Shown: in pieces, positions 1 to 64,000 of the stretch | Position numbering within the stretch: the stretch's first letter is position 1 | How the letters are laid out: every line of letters begins with the position of its first letter | NCBI GenBank assembly: GCA_964019135.1 | Contig: OZ025263.1 | Location: forward strand, 35,504,133 to 35,568,132 | DNA length: 64,000 nucleotides | Direction of reading: 5' to 3' | DNA from: Arenicola marina | Taxonomy: Eukaryota > Annelida > Polychaeta > Arenicolidae | Position numbers and translations under genes: made by a program | Notes under the pieces: generated by a model | Database searches by the model: none | Told to the model about the DNA's origin: nothing | What the model saw: the letters and a program-made list of their open reading frames with translations, nothing else

Positions 1-2017
1 TCCTCATACCATATCCCTCCTCACGCCATAGCCCTCCTCACCTTATATCCCTCCTCACGCCATAGCCCTCCTCACGCCATAGCCTTCCTCACACCATAGC
101 CCTCCTCACACCATAGCTCTCCTCATGCTATAGCCCTCCTCACGCCATAGTCCTCCTCACGCCATAGCCCTCCTCATACCATATCCCTCCTCACGCCATA
201 GCCCTCCTCACGCCATATCCCTCCTTACGCCATAGCCCTCCTCATACCATATCCCTCCTCACGCCATAGCCCTCCTCACCTTATATCCCTCCTCACGCCA
301 TAGCCCTCCTCACCTTATATCCCTCCTCACGCCATAGCCCTCCTCACGCCATAGCCTTCCTCACACCATAGCCCTCCTCACACCATAGCTCTCCTCATGC
401 TATAGCCCTCCTCACGCCATAGTCCTCCTCACGCCATAGCCCTCCTCACACCAGAGCACTCCTCACGCCATAGCCCTCCTCATACCATATCCCTCCTCAC
501 GCCATAGCCCTCCTCACGCCATATCCCTCCTTACGCCATAGCCCTCCTCATACCATATCCCTCCTCACACCATAGCCCTCCTCATACCATATCCCTCCTC
601 ACGCCATAGCCCTCCTCACGCCATAGCCCTCCTTACGCCATAGCCTTCCTCACACCATAGCCCTCCTCACACCATAGCTCTCCTCATGCTATAGCCCTCC
701 TCACGCCATAGCCCTCCTCACACCATAGCCCTCCCCACGCCATAGCCCTCCTCACGCCACAGCCCTCCTCACGCTATAGCCATCCTCACGCCATAGCCCT
801 CCTCACGCCATAGCCCTCCTCACGCCACAGCCCTCCTCACGCTATAGCCCTCCTCACACCATAGCCCTCCTCACGCCATAGCCCTCCTCACGCCATAGCC
901 CTCCTCACGCCATAGCCAGCTTCACACCATATCTCTTCTTACGCCATAGCCCTCCTCACGCCATAGCCCTCCTCACGCCATAGCCCTCCTCACACCATAG
1001 CCCTCCTCACGCCATAGCCCTCCTCACGCCATAGCCAGCTTCACACCATATCTCTTCTTACGCCATAGCCCTCCTCACGCCATAGCCCTCCTCACGCCAT
1101 AGCCCTCCTCATGCTATAGCCCTCCTCACGCCATAGCCCTCTTCACGCCATAGCCCTCCCCACGCATTAGCCCTCTTCACGCCATAGCCCTCCTCACGGC
1201 CATAGCCCTACTCACGCCTTAACCCTCCTCACACGATAGCCCTCTTCACGCTATAGCCCTCCTCACGCCATAGCCCTCCTCACGCCATAGCCAGCTTCAC
1301 ACCATATCTCTCCTCACGCCATAGCCCTCCTCATGCCATAGCCCTCCTCACACCATAGCCCTCCTCGTGCCATATCCCTCCTCACGCCATAGCCCTCCCC
1401 ACGTCATAGCCCTTCTCACACCATAGCCCTCCTCACGCCATAGCCCTCCTCACGCTATAGCCCTCCTCACGCCATAGCCCTCCTCACGCCATAGCCCTCC
1501 TCACGCCACAGCCCTCCTCACGCTATAGCCCTCCTCACACCATAGCCCTCCTCATGCTATAGCCCTCCTCACGCCATAGCCCTCCTCACGCAATTGCCCT
1601 CCTCACGCCACAGCCCTCCTCAGGCCATAGCCCTCCTCACGCCACAGCCCTCCTCACGCTATAGCCCTCCTCACGCCACAGCCCTCCTCACACCATAGCC
1701 CTCCTCACGCATAGCCCTCCTCACACCATAGCCATCCTCACGCTATAGCCCTCCTCACGTCATAGCCCTCCTCACACCATAGCCCACCTCACGCTATAGC
1801 CCTTCTCACACCATAGCCCTCCTCACGCTATAGCCCTCCTCACGTCATAGCCCTCCTCACCCCATAGCCCTCCTCACGCTATAGCCCTTCTCACATCACA
1901 GCCCTCCCCACGCTATAGCCCTCCACACGCTATAGCCCTCCTCACGTCATAGCCCTCCTCACCCCATAGCCCTCCTCACGCCATAGCCCTCCTCACGCCA
2001 TAGCTCTCCTCCCGCCA
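1..2017. repeat. 17-bp minisatellite, cut by the left window edge
   Basis: About 2 kb of head-to-tail copies of a 17-bp unit close to CCCTCCTCACGCCATAG. Variants include CACACCATAG, CATGCTATAG and CCTTATATCC, and a longer variant with CAGCTTCACACC recurs (for example near 920, 1030 and 1290). Blocks of several units recur, so local higher-order duplication is present. The plus strand is C-rich and the minus strand G-rich. The array begins outside the window. Confidence 0.97.
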
Positions 2018-2334
2018 CCCCTTTCTGCCCCCCCCCCACACTTCCGACAAGTGACATTACCGAAGGCCGCGAGGCGAGGAGCGACGCCTGTTGTACTGTC
2101 AATTGCTTGGAGATTTATATAATCGGGGCAGATACCTGTGGCGACACCCTGTGGTGGACAACTGAAGCGCTGGCGTCGTTCCTTGGTAGGGGTCCGCACG
2201 GCTCGGGTTGGGGGTAGTCTTTCTATTGTGTTCGTGTCTTACTGGCGTAGACTGATGGGGCTCGGCGAGAAGGCTGGAGGAGGGGGTGAGGTAGAAGGGG
2301 GGCAAGGGAGGAGGCGGGAGTGGGGTAGAAGGGG
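2018..2334. other. Unique spacer between two arrays
   Basis: Non-repetitive sequence of mixed composition. Short open frames exist on both strands, but none has domain-like content, and the right end runs into the G-rich array. I see no gene, RNA or transposon end. Confidence 0.6.
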
Positions 2335-4817
2335 GGCAAGGGAGGAGGCGGGGTGGATGAGGGACGGGGCGGGGATATGGGGTGGAGTAGGGGGGCAGGC
2401 GGGGGTGGATGAGGGACGGGGCGGGGGGTGTGGGGTGGAGTAGGGGGGGAGGCGGGGTAGATGAGGGACGGGGCGGGGGGTATGGGGTGGAGTAGGGGGG
2501 GAGGCGGGGTGGATGAGGGACGGGGCGGGGGTATGGGGTGGACTAGGGGAGGAGGCGGGGTGGATGAGGGACGGGGCGGGGGGTATGGGGTGGAGTAGGG
2601 GAGGAGGCGGGGTGGATGAGGGACGGGGCGGGGGGTATGGGGTGGAGTAGGGGGAGTAGGCGGGGTGGATGAGGGACGGGGCGGGGGGTATGGGGTGGAG
2701 TAGGGGAGGAGGCGGGGTGGATGAGGGACGGGGCGGGGGGTATGGGGTGGAGTAGGGGGGGAGGCGGGGGTGGATGAGGGACGGGGCGGGGGGTATGGGG
2801 TGGAGTAGGGGAGGAGGCGGGGTGGATGAGGGACGGGGCGGGGGGTATGGGGTGGAGTAGGGGGGGAGGCGGGGTGGATGAGGGACGGGGCGGGGGGTGT
2901 GGGGTGGAGTGGGGGGGAGGCGGGGTGGATGAGGGACGGGGCGGGGGGTATGGGGTGGAGTAGGGGGGGAGGCGGGGTGGAGATGAGGGACGGGGCGGGA
3001 GGTATGGGGTGGACTAGGGGAGGAGGCGGGGTGGATGAGGGACGGGGCGGGGGGTGTGGGGTGGAGTAGGGGAGGAGGCGGGGTGGATGAGGGACGGGCG
3101 GGGTTATGGGGTGGAGTAGGGGAGGAGGCGGGGTGGATGAGGGACGGGGCGGGGGGGATGGAGTGGAGTAGGGGAGGAGGCGGGGTGGATGAGGGACGGG
3201 GCGGGGGTATGGGGTGGAGTAGGGGAGGAGGCGGGGTGGATGAGGGACGGGGCGGGGGTATGGGGTGGAGTAGGGGAGGAGGCGGGGTGGATGAGGGACG
3301 GGCGGGGGGTATGGGGTGGAGTAGGGGGGGAGGCGGGGTGGATGAGGGACGGGGGCGGGGGTATGGGGTGGAGTAGGGGAGGAGGCGGGGTGGATGAGGG
3401 ACGGGGCGGGGGGGTATGGGGTGGAGTAGGGGAGGAGGCGGGGTGAATGAGGGACGGGGCGGGGGGTATGGGGTGGACTAGGGGAGGAGGCGGGGTGGAT
3501 GAGGGACGGGGCGGGGGTATGGGGTGGAGTAGGGGAGGAGGCGGGGTGGATGAGGGACGGGGCGGGGGGTATGGGGTGGAGTAGGGGAGGAGGCGGAGTG
3601 GATGAGGGACGGGGCGGGGGGTATGGGGTGGAGTAGGGNNNNNNNNNNNNNNNNNNNNNNNNNNNNNNNNNNNNNNNNNNNNNNNNNNNNNNNNNNNNNN
3701 NNNNNNNNNNNNNNNNNNNNNNNNNNNNNNNNNNNNNNNNNNNNNNNNNNNNNNNNNNNNNNNNNNNNNNNNNNNNNNNNNNNNNNNNNNNNNNNNNNNN
3801 NNNNNNNNNNNNNNNNNNNNNNNNNNNNNNNNNNNNNNCGGGGCGGGGGGTATGGGGTGGAGTAGGGGAGGAGGCGAGGTGGATGAGGGACGGGGCGGGG
3901 GTTATGGGGTGGACTAGGGGAGGAGGCGAGGTGGATGAGGGACGGGGCGGGGGGTATGGGGTGGAGTAGGGGAGGAGGCCGGGTGGATGAGGGACGGGGC
4001 GGGGGGTATGGGGTGGAGTAGCGGGGGAGGCGGGGCGGATGAGGGACGGTGCGGGGGTATGGGGTGGAGTAGGGTAGGAGGCGGGGTGGATGAGAGACGG
4101 AGCGGGGGGTATGGGGTGGAGTAGGGGGGGAGGCGCGGTGGATGAGGGACGGGGCGGGGGGTATGGGGTGGAGTAGGGGAGGAGGCGGGGTGGATGAGGG
4201 ACGGGGCGGGGGGTATGGGGTGGAGTAGGGGAGGAGGCGGGGTAGATGAGGGACGGGGCGGGGGTTATGGGGTGGAGTAGGGGAGGAGGCGAGGTGGATG
4301 AGGGACGGGGCGGGGGGTATGGGGTGGAGTAGGGGAGGAGGCGGGGTGGATGAGGGACGGGGCGGGGGGGGTATGGGGTGGAGTAGGGGAGGAGGCGGGG
4401 TAGATGAGGGACGGGGCGGGGGTATGGGGTGGAGTAGGGGAGGAGGCGGGGTGGATGAGGGACGGGGCGGGGGGTATGGGGTGGAGTAGGGGAGGAGGCG
4501 GGGTGGATGAGGGACGGGGCGGGGGGTATGGGGTGGAGTAGGGGGGGAGGCGGGGTGGATGAGGGACGGGGCGGGGGGTATGGGGTGGAGTAGGGGGAGG
4601 AGGCGGGGTGGATGAGGGACGGGGCGGGGGGTATGGGGTGGAGTAGGGGGGGAGGCGGGGTGGATGAGGGACGGGGCGGGGGATATGGGGTGGAGTAGGG
4701 GAGGAGGCGGGGTGGATGAGGGACGGGGCGGGGGGTATGGGGTGGAGTAGGGGGGGAGGCGGGGTGGATGAGGGACGGGGCGGGGGGTGTGGGGTGGAGT
4801 AGGGGAGGAGGCGGGGA
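2335..4817. repeat. 52-bp G-rich minisatellite
   Basis: Tandem copies of a unit of 50-53 bp (mostly 52). Each contains GTATGGGGTGGAGTAGGG followed by GGAGGCGGGGTGGATGAGGG and a GGGGCGGGGGG run. The plus strand is almost cytosine-free, with many G-runs, so G-quadruplex formation is plausible. Unit length varies through G-run length. An assembly gap lies inside. Open frames rich in Gly/Arg/Asp on the plus strand are shadows of the repeat. Confidence 0.96.
3639..3838. other. Assembly gap, 200 N
   Basis: Exactly 200 N bases, flanked on both sides by the 52-bp unit. The round size suggests a placeholder, so the true array length is unknown. Confidence 0.99.
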
Positions 4818-5309
4818 GGGTGACGATATATACCGGCGCTGGGAGACTAGTCCACAGTGAGGCGGAATGACGACAGGACGCTCAGACCGAGTGGCACCCT
4901 TACATGTAGCCAGGCGACCGGATTATCTCAGGAGACGCGAGAAGGGGGGCGGGAGGGGGCGCGAGGGGGCGCGAGGGGGCGCGAGGGGGCGACTTAGGTG
5001 GGACAGAGGGGTGATAGCGGCCCAAGGAAGCGGAAGAGCGGGCTGGGAGAGAGAGGTGGATGAGAGGGGTGTGAGGTGAGGTATGAGGCAAGGGAGAGTA
5101 TGAAGTAAGGGAGAGACAAATGTGGGATGGGTTATATGAGGGGGAGAGGGAGGTGGGATATTTGGATGGGGGAGGAGGGTTTGGGATAGAGGGATGGGAG
5201 GGGGTGGGAGGGGCGACGGAGGAGGAATTAGGCAATGGGGGAGTAGAGTGATAGAGGTCGAATGAGCGATAGGACAGGGGACTGGGTGGGAGGTAGGAGA
5301 CGAGAGCGG
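4818..5309. other. Spacer with a short GC-rich decamer run and purine-rich sequence
   Basis: Starts with about 130 bp of ordinary unique sequence. Then come about four copies of a decamer GCGAGGGGGC near 4950-4990, followed by purine-rich sequence on the plus strand that grades into the next array. No gene is supported. Confidence 0.55.
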
Positions 5310-6960
5310 GTACAGGGTGAAAGTGAGGGAGGGGGGTGAGCAGGAGGGGGTACAGGGTGAGGGTGAGGGAGGGGGTTGAGCAGGATGGGCTACAGGGTGA
5401 GGGTGAGGGTGAGGGAGGGGGTTGAGCAGGATTGGGTACAGGGTGAGGGTGAGGGAGGGGGTTGAGCAGGAGGGGGTACAGGGTGAGTGCGAGGGAGGGG
5501 GTTGAGCAGGAGGGGGTACAGGACGAGGGTGAGGGAAGGGGTTGAGCAGGAGCGGGTACAGGGTGAGGGCGAGGGAGGGGGTTGAGCAGGAGGAGGTACA
5601 GGACGAGGGTGAGGCAGGGGGTTGAGCAGGAGGGGCTACAGGGTGAGGGTGAGGGAGGGGGTTGAGCAGGAGGGGGTACAATGTGAGGGCGAGGGAGGGG
5701 GTTGAGCAGGAGGGGCTACAGGGTTAGGGTGAGGGAGGGGGTTGAGCAGGAGGGGGTACAGGGTGAGGGCGAGGGAGGGGGTTGAGCAGGATTGGGTACA
5801 GGGTGAGGGTGAGGGGAGGGGTTGAGCAGGAGGGGGTACAGGACGAGGGTGAGGGAGGGGGTTGAGCAGGAGGGGCTCCAGGGTGAGGGTGAGGGAGGGG
5901 GTTGAGCAGGAGGGGGTACAACGTGAGGGTGAGAGAGGGGGTTGAGCAGGAGGGCGTACAACGTGAGGGTGAAAGAGGGGGTTGAGCAGGAGGGGGTACA
6001 AGGTGAGGGTGAGGAAGGGGGTTGAGCAGGAGAGGGTACAACGTGAGGGTGAGAGAGGGGGTTGAGCAGGAGGGGGTACAACGTGAGGGTGAGAGAGAGG
6101 GTTGAGCAGGAGGGGGTGCAGGGTGAGGGTGAGAGAGGGGGTTGAGCAGGAGGGGGTACAGGGTGAGAGTGAGGGAGGGGGTTGAGCAGGAGGGGGTACA
6201 AGGTGAGGGTGAGGGAGGGGGTTGAGCAGGAGGGGCTACAGGGTTAGGGTGAGGAACGGGGTTGAGCAGGAGGAAGTACAGGGTGAGGGTGAGGGAGGGG
6301 GTTGAGCAGGAGGGGGTACAGGGTGAGGATGAGGGAGGGGGTTGAGCAGGAGGAGGTACAGGGTGAGGGTGAGGGAGGGGGTTGAGCAGGAGGGGGTACA
6401 AGGTGAGGGTGAGGGAGGGGGTTGAGCAGGAGGAGGTACAGGGTGAGGGTGAGGGAGGGGGTTGAGCAGGAGGGGGTACAAGGTGAGGGTGAGGGAGGGG
6501 GTTGAGCAGGAGGGGGTACAGGGTGAGGGTGAGGGAGGGGGTTGAGCAGGAGGGGGTACAGGGTGAGAGTGAGGGAGGGGGTTGAGCAGGAGGGGGTACA
6601 AGGTGAGGGTGAGGGAGGGGGTTGAGCAGGAGGGGCTACAGGGTTAGGGTGAGGAACGGGGTTGAGCAGGAGGAAGTACAGGGTGAGGGTGAGGGAGGGG
6701 GTTGAGCAGGAGGGGGTACAAGGTGAGGGTGAGGGAGGGGGTTGAGCAGGAGGGGGTACAGGGTGAGGGGGAGGGAGGGGGTTGAGCAGGAGGGGGTACA
6801 GGGTGAGGGTGAGGGAGGGGGTTGAGCAGGAGGGGGTACAGGGTGAGGGTGAGGGAGGGGGTTGAGCAGGAGGGGGTACAGGGTGAGGGTGAGGGAGGGG
6901 GTTGAGCAGAGGGGGTACAGGGTGAGGGTGAGGAAGGGGGTTGAGCAGAGGGGGGTGAGC
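5310..6960. repeat. 40-bp G-rich minisatellite
   Basis: About 41 very regular copies of a 40-bp unit containing GGGTGAGGGTGAGGGAGGGG then GTTGAGCAGGAGGGGGTACA. Internal higher-order duplication is visible: the block near 6230-6290 with GGGTTAGGGTGAGGAACGGG recurs near 6630-6690. Long Pro/Leu/Ser-rich open frames on the minus strand follow from a stop-free unit and appear in several frames. Confidence 0.97.
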
Positions 6961-7430
6961 GGGAGGCATACTCCTCTGGTGCTTGAAGCTGTGCGGAACA
7001 CTTCGTTTACGTAGATTTCGATGGCAAATCGATGTTAAAGCAAACACCCCGCACCCAGTCACTGTGGGTGAGCGGGGGGCCGGGGTGGGGGGGGGGGGTA
7101 CAGGGATACTGAACACTCTTTGGTCTTGCTGGTGGTGGAGGTTGTGAAAGGGGGGAGGGGGAAGGGGAACCTCTTAAGAGGATGTTTGTCTTTACTGAGT
7201 GAAGGCGGCATGAACTCGATACCACAGTGTGGACTCGTCCATCCGCCACCTCCCCCCCCCCGCCGCCCATCGCATCCCCTCCCATCCCTGATGGCACGAG
7301 ACTCAAGAGACCCTGTGGCAATGCGAGGCCTGCCTACCCCACCCCCCCCTCCCATCCCCGATGGCACGATGTGGCAGTGAGAGGCGCGCGCATGTCACCG
7401 TCATATTCCATAGACCGGGGATTACGTCTA
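6961..7430. other. Unique spacer with poly-G/poly-C runs
   Basis: Unique sequence containing a long G-run near 7085-7100 and several C-runs. Short open frames on both strands are low-complexity Pro or Gly runs. No gene is supported. Confidence 0.6.
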
Positions 7431-9917
7431 CTTAGCATGCCTCGTGATGGCTTACTGGAGGCCCCATAGCATGCCTTGTTATGGCTTACTGGAGGCCCCA
7501 TAGCATGCCTTGTGATGGCTTACTGGAGGCCCCATAGCATGCCTTGTGATGGCTTACTGGAGGCCCCATAGCATGCCTCGTGATGGCTTACTGGAGGCCC
7601 CATAGCATGCCTTGTAATGGCTTACTGGAGGCCTCATAGCATGCCTCGTGATGGCTTACTGGAGGCCCCATAGCTTGCCTTGTGATGGCTTACTGGAGGC
7701 CCCATAGCATGCCTCGTGATGGCTTACTGGAGGCCCCATAGCATGCCTTGCGATGGCTTACTGGAGGCCCCATAGCATTCCTAGTGATGGCTTACTGGAG
7801 GCCCCATAGCATGCCTCGTGATGGTTTACTGTAGGCCCCATAGCATGCCTTGTGATGGCTTACTAGAGGCCCCATAGCATGCCTTGTGATGCCTTACTGG
7901 AGGCCCCATAGCATGCCTTGTGATGGCTTACTAGAGGTTCGATAGTATGATTTGTGATGGCTTACTGGAGGACCCATAGCATGCCTCGTGATGCCTTACT
8001 GGAGGCCCTATAGCATGCCTCGTGATGGCTTACTGGAGGCCCCATAGCATGCCACGTGATGGCTTGCTGGAGGCCCCATAGCATGCCTTGTGATGGTTTA
8101 CTGGAGGCCCCATAGCATGCCTCGTGATGGCTTACTGGAGGCCCCATAGCATGCCTTGTAATGGCTTACTGGAGGCCCTATAGGATGCCTCGTGATGGCT
8201 TACTGGAGGCCCCATAGCTTGCCTTGTGATGGCTTACTAGAGGCCCCATAGCATGCCTCGTGATGGCTTACTGGAGGCCCCATAGCATGCCTTGCGATGG
8301 CTTACTGGAGGCCCCATAGCATTCCTAGTGATGGCTTACTGGAAGCCCCATAGCATGCCTCGTGATGGTTTACTGGAGGCCCCATAGCATGCCTTGTGAT
8401 GGCTTACTGGAGACCCCATAGCATGCCTTGTGATGCCTTACTGAAGGCCCCATAGCATACCTTGTGATGGCTTACTGGAGGCCCCATAGCGTGCCTCGTG
8501 ATGGCTTACTGGAGGCCCCATAGCATGCCTTGTGATGGCTTACTGGAGGCCCCAAAAACATGCCTCGTGATGCCTTACTGGAGGCCTCATAGCATGCCAT
8601 GTGATGGCTTACTAGGGGCCCCATAGCATGCCTTGTGATGGCTTACTGGAGGCCCCATAGCATGCATTGTGATGGCTTACTGGAGGCCTCATGGCATGTC
8701 TTGTGATGGCTTACTGGAGGCCCCAAAACATGCCTCGTGATGCCTTACTGGAGGCCCCATAGCATGCCTTGTGATGGCTTACTAGAGGTTCGATAGTATG
8801 ATTTGTGATGGCTTACTGGAGGCCCCATAGCCCGCCTCGTGATGCCTGACTGGAGGACCCATAGCATGCCTCGTGATGCCTTACTGGAGGCCCCATAGCA
8901 TGCCTTGTGATGGCTTACTAGAGGCCCCATAGCATGCCTTCTAATGGCTTACTGGAGGCCCCATAGCATTCCTTGTGATGGCTTACTGAAGCCCCATAGC
9001 ATGCCTTGTAATGGTTTTCTAGAGGCCCCATAGCATGCTTTGTGATGGCTTTCTACAAGCCCCATAGCATGCTTTCTTATGGCTTGCTGGAGGCCTCAAA
9101 GCATGCCTTGTGATGGCTTACCGGAGGCCCCATAGCATGCCTTGTAATGGTATATTAGAGGCCCCATAGCATGCCCTGCAATGGCTTACTAGAGGCATCA
9201 TAGCCTGCCTTGTGATGGCTGACTGGGGGCCCCATAGCATGCCTTGTGAGGGCTTACTGGAGGCCCCATAGCAGGCCTTTTGATGGCTTACTGGAGGCTG
9301 CATAGCATGCCTTGTGATGGCTTACTGGAGGCCCCATAGCATGCTTTGGGATGGCTTGCTGGAGGCCCCATAGCATGCTTTGTAATGTTATATTATAGGC
9401 CCCAAAGCATGCCTTGCAATAGCTTACTAAAGGCCCCATAGCATGCCTTGTAATGGCTTACTGGAGGCCCTATAGCATGCCTTGTGATTGCTAACTTGAG
9501 GCCCCATAGCATGTTTTGTGGTGGATGACTAGAGGCCCCATAACATGCTTTGTAATGATTTACTGGAGGCCCCATAGCATGCTTTGTGATGGCTTACTAG
9601 AGGCCCTATAGCATGCCGTATGGCGGCTCACTAGAGGCCCCATAGCATGTCTTGTGATGACTTACCAGAGGTCCCATAGCATGCCTTGTGAGGGCTTACT
9701 AGAGGTCCTATAGCATCCGTTCTGGTGGATTACTAGAGGCCCCGTAGCATAACTTTGGATGGCTTACTGGAGGCCCCATGGCATGCTACGTGGTGGCTTA
9801 ATGGAGGCCCCATAGCATGCCTTGTGATGGTTTACTAGAGGTTTCATAGCATGCCTTGTGATGGTTTAGTGGAGGCCCCATAGCATGCTTTGTGATGGCT
9901 TACTTGAGGCCCCATAG
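7431..9917. repeat. 34-bp minisatellite, left part
   Basis: Copies of a 34-bp unit containing CATAGCATGCCTTGTGATGG then CTTACTGGAGGCCC. Copies are fairly homogeneous on the left and more diverged after about 9000. The array is interrupted at 9917/9918 by a transposon and resumes at 11600 in the expected phase. Confidence 0.97.
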
Positions 9918-10019
9918 GCCCCTCTCAAAAATTATGCATGCAGAGCGAAAACGAGGCGAGCCGGGTAAACGTAGTAAACAAACCCACGTGCGCTATAGTT
10001 ATGGCGGCTGCGGACGAGT

Positions 10020-10211
10020 GTGTTCTTTCCTGTGCTTAGTAAGGGCACAAGTCACGCGTTTTGTTCGGTGCCAGGCTGTTCATCCGATGCCAGAAATAAC
10101 ACGGGAATCACTTTCCATGATTTTCCCAGTGATAAGTTGATCCAGAAGCCTGAGATTTTTTGCTTAAAAATCTTTCTACGAAGGAAAATGAAATTTTGGA
10201 AACCACTGTGA
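10020..10211 (+). pseudogene. THAP zinc-finger fragment of the P-like transposase
   Basis: The frame encodes HAFCSVPGCSSDARNNTG followed by ITFHDFPSD. This matches the start of a THAP DNA-binding domain: a C-x4-C pair, then the conserved F-H-x-F-P. The second zinc-ligand pair (C-x2-H) and the conserved Trp are not recognisable downstream, and the frame ends after 63 residues. THAP domains form the N-terminal DNA-binding part of P-element transposases. The rest of the transposase is not visible inside the element. A domesticated THAP gene is less likely, because the fragment sits inside an element with inverted ends. Confidence 0.6.
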
Positions 10212-10599
10212 GATCCCGCTTGCCGCAAGATGTGGCCATCGCGCGATACAGAACGGTCTATGATTCTGCAAGTACTCGTATTAAGAGCTTTACAGTACAG
10301 TAAAAAATGCGGTAGGTCCATAGCAAAAGCTACTATAACCTTTGACCGATCTGTCCGGCTTTATATCGTAATTGATGATTTTTCCGTCTATCTGCGTTCC
10401 ACCGCGGTGCCTGCTTGCGTGGTACGTTGGCCTTGAAAGTTGCTTTCTAGCGAGAGCATACGCGCTCTGCGACCTAGTCTCACAGCGGGGGTAACAGCAG
10501 TGTGGTCTATATACCCACCCCAGACTTGTGTGAGGCCTGTTAACACGGCGAGCGTCAAACGTCCCACCAGAGGGAATTCCTAATCCCCTGGGGCGGCAA

Positions 10600-10960
10600 T
10601 ACCTATAGTTAGGTACAGACATATGTGCCGCCCAAATGATTTTTTCTCTCTATCCCGGCGCAGAAATCTATAATTTCTCTCGATGTGCCCATCTGAGACG
10701 TTTTTCTTTTTTCAAAATTGCAGTTCTTGACCATATATATTTCAGCTGAGATCGAAACCGTTCTTCATAAAATTACGGGTCTTGACTATATATTATATTC
10801 GATATCGAATTTGTTCAAATAATTACCTCTATATACTTGATTGCCATGACTGTCAGAAAAAATGAATGACAGAAAAAATCTTGCATTTTCTCTCGTTCTC
10901 CACATGCCCCCACCCCCACCACTGTAGTAATATAGTGCCCCCCCCCCCCTCCTGTGCGTC
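10600..10960. repeat. Dispersed repeat, copy 1 (inside the P-like element)
   Basis: This stretch shares ordered blocks with 52885-53215: CCGCCCAAATGA, then TTTTTTCTCTC, GCAGAAATCTA and AATTTCTCTC, then ATGTGCCCATCT, later GATATCGAA, TGTTCAAATAA and TTTTCTCTCG, and finally the CTGTAGTAAT block. Order and spacing are similar in both, so they are copies of one dispersed family. It either nests in the P-like element or forms part of its non-coding interior. Family unknown. Confidence 0.7.
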
Positions 10961-11599
10961 TGCAGTGCCTGTTACATAAAGCAGGGACCGATATCAAATT
11001 TAGCGCCGAGAACTTGTCGAGTCGGTGCTCATAATTCAGCATGACGGATTTAATGCTGAATGATATCAAATAAAAAATTAGAATCTCATCTAGTCTAGAG
11101 GGGCGAGCGGTCGCTAAAGTATCGAGGTTTTCTCGGCATTCAAAAAGTTCAATACATCCATGACAACAGGTGCCAAGTCTCGAACGCTATTTTACTTTAT
11201 ATAACTGTACCAAAGAACTTGCATTGTATTGTTCTGTTATTTGTGCAGTCATCTCGATCTAGGCTACGCCTACGGTGATCAGCTGATAACTTGTTTAGTC
11301 AGCTCAGCTATATTCAAGACCCTTGTTTGCAAATGTAGACGGCCTTAATCGTTCTAAAATGTTTAACAATTGGATAGATAAATCTTGCTGGATGCTTTAC
11401 AGTTCCTTTCCAAACGATTTCCTGCGAGCTAAGTGACAATTTTGGCACTTGTGTACGGATAGATCGCGATCGAAGCGCAGGTTAAACGCCATGATATAGG
11501 CCCGCGCTGCCACTGCGTGCGGGCGCCACTTGGAGGTTTCCCCCTGCAAGCCTCGCTTTGGCGCAGAAATTAATTATTCATGAGGAATATTAAGAGGGG

Positions 11600-11785
11600 T
11601 CTATAGTATGCCTAGTGATGGCTTACTGGAGGCCCCATAGCAGGCCTTCTGGTGGCTTACTGGAGGCACCATAGCATGCCTTGCGAGGGTTTACGAGAGG
11701 CCCCATAGCATGCCTTGTGAGGGTTTACGAGAGGCCCCATAGCATGCCTTGTGAGGACTTACGAGAGGCCCCATAGCATGGCAAT
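11600..11785. repeat. 34-bp minisatellite, right part
   Basis: About five more copies of the same 34-bp unit that ends at 9917, resuming directly after the transposon. The last copy abuts the start of the 17-bp array. Confidence 0.95.
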
Positions 11786-14700
11786 TACGACCAGTCCTGT
11801 ATGACTGTATGTCATGTATTACGGTCGGTCCTTTATTACGACCAGTCCTGTATTACAGCCAGTCCTGTATTACGGCCAGTCCTGTATTACGGCCAGTCCT
11901 GTATTACGGCCAGTCCTGTATTACGGCCAGTCCTTTATTACGGTCAGTCCTGCATTACGGCCAGTCCTGTATTACGGCCAGTCCTGTATTACGGCCAGTC
12001 CTGTATTACGATCGGACCTGTGTTACAGCCAGTCCTATATTACAGCCAGTCCTGTATTACGGTCAGTCCTGTATTACGGCCAGTCATTTATGACGACTAG
12101 TCCTGTATTATGGTCAGTCCTGTATTACGGTCAGTCCTGTATTACGGCCAGTCATTTATTACGACTAGTCCTGTATTATGGTCAGTCCTGTATCACGGTC
12201 AGTCCTGTATTACAGCCAGTCATTTATTACGACTAGTCCTGTATTATGGTCAGTCCTGTATCACGGTCAGTCCTGTATTACAGGCAGTCCTGTATTACGG
12301 CCAGTCCTGTATTACGGTCAGTCCTGTATTACGGTCAGTCCTGTGTTACGACCAGTCCTGTATTACGGCCAGTCCTGTATTACGGTCAGTCCTGTATTAC
12401 GGCCAATCCTGTATTATGGTCAGTCCTGTATTACGGTCAGTCCTGTATTACGGTCAGTCATTTATTACGGCCAGTCATTTATTACGGCCAGTCATTTATT
12501 ACGACTTGTCCTGTATTATGGTCAGTCCTGTATCACGGTCAGTCATTTATTACGACTAGTCCTGTATTATGGTCAGTCCTGTATCACGGTCAGTCCTGTA
12601 TTACGGTCAGTTGTGTATTACGGTCAGTCCTGTGTTACGACCAGTCCTGTATTACGGCCAGTCCTGTATTACGGTCAGTCATGTATTACGGCCAGTCCTG
12701 TATTACGGCCAGTCATTTATTACGGCCAGTCCTGTATTACGGCCAGTCATTTATTACGGCCAGTCATTTATTACGACCAATCCTGTATTACGGCCAGTCC
12801 TGTATTACGGTCAGTCCTGTATTTCGGCCAGTCCTGTATTACGGTCAGTCCTGTATTACAGCCAGTCCTGTATTACGGCTAGTCCTGTATTAGGGCCAAT
12901 CTTGTATTACGGTCAGTCCTGTATTACGGTCGGTCCTGTATTACGACCAGTCCTGTATTACGGTCAGTCCTGTATTACGGCCAGTCCTGTATTACAGCCA
13001 GTCCTGTATTACGGTCAGTCCTGTATTACGGTCAGTCCTGTATTACAGCCAGTCCTGTATTACAGCCAGTCCTGTATTACAGCCAGTCCTGTATTACGAC
13101 TAGTCCTGTATTACAGCTAGTCCTGTATTACGGTCAGTCCTGTATTACGGCCAGTCCTGTATTACGACAAGTCCTGTATTACAACCAGTCCTTTATTACG
13201 GTCAGTCCTGTATTACGGCCAGTCCTGTATTACAACCAGTCCTTTATTACGGTCAGTCCTGTATTACGGTCAGTCCTGTATTGCAGCCAGTCCTGTATTA
13301 CGGTCAGTCCTGTATTACGGCCAGTCCTGTATTACGACCAGTCCTGTATTACAACCAGTCCTTTATTACGGTCAGTCCTGTATTACGGTCAGTCCTGTAT
13401 TACAACCAGTCCTTTACTACGGTCAGTCCTGTATTACGGCCAGTCCTGTATTACGGCCAGTGTGTATTACGATCGGTCCTGTGTTACAGCCAGTCCTGTA
13501 TTACAGCCAGTCCTGTATTACGGTCAGTCCTGTATTACGGCCAGTCATTTATTACGACTAGTCCTGTATTATGGTCAGTCCTGTGCTACGGTCAGTCCTG
13601 TATTACGGCCAGTCATTTATTACGACTAGTCCTGTATTACGGTTAGTCCTGTATTACGGTCAGTCCTGTATTACGGCCAGTCATTTATTACGACTAGTCC
13701 TGTATTATGGTCAGTCCTGTATCACGGTCAGTCCTGTATTACAGCCAGTCCTGTATTACGGCCAGTCCTGTATTACGGTCAGTCCTGTATTACGGTCAGT
13801 CCTGTGTTACGACCAGTCCTGTATTACGGCCAGTCCTGTATTACGGTCAGTCCTGTATTACGACCAATCCTGTATTACGGTCAGTCCTGTATTACGGTCA
13901 GTCCTGTATTACGGCCAGTCATTTATTACGACTAGTCCTGTATTATGGTCAGTCCTGTATTACGGTCAGTCCTGAATTACGGTCAGTCATTTATTACCAC
14001 TAGTCCTGTATTACGGTCAGTCCTGTATTACGGTCAGTCCTGTATTACGGCCAGTCATTTATTACGGCCAGTCATTTATTACGACTAGTCCTGTATTATG
14101 GTCAGTCCTGTATCACGGTCAGTCCTGTATGACAGCCAGTTCTGTATTACGGCCAGTCCTGTATTACGGTCAGTCCTGTATTACGGTCAGTCCTGTATTA
14201 CGGTCAGTCCTGTAATTCGGCCAGTCCTGTATTACGGTCAGTCCTGTATTACAGCCAGTCCTGTATTACGGCCAGTCCTGTATTACGGCCAATCTTGTAT
14301 TACGGTCAGTCCTGTATTACGGTCGGTCCTGTATTACGACCAGTCCTTATTACGGTCAGTCCTGTATTACAGCCAGTCCTGTATTACAGCCAGTCCTGTA
14401 TTACGGTCAGTCCTGTATTACGGTCAGTCCTGTATTACAGCCAGTCCTGTATTACAGCCAGTCCTGTATTACGGCCAGTCCTGTATTACAGCCAGTCATG
14501 TATTACAGCCAGTCCTGTATTACGACTAGTCCTGTATTACAGCCAGTCCTGTATTACGGCCAGTCCTGTATTAAGACAAGTCCTGTATTACAACCAGTCC
14601 TTTATTACGGTCAGTCCTGTATTACGGCCAGTCCTGTATTACAACCAGTCCTTTATTACGGTCAGTCCTGTATTACGGCCAGTCCTGTATTACAACCAGT

Positions 14701-15099
14701 CCTTTATTACGGTCAGTCCTGTATTACGGTCAGTCCTGTATTACGGTCAGTCCTTTTTTTGGGTCAGTCCTGTATTACAGCCAGTCCTGTATTACAGCCA
14801 GTCCTGTATTACGACTAGTCCTGTATTACAGCCAGTCCTGTATTACGGTCAGTCCTGTATTACGGCCAGTCCTGTATTACGACCAGTCCTGTATTACAAC
14901 CAGTCCTTTATTACGGTCAGTCCTGTATTACGGCCAGTCCTGTATTACAACCAGTCCTTTATTGCGGTCAGTCCTGTATTACGGCCAGTCCTGTATTACA
15001 ACCAGTCCTTTATTACGGTCAGTCCTGTATTACGGTTAGTCCTGTATTGCACCCAGTCCTGTACTACGGCCAGTCATTTATTACGACTAGTCCTGTATT

Positions 15100-18000
15100 A
15101 TGGTCAGTCCTGTATTACGGTCAGTCCTGTATTACGGCCAGTCATTTATTACGACTAGTCCTGTATTATGGTCAGTCCTGTATTACGGTCAGTCCTGTAT
15201 TACGGCCAGTCATTTATTACGACTAGTCCTGTATTATGGTCAGTCCTGTATCACGGTCAGTCCTGTATTACAGCCAGTCCTGTATTACGGCCAGTCCTGC
15301 ATTACGGTCAGTCCTGTATTACGGTCAGTCCTGTGTTACGACCAGTCCTGTATTACGGCCAGTCCTGTATTACGGTCAGTCCTGTATTACGGCCAATCCT
15401 GTATTATGGTCAGTCTTGTGCTACGGTCAGTCCTGTATTACGGCCAGTCATTTATTACGACTAGTCCTGTATTACGGTCAGTCCTGTATTACGGTCAGTC
15501 CTGTATTACGGCCAGTCATTTATTACGACTAGTCCTGTATTATGGTCAGTCCTGTATCACGGTCAGTCTTGTATTACAGCCAGTCCTGTATTACGGCCAG
15601 TCCTGTATTACGGTCAGTCCTGTATTACGGTCAGTCCTGTGTTACGACCAGTCCTGTATTACGGCCAGTCCTGTATTACGGTCAGTCCTGTATTACGACC
15701 AATCCTGTATTACGGTCAGTCCTGTATTACGGTCAGTCCTGTATTACGGCCAGTCATTTATTACGACTAGTCCTGTATTATGGTCAGTCCGGTATTACGG
15801 TCAGTCCTGTATTACGGTCAGTCATTTATTACCACTAGTCCTGTATTACGGTCAGTCCTGTATTACGGTCAGTCCTGTATTACGGCCAGTCATTTATTAC
15901 GGCCAGTCATTTATTACGACTAGTCCTGTATTATGGTCAGTCCTGTATCACGGTCAGTCCTGTATGACAGCCAGTTCTGTATTACGGCCAGTCCTGTATT
16001 ACGGTCAGTCCTGTATTACGGTCAGTCCTGTGTTACGACCAATCCTGTATTACGGCCAGTCCTGTATTACGGTCAGTCCTGTATTTCGGCCAGTCCTGTA
16101 TTACGGTCAGTCCTGTATTACAGCCAGTCCTGTATTACGGCCAGTCCTGTATTACAGCCAGTCATGTATTACAGCCAGTCCTGTATTACGACTAGTCCTG
16201 TATTACAGCCAGTCCTGTATTACGGTCTGTCCTGTATTACGGCCAGTCCTGTATTACAACCAGTCCTTTATTACGGTCAGTCCTGTATTACGGCCAGTCC
16301 TGTATTACAACCAGTCCTTTATTACGGTCAGTCCTGTATTACGGTCAGTCCTGTATTACGGTCAGTCCTTTTTTTGGGTCAGTCCTGTATTACCGCCAGT
16401 CCTGTATTACAGCCAGTCCTGTATTACGACTAGTCCTGTATTACAGCCAGTCCTGTAATACGGTCAGTCCTGTATTACGGCCAGTCCTGTATTACGACCA
16501 GTCCTGTATTACAACCAGTCCTTTATTACGGTCAGTCCTGTATTACGGCCAGTCCTGTATTACAACCAGTCCTTTATTACGGTCAGTCCTGTATTACGGC
16601 CAGTCCTGTATTACAACGAGTCCTTTATTGCGGTCAGTCCTGTATTACGGCCAGTCCTGTATTACAACCAGTCCTTTATTACGGTCAGTCCTGTATTACG
16701 GTTAGTCCTGTATTGCACCCAGTCCTGTATTACGGCCAGTCATTTATTACGACTAGTCCTGTATTATGGTCAGTCCTGTATTACGGTCAGTCCTGTATTA
16801 CGGGAAGTCATTTATTACGACTAGTCCTGTATTATGGTCAGTCCTGTATTACGGTCAGTCCTGTATTACGGCCAGTCATTTATTACGACTAGTCCTGTAT
16901 TATGGTCAGTCCTGTATTACGGCCAGTCCTGTATTACAACCAGTCCTTTATTGCGGTCAGTCCTGTATTACGGCCAGTCCTGTATTACAACCAGTCCTTT
17001 ATTACGGTCAGTCCTGTATTACGGTTAGTCCTGTATTGCACCCAGTCCTGTATTACGGCCAGTCATTTATTACGACTAGTCCTGTATTATGGTCAGTCCT
17101 GTATTACGGTCAGTCCTGTATTACGGCCAGTCATTTATTACGACTAGTCCTGTATTATGGTCAGTCCTGTATTACGGTCAGTCCTGTATTACGGCCAGTC
17201 ATTTATTACGACTAGTCCTGTATTATGGTCAGTCCTGTATCACGGTCAGTCCTGTATTACAGCCAGTCCTGTATTACGGCCAGTCCTGCATTACGGTCAG
17301 TCCTGTATTACGGTCAGTCCTGTGTTACGACCAGTCCTGTATTACGGCCAGTCCTGTATTACGGTCAGTCCTGTATTACGGCCAATCCTGTATTATGGTC
17401 AGTCCTGTATTACGGTCAGTCCTGTATTACGACCAGTCCTGTATTACGGTCAGTCCTGTGTTACGACCAGTCCTGTATTACGGCCAGTCCTGTATTACGG
17501 TCAGTCCTGTATTACGGCCAATCCTGTATTATGGTCAGTCCTGTATTACGGTCAGTCCTGTATTACGGCCAGTCATTTATTACCACTAGTCCTGTATTAC
17601 GGTCAGTCCTGTATTACGGCCAGTCATTTATTACGGCCAGTCATTTATTACGGCCAGTCATTTATTACGACTAGTCCTGTATTATGGTCAGTCCTGTATT
17701 TCGGCCAGTCCTGTATTACGGTCAGTCCTGTATTACAGCCAGTCTTGTATTACGGCCAGTCCTGTATTACGACCAGTCCTGTATTAGGGCCAATCTTGTA
17801 TTACGGTCAGTCCTGTATTACGGTCGGTCCTGTATTACGACCAGTCCTCTATTACGGTCAGTCCTGTATTACAGCCAGTCCTGTATTACAGCCAGTCCTG
17901 TATTACGGTCAGTGGTGTATTACGGTCAGTCCTGTATTACAGCCAGTCCTGTATTACAGCCAGTCCTGTATTACTGCCAGTCATGTATTACGACTAGTCC

Positions 18001-20050
18001 TGTATTACAGCCAGTCCTGTATCACGGTCAGTCCTGTATTACGGCCAGTCCTGTATTAAGACAAGTCCTGTATTACGGCCAGTCCTTTATTACGGTCAGT
18101 CCTGTATTACGGCCAGTCCTGTATTACAACCAGTCCTTTATTGCGGTCAGTCCTGTATTACGGAGAGTCCTGTATTACAACCAGTCCTTTATTACGGTCA
18201 GTCCTGTATTACGGCCAGTCCTGTATTAAGACAAGTCCTGTATTACAACCAGTCCTTTATTACGGTCAGTCCTGTATTACGGCCAGTCCTGTATTACAAC
18301 CAGTCCTTTATTACGGTCAGTCCTGTATTACGGCCAGTCCTGTATTACATCCAGTCCTTTATTACGGTCAGTCCTGTATTACGGTCAGTCCTGTATTACG
18401 GTCAGTCCTTTTTTTGGGTCAGTCCTGTATTACAGCCAGTCCTGTATTACAGCCAGTCCTGTATTACGACTAGTCCTGTATTACAGCCAGTCCTGTATTA
18501 CGGTCAGTCCTGTATTACGGCCAGTCCTGTATTACGACCAGTCCTGTATTACAACCAGTCCTTTATTACGGTCAGTCCTGTATTACGGCCAGTCCTGTAT
18601 TACAACCAGTCCTTTATTGCGGTCAGTCCTGTATTACGGCCAGTCCTGTATTACAACCAGTCCTTTATTACGGTCAGTCCTGTATTACGGTTAGTCCTGT
18701 ATTGCACCCAGTCCTGTATTACGGCCAGTCATTTATTACGACTAGTCCTGTATTATGGTCAGTCCTGTATTACGGTCAGTCCTGTATTACGGCCAGTCAT
18801 TTATTACGACTAGTCCTGTATTATGGTCAGTCCTGTATTACGGTCAGTCCTGTATTACGGCCAGTCATTTATTACGACTAGTCCTGTATTATGGTCAGTC
18901 CTGTATCACGGTCAGTCCTGTATTACAGCCAGTCCTGTATTACGGCCAGTCCTGCATTACGGTCAGTCCTGTATTACGGTCAGTCCTGTGTTACGACCAG
19001 TCCTGTATTACGGCCAGTCCTGTATTACGGTCAGTCCTGTATTACGGCCAATCCTGTATTATGGTCAGTCCTGTGCTACGGTCAGTCCTGTATTACGGCC
19101 AGTCATTTATTACGACTAGTCCTGTATTACGGTCAGTCCTGTATTACGGTCAGTCCTGTATTACGGCCAGTCATTTATTACGACTAGTCCTGTATTATGG
19201 TCAGTCCTGTATCACGGTCAGTCTTGTATTACAGCCAGTCCTGTATTACGGCCAGTCCTGTATTACGGTCAGCCCTGTATTACGGTCAGTCCTGTGTTAC
19301 GACCAGTCCTGTATTACGGCCAGTCCTGTATTACGGTCAGTCCTGTATTACGACCAATCCTGTATTACGGTCAGTCCTGTATTACGGTCAGTCCTGAATT
19401 ACGGCCAGTCATTTATTACGACTAGTCCTGTATTATGGTCAGTCCTGTATTACGGTCAGTCCCGTATTACGGTCAGTCATTTATTACCACTAGTCCTGTA
19501 TTACGGTCAGTCCTGTATTACGGTCAGTCCTGTATTACGGCCAGTCATTTATTACGGCCAGTCATTTATTACGACTAGTCCTGTATTATGGTCAGTCCTG
19601 TATCACGGTCAGTCCTGTATGACAGCCAGTTCTGTATTACGGCCAGTCCTGTATTACTGTCAGTCCTGTATTACGGTCAGTCCTGTGTTACGACCAATCC
19701 TGTATTACGGTCAGTCCTGTATTACGGTCAGTCCTGTATTTCGGCCAGTCCTGTATTACGGTCAGTCCTGTATTACAGCCAGTCCTGTATTACGGCCAGT
19801 CCTGTATTAGGGCCAATCTTGTATTACGGTCAGTCCTGTATTACGGTCGGTCCTGTATTACGACCAGTCCTGTATTACGGTCAGTCCTGTATTACAGCCA
19901 GTCCTGTATTACAGCCAGTCCTGTATTACGGTCAGTCCTGTATTACGGTCAGTCCTGTATTACAGCCAGTCCTGTATTACAGCCAGTCCTGTATTACGGC
20001 CAGTCCTGTATTACAGCCAGTCATGTATTACAGGCAGTCCTGTATTACGA
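15100..20050. repeat. Higher-order duplication, offset 3,655 bp
   Basis: Series of variant 17-bp units beginning at 15100, 15168, 15236, 15542 and 15933 recur in the same order at 18755, 18823, 18891, 19197 and 19588. The constant offset of 3,655 bp is exactly 215 units. The implied peptides are nearly identical between the two copies. A related offset of 3,553 bp (209 units) links 17157 and 17225 to 20710 and 20778. Confidence 0.85.
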
Positions 20051-22727
20051 CTAGTCCTGTATTACAGCCAGTCCTGTATTACGGTCTGTCCTGTATTACG
20101 GCCAGTCCTGTATTAAGACAAGTCCTGTATTACAACCAGTCCTTTATTACGGTCAGTCCTGTATTACGGCCAGTCCTGTATTACAACCAGTCTTTTATTA
20201 CGGTCAGTCCTGTATTACGGCCAGTCCTGTATTACAACCAGTCCTTTATTACGGTCAGTCCTGTATTACGGTCAGTCCTGTATTACGGTCAGTCCTTTTT
20301 TTGGGTCAGTCCTGTATTACAGCCAGTCCTGTATTACATCCAGTCCTGTATTACGACTAGTCCTGTATTACAGCCAGTCCTGTATTACGGTCAGTCCTGT
20401 ATTACGGCCAGTCCTGTATTACGACCAGTCCTGTATTACAACCAGTCCTTTATTACGGTCAGTCCTGTATTACGGCCAGTCCTGTATTACAACCAGTCCT
20501 TTATTGCGGTCAGTCCTGTATTACGGCCAGTCCTGTATTACAACCAGTCCTTTATTACGGTCAGTCCTGTATTACGGTTAGTCCTGTATTGCACCCAGTC
20601 CTGTATTACGGCCAGTCATTTATTACGACTAGTCCTGTATTATGGTCAGTCCTGTATTACGGTCAGTCCTGTATTACGGCCAGTCATTTATTACGACTAG
20701 TCCTGTATTATGGTCAGTCCTGTATTACGGTCAGTCCTGTATTACGGCCAGTCATTTATTACGACTAGTCCTGTATTATGGTCAGTCCTGTATCACGGTC
20801 AGTCCTGTATTACAGCCAGTCCTGTATTACGGCCAGTCCTGCATTACGGTCAGTCCTGTATTACGGTCAGTCCTGTGTTACGACCAGTCCTGTATTACGG
20901 CCAGTCCTGTATTACGGTCAGTCCTGTATTACGGCCAATCCTGTATTATGGTCAGTCCTGTATTACGGTCAGTCCTGTATTACGGCCAGTCATTTATTAC
21001 CACTAGTCCTGTATTACGGTCAGTCCTGTATTACGGTCAGTCCTGTATTACGGCCAGTCATTTATTACGGCCAGTCATTTATTACGGCCAGTCATTTATT
21101 ACGACTAGTCCTGTATTATGGTCAGTCCTGTATCACGGTCAGTCCTGTATGACAGCCAGTTCTGTATTACGGCCAGTCCTGTATTACGGTCAGTCCTGTA
21201 TTACGGTCAGTCCTGTGTTACGACCAATCCTGTATTACGGCCAGTCCTGTATTACGGCCAGTCCTGTATTACGACCAGTCCTGTATTACAACTAGTCTTT
21301 TATTGTGGTCAGTCCTGTATTACGGCCAGTCCTGTATTACAACCAGTCCTGTATTACAGCCAGTCCTGTATTACGGTCAGTCCTGTATTACGGCCAGTCC
21401 TGTATTACGACCAGTCCTGTATTACAACCAGTCCTTTATTACGGTCAGTCCTGTATTACACCCAGTCCTGTATTACAACCAGTCCTTTTTTGTGGTCAGT
21501 CCTGTATTACGGTCAGTCCTGTATTACGGCCAGTCCTGTATTACAACTAGTCTTTTATTACGGCCAGTCCTGTATTACGACCAGTCCTGTATTACAACCA
21601 GTCCTTTATTACGGTCAGTCCTGTATTACGGCCAGTCCTGTATTACAACCAGTCCTTTATTGTGGTCAGTCCTGTATTACGGTCAGTCCTGTATTACGGC
21701 CAGTCATTTATTACGACTAGTCCTGTATTACGGTCAGTCTTGTATTACGGTCAGTCCTGTATTACGGCCAGTCATTTATTACGACTAGTCCTGTATTATG
21801 GTCAGTCCTGTATCACGGTCAGTCCTGTATTACAGCCAGTCCTGTCTTACGGCCAGTCCTGTATTACGGTCAGTCCTGTATTAGGGCCAATCCTGTATTA
21901 CGGTCAGTCCTGTATTACGGTCAGTCCTGTATTACGGCCAGTCATTTATTACGACTAGTCCTGTATTATGGTCAGTCCTGTATTACGGTCAGCCCTGTAT
22001 TACGGCCAGTCATTTATTACCACTAGTCCTGTATTACGGTCAGTCCTGTATTACGGTCAGTCCTGTATTACGGCCAGTCATTTATTACGGCCAGTCATTT
22101 ATTACGACTATTCCTGTATTATGGTCAGTCCTGTATCACGGTCAGTCCTCTATTACAGCCAGTTCTGTATTACGGCCAGTCCTGTATTACGGTCAGTCCT
22201 GTATTACAGTCAGTCCTGTGTTACGACCAATCCTGTATTACGGCCAGTCCTGTATTACGGTCAGTCCTGTATTTCGGCCAGTCCTGTATTACGGTCAGTC
22301 CTGTATTACAGCCAGTCCTGTATTACGGCCAGTCCTGTATTAGGGCCAATCTTGTATTACGGTCAGTCCTGTATCACGGCCAGTCCTGAATTACGACCAG
22401 TCCTGTATTACGATCAGTCCTGTATCACAGCCAGTATCCTGTATTACAGCCAGTCCTGTATTACAGCCAGTCCAGTATTACGACCAGTCCTGTATTACGA
22501 CCAATCCTGTATCACGGCCAGTCCTGTATTACGGCCAGTCCTGTATTACGATCGGTCCCGTATTACAGCTAGTCCTGTATCAGGGCCAGTCCTGTATTAC
22601 GGCCAGTCCTGTATTACGGCCAGTCCTGTATTACGATCGGTCGTGTATTACAGCCAGTCCTGTATTACGGGCAGTCCTGTATTACGGCCAGTGCTGTATT
22701 ACGGCCAGTCCTGTATTACGATCGGTC

Positions 22728-25700
22728 GTGTATTACAGCCAGTCCTGTATTACAGCCAGTCCTGTATTACGGCCAGTCCTGTATTACGATCGGTCCTGTA
22801 TTACAGGCAGTCCTGTTTTACAGCCAGTCCTGTATTACGACCAGTCCTTTATTACGACGAGTCCTTTATTACGACCAGTCCTGTATTACGACCAGTCCTG
22901 TATCACGGCCAGTCCTGTATTACGGCCAGTCCTGTATTACGATCGGTCCTGTATTACAGCCAGTCCTGTATCACGGCCAGTCCTGTATTACGGCCTGTCC
23001 TGTATTACGGACAGTCCTGTATTACGATTCGTCCTGTATTACGGTCAGTCCTGTGTTACAGCCAGTCCTGTATTACGGTCAGTCCTTTATTACGACCAGT
23101 CCTGTATTACGGCCAGTCCTGTATTACAGCCAGTCCTGTATTACAGCCAGTCCTGTATTACGGCCAGTCCTGTCTTACGATCGGTCCTGTATCACAGCCA
23201 GTATCCTGTATTACAGCCAGTCCTGTATTACAGCCAGTCCAGTATTACGACCAGTCCTGTATCACGGCCAGTCCTGTATTACGGCCAGTCCTGTATTACG
23301 ACCAGTCCTGTGTCACGGCCAGTCCTGTATTACAGCCAGTCCTGTATTACGATCGGTCCTGTATTACAGCCAGTCCTGTATTACAGCCAGTCCTGTATTA
23401 CGGCCAGTCCTGTATTACAGCGAGTCCTGTTTTACAGCCAGTCCGGTATTACGACCAGTACTGTATTACGGTCAGTCCTGTTTTACGGCCAGTCCTGTAT
23501 TACGGCCAGTCCTGTATTACGGCCAGTCCTGTATTACGGCCAGTCCTGTATTACGATCGGTCCTGTATTACAGCTAGTCCTGTATTACAGCCAGTCCTGT
23601 ATTACGGCCAGGCCTGTATTACAGCCAGTCCTGTATTACGACCAGTCCTGTATCACGGCCAGTCCTGTATCACGGCCAGTCCTGTATTACGACCAGTCCT
23701 GTATTACGATCAGTCCTGTATCACAGCCAGTATCCTGTATTACAGCCAGTCCTGTATTACAGCCAGTCCTGTATTACGACCAGTCCTGTATTACGACCAA
23801 TCCTGTATCACGGCCAGTCCTGTATTACGGCCAGTCCTGTATTACGATCGGTCCTGTATTACAGCTAGTCCTGTATCAGGGCCAGTCCTGTATTACGGCC
23901 AGTCCTGTATTACGACCAGTCCTGTATTACGACCAGTCATGTATCACGGCCAGTGCTGTATTACGGCCAGTCCTGTATTACGATCGGTCGTGTATTACAG
24001 CTGGTCCTGTATTACAGTCAGTCCTGTATTACGACCAGTCCTTTATTACGACGAGTCCTTTATTACGACCAGTCCTGCATTACGACCAGTCCTGTATCAC
24101 GGCCAGTCCTGTATTACGGCCAGTCCTGTATTACGATCGGTCCTGTATTACAGCCAGTCCTGTATCACGGCCAGTCCTGTATTACGGTCAGTCCTGTATT
24201 ACGGCCAGTCCTCTATTACGGTCAGTCCTGTATTACGGTCAGTCCTGTATTACGGTCAGTCCTGTATTACGGCCAGTCCTGTATTACAGCCAGTCCTTTA
24301 TTACGGTCAGTCCTGTATTACGGCCAGTCCTGTATTACGGTCAGTCCTGTATTACGGCCAGTCCTGTATTACGGTCAGTCCTGTATTACGGCCAGTCCTG
24401 TATTACGGCCAGTCCTGTATTACGGTCAGTCCTGTTTTACGACCAGTCCTGTATTACGGTCAGTCCTGTATTTCGGCCAGTCCTGTATTACGGTCAGTCC
24501 TGTATTACAGCCAGTCATGTATTACAGCCAGTCCTGTATTGCGGCCAGTCCTGTATTACAGCCAGTCCTGTATTACAGCCAGCCCTGTATTACGGCCAGT
24601 CCAGTCCTGTATTACAGCCAGTCCTGTATTACAGCCAGCCCTGTATTACGACCACTCCTGTATTACGGCCAGTATCCTGTACTACGGCCAGTCCTGTATT
24701 ACGGTCAGTCCTGTATTACGATCGGTCCTGTATTGCGGTCAGTCCTGTATTACAGCCAGTCCTGTATCACAGCCAGTCCTGTATTACAGCCAGTCCTGTA
24801 TTACGGCCAGCCAGTATCCTGTATTACAGCCAGTCCTGTATTACGACCAGTCCTGTATTACAGCCAGCCCTGTAACACGGCCAGTCCTGTATTACAGCCA
24901 GTCATGTATTACAGCCAGTCCTGTATTACGGCCAGTTCGGTATTACAGCCAGTCCTGTATTACAGCCAGCCCTGTATTACGGCCAGTCCAGTCCTGTATT
25001 ACAGCCAGTCCTGTATTACAGCCAGCCCTGTATTACGACCACTCCTGTATTACGGCCAGCCCTGTATTACAGCCAGTCCTGTATTACGGCCAGTATCCTG
25101 TACTACGGCCAGTCCTGTATTACGGTCAGTCCTGTATTACGATCGGTCCTGTATTGCGGTCAGTCCTGTATTACAGCCAGTCCTGTATTACGGCCAGTCC
25201 TGTATCACAGCCAGTATCCTGTACTACGGCCAGTCCTGTATTACGGCCAGTATCCTGTACTACGGCCAGTCCTGTATTACGGCCAGTCCTTTATTACGGC
25301 CAGTGTCCTGTATTACGGCCAGTCCTGTATTACGACCAGTCCTGTATCACAGCCAGTCCTGTATTACGGCCAGTCCTGTATTACAGCCAGTCCTTTATTA
25401 CGGCCAGTATGCTGTATTACAGCCAGTCCTGTATCACAGCCAGTCATGTATTACGGCCAGTCCTGTATTACAGCCAGTCCTTTATTACGGCCAGTATCCT
25501 GTATTACAGCCAGTCCTGTATCACAGCCAGTCATGTATTACGGCCAGTCCTGTATTACAGCCAGTCCTTTATTACGACCAGTCCTGTATCACAGCCAGTA
25601 TCCTGTACTACGGCCAGTCCTGTATTACGGCCAGTCCTGTATTACGGCCAGTCCTGTATTACGGTCAGTCCTTTATTACGACCAGTCCTGTATTACAGCC

Positions 25701-28700
25701 AGTCCTGTATTACGGCCAGTCCTGTATTACAGCCAGTCCTGTATTACAGCCAGCCCTGTATTACGGCCAGTCCTGTATTACAGCCAGTCCTGTATTACGG
25801 TCAGTCCTTTATTACGACCAGTCCTGTATTACGGCCAGTCCTGTATTACAGCCAGTCCTGTATTACAGCCAGTCCTGTATTACGGCCAGTCCTGTATTAC
25901 GATCGGTCCTGTATTACAGGCAGTCCTGTTTTACAGCCAGTCCTGTATTACGGCCAGTCCTGTGTTACAGCCAGTCCTGTATTACGACCACTCCTGTATC
26001 ACGGCCAGTCCTGTATCACGGCCAGTCCTGTATTACGGCCAGTCCTGTATTACGACCAGTCCTGTGTCACGGCCAGTCCTGTATTACAGCCAGTCCTGTA
26101 TTACGATCGGTCCTGTATTACAGCCAGTCCTGTATTACAGCCAGTCCTGTATTACGGCCAGTCCTGTATTACAGCCAGTCCTGTTTTACAGCCAGTCCGG
26201 TATTACGACCAGTACTGTATTACGGTCAGACCTGTTTTACGGCCAGTCCTGTATTACGGCCAGTCCTGTATTACGGCCAGTCCTGTATTACGGCCAGTCC
26301 TGTATTACGATCGGTCCTGTATTACAGCTAGTCCTGTATTACAGCCAGTCCTGTATTACGGCCAGGCCTGTATTACAGCCAGTCCTGTATTACGACCAGT
26401 CTTGTATCACGGCCAGTCCTGTATCACGGCCAGTCCTGTATTACGACCAGTCCTGTATTACGATCAGTCCTGTATCACAGCCAGTATCCTGTATTACAGC
26501 CAGTCCTGTATTACAGCCAGTCCAGTATTACGACCAGTCCTGTATTACGACCAATCCTGTATCACGGCCAGTCCTGTATTACGGCCAGTCCTGTATTACG
26601 ATCGGTCCCGTATTACAGCTAGTCCTGTATCAGGGCCAGTCCTGTATTACGGCCAGTCCTGTATTACGGCCAGTCCTGTATTACGATCGGTCGTGTATTA
26701 CAGCCAGTCCTGTATTACGGGCAGTCCTGTATTACGGCCAGTGCTGTATTACGGCCAGTCCTGTATTACGATCGGTCGTGTATTACAGCCAGTCCTGTAT
26801 TACAGCCAGTCCTGTATTACGGCCAGTCCTGTATTACGATCGGTCCTGTATTACAGGCAGTCCTGTTTTACAGCCAGTCCTGTATTACGACCAGTCCTTT
26901 ATTACGACGAGTCCTTTATTACGACCAGTCCTGTATTACGACCAGTCCTGTATCACGGCCAGTCCTGTATTACGGCCAGTCCTGTATTACGATCGGTCCT
27001 GTATTACAGCCAGTCCTGTATCACGGCCAGTCCCGTATTACGGCCTGTCCTGTATTACGGACAGTCCTGTATTACGATTCGTCCTGTATTAGGTCAGTCC
27101 TGTGTTACAGCCAGTCCTGTATTACGGTCAGTCCTTTATTACGACCAGTCCTGTATTACGGCCAGTCCTGTATTACAGCCAGTCCTGTATTACAGCCAGT
27201 CCTGTATTACGGCCAGTCCTGTATTACGATCGGTCCTGTATCACAGCCAGTATCCTGTATTACAGCCAGTCCTGTATTACAGCCAGTCCAGTATTACGAC
27301 CAGTCCTGTATCACGGCCAGTCCTGTATTACGGCCAGTCCTGTATTACGACTAGTCCTGTGTCACGGCCAGTCCTGTATTATAGCCAGTCCTGTATTACG
27401 ATCGGTCCTGTATTACAGCCAGTCCTGTATTACAGCCAGTCCTGTATTACGGTCAGTCCTGTATTACAGCCAGTCCTGTTTTACAGCCAGTCCGGTATTA
27501 CGACCAGTACTGTATTACGGTCAGTCCTGTTTTACGGCCAGTCCTGTATTACGGCCAGTCCTGTATTACGGCCAGTCCTGTATTACGGCCAGTCCTGTAT
27601 TACGATCGGTCCTCTATTACAGCTAGTCCTGTATTACAGCCAGTCCTGTATTACGGCCAGGCCTGTATTACAGCCAGTCCTGTATTACGACCAGTCCTGT
27701 ATCACGGCCAGTCCTGTATCACGGCCAGTCCTGTATTACGACCAGTCCTGTATTACGATCAGTCCTGTATCACAGCCAGTATCCTGTATTACAGCCAGTC
27801 CTGTATTACAGCCAGTCCTGTATTACGACCAGTCCTGTATTACGACCAATCCTGTATCACGGCCAGTCCTGTATTACGGCCAGTCCTGTATTACGATCGG
27901 TCCTGTATTACAGCTAGTCCTGTATCAGGGCCAGTCCTGTATTACGGCCAGTCCTGTATTACGACCAGTCCTGTATTACGACCAGTCATGTATCACGGCC
28001 AGTGCTGTATTACGGCCAGTCCTGTATTACGATCGGTCGTGTATTACAGCTGGTCCTGTATTACAGTCAGTCCTGTATTACGACCAGTCCTTTATTACGA
28101 CGAGTCCTTTATTACGACCAGTCCTGCATTACGACCAGTCCTGTATCACGGCCAGTCCTGTATTACGGCCAGTCCTGTATTACGATCGGTCCTGTATTAC
28201 AGCCAGTCCTGTATCACGGCCAGTCCTGTATTACGGTCAGTCCTGTATTACGGCCAGTCCTCTATTACGGTCAGTCCTGTATTACGGTCAGTCCTGTATT
28301 ACGGTCAGTCCTGTATTACGGCCAGTCCTGTATTACAGCCAGTCCTTTATTACGGTCAGTCCTGTATTACGGCCAGTCCTGTATTACGGTCAGTCCTGTA
28401 TTACGGCCAGTCCTGTATTACGGTCAGTCCTGTATTACGGCCAGTCCTGTATTACGGCCAGTCCTGTATTACGGTCAGTCCTGTTTTACGACCAGTCCTG
28501 TATTACGGTCAGTCCTGTATTTCGGCCAGTCCTGTATTACGGTCAGTCCTGTATTACAGCCAGTCCTGTATTACGGCCAGTCCTGTATTATGGTCAGTCT
28601 TGTATTACAGCTAGTCCTGTATTACGGTCAGTCCTATATTACAGCCAGGCCTGTATTACGGCCAGTCCTGTATTACGACCAGTCCTGTATCACAGCCAGT

Positions 28701-31700
28701 CCTGTATTACGGCCAGTCCTGTATTACAGCCAGTCCTTTATTACGGCCAGTATCCTGTATTACAGCCAGTCCTGTATCACAGCCAGTCATGTATTACGGC
28801 CAGTCCTGTATTACAGCCAGTCCTTTATTACGGCCAGTATCCTGTATTACAGCCAGTCCTGTATCACAGCCAGTCATGTATTACGGCCAGTCCTGTATTA
28901 CAGCCAGTCCTTTATTACGACCAGTCCTGTATCACAGCCAGTATCCTGTACTACGGCCAGTCCTGTATTACGGCCAGTCCTGTATTACGGCCAGTCCTGT
29001 ATTACGGTCAGTCCTTTATTACGACCAGTCCTGTATTACAGCCAGTCCTGTATTACGGCCAGTCCTGTATTACAGCCAGTCCTGTATTACAGCCAGCCCT
29101 GTATTACGGCCAGTCCTGTATTACAGCCAGTCCTGTATTACGGTCAGTCCTTTATTACGACCAGTCCTGTATTACGGCCAGTCCTGTATTACAGCCAGTC
29201 CTGTATTACAGCCAGTCCTGTATTACGGCCAGTCCTGTATTACGATCGGTCCTGTATTACAGGCAGTCCTGTTTTACAGCCAGTCCTGTATTACGGCCAG
29301 TCCTGTGTTACAGCCAGTCCTGTATTACGACCACTCCTGTATCACGGCCAGTCCTGTATCACGGCCAGTCCTGTATTACGGCCAGTCCTGTATTACGACC
29401 AGTCCTGTGTCACGGCCAGTCCTGTATTACAGCCAGTCCTGTATTACGATCGGTCCTGTATTACAGCCAGTCCTGTATTACAGCCAGTCCTGTATTACGG
29501 CCAGTCCTGTATTACAGCCAGTCCTGTTTTACAGCCAGTCCGGTATTACGACCAGTACTGTATTACGGTCAGACCTGTTTTACGGCCAGTCCTGTATTAC
29601 GGCCAGTCCTGTATTACGGCCAGTCCTGTATTACGGCCAGTCCTGTATTACGATCGGTCCTGTATTACAGCTAGTCCTGTATTACAGCCAGTCCTGTATT
29701 ACGGCCAGGCCTGTATTACAGCCAGTCCTGTATTACGACCAGTCTTGTATCACGGCCAGTCCTGTATCACGGCCAGTCCTGTATTACGACCAGTCCTGTA
29801 TTACGATCAGTCCTGTATCACAGCCAGTATCCTGTATTACAGCCAGTCCTGTATTACAGCCAGTCCAGTATTACGACCAGTCCTGTATTACGACCAATCC
29901 TGTATCACGGCCAGTCCTGTATTACGGCCAGTCCTGTATTACGATCGGTCCCGTATTACAGCTAGTCCTGTATCAGGGCCAGTCCTGTATTACGGCCAGT
30001 CCTGTATTACGGCCAGTCCTGTATTACGATCGGTCGTGTATTACAGCCAGTCCTGTATTACGGGCAGTCCTGTATTACGGCCAGTGCTGTATTACGGCCA
30101 GTCCTGTATTACGATCGGTCGTGTATTACAGCCAGTCCTGTATTACAGCCAGTCCTGTATTACGGCCAGTCCTGTATTACGATCGGTCCTGTATTACAGG
30201 CAGTCCTGTTTTACAGCCAGTCCTGTATTACGACCAGTCCTTTATTACGACGAGTCCTTTATTACGACCAGTCCTGTATTACGACCAGTCCTGTATCACG
30301 GCCAGTCCTGTATTACGGCCAGTCCTGTATTACGATCGGTCCTGTATTACAGCCAGTCCTGTATCACGGCCAGTCCTGTATTACGGCCTGTCCTGTATTA
30401 CGGACAGTCCTGTATTACGATTCGTCCTGTATTAGGTCAGTCCTGTGTTACAGCCAGTCCTGTATTACGGTCAGTCCTTTATTACGACCAGTCCTGTATT
30501 ACGGCCAGTCCTGTATTACAGCCAGTCCTGTATTACAGCCAGTCCTGTATTACGGCCAGTCCTGTATTACGATCGGTCCTGTATCACAGCCAGTATCCTG
30601 TATTACAGCCAGTCCTGTATTACAGCCAGTCCAGTATTACGACCAGTCCTGTATCACGGCCAGTCCTGTATTACGGCCAGTCCTGTATTACGACCAGTCC
30701 TGTGTCACGGCCAGTCCTGTATTACAGCCAGTCCTGTATTACGATCGGTCCTGTATTACAGCCAGTCCTGTATTACAGCCAGTCCTGTATTACGGCCAGT
30801 CCTGTATTACAGCCAGTCCTGTTTTACAGCCAGTCCGGTATTACGACCAGTACTGTATTACGGTCAGTCCTGTTTTACGGCCAGTCCTGTATTACGGCCA
30901 GTCCTGTATTACGGCCAGTCCTGTATTACGGCCAGTCCTGTATTACGATCGGTCCTGTATTACAGCTAGTCCTGTATTACAGCCAGTCCTGTATTACGGC
31001 CAGGCCTGTATTACAGCCAGTCCTGTATTACGACCAGTCCTGTATCACGGCCAGTCCTGTATCACGGCCAGTCCTGTATTACGACCAGTCCTGTATTACG
31101 ATCAGTCCTGTATCACAGCCAGTATCCTGTATTACAGCCAGTCCTGTATTACAGCCAGTCCTGTATTACGACCAGTCCTGTATTACGACCAATCCTGTAT
31201 CACGGCCAGTCCTGTATTACGGCCAGTCCTGTATTACGATCGGTCCTGTATTACAGCTAGTCCTGTATCAGGGCCAGTCCTGTATTACGGCCAGTCCTGT
31301 ATTACGACCAGTCCTGTATTACGACCAGTCATGTATCACGGCCAGTGCTGTATTACGGCCAGTCCTGTATTACGATCGGTCGTGTATTACAGCTGGTCCT
31401 GTATTACAGTCAGTCCTGTATTACGACCAGTCCTTTATTACGACGAGTCCTTTATTACGACCAGTCCTGCATTACGACCAGTCCTGTATCACGGCCAGTC
31501 CTGTATTACGGCCAGTCCTGTATTACGATCGGTCCTGTATTACAGCCAGTCCTGTATCACGGCCAGTCCTGTATTACGGTCAGTCCTGTATTACGGCCAG
31601 TCCTCTATTACGGTCAGTCCTGTATTACGGTCAGTCCTGTATTACGGTCAGTCCTGTATTACGGCCAGTCCTGTATTACAGCCAGTCCTTTATTACGGTC

Positions 31701-32016
31701 AGTCCTGTATTACGGCCAGTCCTGTATTACGGTCAGTCCTGTATTACGGCCAGTCCTGTATTACGGTCAGTCCTGTATTACGGCCAGTCGTGTATTACGG
31801 CCAGTCCTGTATTACGGTCAGTCCTGTTTTACGACCAGTCCTGTATTACGGTCAGTCCTGTATTTCGGCCAGTCCTGTATTACGGTCAGTCCTGTATTAC
31901 AGCCAGTCCTGTATTACGGCCAGTCCTGTATTATGGTCAGTCTTGTATTACAGCTAGTCCTGTATTACGGTCAGTCCTATATTACAGCCAGGCCTGTATT
32001 ACGGCCAGTCCTGTAG
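22728..32016. repeat. Higher-order duplications, offsets 3,343 and 4,049 bp
   Basis: Variant series beginning at 25446, 27102, 27988 and 28002 recur at 28789, 30445, 31331 and 31345, a constant offset of 3,343 bp. Series at 23053 and 23953 recur at 27102 and 28002, offset 4,049 bp. The two 548-codon open stretches at 25446 and 28789 differ by only about one residue, so the last duplication is recent, or gene conversion is active, or assembly has collapsed or expanded copies. Confidence 0.85.
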
Positions 32017-32755
32017 TACAGCCAGTCCTGTATTGCGCTCGGTGCTGTATTACAGCCATTCCTGTATTACAGCCAGTCCTGCATTACAGCCAGTCCTGTA
32101 TCACGGTCAGTCCTGTATTACGATCGGTCCTGTATTACAGCCAGTCCTGTATTACGGCCAGTCCTGTATTACAGCCAGTCCTGTATTACGGCCAGTCCTG
32201 TATTACGGCCAGCCCTGTATTACGGCCAGTCCTGTAGTACAGCCAGTCCTGTATTACGCTCGGTGCTGTATTACAGCCATTCCTGTATTACGGCCAGTCC
32301 TGTATTACAGCCAGTCCTGCATTACAGCCAGTCCTGTATCACGGTCAGTCCTGTATTACGATCGGTCCTGTATTACAGCCAGTCCTGTATTACGGCCAGT
32401 CCTGTATTACAGCTAGTCCTGTATTACGACCAGTTCTGTATCACGGCCAGTCCTGTATTACAACCAGTCCTGTATTACAGCCAGTCCAGTCCTGTATTAC
32501 AGCCAGTCCTGTATTACGACCAGTCCTGTATTACGGTCAGTCCTGTATTACAGCCAGTCCTGTATTACGACCAGTCCTGTATTACGGTCAGTCCTGTATT
32601 ACGACCAGTCCTGTATTACGGTCAGTCCTGTATTACGGTCAGTCCTGTATTACGGCCAGTCCTGTATTACGGTCAGTCCTGTATTACGGTCAGTCCTGTA
32701 TTACAGCCAGTCCTGTATTACGACCAGTCCTGAATCACGGCCAGTCCTGTATGAC

Positions 32756-33099
32756 AGCCCCTGCTGTCTGGGCGAGATTTTACTGTATATCTAAGCTGCA
32801 GATCCTCAGCTTCCATTGGCCCCCCCCCCCCCCCCGCGCACCCCCCCCCCCCCCCGCCGCCCACCTACTCCCCCCACCCGATGCTGATGACTGCCGCAAT
32901 GGGATTGGCTGCCGTGAGTGACACTCAAAGGAAGCCGCTTACCTTGACCACTAGAGGTGTGTGTGTGTGGTGGGGGGGTGGGGGGTGGGGGTTGCCGGGG
33001 CTACGGGTGAAGGACGGGTGGGGGTAGGATGATGGTGGGGGTATCTTCGAGTGGGGAAGGGGAATATTGTGGGGCGAGTGCTAAGTGTGGGGATCGTAA
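32756..33099. other. Unique spacer with two long poly-C runs
   Basis: About 60 bp of ordinary sequence, then two C-homopolymer-rich stretches (about 32820-32870), then unique sequence and a short GT run near 32957-32970. No gene is seen. Confidence 0.55.
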
Positions 33100-33650
33100 G
33101 GGAGGTAAGGGTTGAATGAGGGTGGGGGATTGTATGGGTGAGGGTTCGGTGAGGGTGGGGGATTGTATGGGTGAGGGTTCGGTGGGGGTGGGGGATTGTA
33201 TGGGTGAGGGTTCGGTGAGGGTGGGGGATTGTATGGGTGAGGCTTCGGTGTGGGTGGGGGATTGTATGGGTGAGGGTTTGGTAAGGGTGGGGGATTGTAT
33301 GGGTGAGGGTTCGGTGAGGGTGGGGGATTGTATGGGTGAGGGTTCGGTGAGGGTGGGAGAGTGTATGAGTGAGAGTTCGGTGTGGGTGGGGGATTGTATG
33401 GGTGAGGGTTTGGTAAGGGTGGGGGATTGTATGGGTGAAGGTTCGGTGAGGGTGGGGGATTGTATGGGTGAGGGTTCGGTGGGGGTGGGGGATTGTATGG
33501 GTGAGAGTTCGGTGTGGGTGGGGGATTGTATGGGTGAGGGTTTGGTGAGTGTGGGGGATTGTATGGGTGAGGGTTCGGTAAGGGTGGGAGATTGTATGGG
33601 TGAGGGTTCGGTGAGGGTGGGGGGTTGTAAGGGTGAGGTTAGGTGAGGGT
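33100..33650. repeat. 33-bp G-rich minisatellite
   Basis: About 16 copies of a 33-bp unit containing GGGTGAGGGTTCGGTGAGGG then TGGGGGATTGTAT. Because 33 is a multiple of three, one plus frame stays open and reads an 11-residue repeat (RVGDCMGEGSV), and the minus strand also stays open. A gene is not supported: there is no flanking coding context and both strands are open equally. Confidence 0.93.
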
Positions 33651-34215
33651 AAGGAGACCGAGGGATGGGGACTGGGTGAGTGAGGTAACAGTTTGGTGAC
33701 ATTGGGGTAGCAGTGGCGTGAGGGTGGGCAGATCGTAGGGGTGAGGGTTGGGTAAGGGTGGGGGATCAAGGGATGTGGGTTGCCTGAGGGTGGAGGGTGG
33801 TGGGGTAAAGGTTAGGTAAGGGTGGGGGCATCGTATGAGTGAGGGTTAGATGAGGGTGGGTGATCGTAGGGGTGAGGTTGGGTGAGTGGGGTAACAGTTG
33901 GTGACAGTGGGGGTAACAGTTGGTGACAGTGGGGGTAACAATGGGGTGAGGATGGAGTGAGGTGGGGTGAGGGTGAGGTGAGGGCGGGTGAGGACGGGGT
34001 GAGGGCGGGGTGATGGTGGGGTGAAGGCGGAGTGAGGGCCGAGTGAGGGCGGGGTGAAGGCGGGGTGAGGGTGGGGTGAGGGTGGGGTGATGGCTGGGTG
34101 ATGGCGGGGTTAGGGCGGGGTGAAGGCGAGGTGAGGGTGGGGTGATGGTGGGGTGAAGGCGGGGTGAGGGCCGAGTGAGGGCGGGGTGAAGGCGGGGTGA
34201 GGGAGGGGTGAGGGT
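33651..34215. repeat. Degenerate G-rich simple repeats
   Basis: Irregular GGGTGAGGG-type sequence with a short run of about 22 bp (AACAGTTGGTGACAGTGGGG) near 33893-33945, then imperfect GGGGTGAGGGCGGGGTGAAGG units up to about 34215. It looks like a diverged relative of the neighbouring 33-bp array. Confidence 0.8.
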
Positions 34216-34560
34216 GAGGCACGTGCCGTAGTAGCCAGCAGAGCCCTGGTATGGTACAGGTAACATATCAGCTGTGATCGTCAACAATCTCAAAGGTTCA
34301 ATTGTGGCCACCCACCGTCCTCCGCCACCCCCACCCCTCCACCCCCCTGATTGTACCAACCGCCCTGGCTGCCCGACCTCTCAACCTGAAGCCGTTTGCT
34401 ACCGGGTTAATGCCTGTGTGTGTGTCCTCACACCGGGTAATTTGTCTGTTCAGCGACAGTCTCCAGAACCTGACAACACCATGTCACTGTCAACATGTAT
34501 CGCCGACTATCCGGGTCTTCTCTTCTTTGCTAAAGAACGTGTTTTTCCAACATAATATGG
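34216..34560. other. Unique sequence, no gene recognised
   Basis: Mixed-composition sequence between the G-rich repeats and a LINE remnant. Two short overlapping plus-strand frames lack any recognisable domain. Confidence 0.5.
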
Positions 34561-34564
34561 TACC

Positions 34565-34928
34565 TTAAGACGACCTCAAAAATATGGAAGGTGCCGCCTT
34601 ACACTTCTGTTTATGAATAAAGTTTCTCGCCACAAGTAAGCAGTTATTGAGCGTGTAATCTGCCGCGATATCTGTGGATGATCGTATCAATTCCATCGCA
34701 GTAATCACAAATGTCGTTTTCAACCAGTCCCATTTTAAACAACCTACTTTTATATGGTACGAACCGATATAGAACAGAAAATTGGAAGGATTGCAATTTT
34801 GTTTCCAGAGAGTTGCTGAAAGGTAACAGACAATATTGGGACCATTCATCTTCTGAAATGCCGAACACTTCTATCCACTTGACGCGCTGCACAATAGATG
34901 CCGGCATTGGAAGAAATGTGCAGTACAT
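34565..34928 (-). mobile_element. LINE ORF2 C-terminal remnant (minus strand)
   Basis: The minus strand encodes a reverse-transcriptase zinc-binding tail typical of L1/Tx1-like LINE ORF2 proteins: a WSQYCLLPF block, then ETKLQSFQFSVLYRFVP, FKMGLVENDICDYC and DTIIH. A second frame carries CLLVARNFIHKQKCK, which resembles the extreme C-terminus of these proteins (FIHKxK). The segment normally between them is missing and the frame changes, so this is a short, internally deleted 5'-truncated copy. It is related to the remnant at 56465-57480. No reverse-transcriptase catalytic motif is present. Confidence 0.75.
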
Positions 34929-35130
34929 TTGTCTGCAGGTGTAATATCTCGCGTTGTTAACTGTGTGAGCGCGTTCAGCTTGAACATCTTTGATCTTTCA
35001 TTTCCAGCTGTGTGGAATGGCTTCTCTTCTTGATGTGATGTCTTCATAGCTGAAATGATTACTTTCCTCTGCAAAGGTCGCGTTTGAATTCCTGAAAGAA
35101 AAGAAACACAAATACCGTCTTCCACAAACC

Positions 35131-35342
35131 TTCCACGGCCAAACGGGGCCTCCCTGGTGCAGTGGTTAGCGCACTAGACCGCAGATCAATAGGTCCTGGG
35201 TTCGAATCCGGGCTCGGGCACCTAATCTGGGGCGTGTTTCATTCCTTCATCCTTCATCGTCTCGGGAGGTTCCTTGGCCCAATTTAGCCTGTATGTGCAC
35301 AAAAGTGGCCTAAAACACCAACATTCCATTCCACGGCCAAAC
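35131..35342 (+). mobile_element. tRNA-Cys-like SINE with perfect 14-bp target-site duplications
   Basis: The body (about 35145-35328, 184 bp) starts with a tRNA-like head. It has an A-box-like GGTGCAGTGGTTAGCGC, a CCGCAGATCAA anticodon region resembling tRNA-Cys (GCA), and a B box GGTTCGAATCC. The acceptor stem does not pair fully and the T stem has a mismatch, so it is not a functional tRNA gene. A tRNA-unrelated 3' part follows, ending in a CATTCCATTCC-type tail. TTCCACGGCCAAAC occurs at 35131-35144 and again at 35329-35342 as a perfect duplication, which proves retroposition and suggests a young insertion. Confidence 0.88.
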
Positions 35343-35344
35343 TT

Positions 35345-35530
35345 CACACTACACCACACCCTTCACATCTCCACACCTCACCCCTCCACCATGCCACACC
35401 CCTCCACCACACCACACCCCTCCACCACACCACACCCCTACACCACACCACACCCGTCCACACCACACCCCTCCACCACACCACACCCCTCCACCACACC
35501 ACACCCCTCCACCACACCACACCCCATGTA
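35345..35530. repeat. Short CCACACC-type tandem repeat upstream of the SLC45 exon
   Basis: About nine copies of an 18-20 bp unit CCCCTCCACCACACCACA, ending about 30 bp before the splice acceptor of the first recognised SLC45 coding exon. It lies in the upstream intron or 5' region of that gene. Confidence 0.85.
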
Positions 35531-35558
35531 TCACACCCTGTCGCTCTTGTCCTTCCAG

Positions 35559-37342
35559 GCGCCGCCATTCCGTCGCCGCCATGTCTCTGGGCATTCTGAC
35601 GTCATCCATCCGGGTCTTCAAGAACCTGAAGGACGTGCAGTACGACCGGGTCTTGGGTCTCGTGTCGGCGAGACTGATCGACGAGAGCGGCGACTTCTCG
35701 CACATCCGGCGCCGCAAGACGCGGCTGGAGCTGGTGCTGCTCAGCTGCGCCGTGTGCGGCATTGAGTTCTGCTACGCGGCGGAGACGGCCTTCGTCAGCC
35801 CCATCCTGCTGCAGATCGGGGTGCCGGTCCTCTACATGACCCTGGTCTGGTGCCTCTCCCCCCTCCTCGGCTTCGTCCTCGTGCCGCTGCTCGGGTCGCT
35901 GAGCGACCGCTGCGGGTCCCGGATGGGGCGGCGCCGACCCTTCATCCTGCTGCTGTCGGCTGGCATCCTGGTGGGGCTCGTCCTGGTGCCCAACGGCCAG
36001 GCCATCGGGGTGCTGCTCGGGGACACCTACCCGGCCTGGGGGGGGCGGGGGCGGGGGCCAATCCACCCCCCGGGAGGACGCACCCACGCTCTACACCGAG
36101 GCCTACGCCCTGTCCTCCACGGGAGCCACGGCCAACGTGACGCCCTACGTGGACAGTGGCTGGCGGGTGGACGGGGCCATGGCTGGGGGGTCCGAGGGGC
36201 CTGGCGGGGGCGGGGACGGGGACTGGACCACGGCCCAGCCCCCCGGGTGGGTGGTGCCCGCCCCCACCCGATGAGCATCCTGTTCACGGTGTTGGGGGTG
36301 GTGGTGCTGGACTTTAGCTGTGACGCGTGCCAGTCCCCCTGCCGGGCGTACCTCCTGGACGTGACCACCCCCGAGGACCACCCCCCCCGGGCTGACCACC
36401 TTCACCGTGATGGCCGGCCTGGGGGGCGCGCTGGGCTACATCATGGGCGGGGTCGACTGGGCAGGCCACCACGTTCGGGGAGAGCCTGGGCAGCCACGTG
36501 CGCGTCGTCTCTTCACCCTGGTGCTGGTCATCTACGTGGCGTGCCTGGGTCTGACGGTGGCGGCGGTGCGCGAGGCCCCGCTGTCCGCCCTGGGGGTGCG
36601 GCCCGAGGAGCTCCAGGGCCGCAAGAAGAGGGTCCGCGGGGTCAAGTACAACAAGTTCACCAACGAGTCCTCCGAAAGTGAGACCGGGGAGGGGGGAGGG
36701 GGCGCGAGAAGGGGGCGGCGCGGGGGGAGGGGCGCGGCGCGGGGGAGGGGGCGCGTATGGATGAGAGGGAGGGGGAGCGCAGCCGGGTGCGGCCTCTGGG
36801 GGAGCAGGGGTCGGGGTACGGCACCCTGGCAGAAGACGCCCCGCCACCCCGGGGGGCCCACCCCGCCCCTCGCTACGACGGCGGGGTCAACGGGTTCACG
36901 ACCCCCGACCCCAGAGCCCACCAAGGTCGTGACCTATGACCTACCGCGTGACTCGCAAGACCTCGCGAGTGCTCACCAAAACGAGGCTCAGGCGCCCGGC
37001 AACCACGTGGCCAACCAGGGCAACGAGGCCGACGGCCCTCCGCACCACGTGGCCGAAGTGACCTTGAAGATGTACCTAGTGTCCATAGTGCGCATGCCCA
37101 GGTCGCTGCTCATCCTCTGCCTCACCAACCTGTTCTGCTGGATGTCCCTGGTGTGCTACTCCCTCTACTTCACGGACTTCGTGGGCCAGGCGGTGTACGG
37201 GGGCGACCCCCTGGCGCCCCCCGCCTCCCCGCCCGCGCCCTCTACGACAAGGGGGTCCGCGTGGGCTCCCTCGGCATGTCCCTCTACTCCCTGTCCTGCG
37301 CCTTCTACTCACTCAGCATCGAGAGGCTCGTCAGGAAGTTCA
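35559..37342 (+). CDS. SLC45: SLC45-family transporter, first recognised coding exon
   Basis: This exon encodes the N-terminal and central part of an SLC45 (MFS) proton-coupled sugar transporter of the plasma or organelle membrane. A pyrimidine-rich acceptor (CTTGTCCTTCCAG) ends at 35558, and the chosen ATG is at 35581. Visible hallmarks are EFCYAAETAFVSPILL-type TM1 (about residues 50-77), TM2 with WCLSPLLGF, the MFS loop SDRCGSRMGRRRPF (about 108-121), TM3, and LGVVVLDFSCDACQSPCRAY from 36271. Then come AGLGGALGYIMGGVDW, a long Gly/Pro-rich loop, MPRSLLILCLTNLFCW and YFTDFVGQAVYGGDPLAPP, ending in LYSLSCAFYSLSIERLVRKF at a GTAAGT donor. The reading frame changes at least six times, mostly at G/C homopolymers (near 36040, 36265, 36385, 36455-36505, the loop, and 37225), while the protein stays family-like. 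Uncorrected assembly indels are therefore likelier than decay. The loop could hide an intron. The paralogue is uncertain. Confidence 0.88.
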
Positions 37343-37735
37343 GTAAGTACCCCACCCCCCAGCCTAGAAAATACCGAGAAAATTGAAACTATTGATATGG
37401 TAATTTTGAGTGGATAGCAAGGTGTGTACATGTACTAGAGAGTGAAGTATTTCGATTAGATAACTTGGTACATTAAGTGGCCATTGACAAACGCCCATTG
37501 TTTGTTCCATGTATACTTCCATATACACCATGGACGCATGTGCTGCCAGCCGCTTATTCAGAAGATCGTTAATTGACCATTTGATTTTAGGCCAAAATTG
37601 TCAGGAGAAAATCGAATTAATTTTCTGTGTACCAACAATTAAAGTGAAAAAGGCACATATTGATTTTGAATGCATAAATGTCTTGGTATATTGCATATTG
37701 TGGTAGTAATTTGGACGTCTTGGTTGTCATGGCAG
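37343..37735 (+). other. SLC45 intron 1
   Basis: GTAAGT donor at 37343 and a CATGGCAG acceptor ending at 37735. The splice is phase 1 (A + GG) and reads RKF-R-AKPVYICSQ, the expected family sequence. The interior is AT-rich, with nothing else recognised. Confidence 0.85.
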
Positions 37736-37911
37736 GGGCCAAGCCGGTGTACATCTGCAGCCAGCTGGTGTACACGGTGGGGGCGGCCCTGATGGCGGCC
37801 ATACGCCACCCCATGGCTGTCATACTGCTCTCGCCCTGCGCCTGGCATCATGTACGCCACGCTCTTCACCATGCCCTACCTCCTGGTGCTCACTACCACT
37901 CTGTGGACATG
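37736..37911 (+). CDS. SLC45: SLC45-family transporter, second recognised exon
   Basis: It encodes AKPVYICSQLVYTVGAALMA, then a helix through AVILLSPCA, and MYATLFTMPYLLVAHYHSVDM, the conserved SLC45 segment around TM9-TM10 with its Pro-Tyr pair. It ends with ATG|GTAAGTCAG, phase 0. Relative to the family and to the tandem copies downstream, the exon carries one extra base near 37845 (CGCCTGGCATC) and one missing base near 37888 (CTGGTGCTCAC, where copies have CTGGTGGCTCAC). The two cancel, so the frame is restored. Sequencing error is the likely cause, but a real compensated pair is possible. The last 46 bases (37866-37911) are the source of the intron array that follows. Confidence 0.88.
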
Positions 37912-40900
37912 GTAAGTCAGTGTACGCCACACCCTCCCTCACCATGCCCTACCTCCTGGTGGCTCACTACCACTCTGTGGACATGGTAAGTCAGTGTACG
38001 CCACCCCCCCGCCCTCACCATGCCTTACCTCCTGGTGGCTCACTACCACTCTGTGGACATGGTAAGTCAGTGTACGCCCCCCCCCCCCCGCCCTCACCAT
38101 GCCCTACCTCCTGGTGGCTCACTACCACTCTGTGGACATGGTAAGTCAGTGTACGCCCCTCCCCCCGCCCTCACCATGCCCTACCTCCTGGTGGCTCACT
38201 ACCACTCTGTGGACATGGTAAGTCAGTGTACGCCCCCCCCCCCCCCGTCACCATGCCCTACCTCCTGGTGGCTCACTACCACTCTGTGGACATGGTAAGT
38301 CAGTGTACGCCACCCCCCCCCCCCGCGTCACCATGCCCTACCTACTGGTGGCTCACTACCACTCCGTGGACATGGTAAGTCAGTGTACGCCACCCCCACA
38401 CCTCACCATGCCCTACCTACTGGTGGCTCACTACCACTCTGTGGACATGGTAAGTCAGTGTACGGCCCCCCCCCGTCACCATGCCCTACCTACTGGTGGC
38501 TCACTACCACTCTGTGGACATGGTAAGTCAGTGTACCCCCCCCCCACTCACCATGCCCTACCTACTGGTGGTTCACTACCACTCTGTGGACATGGTAAGT
38601 CATTCCCCCCCCTCACCATGCCCTACCTACTGGTGGCTCACTACCACTCTGTGGACATGGTAAGTCAGTGTACGCCACCCCCCCCCGTCACCATGCCCTA
38701 CCTACTGGTGGCTCACTACCACTCTGTGGACATGGTAAGTCAGTGTACGCCCCCCTGCCCTCACCATGCCCTACCTACTGGTGGCTCACTACCACTCTGT
38801 GGACATGGTAAGTCAGTGTACGCCACCCCCCCCCCCACCCCCGGCACCATGCCCTACCTACTGGTGGCTCACTACCACTCTGTGGACATGGTAAGTCAGT
38901 CTACGCCCCCCCCCCGTCACCATGCCCTACCTACTGGTGGCTCACTACCACTCCGTGGACATGGTAAGTCAGTGTACGCCACCCCCCCCCCCCTCACCAT
39001 GCCCTACCTACTGGTGGCTCACTACCACTCTGTGGACATGGTAGGTCAGTGTACGCCACCCCCTACCCGTCACCATGCCTTACCTACTGGTGGCTCACTA
39101 CCACTCTGTGGACATGGTAAGTCAGTGTACGCCACCCACCCCCCCTCACACCATGCCTTACCTACTGGTGGCTCACTACAACTCTGTGGACATGGTAAGT
39201 CAGTGTACGCCCCCCCCCCCGTCACCATGCCCCTACCTACTGGTGGCTCACTACCACTCTGTGGACATGGTTAAGTCAGTGTACGCCACCCCCCGTCACC
39301 ATGCCCTACCTCCTGGTGGCTCACTACCACTCTGTGGACATGGTAAGTCAGTGTACGCCCCCCCACCCCTCCCCCAACCCCCCCCCGCCCGTCACCATGC
39401 CCTACCTACTGGTGGCTCACTACCACTCTGTGGGACATGGTAAGTCAGTGTTCGCCACCCCCCCCCGTCACCATGCCCCTACCTACTGGTGGCTCACTAC
39501 CACTCTGTGGACATGGTAAGTCAGTGTTCGCCACCCCCCCGCCCGTCACCATGCCCTACCTACTGGTGGCTCACTACCACTCTGTGGACATGGTAAGTCA
39601 GTGTACGGCCCCCCCCCCCCTCACCATGCCCTACCTCCTGGTGGCACACTACCACTTTGTGGACATGGTAAGTCAGTGTACCGCCACCCCCCCCCCCCCG
39701 TCACCATGCCCTACCTACTGGTGGCTCACTACCACTCTGTGGACATGGTAAGTCAGTGTACGCCACCCCCCCCCCCCATCACCATGCCCTACCTACTGGT
39801 GGCTCACTACCACTCTATGGACATGGTAAGTCAGTGTACGCCCCCCCCCCCTCACCATGCCCTACCTCCTGGTGGCTCACTACCCACTCTGTGGACATGG
39901 TAAGTCAGTGTACGCCCCCCCCCCTCAACATACCCTACCTACTGGTGGCTCACTACCACTCTGTGGACATGGTAAGTCCGTGTACGCNNNNNNNNNNNNN
40001 NNNNNNNNNNNNNNNNNNNNNNNNNNNNNNNNNNNNNNNNNNNNNNNNNNNNNNNNNNNNNNNNNNNNNNNNNNNNNNNNNNNNNNNNNNNNNNNNNNNN
40101 NNNNNNNNNNNNNNNNNNNNNNNNNNNNNNNNNNNNNNNNNNNNNNNNNNNNNNNNNNNNNNNNNNNNNNNNNNNNNNNNNNNNNNNAGTCAGTGTACGC
40201 CCCCCTCCCCCCCTCACCATGCCTTACCTACTGGTGGCTCACTACCACTCTGTGGACATGGTAAGTCAGTGTACGCCACCCCCCCCCCCACCCCCCTGCC
40301 CTCACCATGCCCTACCTACTGGTGGCTCACTACCACTCTGTGGACATGGTAAGTCAGTGTACGCCACCCCCCCCCACCCCCCTGCCCTCACCATGCCCTA
40401 CCTACTGGTGGCACACTACCACTCTGTGGACATGGTAGGTCAGTGTAGGCCACCCCCCCCCACCCCCCCCCCCTCACCATGCCCTACCTACTGGTGGCTC
40501 ACTACCACTCTGTGGACATGGTAAGTCAGTGTACGCCGCCCCCCCTCACCATGCCCTACCTAGGTGGCACACTACCACTCTGTGGACATGGTAGGTCAGT
40601 GTACGCCCCCCTCCCCCCCCTCACCATGCCCTACCTACTGGTGGCACACTACCACTCTGTGGACATGGTAAGTCAGTGTACGCCACCCCCCCCCCCTCAC
40701 CATGCCCTACCTACTGGTGGCTCACTACCACTCTGTGGACATGGTAAGTCAGTGTACGCCACCCCCCCCCCCTCACCATGCCCTACCTACTGGTGGCTCA
40801 CTACCACTCTGTGGACATGGTAAGTCAGTGTACGCCACCCCCCCCCTCACCATGCCCTACCTACTGGTGGCTCACTACCACTCTGTGGACATGGTAAGTC

Positions 40901-41580
40901 AGTCTGCGCCCTCCCCCCCCCTCACCATGCCCTACCTACTGGTGGCACACTACCACTCTGTGTACATGGTAGGTCAGTGTACGCCCCCCTCCCTCACCAT
41001 GCCCTACCTACTGGTGGCACACTACCACTCTGTGGACATGGTAGGTCAGTGTACGCCCCCCTCCCCCCCCCTCACCATGCCCTACCTACTGGTGGCACAC
41101 TACCACTCTGTGTACATGGTAGGTCAGTGTATGCCCCCCTCCCTCACCATGCCCTACCTACTGGTGGCACACTACCACTCTGTGTACATGGTAGGTCAGT
41201 GTACGCCCCCCTCCCTCACCATGCCCTACCTACTGGTGGCACACTACCACTCTGTGTACATGGTAGGTCAGTGTACGCCCCCCCCCCCTCACCATGCCCT
41301 ACCTACTGGTGGCACACTACCACTCTGTGTACATGGTAAGTCAGTGTACGCCCCCCCCCCTCACCATGCCCTACCTACTGGTGGCACACTACCACTCTGT
41401 GTACATGGTAGGTCAGTGTACGCCCCCCCCCCCCTCACCATGCCCTACCTACTGGTGGCACACTACCACTCTGTGTACATGGTAGGTCAGTGTACGCCCC
41501 CCCCCCTCACCATGCCCTACCTACTGGTGGCTCACTACCACTCTGTGTACATGGTAGGTCAGTGTACGCCCCCCCCCCTC
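37912..41580 (+). repeat. Tandem array of SLC45 exon 2 end plus splice donor (~76-bp unit)
   Basis: About 45 visible copies (more in the gap) of a 69-96 bp unit, mostly 74-80 bp. Each contains 46 bases of coding sequence from the end of exon 2, encoding TMPYLLVAHYHSVDM, then the splice donor and the first intron bases GTAAGTCAGTGTACGCC, then a C-run of variable length and TCACC. Most length variation lies in the C-run. No AG stands between the C-run and the coding part, so the copies carry donors without evident acceptors. Early copies keep the exon's CTCCTGGTGG. Later copies have CTACTGGTGG, and from about 40900 most have GGCACACTAC, TGTACATG and GTAGGT. Open frames across the array (up to 323 codons) are by-products. 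Confidence 0.97.
39988..40187. other. Assembly gap, 200 N
   Basis: Exactly 200 N inside the exon-derived array, with the unit interrupted on both sides. The copy number of the array is therefore unknown. Confidence 0.99.
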
Positions 41581-41899
41581 ACCAATGTCAGGCACCACTG
41601 TGTGCGCTGTGTATGCTATGTACAATGTGTCTTGTCTGAACGTCAAGATGGCGTCGTCAAACGATAAGAAATGATTTAGGCAATTCACTAAATGTTCATG
41701 CATGTGAATGAGTATCTATATTTGTTGAGTAATTTTGACATGATCATGAATTTAAATGGTCTATTCCATTCCCCTGAAATATTTAATTATCTCTGACGAG
41801 TACAAAAAGCATTTCCATAAATTGTGTATGGCGAATATGGTCGTTGACTGTGTGTTTACTGTGTGTGGTTGCCACGTGGTGTCTCTGTCTGTCCGGCAG
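41581..41899 (+). other. SLC45 intron 2, distal part
   Basis: Ordinary AT-rich intron sequence after the array, ending in a pyrimidine-rich acceptor (CTGTCTGTCCGGCAG) at 41899. Nothing else is recognised. Confidence 0.8.
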
Positions 41900-42145
41900 T
41901 TTGAGGAGGGTCCCGGGGAGGGCGGCGAGGCTGGGCGGCGTCAGGGAAGCCGACCCATCCGCGGCCTGGGCACCGACATCGCCCTGGTGAGCAGCATGGT
42001 CTTCGTGGCGCAGTTCCTGCTGTCGGCCTGCATGGGGTCCATCGTGCACGCCACGGGCACCACCACCGCCGTCATCGTCACCGCCTCCATCCTCAGCTTC
42101 ATCGGCGCGCTGACCGCCACCAAAGTCATGTACCTGGACCTATAA
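41900..42145 (+). CDS. SLC45: SLC45-family transporter, last coding exon
   Basis: Phase 0 with exon 2. It encodes a hydrophilic loop FEEGPGEGGEAGRRQGSRPI, then RGLGTDIALVSSMVFVAQFL (TM11), the G-x-I-V-H-A-T-G-T-T-T-A turn and a last helix ending TATKVMYLDL, then TAA at 42143-42145. The order GLGTDIALVSS...AQ...TGTTTAV is typical of the C-terminal end of SLC45 proteins. No frame change is seen in this exon. The tail after the last helix is only a few residues long, shorter than in vertebrate SLC45A1/A4. A 67-bp array follows at once. Confidence 0.9.
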   Translation, partial: FEEGPGEGGEAGRRQGSRPIRGLGTDIALVSSMVFVAQFLLSACMGSIVHATGTTTAVIVTASILSFIGALTATKVMYLDL

Positions 42146-42159
42146 TAACGCCGTCCTGT

Positions 42160-45100
42160 ATGTCACGTGCCCTGAGCCTAGGATCAGCCTCTGGTACCTC
42201 AGCCCGGCGCCATGTGGATTGGCCAGTTGTATTGTGCCCTGAGCCTAGGATCAGCCGCTGGTACCTCAGCCCGGCGCCCTGTGGATTGGCCAGTTGTTTT
42301 GTGCCGTGAGCCTAGGATCAGCCTCTGGTACTTCAGCCCGGCGCCATGTGGATTGGCCAGTTGTATTGTGCCCTGAGCCTAGGATCAGCCGCTGGTACTT
42401 CAGCCCGGCGCCCTGTGGATTGGCCAGTTGTTTTGTGCCGTGAGCCTAGGATCAGCCGCTGGTACTTCAGCCCGGCGCCCTGTGGATTGGCCAGTTGTAT
42501 TGTGCCGTGAGCCTAGGATCAGCCGCTGGTACTTCAGCCCGGCGCCCTGTGGATTGGCCAGTTTTATTGTGCCGTGAGCCTAGGATCAGCCGCTGGTACT
42601 TCAGCCCGGCGCCCTGTGGATTGGCCAGTTGTATTGTGCCGTGAGCCTAGGATCAGCCTCTGGTACTTCAGCCCGGCGCCCTGTGGATTGGCCAGTTGTA
42701 TTGTGCCGTGAGCCTAGGATCAGCCGCTGGTACTTCAGCCCGGCGCCCTGTGGATTGGCCAGTTGTATTGTGCCGTGAGCCTAGGATCAGCCGCTGGTAC
42801 TTCAGCCCGGCGCCCTGTGGATTGGCCAGTTGTATTGTGCCGTGAGCCTAGGATCAGCCGCTGGTACTTCAGCCCGGCGCCCTGTGGATTGGCCAGTTGT
42901 ATTGTGCCGTGAGCCTAGGATCAGCCTCTGGTACTTCAGCCCGGCGCCCTGTGGATTGGCCAGTTGTATTGTGCCGTGAGCCTAGGATCAGCCGCTGGTA
43001 CTTCAGCCCGGCGCCCTGTGGATTGGCCAGTTGTATTGTGCCGTGAGCCTAGGATCAGCCTCTGGTACTTCAGCCCGGCGCCCTGTGGATTGGCCAGTTG
43101 TATTGTGCCGTGAGCCTAGGATCAGCCGCTGGTACCTCAGCCCGGCGCCCTGTGGATTGGCCAGTTGTATTGTGCCGTGAGCCTAGGATCAGCCGCTGGT
43201 ACCTCAGCCCGGCGCCCTGTGGATTGGCCAGTTGTATTGTGCCGTGAGCCTAGGATCAGCCTCTGGTACCTCAGCCCGGCGCCCTATGGATTGGCCAGTT
43301 GTATTGTGCCGTGAGCCTAGGATCAGCCTCTGATACCTCAGCCCGGCGCCCTGTGGATTGGCCAGTTGTATTGTGCCGTGAGCCTAGGATCAGCCTCTGG
43401 TACCTCAGCCCGGCGCCCTGTGGATTGGCCAGTTGTATTGTGCCGTGAGCCTAGGATCAGTCTCTGGTACCTCAGCCCGGCGCCCTGTGGATTGGCCAGT
43501 TGTATTGTGCCCTGAGCCTAGGATCAGCCTCTGGTACTTCAGCCCGGCGCCCTGTGGATTGGCCAGTTGTATTGTGCCGTGAGCCTAGGATCAGTCTCTG
43601 GTACCTCAGCCCGGCGCCCTGTGGATTGGCCAGTTGTATTGTGCCGTGAGCCTAGGATCAGCCGCTGGTACCTCAGCCCGGCGCCCTGTGGATTGGCCAG
43701 TTGTATTGTGCCGTGAGCCTAGGATCAGCCTCTGGTACTTCAGCCCGGCGCCCTGTGGATTGGCCAGTTGTATTGTGCCGTGAGCCTAGGATCAGCCTCT
43801 GGTACCTCAGCCCGGCGCCCTGTGGATTGGCCAGTTGTATTGTGCCGTGAGCCAAGTATCAGCCTTTGGTACCTCAGCCCGGCGCCCTGTGGATCGGCCA
43901 GTTGCATGGTGCTGTGAGCCTAGGATCAGCCGCTGATACCTCAGCCCGGCGCCCTGTGGATTGGCCAGTTGTATTGTGCCGTGAGCCTAGGATCAGCCTC
44001 TGGTACCTCAGCCCGGCGCCCTGTGGATTGGCCAGTTGTATTATGCCGTGAGCCTAGGATCAGCCTCTGGTACCTCAGCCCGGCGCCCTGTGGATTGGCC
44101 AGTTGTATTGTGCCGTGAGCCTAGGATCAGCCTCTGGTACCTCAGCCCGGCGCCCTGTGGATTGGCCAGTTGCATGGTGCCGTGAGCCTAGGATCAGCCG
44201 CTGATACCTCAGCCCGGCGCCCTGTGGATTGGCCAGTTGCATTGTGAGGTAAGCCTAGGATCAGCCTCTGGTACCTCAGCCCGGCGCCCTGTGGATTGGC
44301 CAGTTGTATTGTGCCGTGAGCCTAGGATCAGCGTCTGGTACCTCAGCCCGGCGTCCTGTGGATTGGCCAGTTGTGTTGTGCCGTGAGCCTTGGATCAACC
44401 TCTGGTACCTCAGCCCGGCGCCCTGTGGATTGGCCAGTTGCATTGTGCCGTAAGCCTAGGATCAGCGTCTGGTACCTCAGCCCGGGGCCCTGTGGATTGG
44501 CCAGTTGCATTGTGCCGTAAGCCTAGGATCAGCGTCTGGTACCTCAGCCCGGCGTCCTGTGGATTGGCCAGTTGCATTGTGCCGTAAGCCTAGGATCAGC
44601 CTCTGGTACCTCAGCCCGGCGCCCTGTGGATTGGCCAGTTGTATTGTGCCGTGAGCCTAGGATCAGCGTCTGGTACCTCAGCCCGGCGTCCTGTGGATTG
44701 GCCAGTTGTATTGTGCCGTGAGCCTAGGATCAGCGTCTGGTACCTCAGCCCGGCGTCCTGTGGATTGGCCAGTTGTATTGTGCCGTGAGCCTAGGATCAG
44801 CGTCTGGTACCTCAGCCCGGCGCCCTGTGGATTGGCCAGTTGTATTGTGCCGTGAGCCTAGGATCAGCGTCTGGTACCTCAGCCCGGCGTCCTGTGGATT
44901 GGCCAGTTGTATTGTGCCGTGAGCCTTGGATCAACCTCTGGTACCTCAGCCCGGCGCCCTGTGGATTGGCCAGTTGCATTGTGCCGTGAGCCTAGGATCA
45001 GCCTCTGGTACCTCAGCCCGGCGCCCTGTGGATTGGCCAGTTGTATTGTGCCGTGAGCCTAGGATCAGCGTCTGGTACGCCAGCCCGGCGTCCTGTGGAT

Positions 45101-48100
45101 TGGCCAGTTGTATTGTGCCGTGAGCCTTGGATCAACCTCTGGTACCTCAGCCCGGCGCCCTGTGGATTGGCCAGTTGTATTGTGCCGTGAGCCTAGGATC
45201 AGCCTCTGGTACCTCAGCCCGGCGCCCTGTGGATTGGCCAGTTGTATTGTGCCGTGAGCCTAGGATCAGCGTCTGGTACCTCAGCCCGGCGCCCTGTGGA
45301 TTGGCCAGTTGTATTGTGCCGTGAGCCTAGGATCAGCCTCTGGTACCTCAGCCCGGCGCCCTGTGGATTGGCCAGTTGTATTGTGCCGTGAGCCTAGGAT
45401 CAGCGTCTGGTACCTCAGCCCGGCGTCCTGTGGATTGGCCAGTTGTATTGTGCCGTGAGCCTAGGATCAGCCTCTGGTACCTCAGCCCGGCGCCCTGTGG
45501 ATTGGCCAGTTGTATTGTGCCGTGAGCCTAGGATCAGCCTCTGGTACCTCAGCCCGGCGCCCTGTGGATTGGCCAGTTGTATTGTGCCGTGAGCCTAGGA
45601 TCAGCGTCTGGTACCTCAGCCCGGCGTCCTGTGGATTGGCCAGTTGTATTGTGCCGTGAGCCTTGGATCAACCTCTGGTACCTCAGCCCGGCGCCCTGTG
45701 GATTGGCCAGTTGTATTGTGCCGTGAGCCCAGGATCAGCCTCTGGTACCTCAGCCCGGCGCCCTGTGGATTGGCCAGTTGTATTGTGCCGTGAGCCTAGG
45801 ATCAGCCGCTGGTACCTCAGCCCGGCGCCCTGTGGATTGGCCAGTTGTATTGTGCCGTGAGCCTTGGATCAACCTCTGATACCTCAGCCCGGCGGCCTGT
45901 GGATTGGCCAGTTGTATTGTGCCGTGAGCCTTGGATCAACCTCTGATACCTCAGCCCGGCGCCCTGTGGATTGGCCAGTTGTATTGTACCGTGAGCCTTG
46001 GATCAGCCTCTGATACCTCAGCCCGGCGCCTTGTGGATTGGCCAGTTGCATTGTGCCGTGAGCCTAGGATCAGCCGCTGGTACCTCAGCCCGGCGCCGTG
46101 TGAATTGGCCAGTTGTATTGTGCCGTGAGTCTTGGATCAACCTCTGGTACCTCAGCCTGGCGCCCTGTGGATTGGCCAGTTGTATTGTGCCGTGAGCCTA
46201 GGATCAGCCTCTGGTACCTCAGCCCGGCGCCCTGTGGATTGGCCAGTTGTATTGTGCCGTGAGCCTAGGATCAGCGTCTGGTACCTCAGCCCGGCGTCCT
46301 GTGGATTGGCCAGTTGTATTGTGCCGTGAGCCTTGGATCAACCTCTGGTACCTCAGCCCGGCGCCCTGTGGATTGGCCAGTTGTATTGTGCCGTGAGCCT
46401 AGGATCAGCCTCTGATACCTCAGCCCGCCGCCCTGTGGATTGGCCAGTTGTATTGTGCCGTGAGTCTTGGATCAGCCGCTGGTACCTCAGCCCGGCGTCC
46501 TGTGGATTGGCCAGTTGTATTGTGCCGTGAGCCTAGGATCAGCCTCTGGTACCTCAGCCCGGCGCCCTGTGGATTGGCCAGTTGTATTGTGCCGTGAGCC
46601 TAGGATCAGCGTCTGGTACCTCAGCCCGGCGTCCTGTGGATTGGCCAGTTGTATTGTGCCGTGAGCCTTGGATCAACCTCTGGTACTTCAGCCCGGCGCC
46701 CTGTGGATTGGCCAGTTGTATTGTGCCGTGAGCCTAGGATCAGCGTCTGGTATCTCAGCCCGGCGTCCTGTGGATTGGCCAGTTGTATTGTGCCGTGAGC
46801 CTAGGATCAGCCTCTGGTACCTCAGCCCGGCGCCCTGTGGATTGGCCAGTTGTATTGTGCCGTGAGCCTAGGATCAGCCGCTGGTACCTCAGCCCCGCGC
46901 CCTGTGGATTGGCCAGTTGCATTGTGCTGTGAGCCTAGGATCAGCCTCTGGTACCTCAGCCCCGCGCCCTGTGGATTGGCCAGTTGTATTGTACCGTGAG
47001 CCTAGGATCAGCCGCTGGTACCTCAGCCCGGCGCCCTGTGGATTGGCCAGTTGTATTGTGCCGTGAGCCTAGGATCAGCCTCTGATACCTCAGCGCGGCG
47101 CCTTGTGGATTGGCCAGTTGTATTTTGCCGTGAGCCTAGGATCAGCCGCTGGTACCTCAGCCCGGCGCCCTGTGGATTGGCCAGTTGTATTGTACCGTGA
47201 GCCTAGGATCAGCCGCTGGTACCTCAGCCCGGCGCCCTGTGGATTGGCCAGTTGTATTGTGCCGTGAGCCTAGGATCAGCCGCTGGTACCTCAGCCCGGC
47301 GCCCTGTGGATTGGCCCGTTGTATTGTGCCGTGAGCCTAGGATCAGCCTCTGGTACCTCAGCCCGGCGCCCTGTAGATTGGCCAGTTGTATTGTACCGTG
47401 AGCCTAGGATCAGCCGCTGGTACCTCAGCCCGGCGCCCTGTGGATTGGCCAGTTGTATTGTGCCGTGAGCTTAGGATCAGCCGCTGGTACCTCAGCCCGG
47501 CGCCCTGTGGATTGGCCAGTTGTATTGTGCCGTGAGCCTAGGATCAGCCTCTGGTACCTCAGCCCGGCGCCCTGTGGATTGGCCAGTTGTATTGTACCGT
47601 GAGCCTAGGATCAGCGTCTGGTACCTCAGCCCGGCGCCCTGTGGATTGGCCAGTTGTATTGTGCCGTGAGCCTAGGATCAGCCGCTGGTACCTCAGCCCG
47701 GCGTCCTGTGGATTGGCCAGTTGCATTGTGCTGTGAGCCTTGGATCAGCCTCTGGTACCTCAGCCCGGCGCCCTGTGGATTGGCCAGTTGTATTGTACCG
47801 TGAGCCTAGGATCAGCCTCTGGTACCTCAGCCCGGCGCCCTATGGATTGGCCAGTTGTATTGTGCCGTGAGCCTAGGATCAGCCTCTGATACCTCAGCCC
47901 GGCGCCCTGTGGATTGGCCAGTTGTATTGTGCCGTGAGCCTAGGATCAGCCTATGGTACCTCAGCCCGGCGCCCTGTGGATTGGCCAGTTGTATTGGACC
48001 GTGAGCCTAGGATCAGCCGCTGGTACCTCAGCCCGGCGCCCTGTGGATTGGCCAGTTGTATTGTGCCGTGAGCCTAGGATCAGCCGCTGGTACCTCAGCC

Positions 48101-48962
48101 CGGCGCCCTGTGGATTGGCCAGTTGTATTGTACCGTGAGCCTTGGATCAGCCTCTGGTACCTCAGCCCGGCGCCCTGTGGATTGGCCAGTTGCTTTGTGC
48201 GGTGAGCCTAGGATCAGCCTCTGGTACCTCAGCCCGGCGCCCTGTGGATTGGCCAGTTGTATTGTACCGTGAGCCTAGGATCAGCCTCTGGTACCTCAGC
48301 CCGGCGCCCTGTGGATTGGCCAGTTGTATTGTGCCGTGAGCCTAGGATCAGCCGCTGATACCTCAGCCCGGCGCCCTGTGGATTGGCCAGTTGTATTGTG
48401 CCGTGAGCCTAGGATCAGCCGCTGGTACCTCAGCCCGGCGCCCTGTGGATTGGCCAGTTGTATTGTACCGTGAGCCTAGGATCAGCCGCTGGTACTTCAG
48501 CCCGGCGCCCTGTGGATTGGGCAGTTGCATTGTGCCGTGAGCCTAGGATCAGCCGCTGGTACCTCAGCCCGACGCCCTGTGGATTGGCCAGTTGTATTGT
48601 GCCGTGAGCCTAGGATCAGCCGCTGGTACCTCAGCCCGGCGCCCTGTGGATTGGCCAGTTGTATTTTACCGTGAGCCTAGGATCAGCCTCTGGTACCTCA
48701 GCCCGGCGCCCTGTGGATTGGCCAGTTTTATTGTGCCGTGAGCCTAGGATCAGCCGCTGGTACCTCAGCCCGGCGCCCTGTGGATTGGCCAGTTGTATTG
48801 TGCCGTGAGCCTAGGATCAGCCGCTGGTACCTCAGCCCGGCGCCCTGTGGATTGGCCAGTTTTATTGTGCCGTGAGCCTAGGATCAGCCGCTGGTACCTC
48901 AGCCCGGCGCCCTGTGGATTGGCCAGTTGTATTGTGCCGTGAGCCTAGGATCAGCCGCTGTT
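42160..48962. repeat. 67-bp minisatellite directly downstream of the SLC45 stop codon
   Basis: About 101 copies of a 67-bp unit containing GCCCTGTGGATTGGCCAGTT, GTATTGTGCCGTGAGCCTAG and GATCAGCCTCTGGTACCTCA. The first partial unit starts within about 15 bp of the TAA. Common variants are GCCGCTGG, GCGTCTGG, CTTGGATCAACC and TACCGTGAG, arranged in recurring blocks. Many 65-codon frames (three units long) appear at 67-bp phase steps and are not genes. The start of the array probably lies in the 3' UTR or just beyond it. Confidence 0.97.
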
Positions 48963-49002
48963 AGTTTGTAATTGTATATGCACGTCACGGTTTACAATAG
49001 TG

Positions 49003-49112
49003 TCCGTTTAGTGACTTCAGCTACCGTTTGGTAACTTCAGCTACCGTTTAGTAACTTCAGCTACCGCTTAGTGACTTCAGCTACCGCTTAGTGACTTCAG
49101 TCGCCGTTTAGT
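49003..49112. repeat. 20-bp short tandem repeat
   Basis: About five copies of a 20-bp unit close to GACTTCAGCTACCGTTTAGT, with small changes (TTTGG, GCTTAG). Confidence 0.85.
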
Positions 49113-49127
49113 TATTACTTACGTATC

Positions 49128-49360
49128 ATGCACGGATCCAGTATTTCAAAAAGACAGATGGAGGGGGTGGGGGGAAGGGGCACTTTGAAAAATCTTACGA
49201 CCAGGGGTGTGTGGTTCAAAACAAGGGGATCCAGTACAAAAAAGGTGGGATCCACACCTTACACAACACACCGTACCATCGAAAAATAGCAGTTTCGCTC
49301 AAAAACTGAAGGGGGCCGACTATCTGGACACCCCCCCCCCCCCTCCCCTGTATCCGCCCT
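49128..49360. mobile_element. Candidate hAT-like non-autonomous element
   Basis: The left end ATGCACGGATCCAG and the right end read inward, AGGGCGGATACAGG, match in inverted orientation and resemble hAT ends of the type CAGGGGCGGATCCAGG. Flanks TACGTATC (49120-49127) and TGAGTATC (49361-49368) agree at six of eight positions, consistent with an aged 8-bp duplication. The interior is G-rich at the left and C-rich at the right, with no coding capacity. Confidence 0.45.
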
Positions 49361-49410
49361 TGAGTATCTTGTTACGCGCGGAGGTATTCCCCCAAGTGGT
49401 GTTGACGTAG

Positions 49411-49510
49411 GTAGGCCGGCATGGCAGAGATTATGTCGTGGTTGGCCGGCATGGCAGAGATTATGTCGTGGTAGGCCGGCATGGCAGAGATTATGTCGTG
49501 GTCGGCTGGC
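49411..49510. repeat. 30-bp tandem repeat, three copies plus a partial
   Basis: Three nearly identical 30-bp units containing GGCCGGCATGGCAGAGATTA then TGTCGTGGT, followed by a partial diverged copy. Confidence 0.92.
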
Positions 49511-49679
49511 TTAATGGAACCAGTTCATTCTTGTATTCTCAAGCTGTGTCACGTTCGTTAAGCCACTTGTGTTTCATGCAGACAATGTCGTCTTAGTTCG
49601 GGTGTAATTAGTGTGAGTGACATCATCTAGGCATTGTCGTGGTAGAGGAACGTGTTAACTGTGTGCTAAGTCAAAGAAA

Positions 49680-49685
49680 AATAAA
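49680..49685 (+). terminator. Candidate polyadenylation signal AATAAA (plus strand)
   Basis: AATAAA followed by a T/G-containing stretch. If the 67-bp array is transcribed, this could end a very long SLC45 3' UTR. It is equally likely to be a chance match or the end of an unseen transcript. Confidence 0.2.
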
Positions 49686-49737
49686 GTGCGCTGATGCCTT
49701 ATTGTGTCATTATTATTTATTCACCATTTACAGTGCG

Positions 49738-50270
49738 CCAAGTACAGACTCAAGCTGTCAGTACATCTAACACAGACTCGAGCTGCAAGTACATCTAACA
49801 CAGACTTAAGCTGTCAGTACATCTAACAGATTCAAGCTATAAGTACATCTAACAAAGACTTAAGCTGTAAGTACATCTAACATAGACTACAGCTGTAAGT
49901 ATATCTAACATAGACTAAAGCTGTAAGTACATCTAACATAGACTAAAGCTGTAAGTACATCTAACACAGACTCAAGCTGTAAGTACATCTAACATAGACT
50001 AAAGCTGTAAGTACATCTAACACAGACTCAAGCTGTAAGTACATCTAACACAGACTCAAGCTGTAAGTACATCTAACACAGACTTAAGCTGTAAGTACAT
50101 CTAACCCAGACTCAAGCTGTAAGTGCATCTAACACAGACTCAAGCTGTAAGTACATCTAACACAGACTTAAGCTGTAAGTACATCTAACACAGACTCAAG
50201 CTGTAAGTGCATCTAACACAGCCTCAAGCTGTAAGTACATCTAACATATACTAAAGCTGTATATACATGT
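49738..50270. repeat. 28-bp minisatellite
   Basis: About 19 copies of a 28-bp unit containing CACAGACTCAAGCTGTAAGT then ACATCTAA. Variants include CATAGACTAAAG and CAGACTTAAG. It is AT-richer than the other arrays. Confidence 0.95.
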
Positions 50271-51930
50271 ATCTATCAAATAGCTGGAGATTCAATATTG
50301 CTCTCCCTATTTCTTGGGGATTCGCGATTCAGAGGGGGTAGCCCCCCTCCCCTCCCGCTATATTGGTCTTCACTGACGAAAGGAAGGTGAATGAATGAAT
50401 GAATTGTTTGTTATAGTGACACAGTATGCATTACATAACAACAATAAACAAAAGTACAATAGGCATACCCAGCCCTATTGGGCTTATACGTCACTTTGAA
50501 ATTATATGGTTATGTGTTAAACAGTGCAATGGAAACATAATTCTGGCTTTTAATAACAATAACTTTAACATTGAGCAACTACAATATTCCATTATACATT
50601 TTCTATGAAATTATATCTGATTATGACATAAAATAAATGTTAAACAAATAATTTACAGAGCATCAAAGCATCATACTATACATAATATGTTCAGATTTAC
50701 CTGCAATTCCGTTGCCGGAAAGTACCGTTATGTTAGGGATTCAATGAGTCATTAGGGTTCATATTTTTGAATGGAACAGGATAAACAAGAAGATACTATA
50801 CTAGTTGGTGTCATAGTCATAGTCAACCATCTGCGATACATGCAATGTGTAAGGCCAGGTGGCCGTACGGAGTAACCCTGGGTAACAGCACACAAAAGTT
50901 AACGAGCAAGCTGGAGTGCTTTATTTGGGGAATGGACGACAGCGAGTTCTTTAAAGTACTTATAAATTGTTATAACAAGGCATTCAAATTCGAACTCATC
51001 TATTTAAAAGGCATGAAGATGGACAATCCGTACGCCATCACTTTAATATACCTCAATCCCATGTTAAAGTCCCGTAAACTGCTTACGCATCATTTGTGAC
51101 TCACTCATAAACCATATAAAGTACTTACGCTCTGCGAAAGATTAATTATGCTCGTTGTTGGGGAGCCATCTACCCGAATTAAGTGGAATACACAGAAGAA
51201 GTGTCAGCCATTTCACTACCACTTCACTACCCTAACGCCGTAACGGGGGTGTAAGGCCATACACATGACCAAACTTTATGTCTGTTCCAACTTTGTTCTA
51301 TGATCCAAATAACGAATAAAGTAGATTGTCGAAGCGATTCAAAGAGGTAGGTTCGTTGTTATAATCGACAATCATTCATCAAAGGGATCTGGATGATGCA
51401 AGATTGCTTTTTTGACCATGTGTATTGCTTTACCCTTCTGCCTATCACTATCAGCTTGTTCTCAGAAGGTTCGAGTTTACTTGGCTAGCCTATATTATAC
51501 TGTGATACAATCGTGTTTTCAACATAGCAAACCAAATAACCATATTGTCACCAAGCTCCTCAGGGCTCATAAGTGACTTTAGAAACAGAAAAAAAGTAAT
51601 TGAATAAACCAATAAGCACTTAAATTTAAGACGCTGCAGTCACAATTCATGTAGATTTAGTAGTTACATCAATTATATAATGATCAATTATATAGATCTA
51701 TTAGCCTACCATTGTTGTAGTATAGCAGACTGCCATCAGCATGACCTTCTGAGGCAGGCATTAAAATTAGGCCAACTTCTCTCCACCGGAAACTGTGAGT
51801 AACAGTGTGCAAACTGGCCACTTCGACGGAATCTAATGATCTGACCAGCAAAAGGAAAGACGAAAAGACAAGTCATACAGACAGTGAAGCTGAAGGTGTC
51901 AACAAGCCTAGGTTAATGTGCTTTTAGAGA
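50271..51930. other. AT-rich accessory sequence; candidate retroposon tail near 50390-50500
   Basis: No gene is recognised. On the minus strand, the stretch from about 50500 down to 50390 ends in an (ATTC)n-like tail (AATTCATTCATTCATTCACC) and contains CCAATAGGGCTGGGTATGCC. This looks like the 3' end of a retroposon, family not identified. An 84-codon plus-strand frame at 50845-51099 has no domain I recognise. A block with ATTGCTCTCCCTATTTCTTG (about 50297-50316) is shared with 57548-57567. Confidence 0.4.
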
Positions 51931-51934
51931 CCAT

Positions 51935-52465
51935 GCCAGGGGCGAAGCGGAGACTGACAAAGCGAGACCGCCAGGCGGACAGCGAAGTTGGCTGTGAATC
52001 ACAGCAGCGAAGTAGCGAGAGCTAAGCCTGGGCTTATTGTGCCCCCCCTTTCAAGCCCTGGGCTTATTGTGCCCCCCCCCCTTCAAGCCCTGGGGTATAT
52101 TGTGCCCCCCCCTTCAAAGATTCCTGCACACGCCCCTGCTTATAATTTATATCTTATACATCGGATCATGCATGTGAAGGCTGCCCCCATGGGCGTGTCC
52201 ATGGGGGGGGGGGGGCACAGGGGGCACGTGCCCACCCCCCCCCCCCCTTTCAGACCCTAAAGTATATCTGTGCCCCCCCTTTTGCAAAATCTGTGCCCCC
52301 CACGGTGATAAAAAATAATCGAACCCTTGGTCGCAATTTTGTTCAGCCCCCCCCCCCCCGGTCGCAAGATTGCATCACTGTGCCCCCCCCCCCCCACGCC
52401 CCGCTGCCGTCATTTTTTTATTGTGCCCCCCCCTTTCAAGGATTCCTGCACGCGCCACTGGCCCC
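51935..52465. repeat. C-run-rich dispersed repeat fragments, possibly hAT-like ends
   Basis: Several short partial copies of one motif (CTTATTGTGCCCCCCC followed by TTCAAG) occur at about 52030-52115 and again at 52410-52450. CAGGGGCG at 51937 and CGCCCCTG at 52131-52138 form an inverted pair like hAT termini, and GCACGCGCCACTGG at about 52450 resembles another such end. No matching target-site duplication was found, so boundaries are uncertain. Small Pro-rich frames here are by-products of the C-runs. Confidence 0.4.
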
Positions 52466-52880
52466 ACCCACGATTCACTGACAGTGCAGTCTGTGTGGAC
52501 AGACGACACTGGCAGTCTCTGCAATATCATTTCAAAGTCATTAACCACATACATTCACTCAGTCACTGACGTTTTGACACATGTAATGACTGGAGAACAT
52601 AAGCTTAGTTGCAAATAGTAAGAGAAATGCAAAATTAAGACTTACCATTGGTTTCTTAGTAACGTATAGGTACTTCTAGATGTAAGTTTTATAGTTTTCT
52701 GGTTTATTGTATATTTGTATACGTGTGCCCTGAAATATTTGTACTCGATACCTGCTGCGGATGAAATGAAATGAAGAAAAAAAAATGTAATACTGACAAC
52801 AAATCTTCTCCTTTTAGCAGTTGAAGCAGCAAAGACCGGATGATGCCGACCCTGGGGAGGTGGGGGGGGGGGGCAATTCA
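52466..52880. other. Unique sequence, no gene recognised
   Basis: Mixed to AT-rich sequence with no supported coding frame, ending in a G-run near 52862-52873. Confidence 0.45.
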
Positions 52881-52884
52881 TATA

Positions 52885-53215
52885 GTTACGTATATCCGCC
52901 CAAATGACCCCTTTTTTCTCTCAATCCCTGAAGCAGAAATCTACAATTTCTCTCCATGTGCCCATCTCAGACGGATATCGAAGTGTTCAAATAAGTAACC
53001 TCCAGACACTTTGTCATAAATGTCAGTGTCTATTTTAGATGCCTTTTTAACCATAAATGTCTGTCCGTGTCCATTGCAGATGCCTTTTTAAACACACAAA
53101 TTATCTCTCAATGACCACAAAATCCCGCACTTTTCTCTCGCTCTCCAAATACTCTCTATGGCATGGGCGGCACACCTCCACCGCTGTAGTAATGTATTGC
53201 AACACCACCAATTAC
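52885..53215. repeat. Dispersed repeat, copy 2 (next to the 25-bp array)
   Basis: Collinear with 10600-10960: CATATAGTTACGTA, CCGCCCAAATGACC, TTTTTTCTCTC, GCAGAAATCTACAATTTCTC, ATGTGCCCATCTCAGACG, GATATCGAAGTGTTCAAATAA, then TTTTCTCTCGCTCTCCA and CCACCGCTGTAGTAAT. It also contains an internal near-repeat (AAATGTCAGTGTCTATTTTA and AAATGTCTGTCCGTGTCCAT, each followed by GATGCCTTTTTAA). The 25-bp array starts directly after it. Confidence 0.7.
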
Positions 53216-53224
53216 CAAAATGCG

Positions 53225-55165
53225 TGAAATACATCACCATGTACGCAGGCGGCACACATCGCCCTGTACAAAGGCGGCACATATCGCCCTGTGCGAAGGC
53301 GGCACATATAGCCCTGTACGAAGGCGGAACACATCGCCTGTACGTAGGCGGCACACATCGCCTGTACGTAGGCGGCACACATCGCCTGTACGTAGGCGGA
53401 ACACATCGCCCTGTGCGAAGGCGGAACACATCGCCCTGTACGAAGGCGGAACACATCGCCATGTACGTAGGCGGAACACATCGACATGCATGAAGGCGGA
53501 ACACATCGCCATGTACGAAGGCGGCACACATCACCATGTACGAAGGCGGCACACATCACCATGTACGAAGACGGCACACATCGCCCTGTACGTAGGCGGC
53601 ACACGTCACCATGTACGTAGGCGGAACACATCGCCATGTACGAAGGCGGCACACATCGCCCTGTACGAAGGCGGCACACATCGCCATGTACGAAGGCGGC
53701 ACACATCGCCATGTACGAAGGCGGCACACATCGCCCTGTACGTAGGCGGCACACGTCACCATGTACGTAGGCGGAACACATCGCCATGTACGAAGGCGGA
53801 ACACATCGCCATGTACGAAGGCGGCACACATCGCCCTGTACGAAGGCGGCACACATCGCCATGTACGAAGGCGGCACACATCGCCATGTACGAAGGCGGC
53901 ACACATCGCCCTGTACGTAGGCGGCACACATCGCCCTGTACGTAGGCGGCACACATCGCCCTGTATAAAGGCGGGACACATCGCCATGTACGAAGGCGGC
54001 ACACATCGCCATGTACGAAGGCGGAACACATCACCATGTACGAAGGCGGCACACATCACCATGTACGAAGGCGGCACACATCGCCATGTACGAAGGCGGC
54101 ACACATCACCATGTACGAAGGCGGCACACACCACCATGTACGAAGGCGGCACACATCACCATGTACGAAGGCGGCACACATCACCATGTACGAAGGCGGC
54201 ACACATCGCCCTGTACGTAGGCGGCACACATCGCCCTGTACGTAGCCGGCACACATCGCCATGTACGAAGGCGGCACACATCGCCATGTACGAAGGCGGA
54301 ACACATCGCCATGTACGTAGGCGGAACACATCGCCATGTACGAAGGCGGCACACATCGCCATGTACGAAGGCGGAACACATCGCCATGTACGAAGGCGGA
54401 ACACATCGCCATGTACGAAGGCGGAACACATCGCCATGTACGAAGGCGGAACACATCACCATGTACGAAGGCGGAACACATCGCCATGTACGAAGGCGGA
54501 ACACATCGCCATGTACGAAGGCGGCACACATCGCCATGTACGAAGGCGGAACACATCACCATGTACGAAAGCGGAACACATCGCCATGTACGAAGGCGGA
54601 ACACATCGCCATGTACAAAGGCGGAACACATCGCCATGTACGAAGGCGGAACACATCGCCCTGTACGTAGGCGTAACACATCGCCATGTACGAAGGCGGC
54701 ACACATCGCCATGTACGAAGGCGGCACACATCACCATGTACGAAGGCGGAACACATCGCCATGTACGAAGGCGGAACACATCGCCATGTACGAAGGCGGC
54801 ACACATCGCCATGTACGAAGGCGGAACACATCACCATGTACGAAGGCGGAACACATCGCCATGTACGAAGGCGGAACACATCGCCATGTACGAAGGCGGC
54901 ACACATCGCCATGTACGAAGGCGGAACACATCACCATGTACGAAGGCGGAACACATCGCCATGTACGAAGGCGGAACACATCGCCATGTACGAAGGCGGA
55001 ACACATCGCCCTGTACGTAGGCGTAACACATCGCCATGTACGAAGGCGGCACACATCGCCATGTACGAAGGCGGAACACATCGCCCTGTACGAAGGCGGA
55101 ACACATCACCATGTACGAAGGCGGAACACATCGCCATGTACGTAGGCGGCACACAACGGTATGTA
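53225..55165. repeat. 25-bp minisatellite
   Basis: About 77 copies of a 25-bp unit CGAAGGCGGCACACATCGCC plus ATGTA. Variants are CGTAGG, GGAACACA, ATCACC and CCTGTA. The unit has no stop on either strand and its length is not a multiple of three, so long frames (up to 419 codons on plus, 266 on minus) open in all frames. They are not genes. The first units show shorter variants and the last grade into unique sequence. Confidence 0.97.
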
Positions 55166-56464
55166 CGTATGCCAAATACATGATCCAAATATATATTGAC
55201 TGAGGGCCTTATAATTGGTCCAATGGGATATGTTGACAATACTTGGTAAATCTCGCACGTTTAAGTAAAAGCGGAATTGACAATTTATTAAGACCACTCA
55301 TGTGTTGGCCTAAAATTTTGCCATTTTCGGTCAGCTTAAGTAACCACGTCCTAAAATTTCAATCGAGCTGATTGCTGTTATCGTTTAGCCAGGGAACGTT
55401 AGGGAACATCCGCCATGCTCATAAATATATCAATAACATTCATAAGTTTTATGTTTACAAAAAAACTAATTATATAGGCCTAATTGGGCTTTATTCTGAA
55501 TCACAATCATTCAGTTGATCAAATCAAAAAGAAAAAGTGAAACATAAACATAAAATGAACACATTTTAAGATTATACTGGGTCTGGAGACTCAATAAGAT
55601 CGATTAAACTTTGTATGGTCGCTTTCATGCGAGCCACTGATATGGTTAATCTTTAATCAAATAATTACACGTCAGGTTATTAGGAGAGTTCATCAATATA
55701 AGAGTGTTATGCGATGCAAACAGTTCTATACTTATCAATTTAATAATTCATTGCGTAGTGATTACAACTGAAATTCAATCAAAACGTATTATTACGGAGG
55801 CGGTGGGGAGGAGAAGGTAACCGTGTCGGCGGCATTTGATGTCCGAATGACTAATTGGGTAGAACTTCTTGCGACCATGCAGCCAACAGCCGGCCTCTGA
55901 TTGGTTGACTTCTATAAACATCGGGTTGCTAAGCGCGTCAACGTGGACGAGTCCATTCTTGTTTCTGTACTGAAGGGGGTCTTGTTTCCTTACGTGCTAA
56001 ATAACATCTCGCGGATACATAAAATTAATTATGATTCTCCGAATTCTTCTTTATTACTAAAAAAAGACCGCTTATCCGATGTCACGTTATTTCATAGCAA
56101 ACGACGTTATTTTGGCAGTTGCCTGTCAGCTTTGCAAATGAATACAAAGTGAATGTCATAATCCTGTCCTTTTATTGGTTAAAACTTGGATCACGTTGGA
56201 AACGTCCAATGTTTCATTTGGGCGAGGGAACTCTAGTTGTACACACTTTGAACAGGGGTGTGTGGGGGGGGGGGGTGGGGGCGAGGGGGGGATACGTTTC
56301 CCTATCTTCGCGATCAGGCGATTGGCATCCAGAATTTGTTGGAAATTTGGAGGAACGTTATCCGTACAACTGCTGATTCAACGCAAAGACCCTTTAAGGT
56401 TTGTTGAAATGGAATTTACGGCCAATAAGGGCAACAATCTCCGTACAAAGCATTGACTTTGATC
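55166..56464. other. AT-rich sequence, no gene recognised
   Basis: Mostly unique AT-rich DNA. A plus frame at 55901-56152 (83 codons) has no recognisable domain. A G-run stretch lies near 56262-56290. The part next to 56464 may be a decayed 5' extension of the LINE remnant that follows, but I cannot show it. Confidence 0.4.
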
Positions 56465-57480
56465 AGTTAAGGCAGCCTTTAGATTTAATCGTCTAATTCG
56501 GGAATTCGTGTGGAATAAAAAGAAACCTAGAATTGCCCTGTCTAAAATGGTCCAAACAGTCGATCTAGGGGGTATTAATCTCCCCCATATAGAGTCCATG
56601 ATGTTTGCGCTTAAAATTAGCTGGATACGAAGACTTGTGGTCAACGATGGGGCGTGGCAGCAATTGTTTTGTAAAACTATTTGTAGGGATAAATTATTAT
56701 GTTGGGACTTAGATCCAATTTCTCTTATTGAGTTATCCTTGACATCAAACCCCTTTTGGGGCGACGTCTTCAAGGCTTGGAGTAAATTCTTGGGAACACA
56801 AATTGAAGATATAAATGTTTTAGAATACCCGATTTGGAACACTTATTTTATGATAAACCCAAATCTGATTAGTAGGAAAGACGAAATGATCCAAAAGGGA
56901 TACATTTGTCCAGAAATACCAGATAAATATAAACTTTGTTGACTTCTACAGTCTTACCCACTGTATACCGCGAAACTGGAGAAACAAAATCACGACGTCA
57001 GGTAAAAAACTTTGTAAAGTAACTCGAAAGTGGGCAAATTTGATAATAAGAACGGCGCGGTTATGTAATTACAGTTATAAGTTTCTGGTCAAATCTATAT
57101 GCTACAGCAAAAAAAGTGAAGAACGGTGGTGTCAATCACTAAACGTTGATATAGAGGAAGCAACTTGGTGCCAGTATTATAAGTTACCATTACAATGTAC
57201 TGTTGAAGAAAAAAACAGAAGCTTTCAGTACCTTCTGCTTAATTTAGCATTGGTTACCAACCAGTTTTTGCATAAATGTAAAATAATTGACTCTGAGAAA
57301 TGTTCTTTTTGTGATACAGAGACTGAAACCATTCCACACTTTCTTTTTGATTGTATTTATGTAAGACATTTATGGTGTAAGATTTTTGATTGGTTGAATG
57401 ACAAATGCTTGACAACTGTGACTCCAACGCGTCAATCCTGTTTATTAGGGCAGCCTTAAAATTCCTCAATATTCGCGATA
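56465..57480 (+). mobile_element. LINE ORF2 C-terminal half, broken
   Basis: The first part (frame at 56508-56942) reads FVWNKKKPRIA, LGGINLPHIESM and ALKISWIRRL, the block after the reverse-transcriptase domain in L1/Tx1-like ORF2 (W-x-x-K-x-P-R-I, then G-G-x-x-x-P-x-x-E). The second part (57040-57459, another frame) reads ATWCQYYKLPL, NRSFQYLLLNLAL and the zinc knuckle CSFCDTETETIPHFLFDC. A stop and a frame change separate the two, and the reverse-transcriptase and endonuclease regions are absent. It is therefore a dead 5'-truncated copy. Its zinc-knuckle region resembles that of the minus-strand remnant at 34565-34928, so both probably belong to related lineages. Confidence 0.85.
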
Positions 57481-57751
57481 TCACCCTCAATGTGTTTTTT
57501 TTTGTTTGCGCCCAGCCTTGAACAGTCCTCGTCTAGGAAGTTCCATATTGCTCTCTCTAATTTTTGGGGATTCGGAGTTCCCCCCGCCCCCCCCCCCTCA
57601 TCGATCAATGTTTAAAAACTGAGTTTATGATTAAGGTGAAGAGGAAATCAAACAAAACACACAGTCATAGTGAATCACATCCATCAAATTGCGAGTGTTC
57701 GCAAGCTTGTAATGTAGCCAGTTTGCTTTGGTCCAGGCAATAATAACTATA

Positions 57752-58443
57752 GGGTAACATGGGGCAAAATGACCCATCTGGGCCAAATGGCCCGCCACGA
57801 TAACGCGCAATTGCCGTGCTGCCACCTGTATTGAAGAGTTATATATTTGCTCCTGTTTGTTACGTGATACCTTAACAAATCTACATGGGCGCTGAAGTAG
57901 AGAGCTGACCTTCGTTACCGAAGCAAAAGATTATGGACTGTTATTATCTATGGTAAACACTGGAAGAAAGTGGAACTCAGTGCATACAAGGTCGAGAATT
58001 TTTATAAAGAATTGACACGATCAAAGACTAGTCCACGTCAAGCCCCAAACGTAAATCACATGCGGAATACACTGCGCCGTATTTTTCATTCGGCGGTCAA
58101 ATTTTAAGGTTACGTACAGGGGTAAAATGACCCACGCTGCTAGGGGCAAAATGACCCAGTGGGCCGTTTTACCCACATCCAATTATGCTCTAACAGAAAC
58201 GATTATCTTTAGCAAACTGGATGATATGTTCACTGAGCCGGAACATCTTTTTGGCCCACTGTGACATAAGACATGTTTTTTGTTCTAGTAAAAATGTTGT
58301 TCGTGGCACTCGCATGTATTCAAGCAATGTTATTCACAACACTACTGTTGTCAGGTTACCAAAATTTGGCTCTTTTCAGGGCACTGCTTGTCCCCCCAAA
58401 AATACAAATAAAGTTAAGGTGGTCATTTTGCCCCATGTTCCCC
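57752..58443. mobile_element. pogo/Tigger-like MITE with 23-bp inverted ends and TA duplication
   Basis: Left end GGGTAACATGGGGCAAAATG (continuing ACC). The right end read inward is GGGGAACATGGGGCAAAATG (continuing ACC), giving one mismatch in 23. TA flanks both sides (57750-57751 and 58444-58445), the hallmark of Tc1/mariner-type insertion. The 692-bp interior has no transposase frame, but near 58115-58175 it has extra sub-copies of the terminal motif (GGGTAAAATGACCC and GGGGCAAAATGACCC). The assignment to pogo/Tigger rests on TIR style and TA duplication only. Confidence 0.75.
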
Positions 58444-58590
58444 TAAAATGTTAACTAACTATTATGTTAACTATAAGTTATGCATGTGCTCCGATGTGAC
58501 TCTAAGAAGCGTTGTATTTTGAGGCAAATGATCGATGTTTATATTTCGGCGACAAACTGAACCCCATTGTCCTCGCCTGCTCAGTCCATA

Positions 58591-59534
58591 TAGGGCTATA
58601 AAGTCTCGATTTACTCATTTTGGAGACAAACAAATGAAGCACGTGTTCGGAACGAGTTTAGAATCTCTCCACACAATCCTGACTATCTGTGACGTAGGGG
58701 TGACGTGTATGTTACGCAAAGTGAGAGACTGGGAACCAGACTACCTGCGCGAAAGCCAGGCGCCGAGGGGTGGTTCCATTGCGGAAGGCCTAGTGCTATG
58801 ATTAATAATATTTCAGAAATATAATTTCACAAAACGGATAGATGACATATTTTTTATTCGTTTGCGCCATCACAATGACAAATATTTGTTACGACGGGAA
58901 AATACGACTGAGAAACTAAGTTTTTCTTGCATTTCCTACGAAAACGAGGCATTATGACGTCACACGGATTCTCCCTGGTGACAACGTTGGCGCAACGCTT
59001 CAAACAGAAAACTTACAAAAATGAAGAAACTTGGTCTCTTCGTGATCCAAAAGTGATACGAAAACATCCAACTGGTCTTATTTTATCTTCACCATGTGGT
59101 TTAATGACGCGTCCGTGTTTTGTTACTCCATGCACTGCATATTTTGACAGCGGAATGGTTAACTCGAACATTTGCTCTCGCCATTTTTGTTTCCGCGAAG
59201 GCACGCGAAACTCTGTGACGTCACTCGCTGTTTGGTGAACTTACGAAAGCCCGGGTGCTGGGCTAAATTTACAACGTTATTTTTAGCTTTCGAGTGTTTT
59301 GAAGACGGGTTGTTCCTTGTATATTCCCAAAGTTCTGCGCTTCATCGCCTCCAAATATGTTAACGTATATCTCCCATAGCCATGTTTAGTGAAATGGTAC
59401 TCATAGTCTTTAGAATAAACCTGGAAAGAAATTGACTTACTATTGACTGCCCATACTTTAACATGGAACACGTGTGTTTGTTTGTCCCCAAAACTGAAGT
59501 ATCGCGGCCCGATCGCGAGAACTGTATAGCCCTA
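58591..59534. mobile_element. Candidate 0.94-kb inverted-repeat element
   Basis: Outer ends TAGGGCTATA match in inverted orientation, with TA on both sides (58589-58590, 59535-59536). Further in, TTTTGGAGACAAACAAA (left) matches TTTTGGGGACAAACAAA (right, inverted), followed by CACGTGTTC in both. Spacing between outer and inner blocks differs, so one end carries an indel. There is no coding interior: a 103-codon plus frame at 58927-59238 and its minus counterpart have no recognised domain. Confidence 0.5.
58959..59060. repeat. Direct repeat A
   Basis: GTCACACGGATTCTCC...GGCGCAACGCTTCAAACAGA and AAACTTAC recur about 700 bp downstream at 59658-59752 with roughly 85-90 percent identity by eye. 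Copy A lies inside the candidate inverted-repeat element. Confidence 0.8.
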
Positions 59535-59657
59535 TAAGGAGCGTTGTTACGTAACCATAGATAGCGCGCGCAGACATGATGATTATTACGTCACACGACA
59601 TGGAAAACACATTAGAACATTAGATCGCCTGACACTGACAGTCATTCATGGGATAAT

Positions 59658-59752
59658 GTCACACGGACTCTCCCCGGTGACAACCTTGGCGCAACGCTTC
59701 AAACAGAAAACTTACCAAGACTGAAGAGACTGTCTTTTCGTGATCAAAAAGT
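59658..59752. repeat. Direct repeat B
   Basis: Second copy of the segment at 58959-59060, outside the candidate inverted-repeat element. Either two related elements lie side by side or the element is larger than its visible ends. Confidence 0.8.
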
Positions 59753-59755
59753 GTA

Positions 59756-60800
59756 CATTATTAATTTTTGTTGAAAAATATATGTATAGTACGGGGTATT
59801 ATTAACATAAATTAGAATGTAAATAAGTAATAAATCAATCAACAGGGTCACTGATCTTTATTTGAAGCCTTTGTTAAGACATCATAGGGACTAAAAAGGT
59901 AATTAAGCTGTCAACTAAACACTAGAATTATCCTTTGAAGTATTTGACCTACAGTAGGAGCTATAATTAACGGCTATGAGTAACTACATGACCAATTGAC
60001 CTGTCAACTAGATCATTCATTATCATTTGAATTCTTTGTTCTCGTGATATAGTATGGGGTATAATCAAGGAATATTATTAGGGGCTAATTGACTGGACAA
60101 AGAGGTCATTTTTCTATACTGTTACGTTTAGGTTGACATGTACTAGATGTACATAACCATCGTGTTAGATACACGGTAGGTCTGCTAGTCTTTGAGTCAC
60201 CATCCTAAACCATGTTTGAAAGATGTTAAAACGCTCACATGTGGCACACGGTAAAATAAACATGCCGCCATAAATACATCCGTGCATAAACTATAAATAT
60301 TTCGCAGTATCTTCTAAGGGTATGGAATGTAAATACGAGGGAAAATCCCCAGAACAGACCGCGAAATCCACAAGCAAAGTTTGGTTCGTTAAAGGAATAC
60401 ACGATGTCTACCCATGTTTTGTGTCGCACTTCAGGATTTGATGTTGTAGTCACCCAGGAGTTTCGTTAGCTGCATCTTTACGATGAATAAACAGGAATTA
60501 ACGACAGCAAAATTACTTCAACTAAAACTTTATTTTCATTGACAGCACCCAAGAACATATTTACACATATAAAAATATATATCGCTCTGAGAGCGAAGTG
60601 AGGACTAGTTCTACCTGTCGCGCAATATGCTAAGATTGATCAATCAGGTCATCGCGTCACTTCAAATCAACTCGTCGTGATGGGCGTCACCGGCAAGATC
60701 AGTTCTCTGGGGCATCCGGGTGACCTTGTTCCGGCGGCTCAAAGGGCGGCATATACCACTTGATTGTTATTGCTCAACAACACGATATGTTTACTTTAAG
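59756..60800. other. AT-rich sequence downstream of the inhibitor gene; no gene recognised
   Basis: No supported coding frame. A 72-codon minus frame at 60235-60453 has no recognised domain. A second AATAAA on the minus strand (as TTTATT near 60529-60534) could be an alternative, more distal polyadenylation signal of the inhibitor gene. Confidence 0.4.
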
Positions 60801-60817
60801 ACACATGGGCTGAAACC

Positions 60818-60823
60818 TTTATT
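60818..60823 (-). terminator. Polyadenylation signal AATAAA of the inhibitor gene
   Basis: On the minus strand, CAAATAAAGG lies about 57 bases after the TAA of the Kunitz exon, followed by T/G-containing sequence. Position and sequence fit a normal short 3' UTR. Confidence 0.6.
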
Positions 60824-60879
60824 TGGTTGCCTTCATCTTCCTCTCTCTTGCGCGACTCTGGCTGGCCACAGCCCATGCC

Positions 60880-61106
60880 TTATAAGAAGCCCAATATCTC
60901 CATGTAACGTCTCTTCTTCAGCTGGTTGTGGCGAGACACAGCCGGTTGGCAGTAACTGACGCAGCTGTGTTTGGACCGGAAGTTGTTTGTGTTGCCACGA
61001 CAACCGCCGTAGCTGAAGGGTTCGCAGGACTTTGTCTGAGGGTTGTAGAACCAGCGTCTGATGTCAGCGCGGCAGGGGCCAGTTTCCATGGGCATGGAGC
61101 AGGAGC
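60880..61106 (-). CDS. Terminal Kunitz exon of an antistasin/Kunitz protease inhibitor
   Basis: This is the last exon of the minus-strand gene. An acceptor TATATTTGCAG precedes 61106; its first two bases complete a Gly codon with the G at the end of the previous exon. It encodes one complete Kunitz (BPTI-type) domain with six cysteines in canonical spacing: C-x8-C-x15-C-x7-C-x12-C-x3-C. Landmarks are METGPCRADIRRWFYN, CEPFSYGGCRGNTNNF and CVSYC. The residue after the second Cys (P1) is Arg in GPCRA, as in inhibitors of trypsin-like serine proteases. A basic tail (NQLKKRRYMEILGFL) follows, then TAA at 60880-60882. Expected location is extracellular. Inhibitory activity is inferred from the family. 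Confidence 0.92.
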
Positions 61107-61419
61107 CTGCAAATATAACAGCGCCACAGAATCAGGACACGGACTACAATAGTCTACATCGTCAGGACATCGTCAGTCGCAGTAAGCCGCAGTAAGCCGC
61201 AGTAAGCCGCAGTAAGCATACACAGACAATGATAATCGGTCGTTTTGCGGCGCTGTGACTCGCTAAATTTTAGAATTAACATTAAAGAAAGCGGTTCACT
61301 ACGCTCGCCGTTTATTTACAGATGACACACTGAACAATTGTGGCCACTACAAGTATGTTAATGCTCTCCTTAAAAACCAGAATCCACCCTTCATTTAATT
61401 AATTAATTGAGTCACTGAC
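61107..61419 (-). other. Intron between antistasin and Kunitz exons, with a decamer run
   Basis: A 313-bp intron with donor ATAG|GTCAGT and acceptor TTTGCAG|GC; phase 1 on both sides, giving an intact frame. It contains about four copies of the decamer AGTAAGCCGC at 61175-61217. The donor has C at +3, less common but acceptable. Confidence 0.85.
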
Positions 61420-64000
61420 CTATTCTGGAGTCCGCCAAGAGGACGTCGACGGTATGTTGCATGCCGGGGGGCATGGGCTTGCACTTGCACCATTCGCATC
61501 CATTGGCGTCCTTCTGGAAGCCGTACTCGCAGGCCTTGCGGCAGCGTACCTTGGGGCAGTGCGTGGCGATATGACCCGCGGCGCACCGGCAGGTGGGGCA
61601 CCCGTCAGAGTCCGTCAACCGACCGTTCTCACAAAACTGGCGGCAAGCGATGGCGCGGCAGCCACCCCCGACACTTGGCTCACCTGCGCAGCGGCAGATT
61701 TCGCACCCATCCTTATCTTTCTGAAAACCATGTGCGCAAAACATGGCGCATCTGACTGCAGAACACTTTGGGGTTGGGGCTTCGTTGCAAGCACAGAATT
61801 CGCAGCCGTTGTCGTCTTTCTGGAAGCCATGTTCGCAGTGCATCATACACCTCACTGGAGAACACTCTGGGATTGGAGCTTCGTTGCAAGCACAGAATTC
61901 GCAACCGTTGTCGTCTTTCTGGAAGCCATGTTCGCAGTACATTCTACATCTGACCGGAGAACACTCTGGGGCGTCCTTGCATTCACACAAATGACAACCG
62001 CCCTCATCCTGCTTGAATCCGTGCTCACAGTACATTCGGCAGCGCTTTGGGGAGCACTCTGGGTGAAAGGGACCCTCGTTGCAAGCGCAGACTTCGCAGC
62101 CGTTGTCGTCTTTCTGGAAGCCATGTTCGCAGTGCATTCTACATCTGACTGGAGAACACTCTGGCGCTTCGTTGCAAGCACAGAATTCGCAACCGTTATC
62201 GTCTTTCTGGAAGCCATGTTCACAGTACATTCTACATCTGACCGGAGAACACTCTGGTGCTTCGTTGCAAGCACAGAATTCGCAGCCGTTGTCGTCTTTC
62301 TGGAAGCCATGTTCGCAGTGCATTCTACATCTCACTGGAGAACACTCTGGGCTTGGGGCCTCGTTGCAAGCGCAGACTTCGCAGCCGTTGTCGTCTTTCT
62401 GGAAGCCATGTTCACAGTACATTCTACATCTGACTGGAGAACACTCTGGCGCTTCGTTGCAAGCACAGAATTCGCAGCCGTTGTCGTCTTTCTGGAAGCC
62501 ATGTTCGCAGTGCATTCTACATCTCACTGGAGAACACTCTGGGCTTGGGGCCTCGTTGCAAGCGCAGACTTCGCAGCCGTTGTCGTCTTTCTGGAAGCCA
62601 TGTTCGCAGTGCATTCTACATCTGACTGGAGAACACTCTGGGATTGGAGCTTCGTTGCATGCACAGAATTCGCAGCCGTTGTCGTCTTTCTGGAAGCCAT
62701 GTTCACAGTACATTCGACATCTGACTGGAGAACACTCTGGCGCTTCGTTGCAAGCACAGAATTCGCAACCGTTATCGTCTTTCTGGAAGCCATGTTCACA
62801 GTACATTCTACATCTGACCGGAGAACACTCTGGTGCTTCGTTGCAAGCACAGAATTCGCAGCCGTTGTCGTCTTTCTGGAAGCCATGTTCGCAGTGCATT
62901 CTACATCTGACTGGAGAACACTCTGGCGCTTCGTTGCAAGCACAGAATTCGCAGCCGTTGTCGTCTTTCTGGAAGCCATGTTCGCAGTGCATTCTACATC
63001 TGACTGGAGAACACTCTGGAGCTTCGTTGCAGGCACAGAATTCGCAGCCGTTGTCGTCTTTCTGGAAGCCATGTTCGCAATACATTCTACACCTCACTGG
63101 AGAACACTCTGGGGTTGGAGCCTCGTTGCAAGCGCAGAATTCGCAGCCGTTGTTATCTTTCTGGAAGCCATGTTCGCAGTACATTCTACATCTGACCGGA
63201 GAACACTCTGGTGCTTCGTTGCAGGCACAGAATTCGCAGCCGTTGTCGTCTTTCTGGAAGCCATGTTCGCAGTGCATTCTACATCTGACTGGAGAACACT
63301 CAGGGGCGTCCTTGCATTCACACAAATGACAACCGCCCTCATCCTGCTTGAATCCGTGTTCGCAGTACATTCGGCAGCGCTTTGGGGAGCACTCTGGATG
63401 AAAGGGACCTTCGTTACAAGCGCAGACTTCGCAGCCGTTGTCGTCTTTCTGGAAGCCATGTTCGCAGTACATTCTACATCTAACTGGAGAACACTCTGGG
63501 GCGTCCTTGCATTCACACAAATGACAACCGCCCTCATCCTGCTTGAATCCGTGTTCGCAGTACATTCGGCAGCGCTTTGGGGAGCACTCTGGATGAAAGG
63601 GACCTTCGTTACAAGCGCAGACTTCGCAGCCGTTGTCGTCTTTCTGGAAGCCATGTTCGCAGTGCATGGCACACCGGACCGGGCTGCACTGAGCTACAAC
63701 CGATGCGGCACATTGGCAGGTGGGGCAGCCTTGATCGTCAAGGGCGAAGCCAGCCTGGCAGTACTTGAGGCAGCGCACCGGGCTGCAGTGGTCCTTGAAG
63801 GGTGGCGGGCTGCAGAGGCAGACTTCACAGCCCATGGCGTCCTTCTGGAAGCCATACGGACAGAACTTGCGGCACTGCCCGCGCGGAGCACAGGTGGGCT
63901 GTTCCTTGCACTGACAGACCTGGCAGCCACTGGCGTCGGCCTGGAAGCCGTAGGGGCAGTGCATGGCGCAGCGGACGGGGCTGCAGACCGCGCGGGGCCC
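61420..64000 (-). CDS. Multi-domain antistasin-like inhibitor, 26 repeats, 5' end beyond the window
   Basis: The open frame runs on the minus strand from the right window edge to the donor at 61420. It encodes 26 consecutive antistasin-like domains, each with six cysteines in the pattern C-x4-C-x3-C-x10-C-x2-C-x-C, for example CSPVRCRMYCEHGF then QKDDNGCEFCACNEAP. Domain 2 has one extra residue before its second Cys, and spacers are 4-9 residues. Antistasins are secreted inhibitors of factor Xa and other trypsin-like proteases. Domains 1-3 and 24-26 are diverged; 4-23 are near-identical. A two-domain block (CNEGPFHPE with CSPKRCRMYCEHGFKQDEGG) occurs three times, showing block duplication. 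Unit lengths of 93, 99 or 102 bases keep frame. Frame stays open and Cys-rich upstream of the Met at 63964 (AVCSPVRCA), so that Met is not the start. Signal peptide and start lie outside the window. Confidence 0.93.

What the first reader, a model, noticed from the sequence alone, without database searches (positions are those of the whole stretch)
37912..41580. Tandem amplification of an exon end with its splice donor inside the SLC45 gene
Intron 2 is filled by about 45 visible copies of the last 46 coding bases of exon 2 plus the donor GTAAGTCAG and a C-run. Minisatellites with a unit that spans a conserved coding segment and a consensus 5' splice site, next to the source exon, are very unusual. 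Every copy offers a decoy or alternative donor, and an ACCATG start-like context, without an evident acceptor. It could influence exon 2 definition, cause donor competition, bind U1 in bulk, or simply be tolerated. The functional idea is inference; the structure is seen directly.
Basis: partly seen in the sequence, partly recalled or inferred. Interest (0 to 1): 0.9.

Follow-up and report, generated by a model that had tools for sequence, protein, structure and literature searches.

The report
Mirage minisatellite at SLC45 splice boundary
An intron of an animal solute-carrier gene has filled up with dozens of tandem copies of the end of the neighbouring exon plus its splice signal, a kind of repeat already described in lancelet genes as a 'mirage', and most likely tolerated, not useful.

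Summary
Downstream of the 5' splice site at 37912, 45 visible units (plus a 200-N gap) fill most of the intron up to about 41584; 44 of 45 keep a donor core (33 ATGGTAAGT, 11 ATGGTAGGT, 1 disrupted). The host gene is SLC45A4-like. One correction: the unit is the last 62 coding bases plus 9 intronic bases; the C-run is an expansion inside the exon-derived part, and unit 1, next to the exon, lacks it. 'Very unusual' needs qualifying: tandem copies of exon-intron boundaries are described in amphioxus genes as 'mirages', and published RT-PCR is reported to suggest regular splicing. I found no sign that the copies are kept for function: donors are not more conserved than the rest, some units carry indels, unit lengths spread evenly over the three frames, and few AGs look like acceptors. 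Best reading: a neutral, locally expanding mirage minisatellite removed with its intron, with the exon's own donor used. Each of 27 later sites tested is predicted to give a premature stop. No RNA was available and the organism was not identified, so lancelet membership is unproven. New member of a known kind; modest interest.

The parts
35559..37342 (+). First visible coding exon of the SLC45A4-like gene (ATG at 35581), with several reading-frame breaks in the assembly
   Evidence: phmmer to SLC45A4 chains (9giu_A, 9ghz_A), best E 4.8e-39 for window 35314-36678 and 2e-18 for 36365-37414 in another frame; start placed after an acceptor-like CAG; frames
37736..37911 (+). Second visible coding exon (source exon); carries one extra and one missing base relative to the expected frame
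   Evidence: sequence; ends computed; aligned to SLC45A4 in a read-through query joined with exon 3; its own open frame matched no Pfam family
37851..37920 (+). Source segment of the repeat: last 61 bases of the exon as assembled (62 in the copies) plus donor GTAAGTCAG
37921..41584 (+). Mirage minisatellite: 45 visible units of 65-97 bases (median 76) and a truncated last copy
37921..37994 (+). Unit 1: no long C-run (longest 3); a stop is met at its end if the exon frame is read on
39988..40187 (.). Assembly gap of 200 N inside the array
40530..40599 (+). Unit 32: a 2-base deletion makes CCCTACCTAG, the most acceptor-like AG in the array by a simple pyrimidine measure
41585..41899 (+). Array-free 3' part of the intron with acceptor TGTCCGGCAG
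41900..42145 (+). Third visible coding exon, ends in a stop codon
   Evidence: SLC45A4 match E 2.7e-08 for an open frame that contains it; no Pfam family

Best explanation
This is a mirage-type minisatellite. A segment spanning the last 62 coding bases and first 9 intron bases was tandemly duplicated into the intron of an SLC45A4-like gene. It then expanded by local slippage or unequal exchange to 45 or more copies, and a C-run grew inside the exon-derived part of the unit. The copies are passengers: the authentic exon, which has a true acceptor upstream, is defined with its own donor, and the whole array leaves with the intron. Shown: structure, unit origin, likeness of neighbouring units, lack of extra donor conservation, scarcity of acceptor-like AGs. 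Inferred: the duplication mechanism, first-donor use and neutrality.
For: Unit equals exon end plus donor. Adjacent units differ by 1.25 bases on average against 2.03 for all pairs, 0 of 5000 permutations as low (1.34 and 2.12 before one misaligned unit was corrected). Distance to the exon rises along the array (Spearman 0.64, p 2e-6). Variant types in the coding-derived part are 4 synonymous of 10, against 28 of 126 possible (p 0.24), and 5 of 45 units have indels there, so no coding constraint is seen. Donor sites are not more conserved than the rest (3 of 9 against 10 of 42 variable, p 0.68). Unit lengths are 15/15/15 over the three frames. All 27 later sites tested give a premature stop. 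The window is 72% tandem repeat (from the TRF table). Published mirages have the same anatomy and are reported to splice regularly.
Against: No RNA data, so first-donor use is not shown. U1 pairing energy is the same for the exon donor and its identical copies (-9.1 kcal/mol) and close for GTAGGT (-8.8), and the exon donor is predicted to be less accessible than the median GTAAGT copy (0.0007 against 0.0028), so local sequence alone does not explain why it would win. Eight of 92 AGs in the array are at least as pyrimidine-backed as the true acceptor of the preceding intron. The organism is unidentified. The constraint tests rest on 51 sites and are weak. The premature-stop result depends on unit 1's length and on assembly accuracy.
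Confidence: 0.8

Rival explanations
1. The array acts on expression. Copies compete as decoy donors, and transcripts that use them carry premature stops and are degraded, so copy number tunes SLC45 output.
For: 44 of 45 units keep a donor core; 27 of 27 later sites tested (one of them the disrupted donor of unit 18) give a premature stop, and the 18 beyond the N gap, not computed, lie downstream of the same stop; U1 pairing of copies is close to that of the exon donor; the exon donor is not predicted to be more open than the copies.
Against: Donors are not preferentially conserved; 11 of 45 are GTAGGT, whose median predicted accessibility is about 300 times lower than that of GTAAGT copies; published mirages are reported not to disturb splicing.
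Confidence: 0.1
2. The gene is a decaying pseudogene and the array expanded because splicing no longer matters.
For: About six reading-frame breaks in the first coding exon, and one extra plus one missing base in exon 2 (judged by eye).
Against: Protein similarity to SLC45A4 persists on both sides of breaks; breaks in exon 1 appear to lie in stretches rich in G and C runs, where sequencing errors are likely (by eye); the splice sites and the last stop codon look intact; 45 of 45 copies keep the G that the exon lacks, so that loss is younger than the copies or an error.
Confidence: 0.12
3. The array is wholly or largely an assembly artefact.
For: A 200-N gap lies inside it, and C-run lengths are error-prone (general knowledge).
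Against: Units differ from each other in ordered, locally clustered ways, which repetition of one read would not give; both flanks are gene sequence of the same gene.
Confidence: 0.04

Closest known systems
Amphioxus 'mirage' minisatellites (Adh3, globins BflGb6 and BflGb9, troponin C, presenilin)
   Same: Tandem copies of an exon-intron boundary lying beside the source exon; many copies keep splice signals; in BflGb6, homogenisation of inner units and exclusion of the edge unit
   Different: Here 45 or more copies against 6 and 3 units in the two BflGb6 haplotypes; an internal C-run expansion; species unproven. The Adh3, troponin C and presenilin papers were not seen; they are known to me only through the passages.
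Lancelet PGBD5 60-bp and 108-bp tandem repeats (PMC3902484, passages)
   Same: Short tandem repeats abutting or overlapping splice sites; copy number differs between the two genome versions compared (2 against 7 and 3 against 6)
   Different: Far fewer copies; the authors' gene model there rests on predicted splice sites
Amphioxus VCBP3 intronic exon copies (PMC2632668, passages)
   Same: Complete or partial exons, some with canonical splice sites, lie in introns and resemble the adjacent coding exons
   Different: Not described there as a tandem minisatellite; the word 'mirage' does not occur in its main text
Intron gain by tandem genomic duplication (PMC4974935, potato RdRp; listing and start of abstract only)
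   Same: Tandem duplication within a gene
   Different: No new intron is shown here; the copies lie inside an existing intron

Membership tests
Mirage minisatellite | Tandem repeat whose unit spans an exon-intron boundary | tested here: met
   Unit is 62 exon bases plus 9 intron bases
Mirage minisatellite | Array adjoins the source exon | tested here: met
   Unit 1 starts at 37921, directly after GTAAGTCAG of the exon donor
Mirage minisatellite | Many units keep splice signals | tested here: met
   44 of 45 units with GTAAGT or GTAGGT after ATG
Mirage minisatellite | Regular splicing of the mRNA | not testable with these tools
   No RNA data
Mirage minisatellite | Length instability between alleles or cells | not testable with these tools
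   One assembly only; no genome is held for this window
Mirage minisatellite | Cephalochordate host (the cases seen) | tested here: inconclusive
   No animal genome collection at hand; an exact unit pattern is absent from viral contigs, which says little; organism inferred only from resemblance
SLC45A4-like transporter | Sequence similarity to SLC45A4 over N- and C-terminal parts | tested here: met
   9giu_A/9ghz_A are the top hits in 4 of 4 searches with pieces of the gene (a sucrose transporter also matches). In Pfam, 1 of 5 pieces matched at all: MFS_1, E 9.9e-08, 31.7 bits, under its cut-off of 33.4

The most novel reading that the evidence does not exclude
The array is a copy-number-tunable splicing valve: each copy is a usable donor that leads to a premature stop, so inherited or somatic copy number sets SLC45 output. 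Alternatively, if the host is not a lancelet, boundary-spanning mirages exist outside cephalochordates and are a general route of intron growth.
Probability: 0.12. Interest if true: 0.7.

Novelty: new member of a known kind. Interest (0 to 1): 0.35.

Why it matters
Arrays like this are natural tests of how a cell picks one 5' splice site among dozens of near-identical ones, and of how tandem duplication enlarges introns or seeds new exons. This case has many copies, a gradient away from the exon, and distal copies that have gained acceptor-like AGs, so it is a good object for long-read RNA work. It adds to a described class and does not open a new one.

Tried and rejected
Rejected: the C-run as a separate intronic part of the unit (exon sequence flanks it on both sides). 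Rejected: copies maintained as coding sequence (indels in 5 of 45 units, all three length classes, no significant synonymous excess). Judged unlikely, not excluded: units as complete pseudo-exons; 84 of 92 AGs have poorer pyrimidine tracts than either true acceptor looked at. My first count of variable donor sites (5 of 9, p 0.10) was inflated by the inserted T of unit 18; corrected to 3 of 9, p 0.68; the conclusion stands. Tried without a finding: Rfam scan of the window at gathering thresholds, no match; exact unit pattern in viral contigs, no match; copies of this gene's exons elsewhere in the window, none outside the mirage by short blastn at E 0.01 (exon 2 hits within the array region were filtered out); a bacterial promoter and terminator scan, irrelevant here. 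RNA folding: GTAGGT copies are predicted to be buried by pairing; in the 5' segment the copies (median 0.0035) fall within the quartiles of 20 shuffled-flank controls (0.0004-0.0043), and the exon donor (0.0007) is not more open than the copies, so I do not use folding to explain donor choice. Papers: 9 searches were answered, each with a capped or short listing. I opened passages of three papers: PMC3087553, PMC3902484 and PMC2632668. Other listed papers were not opened. I ran no search for mirages in SLC45 genes, so I do not claim that this locus is unpublished.

Full report
Observation. The intron that begins at 37912 is filled by a tandem array. A fuzzy search for the donor neighbourhood finds 46 copies, one at the exon end and 45 in the array; a stricter pattern finds 45 in the window, the exon's included, against 0.07 expected by chance; TRF reports the same array. 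A 200-N gap at 39988-40187 interrupts it. Because the window's only other gap is also exactly 200 N, the gap length looks like a placeholder and the true copy number is unknown.

Gene. Three visible coding exons (35559-37342, 37736-37911, 41900-42145) belong to an SLC45A4-like gene. The top hits are the solved chains 9giu_A and 9ghz_A, 'Solute carrier family 45 member 4' (the calls do not name the species): E 4.8e-39 and 2e-18 for two frames that overlap exon 1, 6.1e-12 for exons 2 and 3 read together (two frame breaks read over and exons joined by hand), and 2.7e-08 for the open frame that contains exon 3. Of five pieces of the gene sent to Pfam, one matched, MFS_1 just under its cut-off, and four matched nothing. 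The assembly has about six frame breaks in exon 1 and an extra and a missing base in exon 2 (judged by eye). The exon 1 breaks appear to lie in G- and C-rich runs, so sequencing error is likely, but a pseudogene is not excluded.

Unit. Cutting the array after each GTAAGTCAG gives units of 65-97 bases, median 76 (the unit at the N gap counted from its first complete start after the gap). Alignment to the exon shows that the unit begins with TGTACGCC(AC), which is exon sequence, and continues through the exon end to nine bases of intron. Of 45 units, 33 begin TGTACGCC or longer, 3 more TGTACG (one cut by the gap), and 9 otherwise. The C-run sits between two exon-derived stretches and replaces a few coding bases; unit 1, next to the exon, lacks a long C-run.

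Evolution of the array. Neighbouring units are more alike than random pairs (1.25 against 2.03 differences in 51 aligned bases, 0 of 5000 permutations as low). Differences from the exon increase with distance (Spearman 0.64): the first ten units average 0.9 and the last ten 3.4. Many distal units share GCA, TAC and GTAGGT variants. This is the pattern of local expansion, or of exchange with the exon at the near end; I cannot separate the two.

Constraint. Of ten substitution types in the 42 coding-derived bases, four are synonymous against 28 of 126 possible (p 0.24). Five of 45 units carry indels there. Unit lengths fall 15/15/15 over the three frames. Three of nine donor bases vary by substitution against 10 of 42 coding-derived bases (p 0.68; an earlier count of 5 of 9 was inflated by one misaligned insertion). 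These tests are small, but none points to selection on coding or on donors.

Splicing. 33 of 45 units have ATGGTAAGT, 11 ATGGTAGGT, and one is disrupted. Estimated U1 pairing is -9.1 and -8.8 kcal/mol for the two forms (U1 end recalled). Of 92 AGs in the array outside the gap, one (unit 32, ending at 40563) has an upstream pyrimidine fraction of 0.75, the value of this intron's true acceptor. Seven more have 0.625, the value of the preceding intron's acceptor, and all seven are the TAG of ATGGTAGGT in distal units. So the crude measure does not exclude weak acceptors at the far end. Reading exon 2 on into the array meets a stop at the end of unit 1. Of 46 sites, only the exon's own gives the full frame; 27 later ones tested give a premature stop (26 inside the array, 1 after the junction; one of the 27 is the disrupted site); 18 beyond the N gap were not computed but lie downstream of the same stop. 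This rests on unit 1 being 74 bases long. Folding shows GTAGGT copies more buried than GTAAGT copies, but the exon donor is not more open than the GTAAGT copies. That speaks against a simple accessibility explanation of donor choice; exon definition, in which the true exon alone has a proven-looking acceptor upstream, is my inference.

Known class. [quoted passage not shown] PMC3902484 (passages) adds PGBD5 and cites troponin C. PMC2632668 (passages) mentions exon copies with splice sites in introns of amphioxus VCBP3. The Adh3 paper itself is not held under the DOI that I recalled. The anatomy here matches this class on each of the three structural points that I could test. I could not name the organism: no genome is held for the window and no animal genome collection was available. 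The lancelet link is therefore by resemblance only.

Verdict. A well-formed mirage minisatellite with more copies than the cases whose numbers I saw, most likely tolerated and removed with the intron. New member of a known kind.

Noticed in passing
window 1-64000: TRF arrays cover 72% of the window, including a 17-bp unit array of about 21 kb at 11784-32752.
   Followed up: partly
window 42167-48960: About 101 copies of a 67-bp unit start some 20 bases after the SLC45 stop codon; an AATAAA lies after the array at 49680, so the array may be part of the 3' UTR.
   Followed up: no
window 61601-63800 (- strand): A frame without stops over the whole stretch read, with 23 matches to an antistasin-like Cys pattern; two copies of the repeat consensus match Pfam Antistasin, E 3.5e-20.
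   Followed up: partly
window 49744-50268: 28-bp repeat with a donor-like CTGTAAGTAC in its consensus, the only other one of 13 array consensus units checked; no exon recognised beside it.
   Followed up: no
window 56890-57456: Remnant of a non-LTR retrotransposon: zf-RVT, E 7.5e-08; the neighbouring frame 56463-56939 looks alike by eye but matched no Pfam family.
   Followed up: no
window 40530-40599: Array unit 32 has a 2-base deletion that creates an acceptor-like CTAG upstream of its donor, the kind of change that could make a new exon from a mirage copy.
   Followed up: partly
window 40972-41557: Seven distal units carry TAG inside ATGGTAGGT, so an acceptor-like AG overlaps their donor.
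   Followed up: partly
window 37736-37911: The source exon lacks a G that 45 of 45 array copies keep, and has one extra base some 50 bases upstream, so the two cancel in frame (by eye).
   Followed up: partly
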